Origin: Spinellus fusiger
Lineage: Eukaryota; Mucoromycota; Mucoromycetes; Mucorales; Phycomycetaceae
NCBI GenBank assembly: GCA_025094145.1
Contig: JALLLS010000036.1
Coordinates: forward strand, 248,001 to 312,000
DNA: 64,000 bases
Direction of reading: 5' to 3'
This document shows positions 1 to 64,000 of this stretch, in pieces. Each line of letters starts with the position of its first letter. Positions within the stretch are counted from its first letter, which is position 1. The translations under genes and the position numbers were made by a program. Under the pieces are notes generated by a model. That model had not been told where the DNA came from. It worked only from the letters and a program-made list of their open reading frames with translations, and searched no databases.

Positions 1-2661
1 GAAATTAAAAAAGATAAATTAAAAAAAAAATTAATACTGTTGCTTAGTAGGATTTCAATTGATTATTGACTATTAAAGTTAATCGAGACATATTTGATCC
101 AAAGTGTTTTATTGACAAAAAGACCGTATGATCTAATTGAACTACTACTGGTACAATTAAACAAACCTTATAGTTAAAGTATACCTCTTTCATGACAATA
201 ATAAGCAGAACAAAGTACAAAAGGTAGTAGTCGCAAGTGTGATATGCTTATCTTGTAAATCGGCAAAACAGTCCGAAAGGCTCAAGAGAGTTAGACTTAT
301 GGATTGCTCCTAACTATTAACAGAGAGAGTATACTATATAAATATAATACATGGTTGTTCAATTAGTGTTTACCGATTGTTCTAACCCTGAACAACATTC
401 TATTCAATTAGAAAACACAAAATATTAAGGTGTATTGTTTATCATCAAAATTATATTTTCAGAGCCAAATCAGGTGTGAGTAAAACTCAAGTCAGCATTA
501 TTTCTTTCTAGAGTATGTGATACCTCTTTTCTTGTACCGTTTTCTTTTGTTTCTACCGGAAAAAAAATCACGCTTGATAAATATAATACTAATAAAGAAC
601 ATGAAAGAATGAGGAACAATAGATGAATAGCAGTGAATACAAAAACATAGCTATAGTAACAATAGACTAAAGTTCTACACTATGAATAGTTCCATTTCAT
701 CACAAACAAAATACCATAACGAATTTAACAAAAAAATAGAGCTGGTTTAAGTATTCTCATTCATGCTTCTATCAATCACTACTATTAATATACGACTACC
801 AAGTCCACATGAATTTGATACTATTGATTCATTGTCTCATAACTATTTTCCCAGGCAATTAGTATGTCATATGATGTGTTGGTCAGATCTACTATGAAAG
901 AAAAGCTCACTGAATAGTGTCATTCAAATTGTTTTTTTAATATATATATATATATATATATAAGTATTACAATATTTTCTTACTTAATAGGTCATTCTGG
1001 GTACAGAAAGACCTGTGCATTTTTCAGTCTACAAAGACACTAAAGATTCTTGTGTGTCCTTCAAGACTATGCCTATTTTTTTTCCCGATAGAATCGTGTT
1101 TCAATCGATATAATTACTTATCATAGAAATGTCTAAGGAATTTTCTGGACCTGAAACATTATTCTTTTGCTAGAGAATCTATTATAAATCAATTGATTTT
1201 TATGTATTAGAAGCCGCACACTCATGGATCATTTTAAACTTTAAACAACACTTTTGTCACTCGTGGATGATCAATAATTGCTTTCTATAGAAATAAAGAT
1301 ACACAAACACAAACAGGCCTTGTTTGGAATAGCTTTTTCAAAGTAATCAATATATTTACATTCATAGACTTGGAGACAAATGGATATTATACAAAAATGG
1401 ATTAATCATCAAAAAAAGTTTATTAAAAGATGGTTGGCCAATACTATCTGATATCATATCTGTTGCTTAGAGATACTTATAGAGATAATGAGTAGCCTAT
1501 CTTATTGAGCTGACAGAACAGTTAATACAGAAGAACACTTTTACTTTGGATTGAAAGAAGTTCTTTATTTAATTAATAATAGTTATAGACTATCTATTAG
1601 AAGAATCATAGTAGGTAGTAAGGTCAATAGAATAAAAGATGTTCCTGTTTAAATTTATGTTAAGTAAAGGGTCTTTTTTATTTGAATGAATGATTAAGAA
1701 ATTGCATATTAATATAATACTGTTTTGCCAATTCAAGACCTAGACTGTTCATACTAATGACTATGTCTATATGACAATAATAAATACTTTCCCGTCTTTA
1801 TAATAAGTCATATGTGGTAGCTACATCCTTCACTTTATTATATCATTTACCTTTTAATAGCATACCATCTTAGTTGTAAACTTGGATTAAGATTTTTATC
1901 ATAAACAATTCAAGTAGAAATAGCTTTTCACATTTAACTTTCTATTTTCATTAAATATATCTCTTATGTCTTCATACAATCAATAAAAGAATGCTATTTC
2001 TATTAATAATTATAAGCAATAGAAATATATATCTTATTTCTAATACACTTGCAAGAGAATACGTTCATGATAATCTAAGCTAACAATTAAACTCAGTATC
2101 AGATTTATAGTATAGAACTCCATTCATGGTTACCTCAATACATTCTTTTATATTTGTCATTATATTCTCTTCATTGATAGCCTTCAAGTCTTTACAAGGA
2201 AATAGTGTAAAGACAGTTTCTTTTGGTTTGATCAGCCCAAAAAAAAACTTTAACTTACTTTATTAAACCGAGAAAAAAAACAATTTATCCAATCATATAA
2301 ACAACTCACATTGAAGATAACTCAGTTTCCTTTTATACTACAATATCTCCTGGTGTAAATCTCTTCCTTAGCTAAATCAAAGTGAAGAGTATAATCCGTT
2401 TAATAGTGAGACTTTTGTTTTGTTTCGTATGTATTTCTCCGGGAGTATGTGCACAGTCCTTATTAATGGGTTTGTTTATATTAAATATTCTCCCCCAATA
2501 CGTGATCATCTGTTTATCCAAGAGAATAGCCTATCATGTAAAAATCTTAAAAAACCATTGGACCTTTAAAGTGCATAAATTCCTTTCATTTTCATTATAT
2601 AAACCCATCTTCTTTACTCCATTTTTCTATAGTTTTATTACTTAATAAAAACCAAATTACC
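1..2661. other. AT-rich intergenic region, no gene seen
   Basis: I see no credible gene in this stretch. It is very AT-rich and all frames are broken by stops. It has a (TA)n run near 938-962. One open frame of 87 codons at 2382-2645 lies directly before the transporter start; it is hydrophobic and has no recognisable domain, so I treat it as leader sequence. The last few hundred bases presumably contain the promoter of the sugar transporter. Confidence 0.6.
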
Positions 2662-4760
2662 ATGGGATTAGCTTATAGGATAACCAACAATGTTTATGTA
2701 AGTTCTATTTAACAAAACTTCTCATTGAGAAATTTGTTATTTACAATGTGTTATTAACTGTTATTCATAAATGTGTAGGTCATTGGTGCATTTGCCGCAC
2801 TTGCTGGTATTATGTTTGGGTTCGATATTGGATCTAGTTCTGTAAGTCATCTGAATAATATTTTGTTTTTAAGTAAAATTCGAAATAAGAATGCAGTGTA
2901 TCAATGCATATACTTATACATTTGTTTTGTTTTAGGGAATCATTGGAACACGACAGTACGCATATATTGTTTTAAATGTGCATAGATAACTCAATTATTT
3001 GCCTATAGATACCAAGAATATTTTGACAGACCAAGTGATCTGCTGCAGGGTGGCATCAATGGTGCTCTTAGTGCTGGATGTTTTTTTGGTGCTCTAATCT
3101 CTGGTTACCCCGCTGATCGTTTCTCTCGCAAATACACTTTAATTGGTGCATCTTTCATTTTCACCGTGGGTGCTGTTCTACAGGCTGCCTCCAATGGTGT
3201 TGCAATGCTTTGTGTTGGCCGTGCTTTAGCTGGTAAGTAGAGTTACATTTCGCTTTTAATCTTCACTTCCTATGAGCATCGAGACTCCAAGAATTCATAG
3301 GACTCATGCTTTTCTGATTTATCATAGGTCTTTCTGTTGGAATTACTTCCATGGTGGTCCCTATTTACCAGTCTGAGATTGCTCCCAAAGAAATTCGTGG
3401 TCGTATTGTTTCTATCCAGCAATGGAGCACTACATGGGGCATTGTGATATCGTAAGCTTTCATTCCATAATTGTGTTGATGTATCAAACAAATACTTAAT
3501 GCCGAATGTTGTATAATAAAACGCATATACAGATTCTGGATTCAATATGGATGTCAATTTATTGATAGTACGGCCGCTTTCCGTATTCCATGGGCTGTTC
3601 AGTCTTTTCCTGCTGTTCTTCTCATGTGTGGCATGTGGTTTTTCCCTTTCTCCCCTCGTTGGTTGGCAGGACATGGTCGTATGGATGAAGCTATAAAAGT
3701 TCTGGCTGATATTCATGGCGATGGTGATGTTGACCACCCACGTGTACAGCAGGTAATATATTCAGCTACAATAATAGAATCGAGCCCACCTTCCAATCTT
3801 TACTATTCATGACCCAGTATCTTATTATAATAATTATAGGAAATCAAAGAAATCAAGGCCGTCATCTACTTTGAGTGTGAGGTTGCTTCTCACCGCTACT
3901 CTGATCTGTTGCAGCCTGGAATCCTTTACCGTGTCTTCCTTGGTGTTTGTCTTCAGATTTGGCAGCAATTGACAGGCGTGGGCATTATCATGTTCTACGT
4001 TGTATTTCTCTTTCAGCAGGCCGGTATTGGAAGTAGTCAAGAGGCCGTCTTGGTATCTTCTGGTATCTCTTATGTTGTGAATGTCATCATGACAGTACCC
4101 GCTATCATCTATATTGATAAGTGGGGACGTCGTCCTACCATGATCATTGGTGCTCTTTCCATGTCTCTCTTCTTATGGGTGATAGGAGGTGTCTTGAGCA
4201 CAGGCAATTGGTATATTAGTCCCGGCACCGATAAATGGGTAGTGGATTTGAATAGCAAACCCAAGGCAGATCTTGTAGTTGCTTGTGTTTATCTATTTGT
4301 CGCCGCTTTTGCCACCACATGGGGTCCTTTAGGATGGATTTATCCTGCCGAAATTTACCCTCTTCGTGTCCGTGCAAATGCTGTTTCCTTGTCCACTGCC
4401 TCTAACTGGTTCTTTAACTGGCTTCTTAGTTTTATTGTTCCCCTGTTGATGCAGCGCCTTCGCTATGGACTTTACATGCTGTTTGCAACCTTTAACTTTT
4501 TGATGGCACTCCATATCTATTTTGCTTATCCTGAGACCAAAGGATTTACGGTAAGACCTTCTTTATTCTCTCTCTTATTTTATTTATTAATGCTAATTAC
4601 AACAACAACAAAACAATAGCTTGAAGAAATCGAGATTGTATTCAAACACAACCCTCGCAAGAAGATCGACCGTGCTATGGTAGAAAGAGAAGCAGCTCAG
4701 TTGTATGGTAGCAGCATCCCCGACAGCCTTGATAAAGGACTGGAAAAAGTTCCTGCTTAA
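2662..4760 (+). CDS. MFS sugar (hexose) transporter, seven exons
   Basis: This gene encodes a plasma-membrane sugar porter of the major facilitator superfamily, probably importing monosaccharides by proton symport. The ATG at 2662 opens a 12-codon exon. Six short GT-AG introns follow (donors near 2698, 2841, 2965, 3232, 3452, 3753 and 4551 with in-frame joins). The product is about 520 residues, as usual for the family. Seen motifs: GFDIGSSSGIIGT in TM1, an RALAGLSVG...PIYQSEIAPKEIRGR stretch after TM4, SPRWL, WQQLTGVGIIMFY in TM7, DKWGRR between TM8 and TM9, and PETKGFTLEEIE after TM12. The TM7 motif has V-G where hexose transporters usually have I-N, so substrate cannot be assigned. A Fanzor-carrying transposon begins only 72 bp after the stop. 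The frame is intact throughout. Confidence 0.9.
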
Positions 4761-5545
4761 AAGTCAGAAAGATACCTTTATTTTTTCGTTTATCGCCTCT
4801 TTTATTCCCTTTGTCCTTGCCTTTCTCTTATCCTACACACCAGGAGACTTTGCTGGCCTTTAAGCGGTGATGTATTCATTTTACGTAAAAGGAATACATC
4901 ACCTTTTATGGAACTGTGTTCAAAATCAACAGGTTTGCAGATATCCAAATAATTATTTCCTTTTGTGGATACCTCTATCAAATTGTATTATCAATGGAAT
5001 ATAGTGTTTATAAATAAAATTGTTTATTATAATAATATAGCTAATAATATAATATACTATAGCTACTGCTGTTCTAAGCGTATTCCCTCATAGCAATAGA
5101 ATCCACAACCTAAAATCCTTGTGCTTTATCCTTGAGATATAAATAAATATGCTCAGGAGTATAACTTAGAGACTTTAGATAGTATAGAAGACTACCTGGT
5201 ACTAACTTGAAAAGAGTCTTTACTTGCCTAATAACAATACAATGAGTGTCTTGTGGAATACATTGAACTCAATCCCAGAGAAAGACATTGCTTACCTTTT
5301 CATCTCTAAAACAGTCTTTGATGGTGTCTATCACCTATTGTTTCTCTTTGTTATTAATGGCACATTACCTTGCTCAGTTATGCTCATATTGACGAGTACT
5401 TGGGTGTTAAGTTGTATGTGCAGTGTGGGAAATAACAAAAGGAGGGGATTATCAAAACAAATAATATTTCTCTCTTTATACTGGTGGGGTATACACTATA
5501 GCCTTCACTCATAAAATTCACAAGTCAAACAATTCACACTCTATT

Positions 5546-6762
5546 TGCCTTGGACCTAAAAAACAGTATTATAAATAATACTTTGTTATCATTAAGTACT
5601 ATTGTTGATAACAGTTACAATGAGTTAGTTGAGGTGACTATTAATATTGAGTCAATGAATGGCTTTTATGTTCTTAATATAAGTGAGTTTGGTTCTATTT
5701 TATGGACAATGACCACCAGAGTTAATTCAGTATGTCCTATAATAGATCTCTCTCAAGCAGTGTTATGCTACAGATACTGTGGGCTTATGGATAGCACATT
5801 ATGTTAAACAATAGATACAGTGATTGAGTTGTAATGTCAGGTCTACTTCTTCCTTTTATCCGACTTATAGTGTTCAATTACACAGTCCATAGTCAATGCT
5901 AAAACAGACAGATAGTGAGAAGAATCTTTTCAAACACATTAGCCAACCAAAGAAATATTGACTTTATTGTTCATAAATTTGTCTAATTTGCTGTTCTCAA
6001 GCAATAGCTATGGTTTTTATAGAACATCCAAGCAGACTGGGAAGGGTAACTGTTCTGTTCTATAGTGTGTATAATCTTGGTCATGTATTTCAAGGCCATA
6101 GAATTCAATAAAGTGATTTTATTGTAAATAAAGTTTCTCTCTTCCCTTGAAACATACATAGGACAAGAAAAGGAAATCCATCTCTAAATTTACTGAGATG
6201 TTATTATCGTATAGCTTTGATCCTTATAGCTTAAAGAGATATATATAAAAGCAGCCTCAAGATCTATACTATGTAAATTTGTAAAATATATCCTTTATTC
6301 TGTAATAAAGGGCAGTAAGGTTATCAACAGGACCACTAGAGAGATGAATCTGTAGTTGTTTGGTCTCTAGCAGGGACAACGAAATGGAGTATTGGATACA
6401 AAGGCTAGTCTAGGGAAATCAAAGAGGGTACATGAACAGGAACACAACACACAATTTGATCACAACGGGTAACTAGGCAACTGTTCTTTAAGCAATTCTT
6501 TTTCTTTCTAAAATGTTGTTGTAGTCTGCATTACTTTGGTGGTTCTGATTAAGCAAATGACTTGTGAAGTTTCGTTTTGTTCTCTTCTGCTTTATAAATA
6601 CCTGACAACCACACTGACTGTTGTTCTTCAAATCTTCTACCCTCTTTCTTTTGTTTGCCTTTGTCTGGAATATAAACCAACAGTTGTGATCTGGTGAGTG
6701 TATGTGTGTGTTTATTATGTCTGACATGTTAGTCAGTTTCTATTGTATATTCTTTTATTTTA
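5546..6762. other. Internal part of copy 1 without a recognised gene
   Basis: This part lies between the shared left end and the Fanzor relic. An 85-codon open frame at 5550-5807 has no recognisable domain, and most of it is absent from copy 2. A 79-codon minus-strand frame at 6488-6727 rich in Lys, Asn and Cys is present identically in copy 2 at 13768-14007. It may be chance, since the whole block is duplicated. The Fanzor N-terminal domain would be expected here but I cannot recognise it. Confidence 0.4.
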
Positions 6763-7434
6763 ATAAACCCAGTGAATCCGTTAAAAAGGCAAAGGCAAGA
6801 AGGTGCCAGTGCAAGGGTAATACGACATACACATAGAGTACATTAATACATCTCAAACTAACTATTTTTACTGTTCTATTATTGAAAAGGGATATTGGCA
6901 CCTAGAAAGATTGGAGTATAATCCTACCAAACTGCCTGTAATTGCTTATGGCACAGGAATAAAGATAAAAGATGCTGCCAAGTTTAAAGGTCATTGTGTT
7001 GGTTTGATGAGAGTTTTATATCAATCATTGAAAAAGAGACAAAAAGATGGTGATCTTCTTCTGGTTGATGTCGATGAGTTCCGAACATCGAGAGTAAACA
7101 TGGTTGACCTCTCACCCAATATGAAAAGCTCTTCTAATAGTTATTTTGTTTTATTTTTGTTCTCAAGATCTTCCACACTTATAACATAAATAACCTCACC
7201 GAGGTATTAGTAGATTTCAACAATATCCATGCTTGCCAAAGTTGTGGAGTTGTTTAGAAAAGAGATGTGAATGCATCAAAGAATGTCTATACAATTGCAG
7301 AAGAGTGTTTAAGTGGTCGCCACCTACTAGCTCCATTCTGTCGAGAAGCATGGATATTTGTATTCATATTATATGTCGCCACATCGAAAGTGGTTTCCTC
7401 CGGGATTCAGATATCTACAGGTAAATCTACATAG
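6763..7434 (+). pseudogene. Fanzor-type (eukaryotic TnpB) RNA-guided nuclease relic, C-terminal part
   Basis: Fanzor proteins are eukaryotic relatives of TnpB, with a split RuvC nuclease domain and a zinc finger. Seen here: a short Lys/Arg-rich exon (6763-6817), an intron with GTAATA donor and AAAG acceptor near 6890, then GYWHLERLEYNP, KFKGHCVGLMRVLYQSLKKR and LLLVDVDEFRTSRV, the usual lead into the zinc finger. After a disrupted stretch comes HACQSCGVV, a TAG stop at 7255-7257 where the family has Trp, then KRDVNASKNVYTIAEE, which holds the RuvC-III aspartate, and CLSGRHLLAPFCREAW. The frame runs to a stop at 7434. The first zinc-finger cysteine pair is not readable and the nonsense codon breaks the gene, so it should be inactive. 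Confidence 0.72.
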
Positions 7435-7561
7435 TTTTTATTTGTTTAAAAACTAACATGAGTACATAATTTATTTTTGCTCCTCAAATCGACTTGTCAT
7501 TTCTTAAACAATTGTAGTTCGACTATTTCTTTTTATATCCTAAAGATCACTTAGTGTGTAG

Positions 7562-8223
7562 ACATATTCTCCAGTTATTCACTTTAACTTCCATTACCTC
7601 TTATATACCTGTAATTGTTTTCCCTTATGTAGATGTGTTATTTTTTTTGTTAGCAGGTGTTGTTTTCTATGTATTTTTATTTATTAAAAAAATGAATACA
7701 TAAAAAACTGGTATGTACTGTTTATTCAATGACAAATATTTAACTTTTTCTAACTAAGTAATAGTGCAAATCAGTTTTATTAATACATAAGAAATATTGT
7801 TAATTGCGAGAACTCTCTTTTATTACACAGAAATATACTATAAGTGTATTATTGTTATTTTAATTATATATCTTACTTGTTTAATAAAAGATTATTTATT
7901 TCATCTGTATGTTTATTATTTCTAATACACAGGACATGGTCTATAGCTATTCTTCCATGCTGTATGCAAACTACATGGTAGCTGTTTAATTGGAAATTGC
8001 ACTATGCTATAGCTTTTTTAATACCATAATGATTGCTATTTTTTTAGTGAAGATAATAAACACATTAAAAACAAGGAGTTGCACTTATTTACTCTCACGG
8101 CACTTTGGATAGCTCTATATTATCTATTGAAAAGATTAAATTCCTTTTTATTTTCTTCTACATGACACAATGCACGCTCAAGAAACAAAACAAACACAAA
8201 CACACAATGGAGTCAATGGAGAC
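7562..8223. other. AT-rich spacer, no gene seen
   Basis: This sequence lies between the copy 1 element and the tail of the minus-strand pepsin-fold gene. It is AT-rich with long A and T runs and stops in all frames. I see no gene, tRNA or structured repeat. The 3' untranslated region of the minus-strand gene must lie in the last part. Confidence 0.5.
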
Positions 8224-9875
8224 TTAATGGGATTTTCTATAAACTCTCAAACCATCTTCCTTGTGACCCTTTCTCAGTGCCAGACCAATGCGTTCACCCT
8301 CAGGATCAAATGTAACATAAAATGCATTTGTAAAAGCGGTACCAAGCACCCAATCACGATCTGAATTACCATGGCTGATGCGTGTTGTACAGTAGCCACA
8401 ACACTCTTTGGATTGATCCAGTCGTTTGATCCAATACTTTGATGGCAATTCAACAATGTGATTTTCAAGTGTTAATTTAAGTGTAGGCAGTTTTTCAGCC
8501 TCACAGCACACAAATCGATAGTTCTTTTCTGCTGCATTGTACCGACCACCAAAAGTAGCATGGAATTGATCCGCTAAACAATGAAAAGAAAAAGAAGCAC
8601 ATGAGCAAAGAGTTTTTTTTTCCTTTTTTTCCTATGCTTGAGAAAGAAGCAAGTGATTTACCTTGTTTAGGAGGCATTACAATCATACTATTTGCTGTGC
8701 TAATGGAAGCAATGGCATTGGGAAGTTGTTTCATGTTTAATTCTCCATCAAAATTAGCATCTCGAATACAAACATCCCAGTTCTTGGCACTATGGTCCTC
8801 TGTGTTGGCCAATGGGATATACTCAATAGGGCCTTGGATAGCACTTTCATCAACACCCCCTTTAGAAAGAAATAAAGAATAAAGAATAAGTATACCTTAT
8901 CCAATACAAAGCACTCTTCTCTCTCTCTCTTTTTTTTTTAAAAAATAAATAAATAAATAAATAAAACTTACCAAGAACAAGATAGCCTGCAACTTGTTCT
9001 TGCTGGGGAGTAGCACTGGCACGCACAACAGCATTTCCACCATGACGCTTTGTAAATCCATAGCCACCCGATACAACCTCATTGTCTTCATGCACATCAA
9101 GGGATGGATCCAATCCTTCTGCAGGTTGATCTTCATGCAATGCCTCACCCATGGACGCTGGTGCTTCTCTTTCTTTGTCGTCGTCGTCTTCTTCTTCCAT
9201 GGACACAGCCCCTGATTCTGAAAACCCATCGTCGCTTGTAGATGTAACATACATGCCAAACTGTGCACTCTGAACCCCACTGCCTTGCTGATATGCATTA
9301 GCAACAAACGCAGAGTCAGGAAGTGACACTCCACGCTTAGAAAGACTACGTGAGGAGGTGGTACGGAGCTTGGTGGTGTTAAAATCCACCGACCGTCCAA
9401 GGCCAAGGTACCCATCGAATCCAGGATCAAATCCATGCATACGGTACGCACCACCAAAAGGCATAGAGGGCACAGTGAGGTTGGCAAATTGAAACGTATC
9501 AAGGTACACATGGGTATCGACACAGCTGCTGCCGTAGTCCACTGAGAATTTCTGGCCTGTAGGCACCACTGTGGAAGAGCGTCGGGCATAATAGGTGCAT
9601 CGGTTCAGACAATTATCAGAGGTACATCGGTACCCACGGACCCAGGAATAGCCCGTGGTGGTGTCAAAGGCTACAGTGAATTCTTGTGGAGGAGTGCCAA
9701 TGTAGAGTTTGCCTGCAAGAACACCGCTGTCAAGAGAACGGCCTGCGACCTGGACAATGCCATTTTGAGGATTAAAAGTACGACGGTATAAAGGGATCTT
9801 GTAATGTTCCGAGTGAGCAGTAACAGACACTAATAAGGGGAAAAGAACGACAAGGTATAATTTGGGAATATGCAT
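8224..9875 (-). CDS. Pepsin-like (A1 family) aspartic protease homologue, probably catalytically dead
   Basis: The gene encodes a secreted pepsin-fold protein of three exons (9875-8972, 8859-8662, 8573-8224), joined in frame by GT-AG introns. A hydrophobic signal peptide covers residues 1-20, ending near VTAHS. The A1 landmarks follow: LYIGTPPQEFTVAFD, a Cys-rich loop, FDGYLGLGRS and, across the first intron, YLVLGGVDES. The first active-site motif reads DTTTG instead of DTGS. The second, expected as DTGT/S, reads ISTANSMIVMP, so the second catalytic aspartate is Ser. The fold looks kept but proteolysis is unlikely. An acidic insertion with a run of Glu and Asp lies near residues 225-260. Its role is unknown; inhibitors and binding proteins with this fold exist. 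The upstream region has a CT-rich stretch and a TATATATATA run near 9992-10002. Confidence 0.85.
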
Positions 9876-12065
9876 AATGAATAGGACAAATTCAAGAGTT
9901 GAAAAAAAAAAGAGTGATTGCAGGTAGAAGTGAGGGAGAAGAAGAAAAAGGAATTGGAATTGCGAAAGTGTTGACTACTAAGCAATAGTTTGATATATAT
10001 ATAAAGGAATGTAAATTGGAGCAATCTTCTTGACGTCCTTGAGTCTAAGCTGCACTACTTCTTTGAATACCAACTGAAGAAGAAGAAAGAGTCCTATATA
10101 AAAGAAAGAAGATGAATAAGAGAAAGGAGGGCAAAGGGGTGAGAATGAAGATTAAAAACGAGACAAGAGCAGCCAACAAGCAATCAAAAAAAAAAAAGGG
10201 AGGAGCCTTAAAAAAGGGGGAGAGAAGAGGTCTCCAACCAATAAGATGAAGAGCCTCTTTAGATGTGAGAAGTCTATTTGTCACGGTTCTGTTTCTATTT
10301 GTTAATTGTGCCATGCCACAGATGCCTGTTTTGATCTTTAGTGTGGACTGGAATATTATGACATGGTGTGTGTTGTTATGTAGGATGATGGCATTCTATA
10401 TTCCGGGGGGAATTGAGTAGAAATGAAGGATATCCACTCTTTCTTTGCGTTTGGTGTTCTACCACCGACAATGACCATTCACTCCCATGCTACGGTCTAT
10501 TCTATTAATGATGGCGGTCATGCTACTGATACTACACACTAGAAATAACAATAAAATGCACGGGAATAAACACAGTCAATGAGTAATACTAAGTGGCTAT
10601 CGATCGAGTCCTGAGTTCCCTTGTGTAGATACACATTGGCAAGCCTTAATAGAGATCAGAGATGATAGTGATAATGATATAGAATATCATTCTATTTTAT
10701 CATTCATTACCACCGTAATTACTTTATTGTCCTTTGCTCTTCATCCATGCAAAAAGAAAAAGGAGACTGCTACTAATAACGCCAGTCTAATGTCCAAAGT
10801 AATAAGCATCATTTTCCTTATTTATCAAAAGACAGGGCCTTTGTATTCTTTGGCTTTTCTACTCGGGCACACCAGTACTAACATTACTATTCTGCAAATA
10901 AGGAATAGAGATCATTTGTGGGATAGAACCTATCTTTCGGATCTTGATCATGGTAATACTGCTGCCACAATAATGATACTGATGATACTGATACTGATGA
11001 TACTGATGATGATCTATCAATTCAGTAATAAATAATACCTGTCTATGAATAACAAGAATAACAAGAATATTCTATTCATTGCAAGTGTTTCTCTATAAAA
11101 GAGAGTTTTCTTGTGTTCTTTCCTTAACCTACTACTCATAAGAATGACCAAACAAAGCAGTCGTAGGAATGAGTGTAGAGTCAAACCCCAATGTTACTGG
11201 TCACAAAGGCATTGGCATTGGATTTCTCTTCAAGACACTACAGTGGCAGAGACAGAGGAGTCTTCCTATTCATATTTCATGGAGTGATGTTCATTAGAAT
11301 GACAGCAGCAGTGGTTGGATGGAGTAGCGTACGAATGAAGCAAGTTTCCTTTGATAGTATAAATGCATTATGGATTACATAAAGTAACCCATCCACACTC
11401 CCTTTCTTTCTTATAGCTTGTCTAGTTCTATTTCTTAATTTTCACTCTTAGTCTGTAGTTCATATAGTGACAGGCTGCAGATCTTATTGATAATGCCCTT
11501 GATTTATTCAGGAACATATAAATACTGGCAACATCATTAATAACAATACAACTATTGATATTACTATTATTACTTAAATTGCCAATTATGTTTTCTCTCG
11601 ATTCATAAGCGATGGAATTCTTATTTCTCTTTGGGATACATTGGCTTGCGTTTATTAATGACTCGAAAGTAACACAATAGAGTAGATTGATAAAGAGTAT
11701 ATCGTCTCTTTCTATTCTCGATGGCAGTGCAATATCAATGTATATTTCATCATGTTTTCTCATGTATCCCTATTCCACACACACACACACACATGTTATT
11801 GTTAAGTATTAAGTATTATTAGTATTAAGTATTATTAGTATTGGTATATTTTTATGGATTGGATTTCAATGATAACATGATCATAATAAAGGGAAAATGG
11901 AATTAAATGGAAATACACCACTAATGTTATTTACTAATAAATAGAGAAATAGTAAAGTATGTCTTGTTGGAGACTCTAAACAGGTTCAATAACAGCACTA
12001 TTGATTTATTTGAAGTGTTTACTTATTCCGCTCTACTCAGTTGTCTACTAAAGAAGTGTCTATTT
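9876..12065. other. Intergenic region with short repeats, no gene supported
   Basis: I see no gene with recognisable coding features in these 2.2 kb. The first few hundred bases must hold the promoter of the minus-strand pepsin-fold gene. Simple repeats are present: ATACTG-type repeats at about 10974-11010, a CA run near 11778-11792 and AGTATT repeats at about 11805-11845. A 111-codon minus-strand frame at 11428-11763 has no domain and I do not call it. Confidence 0.5.
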
Positions 12066-12188
12066 CTACACACCAGGAGATTTTTCTGGCTTTTAGGCGG
12101 GGATATCTTCTTCCTTTTATGGAACTGTATTTAAAATAAAAGGTTTGAGGATATCCAAATAATTGTTTCTTTTTGTGGATACCTCAAT

Positions 12189-12444
12189 ATCAAATTGTAT
12201 TTCTCATCCACGAAAACGAAGACATGTCATAGTCTAGAATATTTTTACCTTTATGTCCTTTTCTCTCATTTTTCTTCCTTTTAGCTAGTTCTGTTTTCTT
12301 TCTTATTCTTTTTTTCTCTAATTTTCTGCAAGTGATTTGTGTCCAATATGTTTTCCCAGTCAGACCTCTCAGTGCGACGTGTGACTGCGTAAAAGACGCT
12401 TAATAAAAAAGTGTCTTATACAAAAAAAAAAATCAAATTGTATT
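12189..12444 (+). mobile_element. SINE-like or retroposed RNA insertion with target duplication
   Basis: The 13-bp sequence ATCAAATTGTATT occurs at 12189-12201 and again at 12432-12444, flanking about 230 bp that are missing from copies 1 and 3 at the same place. The insert ends in a run of 11 A. This is the mark of LINE-style target-primed retroposition. The insert is T-rich in its first half. Near the end it contains AAGACGCTT and AAGTGTCTT separated by 7-8 bases, which could form a hairpin in RNA. I do not see clear A and B boxes, so origin from a tRNA is not supported. The source RNA is unknown. Confidence 0.72.
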
Positions 12445-14042
12445 ATCAATAGAATATATTGTTTATGAATAAAATTATTGATGGATAAAATTGTTTATTG
12501 TAATAATATAGCTAGTAATACTGTAGCTAATAATAATATAGCTAATAATACTGTAGCTAATAACATACTATTACTATAGCCATTGCTGTTCTAGGTGTAT
12601 TCCTTCATAGCAATAGAATCCACAACCTAAAAGCTTTGTGCTTTATCCTTGGGAGATAGATAACTATGCTTAGGAGTATACCCTAGACACCTTAGACACC
12701 TTAGACAGTATAGAAGGAAGAAGACCACCTTGGACTGACTTAAGAAAGAGTCTTTACTTATCTAATAACAGAAGAGTGTATTAGTAATAATTCAATCAAG
12801 AGAGATAATATGTTTACCTTGTACTTAATACTTGTCTTTAGAATAATGAGTCATGTATCATCTATTAGAAGAAAAGTCAGTACTATGCCTTGTGGATTAC
12901 ATTGAACTCAAGCCCAGATGATGGCATTATTTACCTTTTTATCACTAGAATAGCCTTTGGTAGTGTCTATCACCTCCTTCTATTGTTTCTCTTTGTTAAT
13001 AATGACACATTACCTTGCTCAGCTATGCTCATCTTGACGAGTACTTGAGTGTTATACTGTAGGCTTATGGATAGCACATTATGTTAAACAATAGATACAG
13101 TGATTGAGTTGTAATGTCAGGTCTACTTCTTCCTTTTATCCGACTTATAGTGTTCAATTACACAGTCCATAGTCAATGCTAAAACAGACAGATAGTGAGA
13201 AGAATCTTTTCAAACACATTAGCCAACCAAAGAAATATTGACTTTATTGTTCATAAATTTGTCTAATTTGCTGTTCTCAAGCAATAGCTATGGTTTTTAT
13301 AGAACATCCAAGCAGACTGGGAAGGGTAACTGTTCTGTTCTATAGTGTGTATAATCTTGGTCATGTATTTCAAGGCCATAGAATTCAATAAAGTGATTTT
13401 ATTGTAAATAAAGTTTCTCTCTTCCCTTGAAACATACATAGGACAAGAAAAGGAAATCCATCTCTAAATTTACTGAGATGTTATTATCGTATAGCTTTGA
13501 TCCTTATAGCTTAAAGAGATATATATAAAAGCAGCCTCAAGATCTATACTATGTAAATTTGTAAAATATATCCTTTATTCTGTAATAAAGGGCAGTAAGG
13601 TTATCAACAGGACCACTAGAGAGATGAATCTGTAGTTGTTTGGTCTCTAGCAGGGACAACGAAATGGAGTATTGGATACAAAGGCTAGTCTAGGGAAATC
13701 AAAGAGGGTACATGAACAGGAACACAACACACAATTTGATCACAACGGGTAACTAGGCAACTGTTCTTTAAGCAATTCTTTTTCTTTCTAAAATGTTGTT
13801 GTAGTCTGCATTACTTTGGTGGTTCTGATTAAGCAAATGACTTGTGAAGTTTCGTTTTGTTCTCTTCTGCTTTATAAATACCTGACAACCACACTGACTG
13901 TTGTTCTTCAAATCTTCTACCCTCTTTCTTTTGTTTGCCTTTGTCTGGAATATAAACCAACAGTTGTGATCTGGTGAGTGTATGTGTGTGTTTATTATGT
14001 CTGACATGTTAGTCAGTTTCTATTGTATATTCTTTTATTTTA

Positions 14043-14714
14043 ATAAACCCAGTGAATCCGTTAAAAAGGCAAAGGCAAGAAGGTGCCAGTGCAAGGGTAA
14101 TACGACATACACATAGAGTACATTAATACATCTCAAACTAACTATTTTTACTGTTCTATTATTGAAAAGGGATATTGGCACCTAGAAAGATTGGAGTATA
14201 ATCCTACCAAACTGCCTGTAATTGCTTATGGCACAGGAATAAAGATAAAAGATGCTGCCAAGTTTAAAGGTCATTGTGTTGGTTTGATGAGAGTTTTATA
14301 TCAATCATTGAAAAAGAGACAAAAAGATGGTGATCTTCTTCTGGTTGATGTCGATGAGTTCCGAACATCGAGAGTAAACATGGTTGACCTCTCACCCAAT
14401 ATGAAAAGCTCTTCTAATAGTTATTTTGTTTTATTTTTGTTCTCAAGATCTTCCACACTTATAACATAAATAACCTCACCGAGGTATTAGTAGATTTCAA
14501 CAATATCCATGCTTGCCAAAGTTGTGGAGTTGTTTAGAAAAGAGATGTGAATGCATCAAAGAATGTCTATACAATTGCAGAAGAGTGTTTAAGTGGTCGC
14601 CACCTACTAGCTCCATTCTGTCGAGAAGCATGGATATTTGTATTCATATTATATGTCGCCACATCGAAAGTGGTTTCCTCCGGGATTCAGATATCTACAG
14701 GTAAATCTACATAG
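14043..14714 (+). pseudogene. Fanzor-type nuclease relic in copy 2, identical to the one in copy 1
   Basis: This relic is shifted by exactly 7280 bp from the one in copy 1 and appears identical to it. It shows the same DEFRTSRV lead, the same CQSCG half zinc finger, the same TAG stop replacing Trp (14535-14537) and the same RDVNASKN RuvC-III motif. Because the inactivating stop is shared, the gene was already dead when the block was copied or converted. In active Fanzor loci the guide RNA comes from the sequence around and after the 3' end of the gene, so the 14715-14841 stretch up to the right end is where a relic guide RNA would lie; I cannot show one. Confidence 0.72.
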
Positions 14715-14841
14715 TTTTTATTTGTTTAAAAACTAACATGAGTACATAATTTATTTTTGCTCCTCAAATCGACTTGTCATTTCTTAAACAATTGTAGTTC
14801 GACTATTTCTTTTTATATCCTAAAGATCTCCTGGTGTGTAG

Positions 14842-15222
14842 TTATATAATCCCATAAGACTATTCTCTTGCCCACACTGAATTCCTATTCCGACCCACAC
14901 ATAATATTGATCCTGGAGAGACAGAGAAAAAAGTAAGTCCCATGGATGGGACTGTGAGAGTGAGCCACGCCCCACCCAACCCGTACACTTACGACTGCTC
15001 CTTTACATTTCTTACTGGCAGCTTTTTTTTTTTTTTTAATTCTTCTACTCATTGTCACATGTCAAGCATTACTCAGGGTCAGAATTCTCTATTCTATACA
15101 ACATGAGCCTAGAGTGTTTATTATAGAAGACTCACTCGTTCTCTCTCCCTCTTTGCCTCTCCCTCTTTGCCTCTCCCTCTCTCTCTCTCTCCCTCCCTCT
15201 CTCTCTCTTTATCCATGGACAG
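14842..15222. other. Spacer before AOS1, with a CT-rich tract
   Basis: This spacer lies between the copy 2 element and the first clear AOS1 exon. A (CT)n-rich tract covers about 15137-15208 and runs into the splice acceptor of that exon, so it probably works as an unusually long polypyrimidine tract. The first AOS1 exon with the start codon should be here, but I could not find an ATG exon that joins in frame. The ATG at 15102 gives the wrong phase with its nearest GT donor. Confidence 0.5.
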
Positions 15223-16652
15223 ACGAGGCGGCTATTTATGACCGACAGATCCGACTGTGGGGCCTGGACGCTCAAGAAAGGCAAGCTGAGTGATAGACAC
15301 TTGGAGAGGATAACCGAATTCCATTTAGAATAAGAAAAGCCCATATTCTTATTGCTGGTGTACGTGCACTATCAAGTGAAGTTGTGAAGAACCTTGCTCT
15401 TGCAGGTGTAGGTTCTATTACTCTGTTAGACCACTGTAGTGTAGAGGAGAGTGACTTGGGAGCTCAGTTCTTCTTATCCGAGGCAGATGTTGGCATGAAT
15501 GTAAGTTGAAGAAAGAGGGAGTATAGAGTATAGAGCATGAATTATTATTATTATTATTATTATTATTGAATAAGCAATGTTGTTTGGTGTTTATATTTGG
15601 TGTTTATATTTGGTATTCTAGCGTGCAGCAGCAACAGCACCTGGAGTCAAAGCACTCAATCCTCGTGTGGATGTGGTAGTGGACAAGGATAGCATTGCTA
15701 GTAAAGATGACAGTTATTTTGAGTTCTTTGATATTGTCTGTGTGCTTGGAGCAGAATATTCCGTCCTGGTAAGTCAATCTTATCATCATCATTTACATAC
15801 ACATATGCATACATAACAGAGACTTACATATAGACTGATCATTCATTTATAGTCTCGCATTAACAATGTACGAAGAGATGTAGGAAAGCCCTTTTATGCT
15901 GCTGATACATTTGGGTGGATCGGCTACTTCTTCTGTGACTTGACACAACATACTTTTGTAGAGTAAGTGGTCGATCATTGTTGCATCTTTTCAACTGCTG
16001 ATGTGTTATTATACACCAGAGAGAAAAAGATATTGCCCCATGGAAAATCAACACAGGAACCCACCATTGTCCGTACAACATGTGTGGAGAACTATGTGAG
16101 TTTGGAAGAGTCACTGAAGAAAGACTGGTCTGGCATGACTCCCAAGGCATTGAAGAAGAGAGTGTCTCCTGTTGCATTTATGATCCACAGTAGGTTCCTT
16201 TCATTCTACTGAACAAGATCCATTCATGCTAGTGTAGTCCTCTTCCACTTTCAACGCCAACACAATCGATCTCCACAGCCAGAGGATCTTGATGATATCC
16301 TAAAACAAAAACCAGAGTACCTGCTGGCCATGGGGATTAAGGAGGAGAGTGTCCTGGAAGATGTCTATCTCACGTGAGCATCCAAGACAGCCATCCATCG
16401 ACTGACTCTTCTATTTCTCTTGTACAGTGACCTTGCTACTTTATTAGCAACTGAAATGGCACCTGTGGCTGCTATTGTAGGTGGTGTGCTAGCACAGGAG
16501 ATGATCAAGGTTCTTTCTGCAAAAGAATTGCCTGTACAGAATTGGTTTTATTACAATGGACGTGACGGTAAGTGTTTCAACAGAGAGAGCCCATGGTTGG
16601 TTAATGGGATGCATTGGGATAATTAGGTTCAGGACTTGTGCATCAGCTTTAA
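15223..16652 (+). CDS. AOS1: SUMO-activating enzyme E1 subunit AOS1/SAE1, start exon unresolved
   Basis: AOS1 pairs with UBA2 to activate SUMO for conjugation. The first recognised exon, 15223-15280, encodes DEAAIYDRQIRLWGLDAQER, a family signature. It is followed by a GC-AG intron (15281-15334) and the nucleotide-binding strand AHILIAGVRALSSEVVKNL then AGVGSITLLD. Later exons (15335-15500, 15622-15768, 15853-15962, and more) join in frame: LGAQFFLSEADVGMN, FDIVCVLG, TFGWIGYFFCDL, then LKKDWSGMTPKALKKR, ATEMAPVAAIVGGVLAQEMIKVLS and a short tail ending NGRDGSGLVHQL. No catalytic cysteine domain is present, as expected for AOS1, since that domain is on UBA2. About 330 residues are visible. The gene looks intact apart from the unidentified start exon. 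Confidence 0.87.
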
Positions 16653-18126
<1,474 letters not shown>

Positions 18127-18532
18127 GAAAATAATTCTTTTCTTTTCTTTTCTTTCTCTGTGTGTGGGTGTAGGTGTGTAGGTGTGTGTGTGTGATTCAC
18201 AAGTCACTTTACTTGACGCCTCTTTTTTATATCATTGATTGTTATTGATACGTCAATAAAAACAACCACCATGGCTTCTGTTTTGTTTGTTGGTGATATG
18301 TTGGTGTTTCCATGGCAAAGAGAATGGCGGAGTATATCCTACAGTCACGGGTCTACAGCGTGTGGTAAATCAAGAGGGTTGGCAAGGGAGGAGATCAAAA
18401 AGGAAAGGGGGGGAAGAGAGAGAGAGAGAGAGAATGGTGCCAGGTGTGACTTGTGAATGATAAGCACTGTCCTACCACAAAGTCACACTCAGGCAGACAT
18501 AAAGGCATAAAGGGGACATGGCAAAGAAAGGC

Positions 18533-18563
<31 letters not shown>

Positions 18564-18697
18564 CAGACACAGAGAAATAAGCAAAAGGAAAGACATGCCA
18601 GCATTGATTTCACGTGATGTGACATCTAAATCGGGGATTCAATGCCAGTTGCTACTGTCTTTTGTCTGTCCATCTTCCTCCCATACTTGTTCTTCTC
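18127..18697. other. Spacer between H3 and NEO1
   Basis: I see no gene here. A GA run lies at 18412-18433 and an (AAAT)n microsatellite at about 18533-18563. A repeat of TGTGTAGG/TGTGTG type follows the H3 stop near 18159-18195. The end of the spacer should hold the NEO1 promoter and leader; it is pyrimidine-rich (18659-18697). Confidence 0.5.
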
Positions 18698-21600
18698 ATG
18701 CAGAAAGACCTTAGGCCCATTGAACTTCAGAGGTTGCTTCCTTTTGCAAGAAAATACAAGTCAAGGAAGTTTAGAACCTCCGACTCAATTGAAGACGACC
18801 AAGACCCTCTTATCCATGAGGAACTAGGGGTAAAGCCTTCTTTCTTCAACTTCTTCCAGACGCTAGACAAAACAATAGTAGTGACCCCTATTGTCTTTCT
18901 AAGGAATCTTCATTCAGTGTTAATGATAGTAGTGAGTCTCGTAAGAAAAGACCAAAGTTCTCTTTTCTATGGTCGAAACTGCAAAACAATGAGCAGTCAA
19001 GGACTATTTCCTTGGACTGTGATGGTAAGTGTGTAGTTAGCCCATTCCTATAGTCATTGTGGTATTAGTATTAGTAGTGATAATGTACTGACCATGAGCA
19101 TAGAAAAGACAAAGAGGAAGTTTACACCCAATATCATTGTGAATCAAAAATATAGCGTATTTACATTTCTACCTATTGTACTTTATGAACAGGCAAGTCA
19201 GTACTCCTGCCATTAGGAATCTTATCTTTTTTTTTTGTATTTAGTTTGTTGTCTTTTTCAACTTGTATTTCTTACTTGTGGCTCTGTCTCAATTCATTCC
19301 TGCCTTGAAGATTGGTAAGAAGAGGACAGGAGAGAAAAGACTAAGAAATCCATGTCATCTTTTTAGGATACATGCTCACCTACTTTGGTCCACTATGCTT
19401 TGTACTTTTAATTACTATCAGTAAAGAGCTCATTGATGACTACCACCGCTATAAAAGAGACAAAGAAGCCAATTCACAACAGTACCAGGTACTCTCATCT
19501 TTGGGTATGCGTAGTATTCCAAGTTCCAAAATACGTGTAGGAGATATGATCCTTGTACACAAGAATCAAAGAGTAAGCACTGTAGGAGTGACAGATTGAG
19601 TAATTGATATTAGATTCCAGCAGACATGGTATTGCTAAGAACCACTGAGGAAAGTGGAGCCAGCTTCATTCGTACAGATCAATTGGATGGAGAAACAGAC
19701 TGGAAACTACGACTAGCAGTGCCCTCTCTTCAACATCTTGCATCAAATGAAGCTCTTTTATCCAGTTGTGGTGAGATGTATGGTAAGTTGTAGTTGTAGT
19801 CGGAATACAAGGCATAGGCTAATACATTATGGACATGAGTAGCTGAGGCACCCCACAAAGATATCCATACATTTGTTGGGACATTTACACACACCCATCC
19901 AGAAACAGGCCTTGATCAGTTGGATCCTCTGGGAGTAGAAAATACTTTGTGGACAAATACTGTCTTGGCATCAGGTTCAGTCGTTGGGTTTGTCATTTAT
20001 ACAGGAAAAGATACACGTGCTGTTATGAATACAAACCACCCAAAGACTAAAGTTGGATTATTGGACAGAGAAGTCAATCGACTTGCCAAGGTACATGCGA
20101 ATGATATGCCATTTGCATGGTGAATGCTCATGCTCATGCTCATGCTCATGCTAATGCTAATGTGTGTGTGTGTGTGTGGATACATTAGATATTGTTTTTT
20201 GTTACTCTGCTTATGTCTATTATTATGGTGGGATTCAATGGATTCCATGGCCTATGGTATATTTATGTGTTCCGTTTCCTAATCCTGTTTTCATCCATCA
20301 TACCTATAAGGTAAGTCTGTCGTCTTCATAAGAAACATTGCTATTTCTTTCTTTCTTTTTTATTATTATAAATAAGATATCTTATCCTGTTTTATTTCTT
20401 TAGTTTACGTGTCAATTTGGACATGGGAAAAAGTGTCTATGCACGTCAAATTGAAGAGGATGAAGAAATCAAAGGCACAATTGTTCGTACAAGCACTCTT
20501 CCTGAAGAACTAGGGCGCATTGAATACTTATTATCAGATAAAACAGGCACCTTGACAAAGAATGGTAGAGTCATCCACCCTACACACACAATGTTACTTA
20601 TGATCACGATGCTATTGTTGATGCATTCTTATAGTTATGGAATTAAAGAAGCTCCACATGGGAACAATGTCCTACAGTCTAGATACAATGGATGACATTA
20701 TAGATCATTTGAGAACAGCCTTTAACAAAGACACTGGTAAGCAGCACGAATAGTAATAATAAAGAAAGTATGAATCTATACCAACTTACTCTTATTATTA
20801 CATTAGCCTACCAAAACCAACTCTTGCCTGCGAAGAATGGCGGGAGTGGCGGTGGCGGTGGCGGTGGCGGTGGGTTGGTGGGGATGTCTGGTAAAGGAAG
20901 GCGTAGTATCTCTTCTCGTGTCAAGGATATTGTCCAGGCCCTTGCCCTTTGTCATAATGTAAGCCATTCTCTTGCTTTATGGTAGAACACCATTAAATAG
21001 GGAATACCCTTCTCATCATGCTCGTTGTATGCTTGTTTCTCCAGGTCACTCCTATCTTGGAAGACAATGGAGACATCACCTACCAGGCCTCCAGTCCAGA
21101 TGAAGTAGCCATTGTTCAGTGGACAGAACATATGGGTCTCACTCTAGTAGAGCGTGACATACACACAATAAAGCTTCGTGTTCGATCCAGTGACCTTGTA
21201 CTTCAATTCGACATTCTGAACATTTTTCCCTTTTCAAGCGAAACCAAACGCATGGGTATTGTGATTCGAGACAGACAAAGCAATGAGATTACATTTTATG
21301 AAAAAGGAGCTGATGTTGTGATGGCTCGACTTGTTCAGTACAATGATTGGTAATGTCCAATCTTATGCATAATGAATACATGAGAGAAGAGAGTTACTAG
21401 TCAGTAGAAAAGATCTAATGGTTTACATTCTTCTTTTATTTTTTATTTTATTTTTTTATAGGCTGGATGAAGAGTGTGGTAATATGGCAAGAGAAGGGTT
21501 AAGAACGCTGGTCGTTGCAAAAAAGAAACTTTCTGAAGAAGCCTATGATACTTTTAAAAAAAGGTAAATAGAAATACACTACCAAGAGAATGGCACTATG

Positions 21601-23701
21601 ATGGAGAAAATAACACATGTATTCATATCATGGTGGTGGTGGTTCCTTCTTTTAGCTACCACAAGGCAGAAACAGCTCTTGTGGATCGAAATGCACGTAA
21701 ACAAAGTGTAGTGGAAAGCCTTCTTGAAAATGATCTGGAGCTTCTAGGATTGACAGGAGTGGAGGATAAACTTCAAGATGGTGTGAAAAATACACTTGAG
21801 CAGATGCGTAATGCGAACCTCAAGATATGGATGTTGACAGGTAGAAAAGAAGGGTCTGTACATGTCATTCATGCTTGTTGGAATAGGTGATAAGATTGAA
21901 ACTGCCACTTGTATTGCTGTCTCTTCTAAACTGGTATCAAGAAATCAGCATATTTATCATATTTCAAAGTGTATGTACTTTTATATAATATGCTACAAGA
22001 ACAGTAGTAGTGGTTTAGGCATAGACAGCTAACAGACAATAATGTATACTCATTTCATTCTTAAACATAGTGAGCACTCCCGTTCAAGTCATGGAAGAGT
22101 TGGACAATCTAAGAACTCAAATGGACTGCTGTCTTGTCATTGATGGAGAATCACTCGAGTTGTGTCTATGCAATGCAAATGAAGAATTCATAGAAATTGC
22201 CACACGATTACCTGTCGTTGTGTGCTGCCGTTGTTCTCCTACTCAAAAGGTATGCATAGCAAAAAGGATACAGTTCATACCTATGTATGTCTCTGCAAAA
22301 AGAAAGTGAACTCGATCTATTCTTATCACAGGCTGAAATTACCCGTTTGATTAAACACAGAACAAAGAAGCGTGTTTTGTGTATTGGTGATGGTGGAAAT
22401 GATGTAAGCATGATTCAGGCTGCTGATGTGGGTAAGATCCTAAAGAGACATTGCTTTTATATATGTGCATCTATTCACATTTTACTCTTAGGTGTTGGTA
22501 TTGTCGGAAAAGAAGGCAGACAGGCATCTCTTGCTGCAGACTTCTCAGTGACTCAGTTTAGTCATTTAACTAAGCTATTGTGTAAGTAGACCACCACCAT
22601 AAAGAGACACACTGTTGGCTAGTGATCTTACTCATTCTTATATGATGGGGCAGTATGGCACGGCCGTAATAGTTACAAACGATCCGCCAAACTCTCTCAG
22701 TTTGTTATTCACCGTGGTTTGATTATATCTGTGATGCAGGCTGTTTTCTCTGCCTTGTTCTATTTTGCACCCATTGCTTTGTACCAGGGCGTTCTTATTG
22801 TTGGGTAAGATCATTAGCATGTGTGTCAAGACAGTGCTTGGACTTAACATTGAAATGACACTTTCTGTTCATATGTTATTTTAGATATGCAACATTGTAT
22901 ACGATGGCACCTGTATTTTCTCTAGTATTAGATCAAGATGTAAGCGAAGACATTGCCCTCATGTATCCCGAGCTCTATAAAGATTTGACAAAGGTAAGAG
23001 AGATAGTCTACTGTTTATTTTTTTTATCATCAACACCATCTCATATTCTACTATCTATTACTGTAGGGACGTTCTTTATCCAACCGTACCTTCTTCACAT
23101 GGTTACTGATCAGTATGTACCAAGGCAAGTCACCTACATCACCCGTAATTAGCCCATAGAGACTGACTCACAGACTGTTTTAAAAGGGGGTTCTATCATG
23201 ATATTGTCTATTCTGTTATTTGAAGATGAATTTCTTCATATTGTTTCTATTTCCTTTACTGCCCTAATATTCAATGAACTTCTTATGGTTGCCCTTGAGA
23301 TTAACACATGGTAAGTAGAGACATCTATTGTAGTTCTATTTTCATAATATGAAAATGTATTGACTGCGGATTTGAATTATAAAGGCATCGTGTGATGGTA
23401 ATGTCCGAGATCATTACTATTATAATCTATGTCACCTCTATGTGGCTACTACCCACTCATTTTGGTAAGTAACATCTCTACGCCTTGTCAGAGCCATGGT
23501 GACTAACCCACATACACCCCCTTATTGGTTTGTTATTATTTATATGATTGATCTATTATTTCATCAGATATGACGTTCATTCTAACTGTTCGATTCATGT
23601 GGAAGGTGGCGTTAATTACAGCCGTCAGTAGTTTTCCATTGTACTTTTTAAAGATAGTTAAACGACGCTATGCTCCACCAAGCTATACAAAGTTAATCTA
23701 G
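18698..23701 (+). CDS. NEO1: P4-type ATPase, NEO1/ATP9 phospholipid flippase
   Basis: NEO1-type flippases move aminophospholipids across Golgi and endosome membranes and work without a CDC50 subunit. The ATG at 18698 starts an acidic N-terminus; an intron at about 18833-18902 keeps the frame. The next parts read [19 protein letters not shown], then a GC-AG intron at 19191 and [20 protein letters not shown] (TM1). Further hallmarks: [24 protein letters not shown] (TM4), DKTGTLTKN with the phosphorylated Asp near 20542, KGADVVM (nucleotide site), [29 protein letters not shown] and ALINELL-type TM segments, ending [10 protein letters not shown]. The product has over 1000 residues from roughly 18 exons. 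A run of nine Gly with GGC/GGT codons lies at about 20842-20880, in the cytosolic loop. The tail faces ELP1, 197 bp away. Confidence 0.9.
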
Positions 23702-23898
23702 GTCAACACTGTTTTCTACTTTATTATTGTTAGCACTCAACACTTAAACATGCAATGAGAAATATAAACAATAAAAAAGTATACTTTTTGTTTTGATATG
23801 TAAATATAAATATATATTCTTATTATTTTAGTCTGTTGTACATTCTGTTTTGTAGTTTGTCTAATCTAATAAGCCTTTATATATGAATATATAGATCT

Positions 23899-26800
23899 TT
23901 ACAGAATCTGTAGCTTCCATTGAATATCAGTCATTACTGGTTTATCAATTTGTACAGGGGCAGTAGATTCTTCAACCTCTTCTTGAGAAGCAAACTATAG
24001 ATACACATAGACATAAATCTCATGCTCTGCTTTACATTAACTTACTTGACTCGTTGCCAAATGTAGAGGAACAAAGATAGAGGGAATGGCATCCACCATC
24101 TCTTTTAAGAAGTGTTCAAACTTGTTCTGAATTGTTCTTGCTTCTTCTACATAGCCAAAGGGTGCCAATGCTCTTAACAAGTTATGAAGATCATCTAAGA
24201 AAAAAAAAAAGGGTAAGAAATCCATACCAAACGACAAGAAAACAAACGATGGGCTTTTATCTTCACTTACTCTGCATGCTATTGGCCTTTTCACATAAAC
24301 GTTTAAGTGAATTGACAATATATTCTTCTTCAAAGACAGTGCCCTTTTTACCGCGTGCTCTTTTACGCTCTTCACGCTTTCGAAGCTTCGATGTCTTTCT
24401 AGTTTTGCTGTATAAATAGATAAATAAGCATTTGTTCATCTGTCATCTTTCTTATTTTCTTACTTGCTGCCCACAGAAGATATTGTTGATACACAGGAAG
24501 ATGCTTTTGTGTATCGTGTAAACTGACTGTACATGGAGGTGGTATCCGAGAACATATCAACATTATCCAAAGAGTCATCATTGGGCATTGCTACAGCTAT
24601 AGAAGAGAGTCAGTACGGATGCTATGTTCTGTTATAAAAGAAAACATACTAGGCTCAGGCTTGATTTCACGTAGTTCTTTTAATCGAAGTCTTTGCTTGT
24701 TAAACTGTGCCGTCATATCATCCATCTCTTCATCTGTCTGAGAGTAGCCTATAAAGTGTCCATTGCATTGAGCTTATGTTCCATTGTCTGTAGTTTCATT
24801 GGTCTACCTTCAATTAAGCCAGGCTTTACATGTGTCTCAATAAGATCTGCTCTATCATAGGTATGTGCCTAGAGAAAACAAAAGAATACAGCAACATTAT
24901 GCCTTTATCAGCCTCTATTCTCTTTCTTCTCTTGTTGAAAAGAAACAGTGTACTGTTCCAAGCTACCTACCACACGAGCTGCTTCTTGCCACAAACTGCC
25001 CTTCAACAGACAATCCACTGCTTCTTCAACATCCTAAACAAGTCTTTAGTTTCAATAATACCCTTTGCATGCTATGTTTGTCTTACCTTTGCATAATCAT
25101 TGGCAATTGTGGCTGCTTCTTGGAATCGACGTTTCTCCTTCATAAACTCTACAAAAAACAAAAAAACAAAATGTATCAGTATCTTTATAGTATCCTGTAT
25201 TCTTATGAAGAATCGCTATACCAATCAGATTATAGGCCAAGTCATGAAGATATTCATTTGAATGCTTCATCTGCTTTGCCAATGAGAAACATTCTCTCCA
25301 TGATCCATCCATGCAATAGGCTTGTAATGCCTTTTCAAGATTATTGGCCATAGTGTACACTAAACAAACAAACAAAAAAGACCAGGACAGAGAGTCATTA
25401 GAGTATTTTTCATGGTATTTTGCAATACACAAAGATTTACCAATACCAGCTTCACTATAGGCATTTGATTGAGTCAAGTATTCACCATACACATTCAAGA
25501 TGATCTACAAGCATGTATAATTATGAGTACAAGATAATTATATATATAATTATTAGATATATATTGAGATTGAGATTCAAAGATCTTTGCTTTACCTGTT
25601 TCTGAGGAGGTCGGTTGGCATACACACTGAGTGCAGGCAAGTAAAGAGAGTGTTTTCTCATATACTCCACAAGTTCCTGGAATCTATCATCCCCTATTCA
25701 CACCAAAACTACAGTAAGTCAATAGCCTCATACTGTGTTCTTTAGATCCATCCACACTTTACCAGTGCAGCTCAAGTTCTTGAGGGCTTTCTCGTAGCGT
25801 TTCAAATAATCATCAATACGGAAACGTTGGTAGTACTTTTCAAGGTTATGTAATTCTTGAAGGAAAGGCAGATATTCTCTTGGATCCTAATAAATAAATA
25901 AAAGTGTATGAATAAGTGTGTTATGTGTCTGTGGTGCCTATGAAGTGACAGGTCGCTACCTTTTGTGCCTGTTGAGCTACCATCAACACAAGAGAAAAGT
26001 TATACATTCCCAAGGCAACATCGTAAAGACTATCAGCATCACACAAGAAAATAGTGTACTTGAGTGCATCCTCAGCTTCAGTTGTGCTTGTTTCTATGCA
26101 TCATCGCAATCCCAATAGAAAGTGAATGGTTAGGCACAATGGGGTCTGTCTAGTGTAGAGTAGCTTACCTTTGATTTCAGCCAACAGAATCAATGCAGAC
26201 TCGAGATCAGGAGGTGAGCTTCTGACATAAGTGGACAGGATGGACTGAATATAGTCTTTGCGGCTTAATTTCAACAAGACATTGCGGACAGCTTCACAAA
26301 TAGAGTTGACTTTTTTCTCTAACCTAAGAGACATAGTGATATAAGTTAGATCATTTTAGACTAATCACAACTATCAAGTGGAAAAAGAAAAAGAAAAAGA
26401 AAAAGAAGATACTGACCCTGTCTCCTTTTCAGTAACCACAGTGCGATTACTCTTACGGTACATGGTAAGTGTTGTATCTTCATTTCTATCGGCAATTCAT
26501 CAGTCTCCATTCCTATGTTATTATGTCTTATCTTACCTAAGATTTGAAAGGAACAAGTTGAGGTAGTCTACTTCAGACACTTGTTCAACAAAACGTTCAA
26601 TGGCATCAAAGAACTGTTGAGGATTTTCATCAAAGAGAATGTTTAAATCAATGCGGTTACGACGACAGGCAATGAATGCTGAGCGGTAGTTCACACTAAA
26701 CAAAAGAGAGAGAGAGAAAAGATGAATTCTTAGTGATTTTCTATCCTTCTTTTGTGTTCTTGTCAATAGCATACTTTTTAATATCTTCACAAATGGCAGC

Positions 26801-29800
26801 AAGCACAAATGCTCTTGGACTGATGGTTTCCAAATTTCCACGAGGCATCTATGAACATCCCAATAAAAGAAAGTTAGTTGAGTATCACAGCACGCATTCG
26901 TTCCTTACTTGAAGAATAAGATTGGGCTTTAACTGTGTAGCAGCAACAATCTTAGCACCTCGTTCAAGACGACGATAAGACTCATCATTGGCATCAGGTG
27001 TGTTATCAGAGAGTTTGAAGTCTAATACATACAGGTAGTACCACCGTCAATACTCATTTGCTTTTTTTTCTTTTTCTTTTTCTTTTTCTTTTTCTTTTTC
27101 TTTTTCTTTTTCTTTTTCTTTTCTTCTTTTTTTTTATACTCTTACCGTCAAAAGAGACACTCAAAGGCAGGAAGCGGGCGGCATGACTGGTAGTTGAGAA
27201 GACAAGCCAGTCGCTTCGAAGAGAGAAGGAGGTGCACTTAGCTGAAAGTAAGCGATCATTGGCATACAATTTGCTGCGTTCTGTCAATCCAATAACAATT
27301 CTCTATAGAATCCGTCAACACATGAGCAGATGTTTATAAAGACACACACACATATATAGATGTATCTAATTTTTACCTCTACATTAGTCTCTTTTGTACC
27401 AAGGCAAGTGGTGGCCATCCAAGGACAGAAATCAGGGAACTGTTGGACTTCTTGAAGAGTGGCCTTATGATCCTCATGGAGATGTACTGGATGGACAAAT
27501 ACACAGGTTATTCTTCTTGTACTCCTCCATGGCATTTTATTATTTCTATGATAAGGTATACCTTCATACACAGTGCCAGTGATATTTTGAACCATCAAGT
27601 CCTTGTTACTGACATTGTAATAGAGTCGCCCAATACGGGTCTCCATGGAAGTAGCTACTACAGTCAGACTGTTTTCATCCTCTGCCACAAATGTAGCAAT
27701 GCATAACATGTCTACAGCCTTTTCTTCATTGTACTGAAGATAAGCCAGCTGTCTCTCTTCCATCCACTGCAGATGGCGTATGGGACTGTGGCCATACGAT
27801 GAGGTGTTGGCGTCCACACTACTATCATTGCAATTGTGTTAGCATTAAACTATTTCACGCTAGTCCTAGGCACATACGGGAATAGCAAAGAAGCAAAGGT
27901 TGTCACTGGGCCACGAGCATTGGCAGGCAATTCAAAGAGTTGGATTCTCTCTGTAGTAAGAACAGCCATCTGGGTGCCTGCACTGTTGGGTCCAAAAGAG
28001 ACATGTCGAACATTCCCACTGGTCGGTTGCTTAAGAGCACACATGGGAGGAGGTATATTTTGATGAGAAAAGGGTGTCAGAAGTACAGAGGCTGTTGTTA
28101 TGATGACAAGTAAGCCAAATGAAAATGCATAGATCGATATCTTTACTGATCCTAAAAGACCCACCTCCATCCATCACAGCAATGTAGCCTGCGTTATCTT
28201 CTTCTACAGAGGTACTACCAAGAATATCCCATGCGTAGTTCAGACAATGGTAATGACCCACTGATCATCCCCATAAGAGAATAGTTTGTATTGAGTTATT
28301 CTTTGGTGTGTGCATATAGATGTGCATTGCTACTTACATGAACTCACAACGTAGGCTCTCAATGGAGATTCTACATCCCATGCAAATCCAACCACATCAG
28401 CACCTTGAGCAAGAACAATAGACTGCTTCATGTACCAGTAGTAATTGCCCGATGTCCAGAATTGTACTAAATTGTAGCTATGAGTTCTTCTCTGTTGTCT
28501 AAAAGCTCAACAATGTGTGATATCTACCAGATTTCTGCATCTTTCCAGTGGCAGGTACCAGTGCCTCAATCCAAACAGCTAGAACACTGGAGTCTGCGTT
28601 CCAAGACACTTGTAATAGTCTGTGTTGGGTTGTTTCTCTCAGTGTAAATTCACCATGACGAAGACCGTTCTTCTCCAAAAACACAATATCATGGCGATGG
28701 GGTAATCTTTGACTGGAGACGATTAAGTTGCCTGAAGGTCTATACAGTACAATGCATAGAGACACATGTTTGTCAGTCATCCAACCCAGTAAGCTATAGA
28801 TTACAGATAGTGACACACTACCTCCAATCCAATACATGTTCCAAGCAGTCCACAGGCTCACTTGTATTCTGCAGCACACCCTCACGATTGTAGATGCGAA
28901 TGACACGAGCATCTGTGTACAATCCATGTTATAAGCTATCCACAGGCACACACCAACACAGTTTGATTGAGAAATATACCTTTCAATGGATCAATGTCTG
29001 AAATAGTAAACAGACTTCCATCTCCTCTCCAGGCAATACGGGGGCGTTGATCATCGTCCTCAGAAAGAGAGAACTTGCTAGCATCTACCTTTTGCAGTGC
29101 TGCTTCTTTTCCAGCAGATCCATGGAACTGAGTCTCCTTTTTACCCCAACCCACACTCTGCTGTACACCTGGTACGCAGTGTGTTTGCTTAGTCAATGTC
29201 CATTGGTGTCCCTTTATATATATCAAATTCAAAATAACCTACCTTCACCCTGTTCCTGTACATGAAGAGGATATTCTGTGATGGTATCAAAGTCCTGGGT
29301 CATGACCAATACATTCTTTTCTCCTAGTATCATAGTAAAAAGAGAAGAAAAAAAAGAAAAGATAGAATATCAGCACCCAAAGTTGACTCTATGGTCTACC
29401 TGTCACCAAAATAACCAAGTCTTGGTCAGGACTCCATGTCATGGCATGAACACCAGCATCCACAGTGCCTACATTCTCCAACTAGAAAAGAGAAAGGGAA
29501 AATGCCCATAAGCACTCTTTTCTTATGCTACTCTTATGCTACCCTTATGCTATAGCCGTGTCCATCTATTGGTATAAAAGAAGAAAGAAAGAAAGAAAAA
29601 CGATTTTACCACTTCCTCGCCTCTTTCAAAGCGTTCTTTGCTGACAAGAATAATATCACCCTCACGAGTAACAAGACATGCCACTTGAAGGTCAGATAGG
29701 AAAGTAAAGTCTACAATAGCCCCCAAAGGACTCTGTTTGGGATCATAGGGAATATGCCCGAGAAGAGAAAAGGCAAGAGGATCTACAGGTGAAAGACCAG

Positions 29801-29951
29801 TAGCCATAATATGAATGGTAGCCTCATTGTCTTCGAATGCAGCGTAAATGGTGCTTGTTTCGGGATCATGAACAATAAAGGAGCGTCCCTCTGATGATGG
29901 GATATGCTCCAGAGACACGCAGCTATGGTCAAGAAGAGATAAACTACGCAT
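23899..29951 (-). CDS. ELP1: Elongator complex subunit 1 (ELP1/IKI3/IKAP), about 20 exons
   Basis: ELP1 is the scaffold of Elongator, which modifies wobble uridines of tRNA. The ATG at 29951 opens [16 protein letters not shown]. The WD40 propeller half follows: [37 protein letters not shown], then a segment with [13 protein letters not shown] and [13 protein letters not shown], which is the most conserved ELP1 block. The TPR-like half contains [32 protein letters not shown] and AEEL-type helices. A basic stretch [20 protein letters not shown] near 24310-24400 fits the known tRNA-binding motif. The protein ends [10 protein letters not shown], matching the family C-terminus. One intron holds a long (TTTTTC)n tract at about 27060-27122, another an (AAAAAG)n tract at 26381-26408. 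No break was seen, although not every exon was traced. Confidence 0.9.
27060..27122. repeat. (TTTTTC)n microsatellite in an ELP1 intron
   Basis: About ten copies of TTTTTC lie directly upstream of a splice site of ELP1 when read on the coding strand as AAAAAG repeats. A shorter tract of the same unit occurs at 26381-26408 in another ELP1 intron. Confidence 0.8.
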
Positions 29952-30730
29952 GAGGGCTGTGCTGTGCAATAGAGAATCAAAGCATAGAAAATATTTTGGA
30001 GAAGCCTGTGTTCATAAACAGTCACGTTTCATCCAAGCAAAGAACTGTTCGGAACAGACACGGTGTTTCTGATATAATAAAGGAGTGAGTTATCAGTGAA
30101 GCATATATCAAACGAGTCACTGGACTTGGGTTTGTGATTCATTCTCAAGACTGCAGTGTATCTGCTATAGAAGGAGGAGTCTATGTGGAGCAGAATAGAC
30201 ACTGTGGAGCAGAATAGACACTGTGGAGTAAAATAGAAGATTCACTATACACTAGAACAGATCGGGGAATTGATATATGATCTACGTCACACTGTCCATT
30301 GTTTATATTAGGCAATAAGGTGTACATAGCGAACATCGTCCTATTTAAACGCTGACGTTGGCTGCTGCGCTCCGTTCAGCTCTTTTGCTCGAACATCATC
30401 TGTTTGAACGACAAGTATTGTTTGTACTTCTCGACACGCCCACACCCACGTGTTCTTACTCTTCATCACTCAAGCACCTCTTCTACACTTCATTCACTCT
30501 AGGAAGCTAAAAAAGGAAAAAGCCAAAAAAAAAACACACACACATACACACATAAATCTACGCAACTGGCTCACCCACCTACACCTACACCTACACACAC
30601 CTACACACACACATCTACATACAAACACAAAAAAGGAAAAAAAAAATACAAAAAAAAATAACCCTTTTTTTTTTATTACTGCAAAACACCTTTTACTTCT
30701 TAGCCATTGTTATTATTATCACTCAACAGT
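29952..30730. promoter_or_regulatory. Divergent promoter region shared by ELP1 and RPB1
   Basis: This 779-bp spacer separates the start codons of two divergent genes, ELP1 on the minus strand and RPB1 on the plus strand, so it must contain both promoters. Next to RPB1 lies a purine and CA-rich leader (about 30500-30700) with CACACA runs, repeated CTACAC and poly(A) tracts. TATTTAAA near 30342 could be a TATA-like element. A GTGGAGCAGAATAGACACT repeat occurs twice near 30184-30224. Confidence 0.5.
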
Positions 30731-33700
30731 ATGAGTGGTCACACTTTCGCATTTTCATCTGCCCCTTTGAGGCGTGTCGATGTGGTGCAATTTGGTATTC
30801 TCTCGCCCGATGAGATTGTATGTGTCTTTCGAACCTCTTTTTTAAAGGGAAAAGAGCAATGATCACTGCGGCATGTCTGTTTTGAGATCGTTGTTCTAAC
30901 CATTGCATCTTGATTTACAGAAAGCAATGTCTGTGGCCAAGATCGAATTCCCCGAACTGTACGATGAAGGCAGTCAGAAGCCTAGAGTAGGCGGTCTGTT
31001 GGATCCTCGCATGGGTACGATTGACCGCAATTATAAGTGTCAGACCTGTGGTGAGGGGATGGCAGAATGTCCTGGGCATTTTGGGCACATTGAACTTGCT
31101 AAGCCTGTCTATCATATTGGTAAGCGAATGATAAGGAGAAAGGGTATAAGCGCATTCATTCTTATTCTTATTCTTCTTCCTATTCCTATTCCTATTCCTA
31201 CTCTTCTTCTTATTTACTGGTATTGTGCAGGTTTCTTGACCAAAGTAAAGAAGATCCTAGAGTGCGTCTGTTTTCATTGTTCAAAACTTAAAGTGGATGA
31301 TGTGTGTATAGTGTGGCTTTATATGACGTTTACTCTTGTTATGTGTAGTCCAATCCTCGTTTTATTAGAGCACGTAAAATGAGAGATCCAAAGGCAAGGT
31401 TAAGAGCAGTCTGGGATATTGCCAAGACAAAAATGACCTGTGATGGTGGTGAAGAGGCAGAAGAAGGGAGCGAAGAAAAGGAGACCATAGATGGCAAGCG
31501 TAAACATGCTCATGGTGGATGTGGATATAAGCAGCCTGCTATTCGTAAGGATGGGTTGAAGTTGTATGCTCAGTTCCGATCCAATGCTAGTGAAGTAAGT
31601 AATCCATAGGTTTCTTTTTCTTTCTTTTTCTTTACTCACAGAAACAAGGAGTCGGCTGGAGAGGGTCGTACTCAACTGACAGCTAGCAAAGTGCTGCAGA
31701 TCTTAAAAAGCATCACAGACCAAGATATTCGTGATATGGGTTTATCAGAAGAATTTGCTCGTCCAGAGTGGATGGTCACAACCGTGCTTCCTGTTCCACC
31801 ACCACAAGTGCGTCCTAGTATTCAGATGGACGGCACAAGTCGAGGAGAGGATGATTTGACCCATAAACTATCGGATATCTTAAAAGCCAATGCTAATGTG
31901 CGAAGATGTGAGTCAGAAGGTGCTCCTGTGCATGTTGTGCAGGAGTTTGAGGCATTACTACAGGTAATTCAATCATAGAAGAATCGAAATACTGAAGAAA
32001 GTGCATTAGTTCCATATTGCTACCTACATGGACAATGATATTGCAGGACAACCCCAAGCACTACAAAAGTCAGGAAGACCTGTAAGTCAATGAGTAAACA
32101 AACAAACAAACAAACAAACACTCGGGTATTGAATCTACTTTCTTATTCTATTAGCTCAAATCCATCAGAGCAAGACTGAAGGGTAAGGAAGGTCGTCTTC
32201 GTGGCAACCTTATGGGTAAACGTGTGGACTTCTCTGCTCGTACTGTTATTACGGGTGACCCCAATCTGTCTCTGGATGAAGTGGGTGTCCCTCGTAGTAT
32301 TGCTCGTAACTTGACCTACCCTGAGATTGTCACCCCCTACAACATTGACAAACTACAAATCCTCGTACGCAATGGCCCACTAGAACATCCTGGTGCTAAA
32401 TATGTGATTCGTGACAATGGTGAGCGTATTGATTTAAGATATCGCAAGCGTGCTGGAGAAATACCTCTTCAGTACGGCTACAGGGTGGAGAGACACATCA
32501 ATGATGGTGATGTAGTCATCTTCAATCGTCAACCCTCTCTTCACAAGATGTCCATGATGGGTCACCGAGTGCGTGTCATGCCTTACTCTACTTTCCGTCT
32601 CAATCTATCCGTCACATCACCCTACAATGCTGATTTCGATGGTGATGAGATGAACTTGCATGTTCCTCAATCCTTGGAAACCCGTGCTGAAGTAACAGAA
32701 ATCTGTATGGTACCAAAACAGATTGTCTCTCCACAATCCAATAAACCTGTTATGGGTATTGTCCAAGACACTCTCTGTGGTATTCGCAAGTTCACACTGA
32801 GAGATACATTCATCAGCAAAGATGTGGTCATGAATATTGTTATGTGGGTGCCAGACTGGGACGGCTATATACCCCCTCCTGCTATTCTCAAGCCAAAACC
32901 CATGTGGACAGGCAAGCAGATTGTCAGCATGGTGATTCCCCGTGGTATCAATTGTCAGACATTCCACTTTACACATCCTGATGCTGAGTCCAGCTACATT
33001 TCACCAGGAGATACACGTGTCATTATTGAGAATGGCGAGCTCCTGTGTGGTATTGTATGTAAAAAGACAGTTGGTACAGCTGGTGGTGGGTTGATCCATA
33101 CTATTGTCAATGAATTGGGAGCTGAAGCTGCCAAGAACTTCCTTACGGGCACACAACAGGTCGTCAACTACTGGTTGCTGCAGAATGGGTTTAGTATTGG
33201 TATTGGTGATACCATTGCTGATAAAAACACCATGTCGACAATTACCAACATTATTACTCAAGCCAAACAGCGTGTGCAAGAGATCATTATCACAGCACAA
33301 CAGGATAAATTGGAAATCCAGCCTGGTATGACACTGCGTGAGTCTTTTGAAGCAAAAGTCAATCAGTCTTTGAACAAGGCTCGTGATGATGCTGGTAAAA
33401 TGGCCCAGAACAACTTGAAGGACGACAACAACGTGAAGCAGATGGTTATTGCTGGTTCCAAGGGTTCTTTCATTAACATCTCTCAAATGTCTGCTTGTGT
33501 GGGTCAACAGAACGTGGAGGGTAAACGTATTCCTTACGGATTTAAGAATCGTACACTTCCCCACTTTTCCAAGGACGATCATAGTCCAGAAAGTAGAGGT
33601 TTTGTAGAGAACTCTTACCTGCGAGGACTCACCCCTACCGAGTTTTTCTTCCACGCTATGGGTGGTCGTGAAGGTAGTGTAGCTTGTAAGAAATAAGAGA

Positions 33701-36499
33701 CTGACGTTTGATTAGGTTTGATTGATACTGCTGTCAAGACGGCAGAGACTGGCTATATTCAGCGTCGTCTTGTGAAGGCACTAGAAGATGTCATGGTCAA
33801 ATACGATGGTACTGTGCGCAACTCATTGGGTGACATTATCCAATTCACTTATGGTGAGGATGGTATGGACGCTTGTTTTGTGGAAAAACAAAAATTTGCT
33901 TCTTTGAGATGCACACCTGCACAGTTCTCCAAGAAGTACAGAGTAGACATGGCCAGTGGTGGTTTCCGAAAGGGATCTCTCAATTACAATATCCTCAAAC
34001 GTATTGAAGGAGGAGACAGTCAAGTCTTACTTGACCAGGAGTTCAATCAGCTTTCGGATGATCGTGAGCTATTGAGAAGCTTTGTCTTTAAGAATGGTGA
34101 TGATAAATGGCCACTGCCTGTCAATCTTCATCGATTGGTGACCAATTCACAGCAGATCTTCCATATTGATCCTAGAAAGCCTTCTGATGTTCATCCTCTT
34201 CAAGTCATCGACAGTTTGAAGGCTCTCTCAGAACGTCTGTTGGTCATTAGAGGCAATGACAAGATTACAGCAGAAGTACAGAGAAATGCCACTACCCTGT
34301 TTAACATTCTCTTGCGCTCCACCTTTGCTGCAAAGAGAGTGGTAGAAGAGTTCCACCTGACTTCACAGGCATTTGAATGGTAAGTCACCCCCTTTCTTTT
34401 TTATTTTTATTTTTATTTAGATTATATTTACTGATCATAATGGTAGGATCATTGGTGAGATTGAGTCTCGTTTCTTGACTGCTGTAGTTGCTCCTGGTGA
34501 GATGGTGGGTACCATTGCTGCTCAGTCTATTGGTGAACCTGCTACCCAGATGACACTGAACACTTTCCATTATGCTGGTGTGTCCAGTAAAAACGTCACT
34601 CTTGGTGTCCCTCGTTTGAAGGAAATCATCAACGTAGCCAAGAACATCAAAACACCTCGTCTTGAAGTATGGCTGGATGCTGAGAGATCCCGTAACATCG
34701 AGTTGGCTAAAGAAGTGCAAGTCAATTTGGAACACACCACTCTCCACAAAGTCACTTCTGCAGCTGAAATCTACTATGATCCTGATCCTCGTAGCACCAT
34801 TATTGAAGAGGATGCCGACTTTGTTGATACTTACTACCAGCTGGAAGATGATAACTCACCTGTAGTGACTCGTGTTTCTCCTTGGTTGTTACGTCTTGAA
34901 TTGAACCGTGGTATGATGATTGACAAGCGTCTAAACATTACAGAAGTAGTGCAGAAGATCTCTGAGGAATTCCGTCATGATCTTCACGTTATTGGCAGTG
35001 ATGAGAACTCTGAGAAACTGATTATTCGTTGCAGAGTCATGATGGATGAGAATGAAGATAAGGACGATGATGATGAAAGCAAAGGTGAAGAAGATACCTT
35101 CTTGCGTAAACTTGAAGTCAGTTTGCTGAGCTCAATCAACTTGCGTGGTATTCCTGGTATCAGAAAGGTTTACATTGTAGAGCGTAAAACCACTATACTA
35201 AATGCCAAGGGTGAATTCGAAACAACGCAAGAGTGGGGTCTTGATACTGACGGCATCAACTTGCAAGAAGTCATGAGTCAACACGGTGTGGATGAACGAC
35301 GCACTTACTCCAACAACACAGTGGAAATCATGGAAGTACTTGGTATTGAGGCTACGCGTAAGGCATTGCTGAAGGAATTGAGAAATGTCATTGAATTCGA
35401 TGGTTCTTACGTCAATTACCGTCACTTGGCATTGCTTTGTGATGTGATGACCAACCGTGGACATTTGATGGCCATTACTCGTCACGGTATCAACAGAGCT
35501 GAAACAGGTGCCCTTATGAGATGTTCATTCGAAGAGACTGTGGAAATTCTTATGGAGGCTGCTGCTGTGGGTGAATTGGATGATTGCAGAGGTGTTGCTG
35601 AGAACATTATGTTGGGTCAAATGGCACCTCTTGGTACTGGTGAATTTGATGTGATGTTGGATGAAGAGATGCTCAAGACAGTGCCTCAAGACAACCGCCA
35701 ACTCATGCCCAATGGTGTAGTGGGTGATATTGCTGGATTTGCCACCCCAGGTCCAGGCTATATGACGCCTAATCTTGCCACCCCCTATGATACTCGATCT
35801 CCCGAGTGGGTTGACTTCTCACAACCAGGATCGCCTTCTGAACCTTTGTTCTCGCCAATGGGTAACTCGGGTGGTTCAGGTAGTCCTGCTGGTGCTAGTC
35901 CCTGGCGTGGTGATCTTAGTCCATTTGCTCAGAGTCCAGGATATCTGCCTACATCTCCAGGCTACTCACCTTCAAGTCCATCCTATGCCACTTCCCCTGG
36001 CTACTCACCTGCTTCACCAAGCTACTCGCCTAGCTCGCCCAACTATAATCCAACATCGCCAAGTTACTCACCTACTTCGCCTAGCTATAGTCCAACATCG
36101 CCAAGTTACTCACCCACTAGCCCAAGCTACAGTCCCACAAGTCCTAGCTACTCACCCACGAGTCCAAGCTACAGCCCTACTAGTCCTAGCTACAGCCCTA
36201 CTAGTCCTAGCTATAGTCCTACTAGTCCTAGCTATAGTCCTACTTCGCCAAGCTACAGTCCTACTAGTCCAAGCTATAGTCCTACTAGTCCAAGCTATAG
36301 TCCAACGAGTCCAAGCTACAGCCCTACTAGTCCAAGCTATAGTCCAACGAGTCCAAGCTACAGCCCTACTAGTCCTAGCTATAGTCCAACGAGTCCAAGC
36401 TATTCACCTACAAGTCCAAGCTACTCGCCTACCTCACCTAGTTACTCGCCTACTTCACCGAGCTATAGCCCAACTAGCCCAAGTTACTCACCCAATTAA
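30731..36499 (+). CDS. RPB1: RNA polymerase II largest subunit RPB1
   Basis: RPB1 forms the active centre of RNA polymerase II with RPB2. The ATG at 30731 opens [17 protein letters not shown]. Exon 1 ends at 30817, exon 2 is 30921-31119, and the last exon starts at 34447; further introns lie near 31280, 31593, 31963, 32082, 33674 and 34381. Seen motifs: the clamp zinc site [21 protein letters not shown] and GGCGYKQP; the catalytic loop [16 protein letters not shown] with the three Mg-binding Asp; and the trigger-loop region [18 protein letters not shown]. The C-terminal domain begins with six or so degenerate repeats (35935-36064), then 20 perfect YSPTSPS heptads in 36065-36484, and ends YSPN. 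The gene appears complete and intact, about 1700 residues. Confidence 0.97.
36065..36484 (+). repeat. RPB1 C-terminal domain, 20 perfect heptad repeats
   Basis: The stretch is 420 bp, exactly 20 units of 21 bp, each coding for YSPTSPS. Codons vary between units (AGT, AGC, TCG, TCA, TCC for Ser), although the central units share ACTAGTCC-like blocks, which suggests local unit duplication. Ser2, Ser5 and Ser7 are present in every unit, so every repeat can take the usual phosphorylation marks. Confidence 0.93.
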
Positions 36500-37106
36500 A
36501 CAAAGTAATAGCTACTGATATAATATGGTAATAGTATGTGAATTGCCAAAACACGATATATAAAAATAAAAAAAAGATCCATTAAAAGGATTCACACACT
36601 CTATTTCCTCAGCTTGATATTTATAAGAGCTTGAATAGTGTGGAATGAATGTAGACTGTAGAGTAGGTTGATCAAGTGAATGGGTGTGGAATGCTTATTG
36701 TGGTAAATGGATAGATGTGTATGGCTGTAGGTGTAGAGCACAGTAGAGCCTAGATTGAAGATACTCTTTATTTGTCAAAGATTTCACTAAAGTATTTCAT
36801 GAGTAACTCTGCTACATGGGCTTCAAGTCTATACCCCTTTCTCAGCTTGAATGTTCTAAATAAACATTGCTTCATTAATACAGGTGATGTAGACTTAAGA
36901 CCATTTATTAAGATAGTACTTGTAATAATAAGGCCTTTTCTTTTTCTTTTTACAAATGATCTACAGAGCCCTTACAAAGACATGATCGCCTTTGGATGAA
37001 GTTGTGGCGAAAAAATATAAAAAGAAACAATAACAATCATGGCTTGGATTTATTCACCATAAATTACTATTGGATTTGAATTTGGAAGATTATATAACTC
37101 TTCATA
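36500..37106. other. Spacer after RPB1, no gene seen
   Basis: This stretch holds the RPB1 3' untranslated region at its left end, with AATAAAAA near 36566 as a possible polyadenylation signal. I see no gene. A 75-codon frame at 36772-36999 has no recognisable features. Confidence 0.5.
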
Positions 37107-37826
37107 CAGTAGTCATATCCGATTGAATTGAATGCTTTTGAAAATGAATATCAGAACAAAATAGATAAGGCATGTTCAACATTAAATAAAACACTTCGCT
37201 AATGTATTTATCCTAGTTTACAGTGTACCTGAATTCATCAGACTAAGTAGCCCTTCTCTACTGGTCGTTTGTCCAGTTGATATATTCTTTAGCCTAATAA
37301 AGCTGTTTCTCCTTGTGTTTTTCAGTTAAGGCTGACGTATGGTCAACAGAAAAAAAAACCAAACCCTAACTGACTGCAGTAGCTTATAAGGGTGTTTCTA
37401 CACACATCCACCTCAAATTTCAACTTTTCCAGTTTCAGCTGATTATATGGGGCAAATGGACCCTTTCTAATGACCTTTTCCAGTTGCCTGAACTTCTTAT
37501 TCACTATTTTGGGGGTTTTCATGACTCTTCAAACTTAATGGTGATCTATATTCTTTGATATTTCTGATAATGTTTTGAACTGTAGGCTTCATCTCAACTA
37601 TGCTTACAATAATAGTCAACTTTAATCCGGCCTTCAATAGGTAATAGATGCCCCATCATCCTCTATCCTTTGCATTGTCCTATTCTCCACAGATGTGAGT
37701 TTCTGGATATCTATCCGACATGTTGTGTTGGTTTAATAATATTTAGAAAGAAGAAGAGTTTTATTAAAAAAAAGTATTTATTAAATTTTCGGCAAGTATT
37801 ACATTCAATTGAGCGTGATTATAAAC
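37107..37826 (-). mobile_element. Tc1/mariner-like transposon relic, minus strand
   Basis: The right end, CAATTGAGCGTGATTATA near 37808-37826, and the adjoining AGAAAGAAGAAGAGTTTTAT match, in reverse orientation, the left end of the Tc1-like element at 47101. The internal sequence near 37455-37475 corresponds in reverse to the KGPFASYNQL region of that element. The left end near 37107-37125 (AGTCATATCCGATTGAAT) is a decayed inverted copy. At about 720 bp the copy is shorter than a full Tc1 element and its frame is broken. Confidence 0.65.
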
Positions 37827-38865
37827 TTAGAAGAGAAACTCAAAATCTCATAAAGTGGCCATCAGGCCCAGTGGGCAAATGGAATGTACAACACTAAAAA
37901 ACTGCCCCAAAATTGTATTTGTTTTGTATAAAATTGTGTACTACTATTTCATAAAATTAGTATACCTGTATTATGTTGTAGTTAAATTACTGCTAATAAG
38001 AGTTCTTTATATAAAGCTATAGCATTATAAAAGTATAACAAGAAAGGTTTTAAATTAGATCGTCTAGTATTAAATAGTTTATTCTAGTCTATACCTGCAA
38101 GATGTTTCAAAGCATCATTCTTCCATTAGTAATATTTAATATAATAGCATATGATTATAATAGAAAGGTAGATACATAGCTTAGGACGTGCAATATTCAC
38201 AAAATATACAAGGTATTTAGAACATTGATAGTCTCTAAAAAAATATGGCATATTAATACACTTAAACTATTCCAATATACTAATGTTACTGTGAAATCCA
38301 AAACAATTGTCAGCATGAAGTCTGAAAAACATGTCTAACATTGAAGCTTTTCATACTTCGACCATTCACCATATATTAGTCTGGGACGCCAGAAGATATG
38401 ACCCTCCATATTAATTATTCTCACTCACTAACCTATATCTTTGAAGCTTATATAGAGTATACAAAGACTTTTCTGAAGATATTGTAAGAATTTAAATAAC
38501 CTTCCCAATTTTGACTGTATTTTTGAGTCAAAGCACTGTAGCAGAATGTTAGACCATCAACATTGTATTAAATACACTGAAGACCAATTAATAGTATTAT
38601 AATAGTAGAAGGCTTTAACTATTATTTGAATGCGTCAAAATACAATCCCAAGCAATATCAAAGACACCAAGTAAAAGTATTCAAAACACATAAGTAAGAA
38701 ACAATAGTAATGACTTGGCAAATAACAAAGTGCACTTACTTACTAGGTCAACGCTGACACTCACCAACACAAAAAAAAATGAATAAAAAAGCAAACATCA
38801 TAACAATGTCCAACTTTCTTATTCGTCCTTTTTCACATAATGAATTGGCTATGAAGGTGTTCCTA
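37827..38865. other. Spacer downstream of the 28S gene, no gene seen
   Basis: This AT-rich sequence follows the 3' end of the minus-strand 28S gene. It would be the start of the rDNA intergenic spacer in a normal array. I find no 5S rRNA gene, no further ribosomal repeat and no protein gene in it. Confidence 0.5.
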
Positions 38866-41752
38866 AGAACAAATTCAAGGACAAGAGCTTAATCTCAGTA
38901 GATCGTAGCAATAAAACCACAATACTACTTACAACACTCCGTCAGTTTCATGTCGTTTGCATGTAGTTCATCACATCTCTGTATTAGCATTATCATAAAG
39001 CTGAGGTCAATGGCACCTTTACACACCAAAAACCAATCAGCAAAATATGGTATTCAGTCTTGCGACCAATTTGTACTTATCTAGTACAGGAGATAGCCAT
39101 TTGATATTGTTTCCAGCATGGATTTCGACTTTAAGGCGTTCAGCCATTATCCATCAAACGGTAGCTTCACAGCATTGACTTTTTAGCCAGCCGCAAATAC
39201 CAACTATTTGAACGAAGCTTTCCTCTCGTACTAACTTCAATTACTTTCACAATGTCGCAACTATCAGTAGGGAAAATTGACCTGTCTCACGATGGTCTAA
39301 ACTCAGCTCACGTTCACTATTAATGAGTGAACTATCTAATGCCTACAGAATTATGCTTCTGTAGAATAGGATGAGCCAACACTTAAGAATCAGTAAGACA
39401 ACGTCGCTATAAATGCTTGGCTGCCACAAGCCAGTTATCCCTGTAGTAACTTTTCTGGAATCTCTAGCCTTAAGACTTGAGGAAGTCTAAAGGATCGATA
39501 GGCCACCCTCCCTACTTGACAATGTCAATAACATGAGTCACGCCATAAAGACGCTTAAGACCACGAGATGAGCAGTAAAGTACCATCCATCATGATTATT
39601 TAAGTAAAAGAAAACAATAAGGGTAGTGGTATTTCATTAGTGCCGAAGCTCCCACTTATCCTACACCACCTATGTCCCATTACAATGTCAAACTAGAGTC
39701 AAGTTTAACAGGGTCTTCTTTCCCCGCCGATTTTGCCAAGCCCGTTCTTTTGGCTGTGGGTTTGCTAGATAGTAGATAAGGGACAATGGGAATCTCGTTG
39801 ATCTAATCACACGCGTCACTAATTAGATGAAGAGGCATTTAGAAACTTTAAGAGAGTCATAGTTACCTGCACCGTTTACCTGTGCCTCATTGAATCTCTT
39901 GACTTTGACATCCTGAGCACGGAGCAGAAAACACATTGTGTCAACACCACTTTCTGGCTATCGCAATGATATGTTTTAATTAGACAATCAAATTCCCTTT
40001 GTCCGTACCAGTCCCAAGTTGGTTGTTAATTGTAAACCGAACTCTGGCAGTGCAAACAGCAGCCTGGCCAACAGCCACTCCTTTACCACCAGCTCTAATC
40101 TACCCAACTCTTAGAGCCAATCCTTGTCCCGAAGTTACAGATCCATTTTACAGACTTCCCTTATCTACATTGCTCTATTAACTAGAGGCTTTCCACCTTG
40201 AAGACATGATGTGGTTATGGGCACGACTAGATAAGAAAAATCTTTCCCTTGGATTTTCAGTGATCATTATGAATGCACCAGACACTGCATAAAGTACAAT
40301 GCTCTAGCAGACGACTCACCATTTCTTAAGCTACGCTTATTTCATGGTCAGTGCAAGTCTTTGAATGAGAAAAGCAAGCTCTTTCTGGAGTTCATACTGA
40401 TGTCTCCAAGATCACTTGCGTTGCCGCTGAGAATTCTTATCATAGTCCTAGGATATTAACCAGTTTACCGATCTCTTAGGATCGACAAACACTAGACAAA
40501 GTACAGATCTAGAAACCCTTTTTTCATATCATTCTTACAAAGCTCTCATTTGAGTATTTGCTACTACCAATATCTGTACTAGAGACTGTTTCACTCCGGT
40601 TCACACCAAGAGCTTATTAACAGTTTAATAAACCTCCAAGCCTGACTTTGAGCTTCTGCTAAACTGGGGGAAAATTCAGCAGTCAGTCAGTCACTAGATG
40701 GCTCGAAGAGTCTTTTGCTCTAATACCCAGATTCAACGACTGATTTGTACGTCAAGTCGCTACGAGCCCTCTCTTGAGTTACCTATGGTTATACTCAATT
40801 CAGGCATAGTTCACCAGCTTCCAGGTCTCATCATAAATGCTCAATCTGGTTCTTTTCAGTTAAAAACGTCAAAGCCAGATGATATTGCTGCCCTAAGGGC
40901 TTCATATCCAGGTAATTTCCAATTGCATAAGAGCTTGACACCCTTAAATACTTGCATTTATGTTGGACTCTTTGGTCCCGCTTGAATCACAGACCATTTA
41001 AGGTTATTAAACCAACAAACTAAGTGAATCTTGGAAGATACTATACATAGAAGCAGCAAGACCGCGACAAGCCTTTTGATACCACTACCCTTATAGTCAA
41101 CCAGAGAAAAGCCATAATGGCGCTCACCGTAAGCCCCAGTCTTCTCTGTTGTATTCAACAACAGGTTATAACACTCCCTAAGGAGCAATATTCCTGTGTA
41201 TAGATATGTTTACCACAGAAAAAACTGTTGTTGGCTAGTCAAAGACCAGCATGTACATCATGGACAAATCCAAGACTAATGACTGGTCAGCTAGTCTAAC
41301 CATAAACAGACTTCTTTCAGCAGTTTCTCGTACTGCTTTTTTTTTTTTAAAAAAAAAAAAAAGAAGTTATTTTCAACTTTCCCTTATGGTACTTTGATGT
41401 TGGTGATAAACCATTAATCAGCTTTAGATTATATTCAACTACCCCATTTAGGTTGTATTCTCAAACAGCCTGACTCTTTGAAGCCGTATCACATAAAGAC
41501 ATTATTGCTCAGACCAAAGATGGGATTCTCACCCTCAATGATATCCCATTTAAGGGACTTTTTTGCCTGGCTTGCCTGGAAAACGGCTCACTAGTCTACA
41601 ATCCGGACTGGCTAGGCCAGACAGGTTCCAATAATTGGCTTTTCTCCTTTCACTTGTCGCTACTTGGGGAATCACTTGGGGAATTTATGCTGGTTTTTTT
41701 TCCTCCGCTTATTGATATGCTTGAGTTCGGCAGGTAATCCTACTAAAATTCA
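38866..41752 (-). rRNA. 28S (large subunit) rRNA gene copy, probably decayed
   Basis: The 5' end near 41752 shows the LSU start in reverse (CTCCGCTTATTGATATGCTT at 41704-41723); the 3' region near 38890 matches the AGTAGATCGTAGCA-type terminus. The sarcin-ricin core CTCTCGTACTAA (39222-39233) and GTTATCCCTGTAG (39434-39446) are readable. But universal positions are changed: in sense orientation the site normally CTCTCTTAAGGTAGCCAAAT reads CTCTCTTAAAGTTTCTAAAT (about 39837-39856), and GAGCTGGGTTTAGACCGTCG reads GAGCTGAGTTTAGACCATCG (about 39292-39311). Most changes are G:C to A:T. The span of about 2.9 kb is shorter than the usual 3.3-3.4 kb. I judge it a pseudogene copy. Confidence 0.85.
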
Positions 41753-41998
41753 TATCATAGTTACAATGGTTTATGTATAGAGGTGTGAATTCTTAATTCT
41801 GCGTCCAGAAACATTCTTAAAAAGTCCCAGAGAAACCGAATGTTGACATTGTTAATGCATAAAAAACAAATGTCTGATCCTTATCTTTTGTTAGATAGAC
41901 ACGGAATGATTGATTAAACACCTCTAAATTAAGGCTGAATTCCATTTCATAGAAATACAAGCCCATATACCAAACATTACTGTTTGTGCTTTTTTTGT

Positions 41999-42152
41999 GA
42001 TGCTGAAACAAGTGTACTCATTAGAATACCAATGAGTGCAATGTGCATTCAAAGACTCGATGATTCACTGAATTTGCAATTCACATTAAGTATCGCAGTT
42101 TGCTACGTTCTTCATCGATGCGAGAACCAAGAGATCCGTTGCTGAAAGTTGT
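41999..42152 (-). rRNA. 5.8S rRNA gene copy
   Basis: In sense orientation it begins near AACTTTCAGCAACGGATC and contains GCATCGATGAAGAACGTAGC and CAGTGAATCATCGAGTCTTT, all typical of 5.8S in Mucorales. GAATGCACATTGCACTC stands where GAACGCA..TTGC.CTC is usual, a C-to-T type change. The spacers ITS2 (41753-41998) and ITS1 (42153-42431) flank it. Boundaries are estimated to within a few bases. Confidence 0.85.
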
Positions 42153-42431
42153 TTTATAACCTTTTACAGTCATGTTAAAACATAGTTTTCCAACTAAGAT
42201 TCAGTTGATAATTTATAGTATAATATAGTTTGTTTTTGCCTACGCTGGGGTCAGTCTTCCCGAAAGAAGAACTATTTTCAAGCCCCAAGACAAATGAGAT
42301 GAAGCACAGGTAGGATGTTTAGAATGCAAATTTTGAAATTGTTTATGATGTCAAGGAGAAAGGCGCAATTGCCAGACTCAGGAGAACATACTTACAAAAC
42401 TGAAAACAAAAAGATGCATCAGACACACTGG

Positions 42432-42489
<58 letters not shown>

Positions 42490-42579
42490 AATAGAAAAGC
42501 TTGACCTAGTTTTTATCAAGAGCTGGTTGTTGCCAACTAGCTCCCAACAATCCCATAGTCTTGCTATAACCATTCAATT

Positions 42580-42620
<41 letters not shown>

Positions 42621-43073
42621 ATCAACGCAAGCTGATGACTTGCGCTTACTAAGAATTCCTCGTTGATGAGCAGTATTTACAAAGCTCAATCCCCAGCACG
42701 ACAAAGTTTCAAAAGTTTACCCAAGCTTCTCAGCCAAGGTGATAGACTTGCTGACTTTGTCAGTGTAGCGTGCGTGCGGCCCAGAACATCTAAGGGCATC
42801 ACAGACCTGTTATTGCCTTTCTTCATCCTGCGTATTGCAGGTAGTCTCTCCAAGAAGACAGAAGTGCCAAAGCACAAACCCAACTTTTTAGTTGGTCTGT
42901 CTACTTAGTAGACAAAGGTCTCGTTCGTTATTGGAATGAACCAGACAAGTTACTCCACAAACTAAGAACGGCCATGCACCACCACCCATAAAATCTAGAA
43001 AGAGCTTTCAATATGTCAATCCTTTTATGTCTGGACCTGGTAAGTTTCCCCATGTTGAGTCAAATTAAGCCGC

Positions 43074-43113
<40 letters not shown>

Positions 43114-44252
43114 GGTTTCAGCCTTGCGTCCCATACTCCCCCCAGAACCCAAAAACTTTGCTTTCGCTAAGATTCTGAATAAGCCAAAATGAACCTATCC
43201 AATCTCTAGTCGGCATAGTTTGCTGTTAAGACTACGACGGTTCTAATCGTCTTCGATCCCTAACTTCGACCTGATCAATGAAAACGTCCTGGGTGAAATG
43301 CCTTCGCAGTAGTTTGTCTTGGTGATCCAAGAATTTCACCTCTAGCACCAAATACAAATCCCCCAACCGTTCCTATTCATCATTACAATGGTCTCTTAAA
43401 ACCAACGAAATATAGAGCCATGTCTTATTTCATTATTCCATGCTAACACATCCAGGCTTATTGCCTGCTTTAAACACTCTGATTTGCTCATGGTAATTTG
43501 TTTGGCCTAGTATCTGGATCACCAAGATCACCAGATAGTACCAAACGTGAGAGTCATGACTAGAACGGAACTAGATCAATAAGACCAGCCGCCTAGCCAA
43601 CAACTACAGTTCGACTACGGACGTTTTAACTGCAACAACCTTAATATACGCTCTTGGAGCTGGAATTACCGCGGCTGCTGGCACCAGACTTGCCCTCCAA
43701 TAGATCCTCGTTAAGGGATTTAAATTGTACTCATTCCAATTGCAAGACCTAAAAGGCCCTGCATTGTTATTTATTGTCACTACCTCCCCGAATTGGGATT
43801 GGGTAATTTGCGCGCCTGCTGCCTTCCTTGGATGTGGTAGCCGTTTCTCAGGCTCCCTCTCCGGAATCGAACCCTAATTCCCCGTTACCCGTGATAGGCA
43901 ATGTAAGCCTCTATCTTACAATCTTAACCTGATAGGGCAGAAAATCGAATGAACCGTCGCCGGCACAAGGCCATGCGATCAGCATTGAATTATTATGAAT
44001 CACCAAAAAACTGGCTTTTACACCAGGTTGGCTTTTACCTAATAAGTGCACCCCTTCCGAAGTCGAGGCTTTTCTTGCATGTATTAGCTCTAGAATTACC
44101 ACGGTTATCCAAGTAGTAATGAATTGTCATGTAGATCATAACTGATTTAATGAGCCATTCGCAGTTTCACAGTATAGAGTTGTTTATACTTAGACATGCA
44201 TGGCTTAATCTTTGAGACAAGCATATGACTACTGGCAGGATCAACCAGGTAA
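42432..44252 (-). rRNA. 18S (small subunit) rRNA gene copy, probably decayed
   Basis: The 5' end ACCTGGTTGATCCTGCCAGT lies at 44231-44250 in reverse, and the 3' end GCGGAAGGATCATTAC near 42432. Length is about 1820 bp, normal for a fungus. The 530-loop GTGCCAGCAGCCGCGGTAAT is intact (43663-43682). However, the universal GATTAGATACCGTCGTAG reads GATTAGAACCGTCGTAG (about 43233-43249, one base lost), and the AAACTTAAAGGAATTGACGG site reads with CCT for CTT (about 43095-43115). Several further single-base losses occur around 43255-43300. These changes argue that the copy is not functional. Confidence 0.86.
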
Positions 44253-45424
44253 CTACAAAGTTTGGTCTGTCCAAAAGGATCAATAAAGTTCCAATAGACA
44301 GAATGGTTTTGTTTTTTGTTTTTTTTGAAGTCTTTTCTCTTTATTGTTTCTCGTGAGATCCAAATAAAAAATAAGATTTCAAAAAAAAAAAAAACAAAAC
44401 CAACCAGTTTATGAGTTTTCCTAATCAAATAAGCAAAACTTTATGAATACATTCAAAATCACAACCAAATAATATGATCGTGATCTACAAGAACACACTC
44501 ACTCAGTTCGCCTCCAACATTGCCAGTTCCACTGTTTTTCTGCTTTCAAACAGCCAGAAACATTGTTTCTGTCAATCGAAAAGCTAGAAGGATGTTATGA
44601 CCCCAAGACCGCATAGCAAGTGAATGCTAGCTTTCAAGAGACACGTTCACCCAAATTCTTAACATATAATCATAGCCAAAGGCCAGACGTACACATTTAT
44701 CGAACATTTGCACCTAGTCCCAAATAAATGAGACAGGTACTCTTTTGAAAACTGCTTCTCATTCCTCTGCTATTACCAACAGCCCAGATACAAAGTCCAG
44801 GACTTATTGATTGCAAGACAGAGGAAAATCAAAAACTGAATAACTCATAAGTGTAGAATCTGTCTATAGAATGATGAAAAATTAATTTCAACATAATATA
44901 TTTTTATTATGATTTTATATCATCATAATTTCATGTTTTCATTCTCTTCTACATATTACCATTAGAGTCAAACACCCTCCCTCGTGAATGGGTTTTAAAT
45001 CGATTTATACACACTCTTATCAAAAATTTGTATCTGCCGCTGGATTTATAAATTTTAGACAGAGACAAAAACCAAAGATACTAAATATGGTAATTATCTT
45101 TTGGTGCAAACGATACCAAGAAATAAATCATATTTGATCGCCGAACTAACTCAAGAAATTACCTTTTATATTCGCCCATAGAATATTTGAAAGGCCTTGG
45201 GAAATTGACTGTTGATTTTTTTAAATAATTCCTTCTTATACAGTCTCATGTAATAAGTGACTAGACAAAAAATCTATTTTTTATTTTTATTTGAAAATAA
45301 AGGCACATCTATCAGTCTAAGATGTTCATAATATAATATTTATTGAATAAAATAAGATTTTGGACAGTTGTTCTTTAAATGATTGTCTACATTTTTTATT
45401 ATAAATATATTAGTACTTTGTAGC
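44253..45424. other. Upstream spacer of the rDNA copy
   Basis: This is the region 5' of the minus-strand 18S gene, where the external transcribed spacer and the polymerase I promoter would be. I see no repeated subunits and no protein gene. It is AT-rich in its second half (44860-45420). Confidence 0.5.
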
Positions 45425-46430
45425 AAAGCCTTTATTTTTCATAACAGCGGAGCGCCTCTTTGGCATGCTATCCACTAATTTTCCAGAAATTCATTTGGAA
45501 TCTTTTCGCATTCACTACACAAGCATCGTTCAGGCTGTCTTTTATTAGTTATAATTGTTCGATATGGCTCAATTCTTTCAAGATAAGCTTAGACATGCTC
45601 AATTGGGTTAATATCTGGACTTTGTGTAGGCCAAAAATCAAAACATCTGATCATACATTTCTCTTGTTTGTACCATCTTACTATATGCTCCTGTGTGGCA
45701 AGAAGGCCTGTCTTCTTTAAGGGGCATGGTCCCATTGAGGTCCTCTTGCAACTTTTACAACCAGAGAATAAATTATCTGGCAAGTATATTGAAATACTTG
45801 TCTTGATTAACTGATCCCTCTAAGAGTACAAGAGGTCCTACACTTTTACACCAAAAGCAGCCCTAAACCATGACCGAATCCTTGCAATACTCGTATTTTC
45901 TTTTGCGTATGACACTCCTCATACCTTTCATCTATCATTCTAATCACTCTAGGCTCCTTATCATTGCCCAAAACTGTAAAACAAGATACATCAGACCAAA
46001 CAACGCTATCCCACCTTTCCACTGGCTAATCAACCTTGTTTTTACATTATTACGATTATCTTTAATTGTGAGTAAATATCATGCCAAGTTTTTTTGATGG
46101 TGAGCATGAAACCCCCCAAGTTCATGAATATATTTTAGAAATATCTTACGGAAAATACCCACACCTTTATCATTCATATTTTCAACTGATATGCAATTAT
46201 TTGCATAGGGTTTCTGCAAATAGACAAAACGATAGTCAGTTTTGAAGTAGATAAAACCTTTTCAGGTCTTCCTGTACGCAGCTTGGGTCGATTTATGCCT
46301 TTGTTTTTATACAGTAGAACAATCTTGCTACTGTGCTCTTTGAGATACCAAGATCGTCAGAAATCTCTTGATAAGTAGCATTGTGATTATTCAGACAAGT
46401 AGAAAAATAACGAGACTGAACAAAGATAAT
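45425..46430 (-). pseudogene. Tc1/mariner transposase relic, minus strand
   Basis: On the minus strand, 45589-45655 encodes FWPTQSPDINPIEHV, the hallmark before the last catalytic residue of Tc1/mariner DDE transposases, and 45440-45475 encodes the usual end with MPKRRSAVMKNKG. Further upstream (46290-46400) a helix-turn-helix remnant reads YQEISDDLGISKSTVARL. The reading frame is broken by several stops and frameshifts. Ends with inverted repeats were not defined, so the limits are approximate. Confidence 0.75.
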
Positions 46431-47102
46431 TTTTATTAAGTGAAGAGTGGTTCATTATTTATACTTTTTGTAGATGCTTATTCTTCAGTTGAATTTTACC
46501 TTTTGGTAGTTAATGATTAGTTCATGGCATGGCTTATTGATAGATGCAACCGTATGGTTGGTGTAGATTATCTATCCTATGGTAGACTACATAGGTGGAG
46601 CCTTATGTTTGGTGTAGTTGTTCTACCTAATGGTAGACTACATGTTGGAGCCTTATGGTTGGTTCATTGAATAAGCACACCATTATAGAGCCATCAATTA
46701 TGTGTCTTCACTTTAATTGCCTTTGATAGGTCTTATTTTATCCACTAAGGATTTATAGATGAAGGTAGCTCTTATTAAGTGTCCAATGGTACACTGAGCT
46801 TAGAATGTTCATTTGTAGTTAAGACCGATCAGTGAGATGATACAGAGATGTACTATGGTACTTGTGTGCACTCAGGCTTTCATAGAAGAATCTCATATGT
46901 AGGCTCACTACTCATGTTTACCAATTCATGGAGAATCTTTGGATTGAAGTCGGAACACGAGAAGCATGTCTTTTCCATTGTCCTACAATTTGACCTCTAA
47001 TAAACATATTATACACTCTTCTTATGATGGGACTATCTTCATCTTCTTGGCTAAGAGTTGGCTAGTTTTCATTGCTTGAAGTCATTTTTTGAATAAGTTA
47101 TA
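46431..47102. other. Spacer with a 50-bp tandem repeat
   Basis: No gene is seen here. At about 46546-46672 a ~50-bp unit of the form GGAGCCTTATGGTTGGTG...GGTAGACTACAT occurs about two and a half times. The repeat may have arisen by local duplication, as nothing else in the window matches it. Confidence 0.5.
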
Positions 47103-47959
47103 CAGTCACATCCAATTGAATTTAATACTTGCCTAAATTTTAATAAAAAAACTTTTTTTTTTGCATAAAACTCTTCTTCTTTCCAAATATTATTAAACCA
47201 ACACAACATGCTGGATACATTTTCAGAAACACACACTCGTGGAGAATATGATAAAGCAAAAGATAAAAAGCTATGGGGCATTTATTATCATTTGGAGGCT
47301 GGATTAAAATTGACTGTCATCGCAAGCGTAGTTGAGATGAAAAAGCCCACAGTTCAAAATAGTATCAGAAACATCAAAGAACATGGGTCACCATTGTATT
47401 TGGAGAGTCATGGAAAACCCTAAAATGTGAATGAGATGGATTCAAGACACCTGGAAAGATGTTATTAGAAAGGGTCCATTTGCCTCGTACAATCAACTGA
47501 CATTGGGATGATTGAAGATTCAGGTGGATATATGTAGAAACACCATTACCAGCTACTGCAATCAGTTAGGGTTTGGATCTTTTTCTGTAGACCACAAACC
47601 ATCTTTAACTGTAAAACACAAATAGAAACGGCTTTGATGGTCAAGTGGGCTAGCTGTTATACTAGGGCCTATGTCAGATGGTGAAAAGAGACACATCAAA
47701 TTAGGGGCTTTGAGTACTGGCTCGCACAAAGTCCTGACTTGAACCCAATTGAACACATCTGGTGGGCCTTGGAAAGACGAATTGAAAAAGAAGGGCATCT
47801 ATTACCAATGTAGAAATTTAGTATTGAACTTGCACAACGATGAGTCCAGAGTATGACAGACAGATGCCACGTGGTCATTCATGCCAAAGGAGGCCATATA
47901 AAATATATATTGTCCTAATATTTATTTTAAAGATAATTAAACTCAATTGAGCGTGACTT
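47103..47959 (+). mobile_element. Tc1/mariner-like transposon, internally deleted
   Basis: The ends form inverted repeats (CAGTCACATCCAATTGA at 47103 and the reverse of CAATTGAGCGTGACTT ending at 47959), flanked by TA on both sides, the target duplication of this superfamily. The plus-strand coding relic starts near 47208 with MLDTFSETHTRGEYDKAK and an N-terminal helix-turn-helix (LTVIASVVEMKKPTVQNSI), continues with KGPFASYNQLT and CNQLGFGSFSVDHKPSLTVK, then jumps to WLAQSPDLNPIEHIWWALER at about 47717-47776. The section with the first catalytic Asp is deleted, and stops and frameshifts occur, so the copy is dead. Confidence 0.82.
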
Positions 47960-48229
47960 TATGTACCTGTCAATAATGACTGGTTCAGTAGACTTAGACA
48001 TGCAATGTCTTAATTAAACAATGATATAGTATTAATACTACCAGACATTATAATGTCTTTTTGCATGAAAAAATTCAATAAGATATACTTCATTATGTTT
48101 TTAGATAGTTTACCGGTATCATGGATTTCCGTCAGTTAGTCAACCGAGGCTCCAGCAATAATTGGGGAGGAGAAGGATGAGGATGAACCAGAAGACTTGG
48201 ACGTTTTCTTGGTTCTAGGTGTATCTTTG

Positions 48230-48699
48230 GAGTCATGCTTTCTTTCTTTTTTATATATCTACAAAAGCGCTCTGGGTGGGTACCATTTTCCCTTTGAGAT
48301 AACAGACTATGTCTAAAGTTTAATGTAGCAGCGAGATTACGACTCTAAAGCTTCAATGTATTGTCTTTTATATAATATCGGTTTGAACACTTATTTGAAG
48401 GGAGAAAGATGAGTTTCTTTTTTTTGATATAAAATTAAAAAGAAATGACCTGAGAAGACTATGACATTTAACTTGGAGTATCTTTGTTCGTTGATAGGGC
48501 CTGGGGTTCTTGACATGTTTAACTGTTTTCAAAGGTGAGAACTTGCACTCAGGACACAGACTCGATATTTTGAATTCATTGATAAGATAGAGTTTGAATC
48601 CTTTTTCTTCAACATCCTCCACATGCCCCTTCCTTTTATTGTCATTACTCTGTTAGGATTCGCACCTGGATAGTCTGCTCTAGGCTCCTCATTAGTCTC
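48230..48699 (-). pseudogene. Third Fanzor-type nuclease relic, different subfamily
   Basis: Reading on the minus strand from a splice acceptor at 48700, the frame gives GRGMWRMLKK, then after a one-base frameshift KGFKLYLINEFKISSLCPEC, then VKNPRPYQRTKILQVKCHSL. After a degraded stretch it gives RNLAATLNF and RENGTHPERF at about 48260-48345. This order matches the end of Fanzor-type proteins: lead strand with DEF/HRTS, first zinc-finger cysteines, an N-P-R-P loop, then RDLAAxLN, where D is the RuvC-III residue. Here that D is N, and stops and a frameshift are present, so it is inactive. No inverted repeats like those of copies 1 and 2 are near it. Upstream exons were not recognised. Confidence 0.65.
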
Positions 48700-49240
48700 C
48701 TATAAAAAGCAAATACATGTAAGAACCCTTGGTTTATTCTATAATCATATTGTATTTACTTTACTTTATTAACATCTTGTTGGCTGCATAGCATCTTTAT
48801 TTCAGAAAGAATAGATAGAAATGCAGTGAAAAAGAGGAAATAAATAGTTATTTTATTAGCAACATTGAATAGTGTCAGCTATTATTTATCATCTATTGAC
48901 GTGATAGTGTCGTTAATGGCTTCTTAGGTCCAAAGATATTTTGGTTAGTTAACGTACAATTAACTCTGCTCTTTTTATTCAACTTGTTTGTTATTCTTTT
49001 ATACTTTAATGATTACTACAAATAGAAAAACTTGACAGAAATCACTACCAAAAGGCATACATTCTAATGCAGACTGTTGTACTTTTATATTAACTCTGAA
49101 ATATTAATTCACTGTATTCAAATCTACTACAGCTTATCATAGATGTTTCATCACAATCAATGTTTTGTGTAGCTGTTTTTTTCTTTTTTTCTTTTATTTT
49201 AAATTAAAAAAACGATTTGCTAACTGTTAGTTTCTCGTTT
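48700..49240. other. AT-rich spacer, no gene seen
   Basis: This stretch lies upstream of the third Fanzor relic and may hide further decayed exons of it, but I can recognise none. The sequence is AT-rich with stops in every frame. Confidence 0.4.
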
Positions 49241-49498
49241 TTAGTGTCTAAGACCTGAAGTAACAGTATTCTGCACATCACTTAGTATATCTCTTCTAAG
49301 TGTGTCTTGATTGTGGCGTATAAAATTCAGAAAACCTTGTTCAATATTAGCATGCATGTCTATTCCATACTGACAAAAGGGCTTTCCAAATAAATGCGAG
49401 AGATTGAAGTCATTTCTGTAAATTAGTCTGAAACAGTAGTGTTTTATTGTGCTGATCTTGACATTTTGTTCATTGAATAAGTATTTATTTATATTCAA
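49241..49498 (-). pseudogene. Possible Helitron replicase/helicase fragment
   Basis: The 85-codon minus-strand frame contains HLFGKPFCQYGIDMHANIEQ followed by GFLNFIRHNQDTLRRDI. Fungal Helitron proteins have a stretch of the form R-L-F-Q-Q-Y-x-V-D-x-Y-A-x-I-E-Q then R-L-x-x-I-R-x-N-Q-x-x-L-R, which fits position by position. The rest of the protein is missing on both sides, so only a scrap remains. The assignment is from memory of the family and is moderately sure. Confidence 0.5.
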
Positions 49499-50717
49499 AA
49501 CCTAACTATCCTATATATATAGAAAAAGAAGTACGTAGCTCATAGGAGTGTATGATTGATTTTTCTCACTCATTTTTTACAGTAAGCTGCCATTTCTTGG
49601 TCTTATCACAATATTTCTACTTTCTATTTGGTATCTATCATTATTTGGACAATTGTAATGACTTTTTCGCAAATAGCAATACTTACAACAGCTTGTATAT
49701 CTATCTTGAAGATGGTTCACTCAAAGAATGCTATTGGGTATATAGTCAGGATTAACCTACTTGTTCAAGAAAGTGTGAATACAGCCACACTCAATTGTAA
49801 ATTAAGAATAGCATAGCCTAATTTAACGGGGAGTATTCATACACTTTGAACAGATAAAACTATGATATAAATACATGCAATAATACGACAATGATATGAT
49901 CATCAAGATATGAAATCATAGAAAATATAGATTAGTATAGATATCGAATAAAGCAGATACAAATGAAAGCTGGGAGATGTATTTTTATTATTTGTTATCA
50001 CACTTTTTGGTTATGATCTTTAACCGTACTTATTGTGGGTATTGGTATGTATTATGTTTATCTATGAAGATTTACTTTAGCAATTAAGTAAAAACTGTCT
50101 ACCTGTGCTATTGAAAAAAGTCGAAGTTGTAATTGAAGGTATCGAAATATCAACTCATGTATTCCTCTGTCTATGAAAACACTAACTACTCGAAATTTAT
50201 TGTACTGTAGAAGAATAAATGTAATTCTAGGGAATGACACTATATCAATGAGGTTTTCATAACACTGGCAGTATATAGCCACCATAATTAAAGTCCAGTA
50301 GGAATAAATAAATAAAAAGATTAATGAATAAATATTATATTTTGCTTACCCATTGAACTGACTAAATACCTTTGGATTAAAAGCCAAAGAGATAGATGAC
50401 ATAATATCAATGGAATAGGTTAATGATTAAGTTGTAATAAGTTGGTTTTCGATTACACATATTCCTACAATTGCTATCTCAAGTACTTTTGAATTATAAA
50501 ATGAATGCTTACTGATTTAACAGGCCGTCATTGTTGAGACTTCTTTACTTGGATAGTGAAAAGAACATTTAGGCCTGGAAGAGTAATCGTGTAATTCAAT
50601 AGTTTGTTTATTTACTGTTATTTACTTATTTACCCTAAACATCTTTAGGCATGTACATGGACTTGTTTTTACAACCAACAAGCGAAAGATAGAAATACTA
50701 TTATTATTCATTATTCA
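49499..50717. other. AT-rich spacer, no gene seen
   Basis: I see nothing that I can name in this AT-rich stretch. A 75-codon minus-strand frame at 50058-50285 lacks recognisable features. The right end must carry the 3' untranslated region of the minus-strand gene that ends at 50718. Confidence 0.5.
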
Positions 50718-52423
50718 TTAAAAGGGATATTTGCTGTCGTATTTTGGTTGAAAGGGCTTCAAAGAGGATGCATGAGATGAAAATTTGTCAGCCTTTTTGT
50801 TATTTTTGCTGTTTAGATTGTTATGGCTGCCATGACCATAGCTACTGATGTTGTGTGAAGTGGTCGCGGCAGCAGCACTACTAGAAACCACTACAGGAAT
50901 TCCATTATCCCTTACAGTTGGTATACTAGGATCATGTCTTGCCTTGGTCCCCATGTCTGGATGAGTCTTATAGCGAGGTGTGTCGAATGAAGGAATAGTA
51001 AGGGGTTCATTAGCACTGTAGGTGGATCGTTTGTTGTGTTTATCCGAAGAAGAGGCAACTGCTGGCGGGTCGCTGGATCGCAATCGAGGGTCGCGAGATG
51101 GATCATACACTAGCTGGTTTTTAGTGTGGGGAGTATAGTGTGGACTGGAATCAAAACTGGAGCCTGGACTTGAGTGATGGCCTTGGCTATAGCCTGAGTG
51201 GTAGTCGTGGCTTTGGCTGTCTTTGGGACTATAGCCTGGACTGTAGTTTGAAGTGTATGTATCAGGAAAGAAATTTGGATTGTTGTTTCTGTATGTGTAA
51301 CTGCTACGTCGACTCTTTGAACCACGATAGCTCCCTCGACCTCCATGACTTCCACGATCTCTTCGACTTCCACGATCTCTTCGACTTCCAGTGGTAGCTG
51401 GACTGGGATTAGTACCTGAACCTGAACCTGAGCCTACACCTGCACCTGTGCTCGTACTCGTACTCGTGCTGGGAGTGGGACTGGAAGTAGAGATGGGACT
51501 GGCACTAGCACTTCCACTTGTACCACTGCTTGCACTGTTGGATGGAGACATATGATTCTTTGACAAGGAGGGAGGTCTTTCTTTGTGGCTGGTAGAGCGT
51601 CGTGGTGTGTTGAAGGCATTATTTTCCTCTCGAGTGGATGCCTTTCCATTCCCTGTCTTGGGTGGTGGTGTTGTTTTGGATAATGTAGCTGTTTTGGATG
51701 GTGGAGGAGTCTTTGGTTTTGGTATTTGAGTAATCGCATCTTCAAAGAACTTTTGCATCTTTATACGCTCAGCATGCTGAGTCTCTTTGAATGCCTCCAT
51801 AGCTTCAGCGACTGATTTCAACTATAAGGCATATGTGGATGAGCGTGAATAAATGGAAATAAAGAAGAGACGTCGATGGATTGATCTCTATACACTTACC
51901 CCGTGTGATTCAGTAGCAGAAAGAATATCGTCCTCTGTCTTTTTTACTACTGGAGTTGGCTGTTCATCCACAGGAGCAGGTGGAGGCTGGGATTTCAACA
52001 GATCTGTGGCCTTGTCAAACTCATCACATAGATTCCCGAGTGTTTCTTCATAGAAGAAAGGAGGAAGCGTCTGCTCTTGTTTCAGTTTGTACTTTTTGCA
52101 TTGTTCTGTATGGTAGTGCACCCAGTCGTCGGCTTGTTTTTTATTCAACCGTACCATGGAACGGCGGTTTCTTTCCTCGAGAATCACCACTTGCTTTTTT
52201 AGGGCTGCCTCTGGGTTGGTTCCATTAGGCACAGTGATAGTCTCGTCACTGTACAAACAAAATAATATATATGAATATAAATATGTATATTTGTATATAA
52301 ATCATCACCACCCTAATCCCTTACTATAATAAGCATCTAATCTTTTATGCTTTCTTTTTCATTGTTTTGCTGGTGTACTTGCCTTAGGTCTTCAGCTAGA
52401 AGCCAAATGTTGGGTACAGACAT
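50718..52423 (-). CDS. Unrecognised low-complexity protein with a conserved-looking N-terminus, three exons
   Basis: I do not recognise this protein. The model is exon 1 52423-52383 (MSVPNIWLLAEDL), a GC-AG intron, exon 2 52248-51900 and exon 3 51821-50718, all in frame, giving about 500 residues. The first ~170 residues are ordered-looking and partly helical, with LKKQVVILEERNRRSMVRL and YHTEQCKKYKLKQEQ. The remainder is disordered: Pro/Thr-rich, then a Ser/Gly run (GVGSGSGSG), then an Arg-rich RRDRGSRRDRGSHGGRGS block and a Tyr/Ser/Pro/His region with repeated YSPGYSP-like motifs, and DPSRDPRLR. This composition is common in RNA-binding or transcription-associated proteins; that is an inference only. 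It sits 0.5 kb from REX3 on the same strand. Confidence 0.75.
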
Positions 52424-52968
52424 GATGAAAAAACGAGTGTCATTGCGTATGTCTTTTTTTTTTTTCCTATTTTTTTTTTCTTTTGTCTTTTCATTAAATA
52501 GGCTGAGAAGTTATGACGTACCACACATGTTAATGCGACACGCTTTTTGTTTTTGTTTGTTTTTTCTCTCTCTCTTTTCTTCTTCCTTATTTGTTCTTTT
52601 AGAAATGTCAATCGACGCGCACGTATCTTGACGCGTAGAAAAGTAAACAGAGTGTGTAATAGGTTACTTCAGCAGACTTAGTTATACGTCACTACAAAAG
52701 ATCATCCACTGCTCAACCCTTCAAGCAAAGGATCTATGTGTAGATAGAGGCGATCGAGTCTTTTGCTACTCTATTGTACCTGCTGTTAAGATCCCCTTGA
52801 ATGTTTGGTCCTACATTGCATATAAATAACACCACACTTGTAGAGCAATAAACATCACTCTTCTCTCACAATAGAAGGTCGCCTTTTTATTGATTGATTG
52901 TAATCTTTTGACTCATGGATCTATTAGAGCACATATGATCTATTTGACAATGAAAAGGGACGCCATAA
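52424..52968. other. Spacer between two minus-strand genes
   Basis: This spacer contains the promoter of the minus-strand gene starting at 52423 and the 3' end of the REX3-like gene. Poly(T)- and TTTTC-rich runs lie at 52456-52490 and 52546-52600. I see no gene in it. Confidence 0.5.
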
Positions 52969-55244
52969 CTAGGCTGGGCTATTAAGATGGCTTTTTTTGG
53001 TCTTTAGGAACACTTGTAATAGCTCCATACATGTCTGAGCGTCTTGAAAAGAGTCGTGGCCGTCAGATCCATCCTGAATGAACTTTGAGAGATATCGGGT
53101 GGATAGGGTTCTGAGGCCATAGCGATAGGGAAGACCGTGAGGGTGAGGGTACAGCTATCATCATACATACACATACACATACACATACACACAGAGAGAA
53201 AACAAGAACAAGAACAAGGGTCAGTGAGGATGCTTGTTGCAAGGACTATAGTGAAAGAAGACTTACTGCTGCTGTATCAAGGACGTTGGTGTGGATCATC
53301 TGTCAATAAAAAATGGGTTAATGATGGCACTGTGGATGGATAGAAACCACTCACTCTTAATGCATTCATATCATTTTCCTATAGAGAATAGGTTATTTAT
53401 CCAACATCTACAAATAAGACACAGTCTGCCTTACCAAACCATGGCCCAAGAGAAGTGTGTCCTTGTCAATGTGTTTGAATAGCTCTTGTCGAACACTTTC
53501 TAGATTGTGCTTTACTCCTGCCAATGTACTAATGCCACTGTAGCGTGTATTGAGATCAATGACCATATGAGAAGGAAGCACTGTATGATCCATCAATAGG
53601 TTGGCATGTTCTCCTACCACTGTCAATCGAATCAACTCCGTGCCTGCTGTTGTATACCCCTAGTAAACAGTAGTGGATAGACCATGAATACATCACCTTA
53701 AACAAGTCTTTCTTGTGTAGACCCAGCTATAAATCACCCTACCATTTCACAATCCAAAGCCACAAGACGAGACCGTGGCTGTGCTGGATCTCTTGCAGGT
53801 GCCTCTACATAGGCTATCTTACTGTGCATAGTACCAAAATCCTCATCTAATACATCCATAGAGTGGGTCAGTCCATGCCAGCCCACACTCATCCTCCTCT
53901 ACCTTTATACACATGCGGCCCTTTGACACATCCCTCACTACCAAACGAATCTTCACAGCAAGTGTACACACGCAACTTTTCACCCGACTGATGTACCACC
54001 CGCAGACGACCATGATGATATACACAGACAGTATGGTCCATTGGCTCCAATACATCCTTCACTTTATACTGTCTTTCACATCGATCACAGGTAGCCATAA
54101 GACCCGTCCTACTAGGTGCTATGCCGCCTGGTGTGGATAGGATGTCTGGCATAGGATAGCCCATGGTCTGGAGTTGCTTTTGTGTCAGACGATACTGCTG
54201 TGCCTCTTTCTCTATACTCTGGATAGCCACTGAACCTGGTTCTATCCAGACCCCCTCCAGTCCAATGTCAGTGGGTCCTGTGGACTGAGGACGCTTCTTC
54301 AGACTCATCAGGACTGTCATGGCCTTTTGTTTATAGCCTGTTGGGTTCAGTGTGTTTTGGTGGATATCTTCTTCTTGCTGTAGCGCGTGTTCTGTGGCAA
54401 GTGAGGATGGATGAGAAGTATAGATGCGACAAAAGTGCTCATAGATCTTTGTTACTGTTGTCTATAAAGAAGAAATAAAGTATGAAGAATAGAATAGAAA
54501 TAAGGAAAGCCATTCATGGACTTACTTGTCTTAGTTTGAGGGGTGTATGAGAACGTATATTAGGAAGAATCGTAGGTGGACCTGCAGCAGAAGACTAGGG
54601 ACAGGCAAGGGAATGCAGTGAGTGGGTGAGTAAGTATTGAGAAAATAAAGAGTTGCTTACTGTAGTGGGTGTATGAGCAACTCTTCTGGGTCCTTGGATC
54701 ATGGTCGATAGTCTATTACTAAGGAGTGTCTGTGGGTTTTGTGCTGTGGCTGTAGGTCTCTCCGTAGAAAGAATAGGTCTTTTGGCAGGTACTGTGAGTC
54801 TTTCCGTGGAGGATTCTTGGATTCGATTGGCATAAATATTAGAGGCAGGCCTTGTACCAGAAGAGAAGGGCTTTTTAACTAGTTTGCTGGTATAAATACA
54901 ACAGCTACATGGGAATAGACGGCCATGAACTCCTTACCACTAACAGGAGAAGGCACATCCATACGAGATATGGGTTGTGTGGTGGAATGTGCAGTTGTGC
55001 GTGTTTTTGGTTGGCTATTGGTTATGGGCTCTGTTACTGCATGTAGTAGAGAAGAAGAGGTCTTTGCACGCTTGTTGAGTGGTGCTGTTGTTGTGGTTGT
55101 AGTGGATAAGCCTTGTGTGTTTATGCCACGTCAACTCCTTGGCTCACCTCGAGGTAGAGTATGCGAATAGAAGCAGGCATAACGAGAGCACTTGGGCAGG
55201 TCAGGACAAGCTAGCTGACGAAATAGGTTCTGACTAGGCAACAT
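52969..55244 (-). CDS. REX3: REX3-type 3'-5' RNA exonuclease (DEDDh family) with CCCH zinc finger
   Basis: Yeast REX3 trims 3' ends of small RNAs such as RNase MRP RNA; REXO1-type proteins have the same layout. The ATG at 55244 opens MLPSQNLFRQLACPDLPKCS, and the following residues complete a CCCH zinc finger (C-x5-C-x4-C-x3-H). A long middle part is poorly conserved. It is followed by MGYPMPDILS, a CDRCERQYKV zinc site and HHGRLRV. The exonuclease domain is complete: RLVALDCEMGYTTAGTELIR (catalytic D and E), TRYSGIS, LLGHGLENDMNALR (third acid), HTNVLDTA and, near the end, GHDSFQDAQTCMELL (His and fourth acid). It ends KTKKSHLNSPA. Eight or more introns are inferred. All catalytic residues are present. 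Confidence 0.88.
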
Positions 55245-56813
55245 TGAAAGAGAGGAGGTGTATGCGAGCCTAAAGGTTATAATATAGCAGAGAAGGAAAG
55301 AATAAACAAATAAAACAAGGTGTTGCTATTGACTAAAATCTGAGTCACATCTCGAGCTGCCAAAGTATGTCTGTGCTTTTTATTATTCTGTCTTTTATGC
55401 TTACACAGCTATATAACCAAGATACAATTAAGATACAAATGCACATGTGTACATTCTTACAGTAGACTGTGCATAGTAAAGAACACTGAAAAAGACAATA
55501 GAGAGAGAAATAGAGAGAAATAAAGAGAGAGAAATAGAGAGAAATAAAGAGAGAGAAATAGAGAGAAATAAAGAGAGAGAAATAAAGAGAGAGAAATAAA
55601 GAGAGAGAAAAGAGAGATACTTATGGACAATATATTATTTTATATCTTTCAGTGTTAATTACTATTAACACACCAAGACATATTGGTAGCTGAGTATATG
55701 CTTTTTACTTATATGTTTATTACAACAGAATAAAGACGCTTTATATTTAATATAGCATAGCATAGCATAATATAACATAATATAATATAGCATAATATAG
55801 CATAATATAATATAGCATAATATAATATAGCATAATATAATATAGCATAATATAATATAGCATAATATAACACAACATAATATAACATAATACAATCCAA
55901 CATAATATAACATAACACAATATAACATAGCATAACACAATATAACACAACATAACATAATCTAACATAACATAATAATAGACACCAACAACACTGTACT
56001 CCCCTTGTGATTCAGCTGAAAAGACTGATAAGAAGCCTATTGTCTATCTCTCTTTTTATTACTCTATATCTTCCATGCCTTCGATTTAAACTTCTATAAG
56101 AGAATGATACTATTGGCTTAGTTTATTATGCTAATGTCCACTGATAGAGAAGGCCTCATGGGTTCTTTTGTAGGGGGAAATTGGATCATCGTGGGGCCCT
56201 ATTGTTTCCAGCACACTGCCATTTTAGTGACCGGGAGTAGATAATCAGTGCCCTATAGAGATATCAAACTGTCATTGGAACCTTTGATAAATATGCCATT
56301 TTAGTCTAGAGTCTAGAGTCGGGAAGGACCAACCTTCTTGTGTGTATCAATACATATATGGTATGCCTTGGTAGGCCTTGGTACTCTTTTTTACCCCCCC
56401 CCACACACACATACACAAGGGATGGGCTTATTGATAAAGAATAACATCCAATCGTCTGTGCCTGTGTTTATGTTTGTATGAAATTCAACTCAAATCCTAG
56501 CTAGTGTCTTATTATGAACATCCTCTGATAAACACTCCTGCATTCTTTCCAAGCAAACTGTATGCACAGAATAGAAAATGAATAGGCTAAGCACGGAAGA
56601 GAGCTGTGTGCGTGTGTTTGTGTGTACTTGTATCAAAGATAAGCACTCTTCATCACATGCAAATTCAAAATCTTAATAGAAGAAAGGCACTATAGATGAA
56701 AAGAGGATCATGTTTAAATAGATAGAGCACTGATAATAGTACAATTGTCTTTATTGATATTTGCCTATAGATTTATCTTTTCATCTTCTTCTTTCTCTCT
56801 TGTTTTATTCCTC
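55245..56813. other. Spacer with long simple tandem repeats
   Basis: This gene-free spacer separates the divergent REX3-like and MIT-domain genes. It has a block of GAGAGAAATA/AGAGAGAAATAAA repeats at about 55497-55613 and a CATAATATAA/TATAG type repeat at about 55752-55975. Open frames seen opposite the second block are Leu/Tyr/Cys low-complexity artefacts. The right end must carry the promoter of the MIT-domain gene. Confidence 0.6.
55752..55975. repeat. AT-rich tandem repeat based on CATAATATAA
   Basis: About 220 bp are built from units of five (CATAA, TATAA, TATAG), most often arranged as the 15-bp unit TATAGCATAATATAA. Units drift towards CACAA and CATAG at the right. The strands differ strongly in composition: almost no G on the plus strand. 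Confidence 0.8.
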
Positions 56814-58094
56814 ATGTCTTGGCCTCCTAATCAGTGCTATTCTTATCCATATTCAACACCATGGCCAGTATATCCATCTCCATTGAAAAACAGTCTTCAC
56901 TCTACTACTACTTCTATATGGAGTTCCGATATGAGTGCTTTTATCAGTAGACTCAGAGAAGAAGCAACAGCCCTACTCTGTCAGAAGCATCCTCTTTCTA
57001 CCCTCCCAATTGATAGAAAGTGCATGACACAAGGCATTCGACTTGTTCTAATGGCAGCAGATGAATATGACCAAGGCAATGAAGCACTAGGCCTCGAGAT
57101 TTACCTTTCTGGTATCGAGAAGATAGTGATGGCTTTTTCAGGTATAAATATATATATATATATACTTATTTAAAAAAGAAAAAAAAAGAAAATATCATTA
57201 GAATAATAAGAAAGGCTAAAAGACAAAGCAATAACTTCTCATATTAACCCATCTATATTTTTCTATCTTTCCGTGTTGATCTACCACAGATCCAGATGAA
57301 AAGACAAAACTAGCCTTGAAAGAAAGGCTGTCAAGGTAACGCGTGGGAGACAAGACCCCATAAGAGAACTGTAGAGGATGGATGGTACAGCATTGAGCTA
57401 TATGGACTGTGTAGTATTATTGCTTGGTCTTGATGTCTTGTCTTTTTATTATTATTATTGTATTGTAGCGTCCAAGGCCGTCTTGGGATTCTTTGTCTTG
57501 CCAATGTGTCCGCTAAAGAACCTCCAGTATCTTCTTCTTCACATCCTTCTCCATCTTCTTTCTCAATGTTGACACATTTTCTCAAAACATGGAAGATGGT
57601 CATGGACTCTTCTTTAATGCAACCAGAATCACATCAAGAACAAGAACCATCGCCAGACACTACAGCAGAACCCCTGGGTCGCTTCAAGAGGTTTCGACAG
57701 AAGGTTATCCGTGCTAGTATGACATGTGCTGTGTTTGTAAAACAATCTCCCTTACCAGGTAAATAATAGAAAAGAAAATAGGCTAGTCTATCAAAAATAA
57801 TAAGAGAGAGATGAGAAATGGACTTGACTTACTTTGTCACTAGATTTTCTGTTTCTTCTTTTGAATACAGTAATACACTATTTCCTGCAATTCAATGACA
57901 AGTACCATATCTATCAAAAGATGGAGCAGTTCTGTTTTGGGTGTGGAAAAGCACTTTTGAAAATGGATGAGCAGTATCATTTGCATGAATATGCTTCAGA
58001 GACACTGTATATGGTGGCAGCTGCTAGTTTCAAGGCAGTGGTTGCTTACAGAGAGGCCCCTACTTATTCACAGGTGATTAGGTTAAGTTCTTGA
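56814..58094 (+). CDS. MIT-domain protein, four exons
   Basis: MIT domains bind ESCRT-III tails and occur in proteins of endosomal sorting and cytokinesis. The ATG at 56814 starts MSWPPNQCYSYPYS, a disordered Pro/Tyr/Ser lead. The MIT helices follow: GIRLVLMAADEYDQGNEALG, LEIYLSGIEKIVMAF, then after an intron DPDEKTKLALKERLSS and, after another, VQGRLGILCL. The rest, with RFKRFRQKVIRASMTCAVFV and KMEQFCFGCGKALLKMDEQY, has no family I can name. Introns (donors at about 57141, 57335, 57761) join in frame, and the stop used is at 58092-58094. A donor-like GTGATT lies just before it, so the true C-terminus could be longer. The start is the first ATG with a good coding frame. Confidence 0.72.
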
Positions 58095-58400
58095 CTGTAG
58101 AAGCAATCAATGACAATGCTAGTGATAACACCAACACCAACACCACATTTAAGTTCAAGTACAATAGCAAAAGAAAGAAAGAAAATAAACAAGAAACAAG
58201 AAACAAGTGATAGTATGTTTTGTCTATCGTTGACTATGAAAGATAATTTCTGTGTTATCCTTCATAGAACCCTTTTTATAATGTTACTCTTTTTATTTAT
58301 TTATTATTATGTGTATATCAATAATAATAATAATAATAAAGAGGCCTTGCGTATCATTCTCTACTGAATTCATCGGGGAACTCAACTTCCTGTACTGATG
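58095..58400. other. Short convergent spacer
   Basis: This gap separates the ends of the MIT-domain gene and the TAPT1-family gene, which face each other. An (AAT)n run is at 58319-58339. No gene is seen. Confidence 0.6.
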
Positions 58401-60994
58401 TTAAGGAATCCGACTTCTTACCATAGAGAATCGATCCACATTCTCCAAAGTATACTTTACAGGCTTCCGTCCCAAGATATTATCTGATGTATCATTTAAA
58501 TATATCTTTTCCTTTGCATGGTAGCTCTATGGACCACAGATCTGTTCTTTAGTACTTGCGTGCGTGTGTGTGTGGACTAGCATTTACCTCATCTTCTTTC
58601 TGCATCGTATGGCGCTCTTTCTCCTCCTCCATGGTCTGATGTTCCTCCATCTTAGTGTAGCGATGGTGGGCATAGCTCAGCAGGAAAGTGCCCACGACTA
58701 CCTTTGTAGCCAATAGACTATTTCCTCATTGTCAGTGGTGCATGTATTAAAAAAATAATAGAAAGAGAAAGAGAAAAGAAAGAATACCTTATACCAAGCA
58801 CAACCACCAACAGTGTCCATGTCATCATTTGGATGGCTTTATCCAGTCCTTGTTCTAGCCATCCTGATTCAATTATAGCAAAGATTCCCTTGTTCAGGCC
58901 TGTAGGTAAAAGAGACTGGAAAACACTATGGACATCCGACATGTGTTCCAATAGACGACGTGTAAGAGTGGATGCTATGGATTCTGCATTTGTATCTGAA
59001 GGTGTAGAAGACATGAAGATCATAGGCACTAATAGCTGCATCATGCGTATTTGCTATAGATCCATACAGTCAATACCCAGCAGTGGAGATCTCTTTTATA
59101 ATAGAGCAGACTAGACTAGATCCTACCATACATGCCAGGGGTAAAACAGGAAGACCCAAGCGACGAGAGATGGGTGATGGATCTGCCAATACCTAGTGCC
59201 AGAAGAAAAGGAAAGGTATATTTCTTAGTCACTCCATACACCTCTACACTCCTACACTCCTACACTCCATGCACACTTACAGGACGCTGGCCATACAAAC
59301 GAGGGGATGATCCTGCCACCACATCCTTGCACAGAATATCAGCATACTTCCCATACACAGAAGGACGTATCTGATTAAACTTTGTAATAAACGCATGCTT
59401 CAACCAATCTACCAATACTTCTGAGGCAATCACCATCACCACTGGTGTCATCAGTGTCACCAATGGCATGGAAGCAGGCAATCGAAACAGAGGCACAAAG
59501 GTGGAGGGTAGGATAGAAGAAGGAGAGGATTCTGATAATTCAACGACATTTCTCAGTGTAATAATCATAAGAAAGACCACCTGCTGGAACCGCTCAACAA
59601 TGTCTAGTAGCCCACCAACATGTGTATGAGATGAAGGGAGGATGACAGTAAGCTCGGCTGTCTGTACCTACCACTACAGCTCAATTGAAACAGATTCTCC
59701 TTTTCGAACTTCTTGAACACAGACTGCTTAATCTCCACAAACTGATTGGAGATGAGCAATGACAAGAGGGCGTTGGAATAAAAGTTGATGGCTACATTGA
59801 GTGTGATCATTTGGAAGAACAGCACCAATGTATGGATGACTGTGTAGGGTATGAGTCCACACTACCATGGTCCTGTGCACTTACTCATATACCCTGCAGC
59901 CATAATGACCAGTGGCAATGGTCTCAGTTGTCGTTTAGCATGGGCTGCCCTGCCACTGTCCTTGGAGGGTTCACTCACAGCGACCTTTGAGAACAACGCC
60001 CCCAGTATGTCTGTTCCCATGGAGCAGCACAGCCTATCTCCAATCTCCAGTACATTGAACACTACATACAGTTTTAGTACTGCTTGTCCACGGATGAAGT
60101 GGTAAAGACGCGAAGGATCAAAGGATTTCATAGCAACACAGGTAATTGCAATCAATAATCCCTTGATCAGATCGCATTTCTGACAAGGCTTGAGTCGCCA
60201 GTAACTTGTCCATGTAAGATTTCTTTCTTATTATCTTATAAAGAGCAAAAGAGAAAGGGAGAGGGAGAGGGAGTTTTTACCTTCCTTTTCCCATGAAGAA
60301 CCAGGGAAGATTGTGGTACATGTTCAAGCAATAATGGCCCAATGCCAAACAGAAGCGCAGTGGTAGTATAGTAAATGTGTATAAAAAAGCATCCAGGCAT
60401 AGTAGAAATCCAAATCCCATTAACTAATACACCCTTGGTATCAGAATAAAGTGTGTTTTTAATTGGAATATAAAGACAAGAAGATGAACTTGCCTTTTCA
60501 AGTGCACTAGGAACAGCTAAGAAATTGGAGATTCTTTCTTGTTTTATGTCTAATCCACTGTGTTGGTCAGAGAGAGTGAGTTCATCTCTGAGATACTGCC
60601 AACATGACAAGGAAAATGGCTGTGGTTGTGGTTGTGGTTGTGGTTGTGGTTGTGGTTGTTGTGGTTGTTGTGGTTGTTGTGGCTGTGGCTGTGGCTGTAG
60701 TTGTGAGGAAGGGGAGGGCGTGGGTGTAGGCGTGTCCTCCTTTGGTACCAGAGCATCAGAAGAGGTCTGCACTAACAATGACCGGTTTCTCTTCTTTCGC
60801 TTCTTTTTACAGTGCACACCACCTGACGGCAGGGAAAGGAAGGAGGGTCCGTCCAGCACTTGGAAGCTATTGGGACTGTAGGGACCTGAGGAAAGTGTAG
60901 GAGACATGACAGAAGGAGACATTGGAGAGGGACTGCCATGTGGGTAGGGAGCAGGACGACGCTTCCGAGATGAGAATGACAGCTCTTGGTGCAT
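58401..60994 (-). CDS. TAPT1/EMP65 family membrane protein (DUF747)
   Basis: EMP65 and TAPT1 are multi-span ER membrane proteins; in yeast EMP65 acts with SLP1 in folding of membrane proteins. The ATG at 60994 starts a disordered Ser/Pro N-terminus with a Pro-Gln repeat (about 60605-60700). Exon 1 ends at 60494 with a GC-AG intron; exon 2 (60423-60281) gives FGFLLCLDAFLYTFTILPLR. Later exons encode QAVLKLYVVFNVLEIGDRL, the family signature, MITLNVAINFYSNALLSLLI, NQFVEIKQSVFKKFEKENLF, FNQIRPSVYGKYADILCKDV and the conserved C-terminus DRFSMVRSRIP ending at 58401. All landmarks of the family are in order and the gene looks intact. Confidence 0.9.
60605..60700 (-). repeat. Pro-Gln coding microsatellite in the TAPT1-family gene
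   Basis: On the plus strand this is (GGTTGT)n with GGCTGT variants; on the coding strand it gives alternating Pro and Gln, PQPQPQ and PQQPQQ. It lies in the disordered N-terminus of the TAPT1-family protein. Such tracts vary in length between strains. Confidence 0.8.
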
Positions 60995-61141
60995 AGTTCT
61001 TTCTTTCTTTCTTTCTCTCTCTCTCTCTGAGAAAGTCAAATCAGGTCTATCAAATCAAGACAGGTTCATTTCAAAGTCAATGGCACTGTCCAAATTAAGG
61101 TGAAGGGAAAAAAAAAAAAAAAAGAGTCCATCTCTCTCTCT

Positions 61142-64000
61142 CTACACACCAGGAGAATTTTCTGGCCTTTAAGCGATGATATCTTCGCTTTTTAAAACTG
61201 AAAATATTTTGCCCTTTTATGGAACTGTGTTTAAAAAGAAAGGTTTGCGGATATCAAAAATAACATTTCCTTTTGTGAAATATCTCAATATCAAATTGTA
61301 CTATCAATAAAAATATTGTTTATAAACAAAATTGTTAATGGATAAAACTGTTTATTATAATAATATAGCTAATAATACTGTAGCTAATAATATACTATTA
61401 CTATAGCTACTGCTGTTCTAGGTATATTCCTTCATAGCAATAGAATCTATACCCTAAAAGTCTTATGCTTTAATATTGGAAGATAGATAACTATGCTCAG
61501 GAGTATACCCTAGACAGCCTAGACCGTATAGAAGGAAGAAGACCACCTAAGACTGACTTGAGAAGAGACTTGACCTATCTAATAACAGAAGAGTGTATTA
61601 GTGATAGTTCAATCAAGAGAGATAGTATGCTTACCTTGTATTTAATACTTGTCTTGAGAATAATAAGCCATGTTTTATCTATTAGAAGAGTCAGTACTAT
61701 GTCTTGTATATTGCAATGAGCTCAGACCCAGATGATGACACTGCTTACCTTTTATCTCAAAAATAGCTTTTGGTAATGTCTATCACCTCCTTCTATTGTT
61801 TTTCTTTGTTAATAACCACACATTACCTTGCTTATTTATGCTCATCTTGACGAGTAATTAAGTATCAAATATTATGGGCAGTGTGAAAAACAACAAAAGA
61901 ATAACAGACAAAAGAATAAGAAAATATTTTGATTTTGGTGACGTATCACTTTAGCCTCCACTTTCCAATAATTTATTAAGTCAAAACTCATAAGTCAAAC
62001 AGCTCACTCTCTTTCCAATTTTTATTTCGAAATCTTTCTTAACATGTCTTTCACTACCATCAGATTCAAGAAGAATGAAATTCCCACCTGCACTGTCTGC
62101 CAAAAAACATTTAAGACCAAGGGAAATCTGAAATCACACTCTTCTATTCACAACATGTAAGGATAATCTCAAAGAGTCATGTTGCTCATTCTCTACCATG
62201 AATAGTTCCATGGCCGAATCTTCTTATAGTTATCTATCATAGAAATAGAGGCATAGAATAATAAGAACCAAACTCATCATGCTTTATTGCTATTGTTCAC
62301 AGACCTCTCCCCGCCATCACCACAGTCTTCCGTGTAGAAGAGGAAGGTGATGATGACCAGGAGTTTGTTGTTGAAGATGAGGAAGTTCTTGAAGAAGAAC
62401 CTCTTTGGGTTACCAGGGAAGATGATTTCGACAGCAGCAACAACACCTTTGAGGAGGCTGCCTCTGTAGATGATATCTTCCCATTCTCGACAAGGCTGGA
62501 GATGATCATGCATCGTTTCTTTACTGAAAATGAGGAACGTATCTCGAGAAGATTTGCAGGGGAGATCATCACCTTGTGCAAAGATGTAAGAGAGGCTTGT
62601 CTTGCCAATCTTCAGGAGAAAGTTCCTGCTTTAAACAGGGTTCTTAACCTCGAGAAGAGGGTGAGAAGCCATGTCCCCAAGTTCCCCACCACCACCCATA
62701 ATGTTACAGTGGCTGAAACCTGCAAAGGCTTGCCCACCACCACCACCATCCACCAGCTCTCTATGAACAAGCCTTCTGAGCATTTGAGGCTCCTCACCGC
62801 CAACCCCCTCAAGACAAAGATGCTCTCTGCCCTGTCAGACAGAACTCCAAATCAACGAGTTTCTGTTACTCAGGGAGAGAAATGGAGAACCCACCCCCTC
62901 TTTCAACACCCCATGGTGACTGTCACCATCAATGGTACTTCTGTTGATCTCTGGGTTGGAGATTTAGTGTGCGTCTCTCCTAGTGGAACAACAGCAACAG
63001 CAACAACCTACAAGCTTGCCTCTTTCTTCACTTTATGTGATAGACTGATGGCTGAGGCTTACGAAGAGGCAACTGGTTTCTCTCTTGGCAGCACTGTAAT
63101 ACTAGATATTGTAAAAGATATCCAACTTCCTTCTCACTCCCACACCAACTCTACCACCCACCATCCTCTCAAGAAATCCGCCATCAATTCCAACAGACAG
63201 TTCATGCCAGTCAAGGTTGTGCCTATGAACTTGTTTTCGGACGACACAAGTGGCAATACCACGAAAAAGTGGAACAAGTTTGAGAGTTGGGTGCTGTCCC
63301 CCGCTGCTATGCCCTTCAAAGAGCAGAATAGGGTTGAGAACATGTTCTTTCTCTGCACCAGTAACAAGCTTTCAGCAGTTGAAATGCTTCCTGACATTGT
63401 AAAAGACCTCAAGGCGTTGGAGAGAGGCATGGTGATGTTTGATGTGGAGTTTGGAGTCTGTTTTTGTTGTTGGTGTACTTCACCTCATCATGGCAGACAA
63501 TCCCATGCATGCGGCGATTGTATGTAGTCTTAGTCCCAAGGCTAGGCTCCCGTGTAGAAAGTGTTTATGGAGAAACGAAGGTGAAAGAGCAGTAGTGGAT
63601 GGTGCCCCTGCAAGAAGAAGAGAGGAGTTGGTAGAGATTTGCCGACATTGTGAAAACAACCCTAACAACGCCAGCCTAAGAAGTGACCCCAGCACTGGCT
63701 TCAAGCTAACTGGTGGTGAAGCACTTTTATCTCTTGAGTCGTGGGATCCCTACAAGGATTGCCCTGTGGAGAGACTCCACACTATCCTCCTCGGTGTCGC
63801 CAAGAGTCTTGTGATTGGCATGGTGCCGTTCTTCACCGAGAAAGAAACCAGGCACTTGGAAGAAAGCTTCTTCCAGTACAGTTCAAGAGCTTTCACAAGA
63901 AAGCACCGTACTCCTTTCCGCCGTTGTGGCTCTTATCTCGGAAGAGACTTTAAAATAATTGTGCAGCAAATGCCTATTATTTTGAATCTCTTGATCCAAA
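61142..64000 (+). mobile_element. Plavaka-like (CMC superfamily) DNA transposon, left part, cut by window end
   Basis: The left end CTACACACCAGGAGAA at 61142 equals the terminal repeat of the two Fanzor-carrying elements. The 0.9-kb non-coding lead (61142-62043) is similar over its length to 4833-5545 and 12066-13050, with many point differences. The coding part begins at 62044. The right end is outside the window, so length and target duplication cannot be judged. Confidence 0.8.
62044..64000 (+). pseudogene. Plavaka-like transposase with N-terminal C2H2 zinc finger, one frameshift, incomplete
   Basis: The ATG at 62044 starts MSFTTIRFKKNEIPTCTVC, completing a C2H2 finger (CxxC...HxxxxH). 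A GT-AG intron (62158-62299) joins in frame to an acidic stretch and the long exon with IMHRFFTENEERISRRFAG. Then come the Plavaka signature NLFSDDTSGNTTKKWNKFES, NMFFLCTSNKLSAVEMLPDI and, in another frame, FVVGVLHLIMADNPMHAAI and RLPCRKCLW. At about 63450 the frame shifts by +1, with DVEFG in one frame and VFVVG in the next. The second frame stays open from there to the window end (CPVERLHTILLGVAKSLV, FFTEKETRHLEESF). A single shift in an otherwise clean gene could be recent decay or a sequence error. Confidence 0.78.

Follow-up and report, generated by a model that had tools for sequence, protein, structure and literature searches.

Truncated Fanzor genes in dead non-autonomous elements of a transposon family of Spinellus fusiger that fits a CMC-like clade

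How did the end of a Fanzor gene come to lie inside small transposons of the mucoralean fungus Spinellus fusiger, and does it do anything there? The question is raised by a window, the whole analysed stretch of 64,000 nucleotides, in which a sequence-only reading had placed two such elements and proposed that a Fanzor had replaced the transposase in a Plavaka-type frame and travelled as a nuclease. Both elements are present on the forward strand: E1, a non-autonomous transposon with a Fanzor tail, at 4834-7560, and E2, a second copy, at 12067-14840, each with TA at both ends. Their left terminal repeats (4834..4847 and 12067..12080, +) are exact copies of TACACACCAGGAGA, each preceded by C. 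On the minus strand, the 14-base right repeat of E2 (14827..14840) is likewise exact, and that of E1 (7547..7560) has three mismatches relative to it. The two are separate elements with unrelated intervening sequence and do not form a single 10-kb unit. As had been read from the letters, they share pieces of their left region with PL, a transposase-bearing relative starting at 61143, in blocks of 75-77% identity for E1 and 85-90% for E2. Positions 4835..5441 (+) of E1 match the left 0.76 kb of PL (blastn, PL 1-391 and 557-756, 75-77%) and positions 12530..13050 (+) of E2 match PL 214-720 at 86%. E1 further retains remnants of the transposase C-terminus (5535..5693, +; tblastn, 48% over 54 aa, E 2e-8) and of the transposase 3′ region (5669..5835, +; blastn, 84% to PL 3732-3898). 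From 5782 to 7548 (+), E1 equals E2 at 13062..14828 (+) base for base, with 0 differences in 1,767 bases, and because of this tract E1 and E2 alone are not independent of each other. E1 and E2 are dead copies, remnants of a non-autonomous transposon family.

The relative PL occupies 61143..64000 (+) and runs on to about 65258, beyond the window; its left repeat is exact and its right end (L039:4736-4759) reads ATCCCAAAAATCTTTGGGTGTGTA. It contains an open stretch with a C2H2 zinc finger (61972..62157, +; PF00096, E 1.7e-5), the probable transposase N-terminus, and a transposase split over two overlapping frames, one at 62265..63527 (+) with the first acidic motif DDTSGN, the other at 63436..64000 (+) with DNP and CRKC inside the window and HLLSH outside it. 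The order DDTSGN, DNP, CRKC, HLLSH is the C(2)C, H(3-4)H arrangement of the CMCT clade, used here for CACTA, Mirage, Chapaev, Transib, Plavaka and ESTA, and by this order a catalytic role can be putatively assigned to the acidic motifs. The PL transposase matched no transposase profile and no solved structure, and its C-terminal ORF gave no match to PDB sequences. Plavaka identity was not borne out: the Plavaka profile PF18759 gave no match at E up to 1 in the three PL stretches scanned, and the family ends, CACACC..GGTGTG, resemble neither of the two Plavaka end types, TGT..ACA and CATCA..TGATG, described in the available part of PMC12730594. A Plavaka profile search of the genome also returned 0 matches, which is little informative as the control matched nowhere either. 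The wider CMC-like (CMCT) clade appears to fit the ends, the TA and the motifs; the CA..TG termini of the clade are found in CACACC..GGTGTG.

The Fanzor part of the elements comprises ~145 codons from the 3′ end of a Fanzor1 gene, in exons B, C and D, followed by about 200 bases to the right end. In E1, exon B, with GT/AG introns, lies at 6775..6816, exon C, with DEFRTSR at its end, at 6890..7093, and exon D, with zinc ribbon and RDVNAS, at 7168..7357 (all +); in E2, exons B, C and D lie at 14055..14096, 14170..14373 and 14448..14637 (all +). These exons span the end of the RuvC fold, the zinc ribbon, the RD motif (RuvC-III) and the stop, and open copies yield zinc ribbon, RDVNAS and stop once the conserved introns are spliced out. 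Profile PF07282 was found in 8/8 spliced open copies scanned, all located outside the window (best E 4.9e-13), and in one unspliced genomic copy, L033 (E 5.5e-7). The eight were taken from 12 copies counted as open, and one of the four left, L043, carries a shift in exon D. All eight show the cysteine pairs and RDVNAS, some with single cysteines lost. The Fanzor C-terminal region is thus real, as its directly readable motifs had indicated. The unspliced 122-aa ORFs of the window gave no Pfam match, the ribbon sitting past an intron; a PDB search with one of them returned a chance match only (E 1.4), and the tail matched TnpB/Cas12-type chains weakly (E 0.0014 and up). No nuclease is carried by these copies, contrary to the sequence-only reading. 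Upstream of exon B no Fanzor match was obtained in 19/19 aligned elements, E1 and E2 included, and as all of them lack the N-terminal half of Fanzor1, where RuvC-I (and RuvC-II) would lie, they cannot encode the nuclease. Exon D of E1 additionally has an internal TAG stop and has lost its first cysteine pair, defects that are identical in E2. Nor has the Fanzor taken the place of the transposase, since 13 of the 19 aligned elements, including E1, keep the transposase C-terminus with the Fanzor downstream.

Exact 14-base repeats occur 842 times in the genome (0.19 expected), as against 0 for the reversed pattern, and the family right end reads TCTCCTGGTGTGTA. As the sequence-only reading had it, Fanzor sequence lies within non-autonomous elements that share the ends of a transposase element; it does so in hundreds of copies. 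CACACC..GGTGTG with TA outside was read at 22/22 left and 49/50 right ends, and we only infer, since no empty insertion site was found, that this TA represents a duplication, like those of 2-5 bp in the CMCT clade, and does not belong to the repeat itself. C precedes the TA at 19 of 22 left ends versus 16 of 49 right ends read outward (Fisher 2.9e-5); a genome search for left ends gave 430 places at ≤1 mismatch, of which the 100 listed all had 0 mismatch. A symmetric transposase does not account for this left-flank asymmetry. Loci that repeat longer ones or lack a Fanzor tail (L001-L008, L025, L039) were left out of the alignment, 39 of 47 references were used in a later step, and partial copies extended by coordinate bring unrelated left sequence into rows such as L017, L035, L021, L022, L024 and L037. 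The 1,767-base identical tract and the decay of linkage, compared with the near-duplicates W1, L009, L012, L015, L022 and L024 left out, suggest that copies exchange sequence by gene conversion.

Good matches to the N-terminal part of Fanzor were obtained at eight places in the genome; only 2 of 65 loci examined matched this part, both covering one gene, at C13. There, a ghost element with both repeats exact is followed by the Fanzor and then by the family right end. This Fanzor, the one full-length locus read, has the RuvC-I motif GVDLGRK and a broken frame, and an inner right-end remnant, besides a transposase remnant, supports a composite origin. Full-length relatives are P0002 of Spinellus, with GVDLGRK, and P0023 of Mucor flavus, which is matched by pieces of C13 (E 5.5e-46) and itself matches SpuFz1 (8gkh, residues 486-572, E 2.2e-6). 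A genome search with P0002 gave at least 206 matches, with 150 of 991 candidates scored; among the matches listed, six lay over its upstream part and the others over exon C. Other candidate full-length loci, at C183:103611-105145, C127 (160216 on), C179 (79950 on), C164 (166998 down), C121 (193183 down) and C119 (229864 on), were absent among the 40 of 578 right-end search candidates scored. The bacterial TnpB profile NF040570 was tried as well; among the 106 of 239 candidates scored, matches were confined to profile positions 348-386, so that this search cannot show a full-length Fanzor. A read-through query, P0001 region 321-500, yielded 294 candidates, none at E 0.001; the spliced profile worked. 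One candidate for transposase and Fanzor together, C29 (transposase 3681-5150, exon C 5995-6255, both +), emerged from a by-eye comparison of 91 transposase matches with the Fanzor places among the matches listed.

We assign a probability of about 0.8 to the account that E1 and E2 are dead members of a large CMC-like (CMCT) cut-and-paste family inserting at TA, with a Fanzor tail, and deletion products moved in trans. A transposase element would have come to sit before a full Fanzor gene that closed with another right end, the layout seen at C13; internal deletions would then have taken away the Fanzor N-terminus and the greater part of the transposase. The short products may have been moved in trans by transposases like that at 61143, reaching ~300 copies, among which gene conversion would have exchanged sequence. 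Most likely, the transposase carries these copies along as passengers, and what is left of the Fanzor in them has no protein function.

An accidental join of Fanzor and repeats in two loci, later duplicated, would agree with the identical tract common to E1 and E2, but it is practically excluded by the genome-wide picture: 125 of the 299 exact ribbon words have the right repeat behind them at constant spacing (0.0004 expected by chance, control 0), and outside the window the longest matches share 84-91% identity with it. Hundreds of copies and linkage at fixed spacing mean that the pairing does not reflect chance nesting, which settles the objection that the sequence-only reading had raised against its own proposal. 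It is also very improbable that the tail works as a newly formed short gene that has a TATA-box promoter and a first intron of its own and encodes a zinc-ribbon protein without nuclease. A TATAAAT and a GT..AG segment do lie upstream of exon B, whose length is divisible by three in 40/44 copies despite five different lengths, and coding constraint is mild (shared variants 56 synonymous/105 not, singletons 33/121, p 0.009; W1 left out of the counts). However, splicing at GTGAGT would leave an in-frame TGA just before exon B in E1 and E2 and no ATG before exon C, the frame of exon C is kept in 24/44 copies, and by the test of our script 12/44 copies are open through the ribbon. The weak past constraint suggests that the tail was perhaps not always a mere passenger.

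The tail copies might instead be working ghosts whose 3′ end supplies a guide RNA to a Fanzor acting in trans, which would cut empty donors beside CTA and so keep the elements; we regard this as unlikely. The left-flank C asymmetry resembles a motif read by a Fanzor beside its element, and according to the available part of PMC10432273 a conserved CA precedes the left repeat in Spu-1 elements, Fanzor-bearing and ghost alike, yet the same C is present at the left ends of PL and of the C13 ghost, both without Fanzor. The conserved non-coding stretch from the Fanzor stop to the right repeat (14638..14826, +), the candidate guide-RNA region, holds few shared variants, 0.265 per site at 14640-14820 versus 0.709 upstream at 13900-14040 and as few as in exon D; singletons, however, are no rarer there than in exon D, and transposases too need subterminal bases. 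In 4/4 copies the predicted fold of the terminal ~150 bases was no better than that of shuffled sequences (z -0.38, -1.19, -0.29, -0.03), and two-sided changes affect 3/40 predicted pairs of the consensus fold, so that covariation is almost absent. On these two results a structured guide RNA was rejected; an Rfam scan of 4800-14900 gave two weak, irrelevant matches under the gathering scores. Several loci with Fanzor N-terminal sequence and the gene conversion among copies would suit a Fanzor and guide acting in trans, but the one full-length Fanzor locus read, at C13, has a broken frame. The right end may have a guide-RNA role. Rather doubtful is the wider scheme in which full-length loci give the Fanzor, the ~300 truncated copies give guide RNAs and CTA marks emptied donors that are cut and refilled; if true, the tail copies would be RNA genes rather than dead protein genes.

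Trans-moved deletion products with a dead Fanzor tail, the account we prefer, can be set beside known systems as far as the available parts of the cited papers describe them. In Spu-1 of Spizellomyces punctatus few Fanzor loci likewise stand against many copies with related ends, 42 Fanzor loci (19 full-length) versus 134 Fanzor-less ghosts in one genome, and conserved bases occur upstream of the left end as in the Spinellus family. In contrast, Spu-1 ghosts lack the Fanzor ORF, whereas the ~300 Spinellus copies retain its tail; the Spu-1 guide RNA was tested, the Spinellus one is a candidate read from sequence; and no transposase was found between the repeats of Spu-1, while in Spinellus there is a transposase family with related ends (PMC10432273). 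MuDr-type Fanzor1 elements of Rhizopus, Phycomyces and Mucor similarly use the ends of another transposon without its transposase, but these are MuDR ends with 9-bp duplications and not CACACC..GGTGTG with TA (PMC3627910). MCi-2 of Mucor circinelloides shares with the Spinellus family variable left parts joined to a common right part with Fanzor, and one subfamily with a partial transposase; it differs in numbering 11 copies, in lacking recognisable inverted repeats, and in its 11-12 bp duplications and Crypton-type transposase (PMC3627910). ESTA and Plavaka of the CMCT clade resemble the Spinellus family in CA..TG ends, TA (ESTA) and C(2)C and H(3)H motifs, and Fanzor has 0 occurrences in the available text (PMC12730594). 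No report of a Fanzor in a CMC-like element was found by literature search or in the available parts of PMC3627910, PMC10432273 and PMC10711439.

Fanzors travel in many kinds of transposon, and the family bears on why they do so. CMC elements may be among the Fanzor-associated types in the 2023 survey of Jiang et al. The genome of S. fusiger holds a transposase element, ghosts, ~300 tail copies and, at a few loci, the N-terminal part of Fanzor; their ends are common where these were read. This natural series in one genome therefore makes it possible to ask directly whether RNA-guided cutting aids the persistence of a DDE cut-and-paste element, and the left-flank motif provides a concrete predicted recognition site.

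The two elements of the window that carry a Fanzor1 C-terminal tail have similar ends: E1 (4834-7560) begins with the repeat TACACACCAGGAGA and ends in its inverse with three differences, and E2 (12067-14840) begins with TACACACCAGGAGA and ends in its exact inverse. Their left parts match PL, a transposase-bearing relative at 61143 whose right end, ATCCCAAAAATCTTTGGGTGTGTA, lies at about 65258, beyond the window. The sequence-only reading had placed the elements in the span 4833-14841; E1 and E2 are both there, but unrelated sequence between them, in which the minus strand has an open frame of 370 codons, also falls inside this span. In the assembly (38.1 Mb, 197 contigs; the window is C128:248001-312000), the 14-base repeat has 842 exact occurrences versus 0.19 expected, and the reversed control has none.

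In unspliced raw frames the Fanzor zinc ribbon is broken in two. The last Fanzor exons of the tail, exons B, C and D, show GT..AG splicing and lie at 14055-14096, 14170-14373 and 14448-14637 in E2 and 7280 bases earlier in E1. All three exons are present in 44 copies; in these, the first intron has GT in 40 and AG in 38, the second GT in 39 and AG in 44. The length of exon B is a multiple of three in 40/44 copies, with five different lengths, and that of exon C in only 24/44. By the test of our script, the frame stays open across the ribbon in twelve of the 44 copies; spliced, open copies read ...DEFRTSRICHTCNT...ACQSCGIVWNRDVNASKN...GRHRPVPFCREE followed by a stop, with variations among copies. 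PF07282 matched all eight spliced open copies scanned, which confirms the earlier assignment to a Fanzor C-terminal region. Neither cysteine of the first pair survives in E1 or E2, both of which carry TAG upstream of RDVNAS. Upstream of exon B, window positions 6590-6775 hold a TATA box, a run of pyrimidines and a GT..AG segment that resembles an intron; this region is without a match in the full-length Fanzor locus on contig C13.

The ribbon-exon word AGAGATGTGAATGCATC occurs 299 times in the genome (control 0). At 125 of these places TCCTGGTGTGTA (12 bases, exact match) stands 252-282 bases further on, against none in the control, while 0.0004 would be expected by chance for this linkage of ribbon word and right repeat. 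Chance nesting of Fanzor and repeats, which had been set against their association, is thus ruled out. The C13 right end as DNA query matched at least 39 other places to its last or last-but-one base (40 of 578 candidates scored).

In 19 aligned elements, including E1 and E2, matches to three Fanzor queries start at or just before exon B, and among 65 fetched loci the N-terminal part was matched only in L062 and L063, both of which are C13. Both C13 and P0002, an annotated Fanzor fragment of Spinellus fusiger, have the RuvC-I motif CGVDLGRK ahead of the tail exons. P0002 matches C13 in three pieces at 91-96%, with differences at the piece ends (compared by eye); the C13 pieces match the Mucor flavus Fanzor P0023 over the whole query (E 5.5e-46), and P0023 in turn matches 8gkh, the Spizellomyces Fanzor of solved structure (E 2.2e-6). 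The C13 N-terminal exon as genome query yielded 25 candidates and 20 matches, of which eight have E <=6e-21 (C13, C119, C183, C179, C164, C127, C121 and a partial one on C116), the remaining ones being weaker pieces. P0002 gave at least 206 matches (150 of 991 candidates scored); among the matches listed, six fall on its upstream part (two on C13, one each on C164, C179, C127 and C46) and the others on exon C. These counts of N-terminal and exon C matches indicate that tail-only copies far outnumber full-length ones. For the intact full-length copies sought by the sequence-only reading, the eight strong N-terminal matches are candidate loci; the frames of the C13 gene are broken.

The proposal that the Fanzor replaced the transposase does not agree with the layout of the elements. 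Compared with PL, Fanzor elements begin with left 0.76-kb pieces, followed in 13/19 elements by the transposase C-terminus (tblastn; present in E1, absent from E2), then by the transposase 3' stretch, which reaches roughly PL 3898, and by some 1-1.3 kb of other sequence, the Fanzor tail and the right end. In several copies the transposase element's inner right end is still present, as PL 4012-4102 or as the part of C13 that corresponds to it. On C13 the order is complete: a Fanzor-less ghost element of 1.06 kb, with both repeats exact and the transposase C-terminus within, is followed by the full-length Fanzor and by the family right end with one mismatch. In this layout and its full counterpart on C13, the Fanzor comes after the transposase and is closed by a second right end, so it did not take the transposase's place; the history of the arrangement is inferred from the layout. 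At C29:3681-6255, a transposase match and Fanzor exon C share a strand and are separated by 845 bases, a candidate element with both.

PL encodes a C2H2 finger (PF00096); its two ORFs overlap and contain, in this order, DDTSGN, DNP, CRKC and HLLSH. The label Plavaka had to be abandoned, as the Pfam Plavaka profile did not match the PL stretches and the ends of Plavaka differ from those of the PL family. Judged by sequence features, the element would fit the wider CMC-like (CMCT) clade; TA duplications are described as a feature of ESTA in PMC12730594. Transposase matches number at least 91 genome-wide (87 of 771 candidates scored); many of them lack stops, which makes supply in trans from other copies plausible. 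Fanzor-associated transposon types also include hAT and Crypton according to PMC10711439, in which the terms 'CMC', 'CACTA', 'EnSpm' and 'Plavaka' are absent, as are 'CACTA', 'EnSpm' and 'Plavaka' from PMC3627910. We claim no priority for a Fanzor-CMC association.

E1 5782-7548 and E2 13062-14828 share 1,767 identical bases in copies 7.3 kb apart, while outside this tract the left parts are 84-94% identical in blocks and the right repeats differ; the tract is probably the product of recent gene conversion. There is sequence exchange between copies: linkage among 44 copies drops with distance, from a mean r2 of 0.129 (<10 bases) to 0.026 (>400 bases), and 0/1000 permutations were as low. E2 also contains an insert of ~230 bases (12202-12432, within 12189-12444) with a poly-A end, flanked by the 13-base direct repeat ATCAAATTGTATT. 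It looks like a SINE or a retroposed RNA; an Rfam scan at the insert gave no match, and a second copy lies at L034:2632-2823 (86% over 199 bases). Elsewhere in the window, 55480-55990 holds long tandem stretches of GAGAAATA and ATAATATAGC.

In the fetched sequence, TA adjoins the element at 22/22 left and 49/50 right ends. C precedes this TA at 19/22 left versus 16/49 right ends, the latter read outward (p 2.9e-5), for example upstream of 4834 (E1) and 12067 (E2). A transposase treating both ends alike would be expected to give equal C fractions, and the asymmetry is the strongest sign of a Fanzor role, though a hint. Fanzor TAMs tested include CATA, TTAA and ATN, the last being that of PpFz1; according to PMC10432273, the Fanzor elements of Spizellomyces and its ghosts without Fanzor both conserve CA ahead of the left repeat. 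Neither PL nor the C13 ghost carries Fanzor, and both have C before TA as well, just as the Spizellomyces ghosts keep CA without Fanzor.

Shared variants per site amount to 0.265 in the 3' non-coding stretch, 0.277 in exon D and 0.709 in the upstream stretch; singletons are not fewer in the 3' stretch (0.486) than in exon D (0.378). The low shared variation of the 3' stretch may reflect subterminal transposon sequence or a putative guide RNA; RNA folding gives no support for a structured RNA there. Synonymous and non-synonymous changes number 56:105 among shared variants versus 33:121 among singletons (Fisher p 0.009). Coding constraint is thus present among shared variants, though weak. On the best reading, short TA-flanked elements would be mobilised in trans by the transposase, and the Fanzor tails would ride as passengers on the moved elements; a weak coding constraint is as expected if the tails descend from genes formerly under selection.
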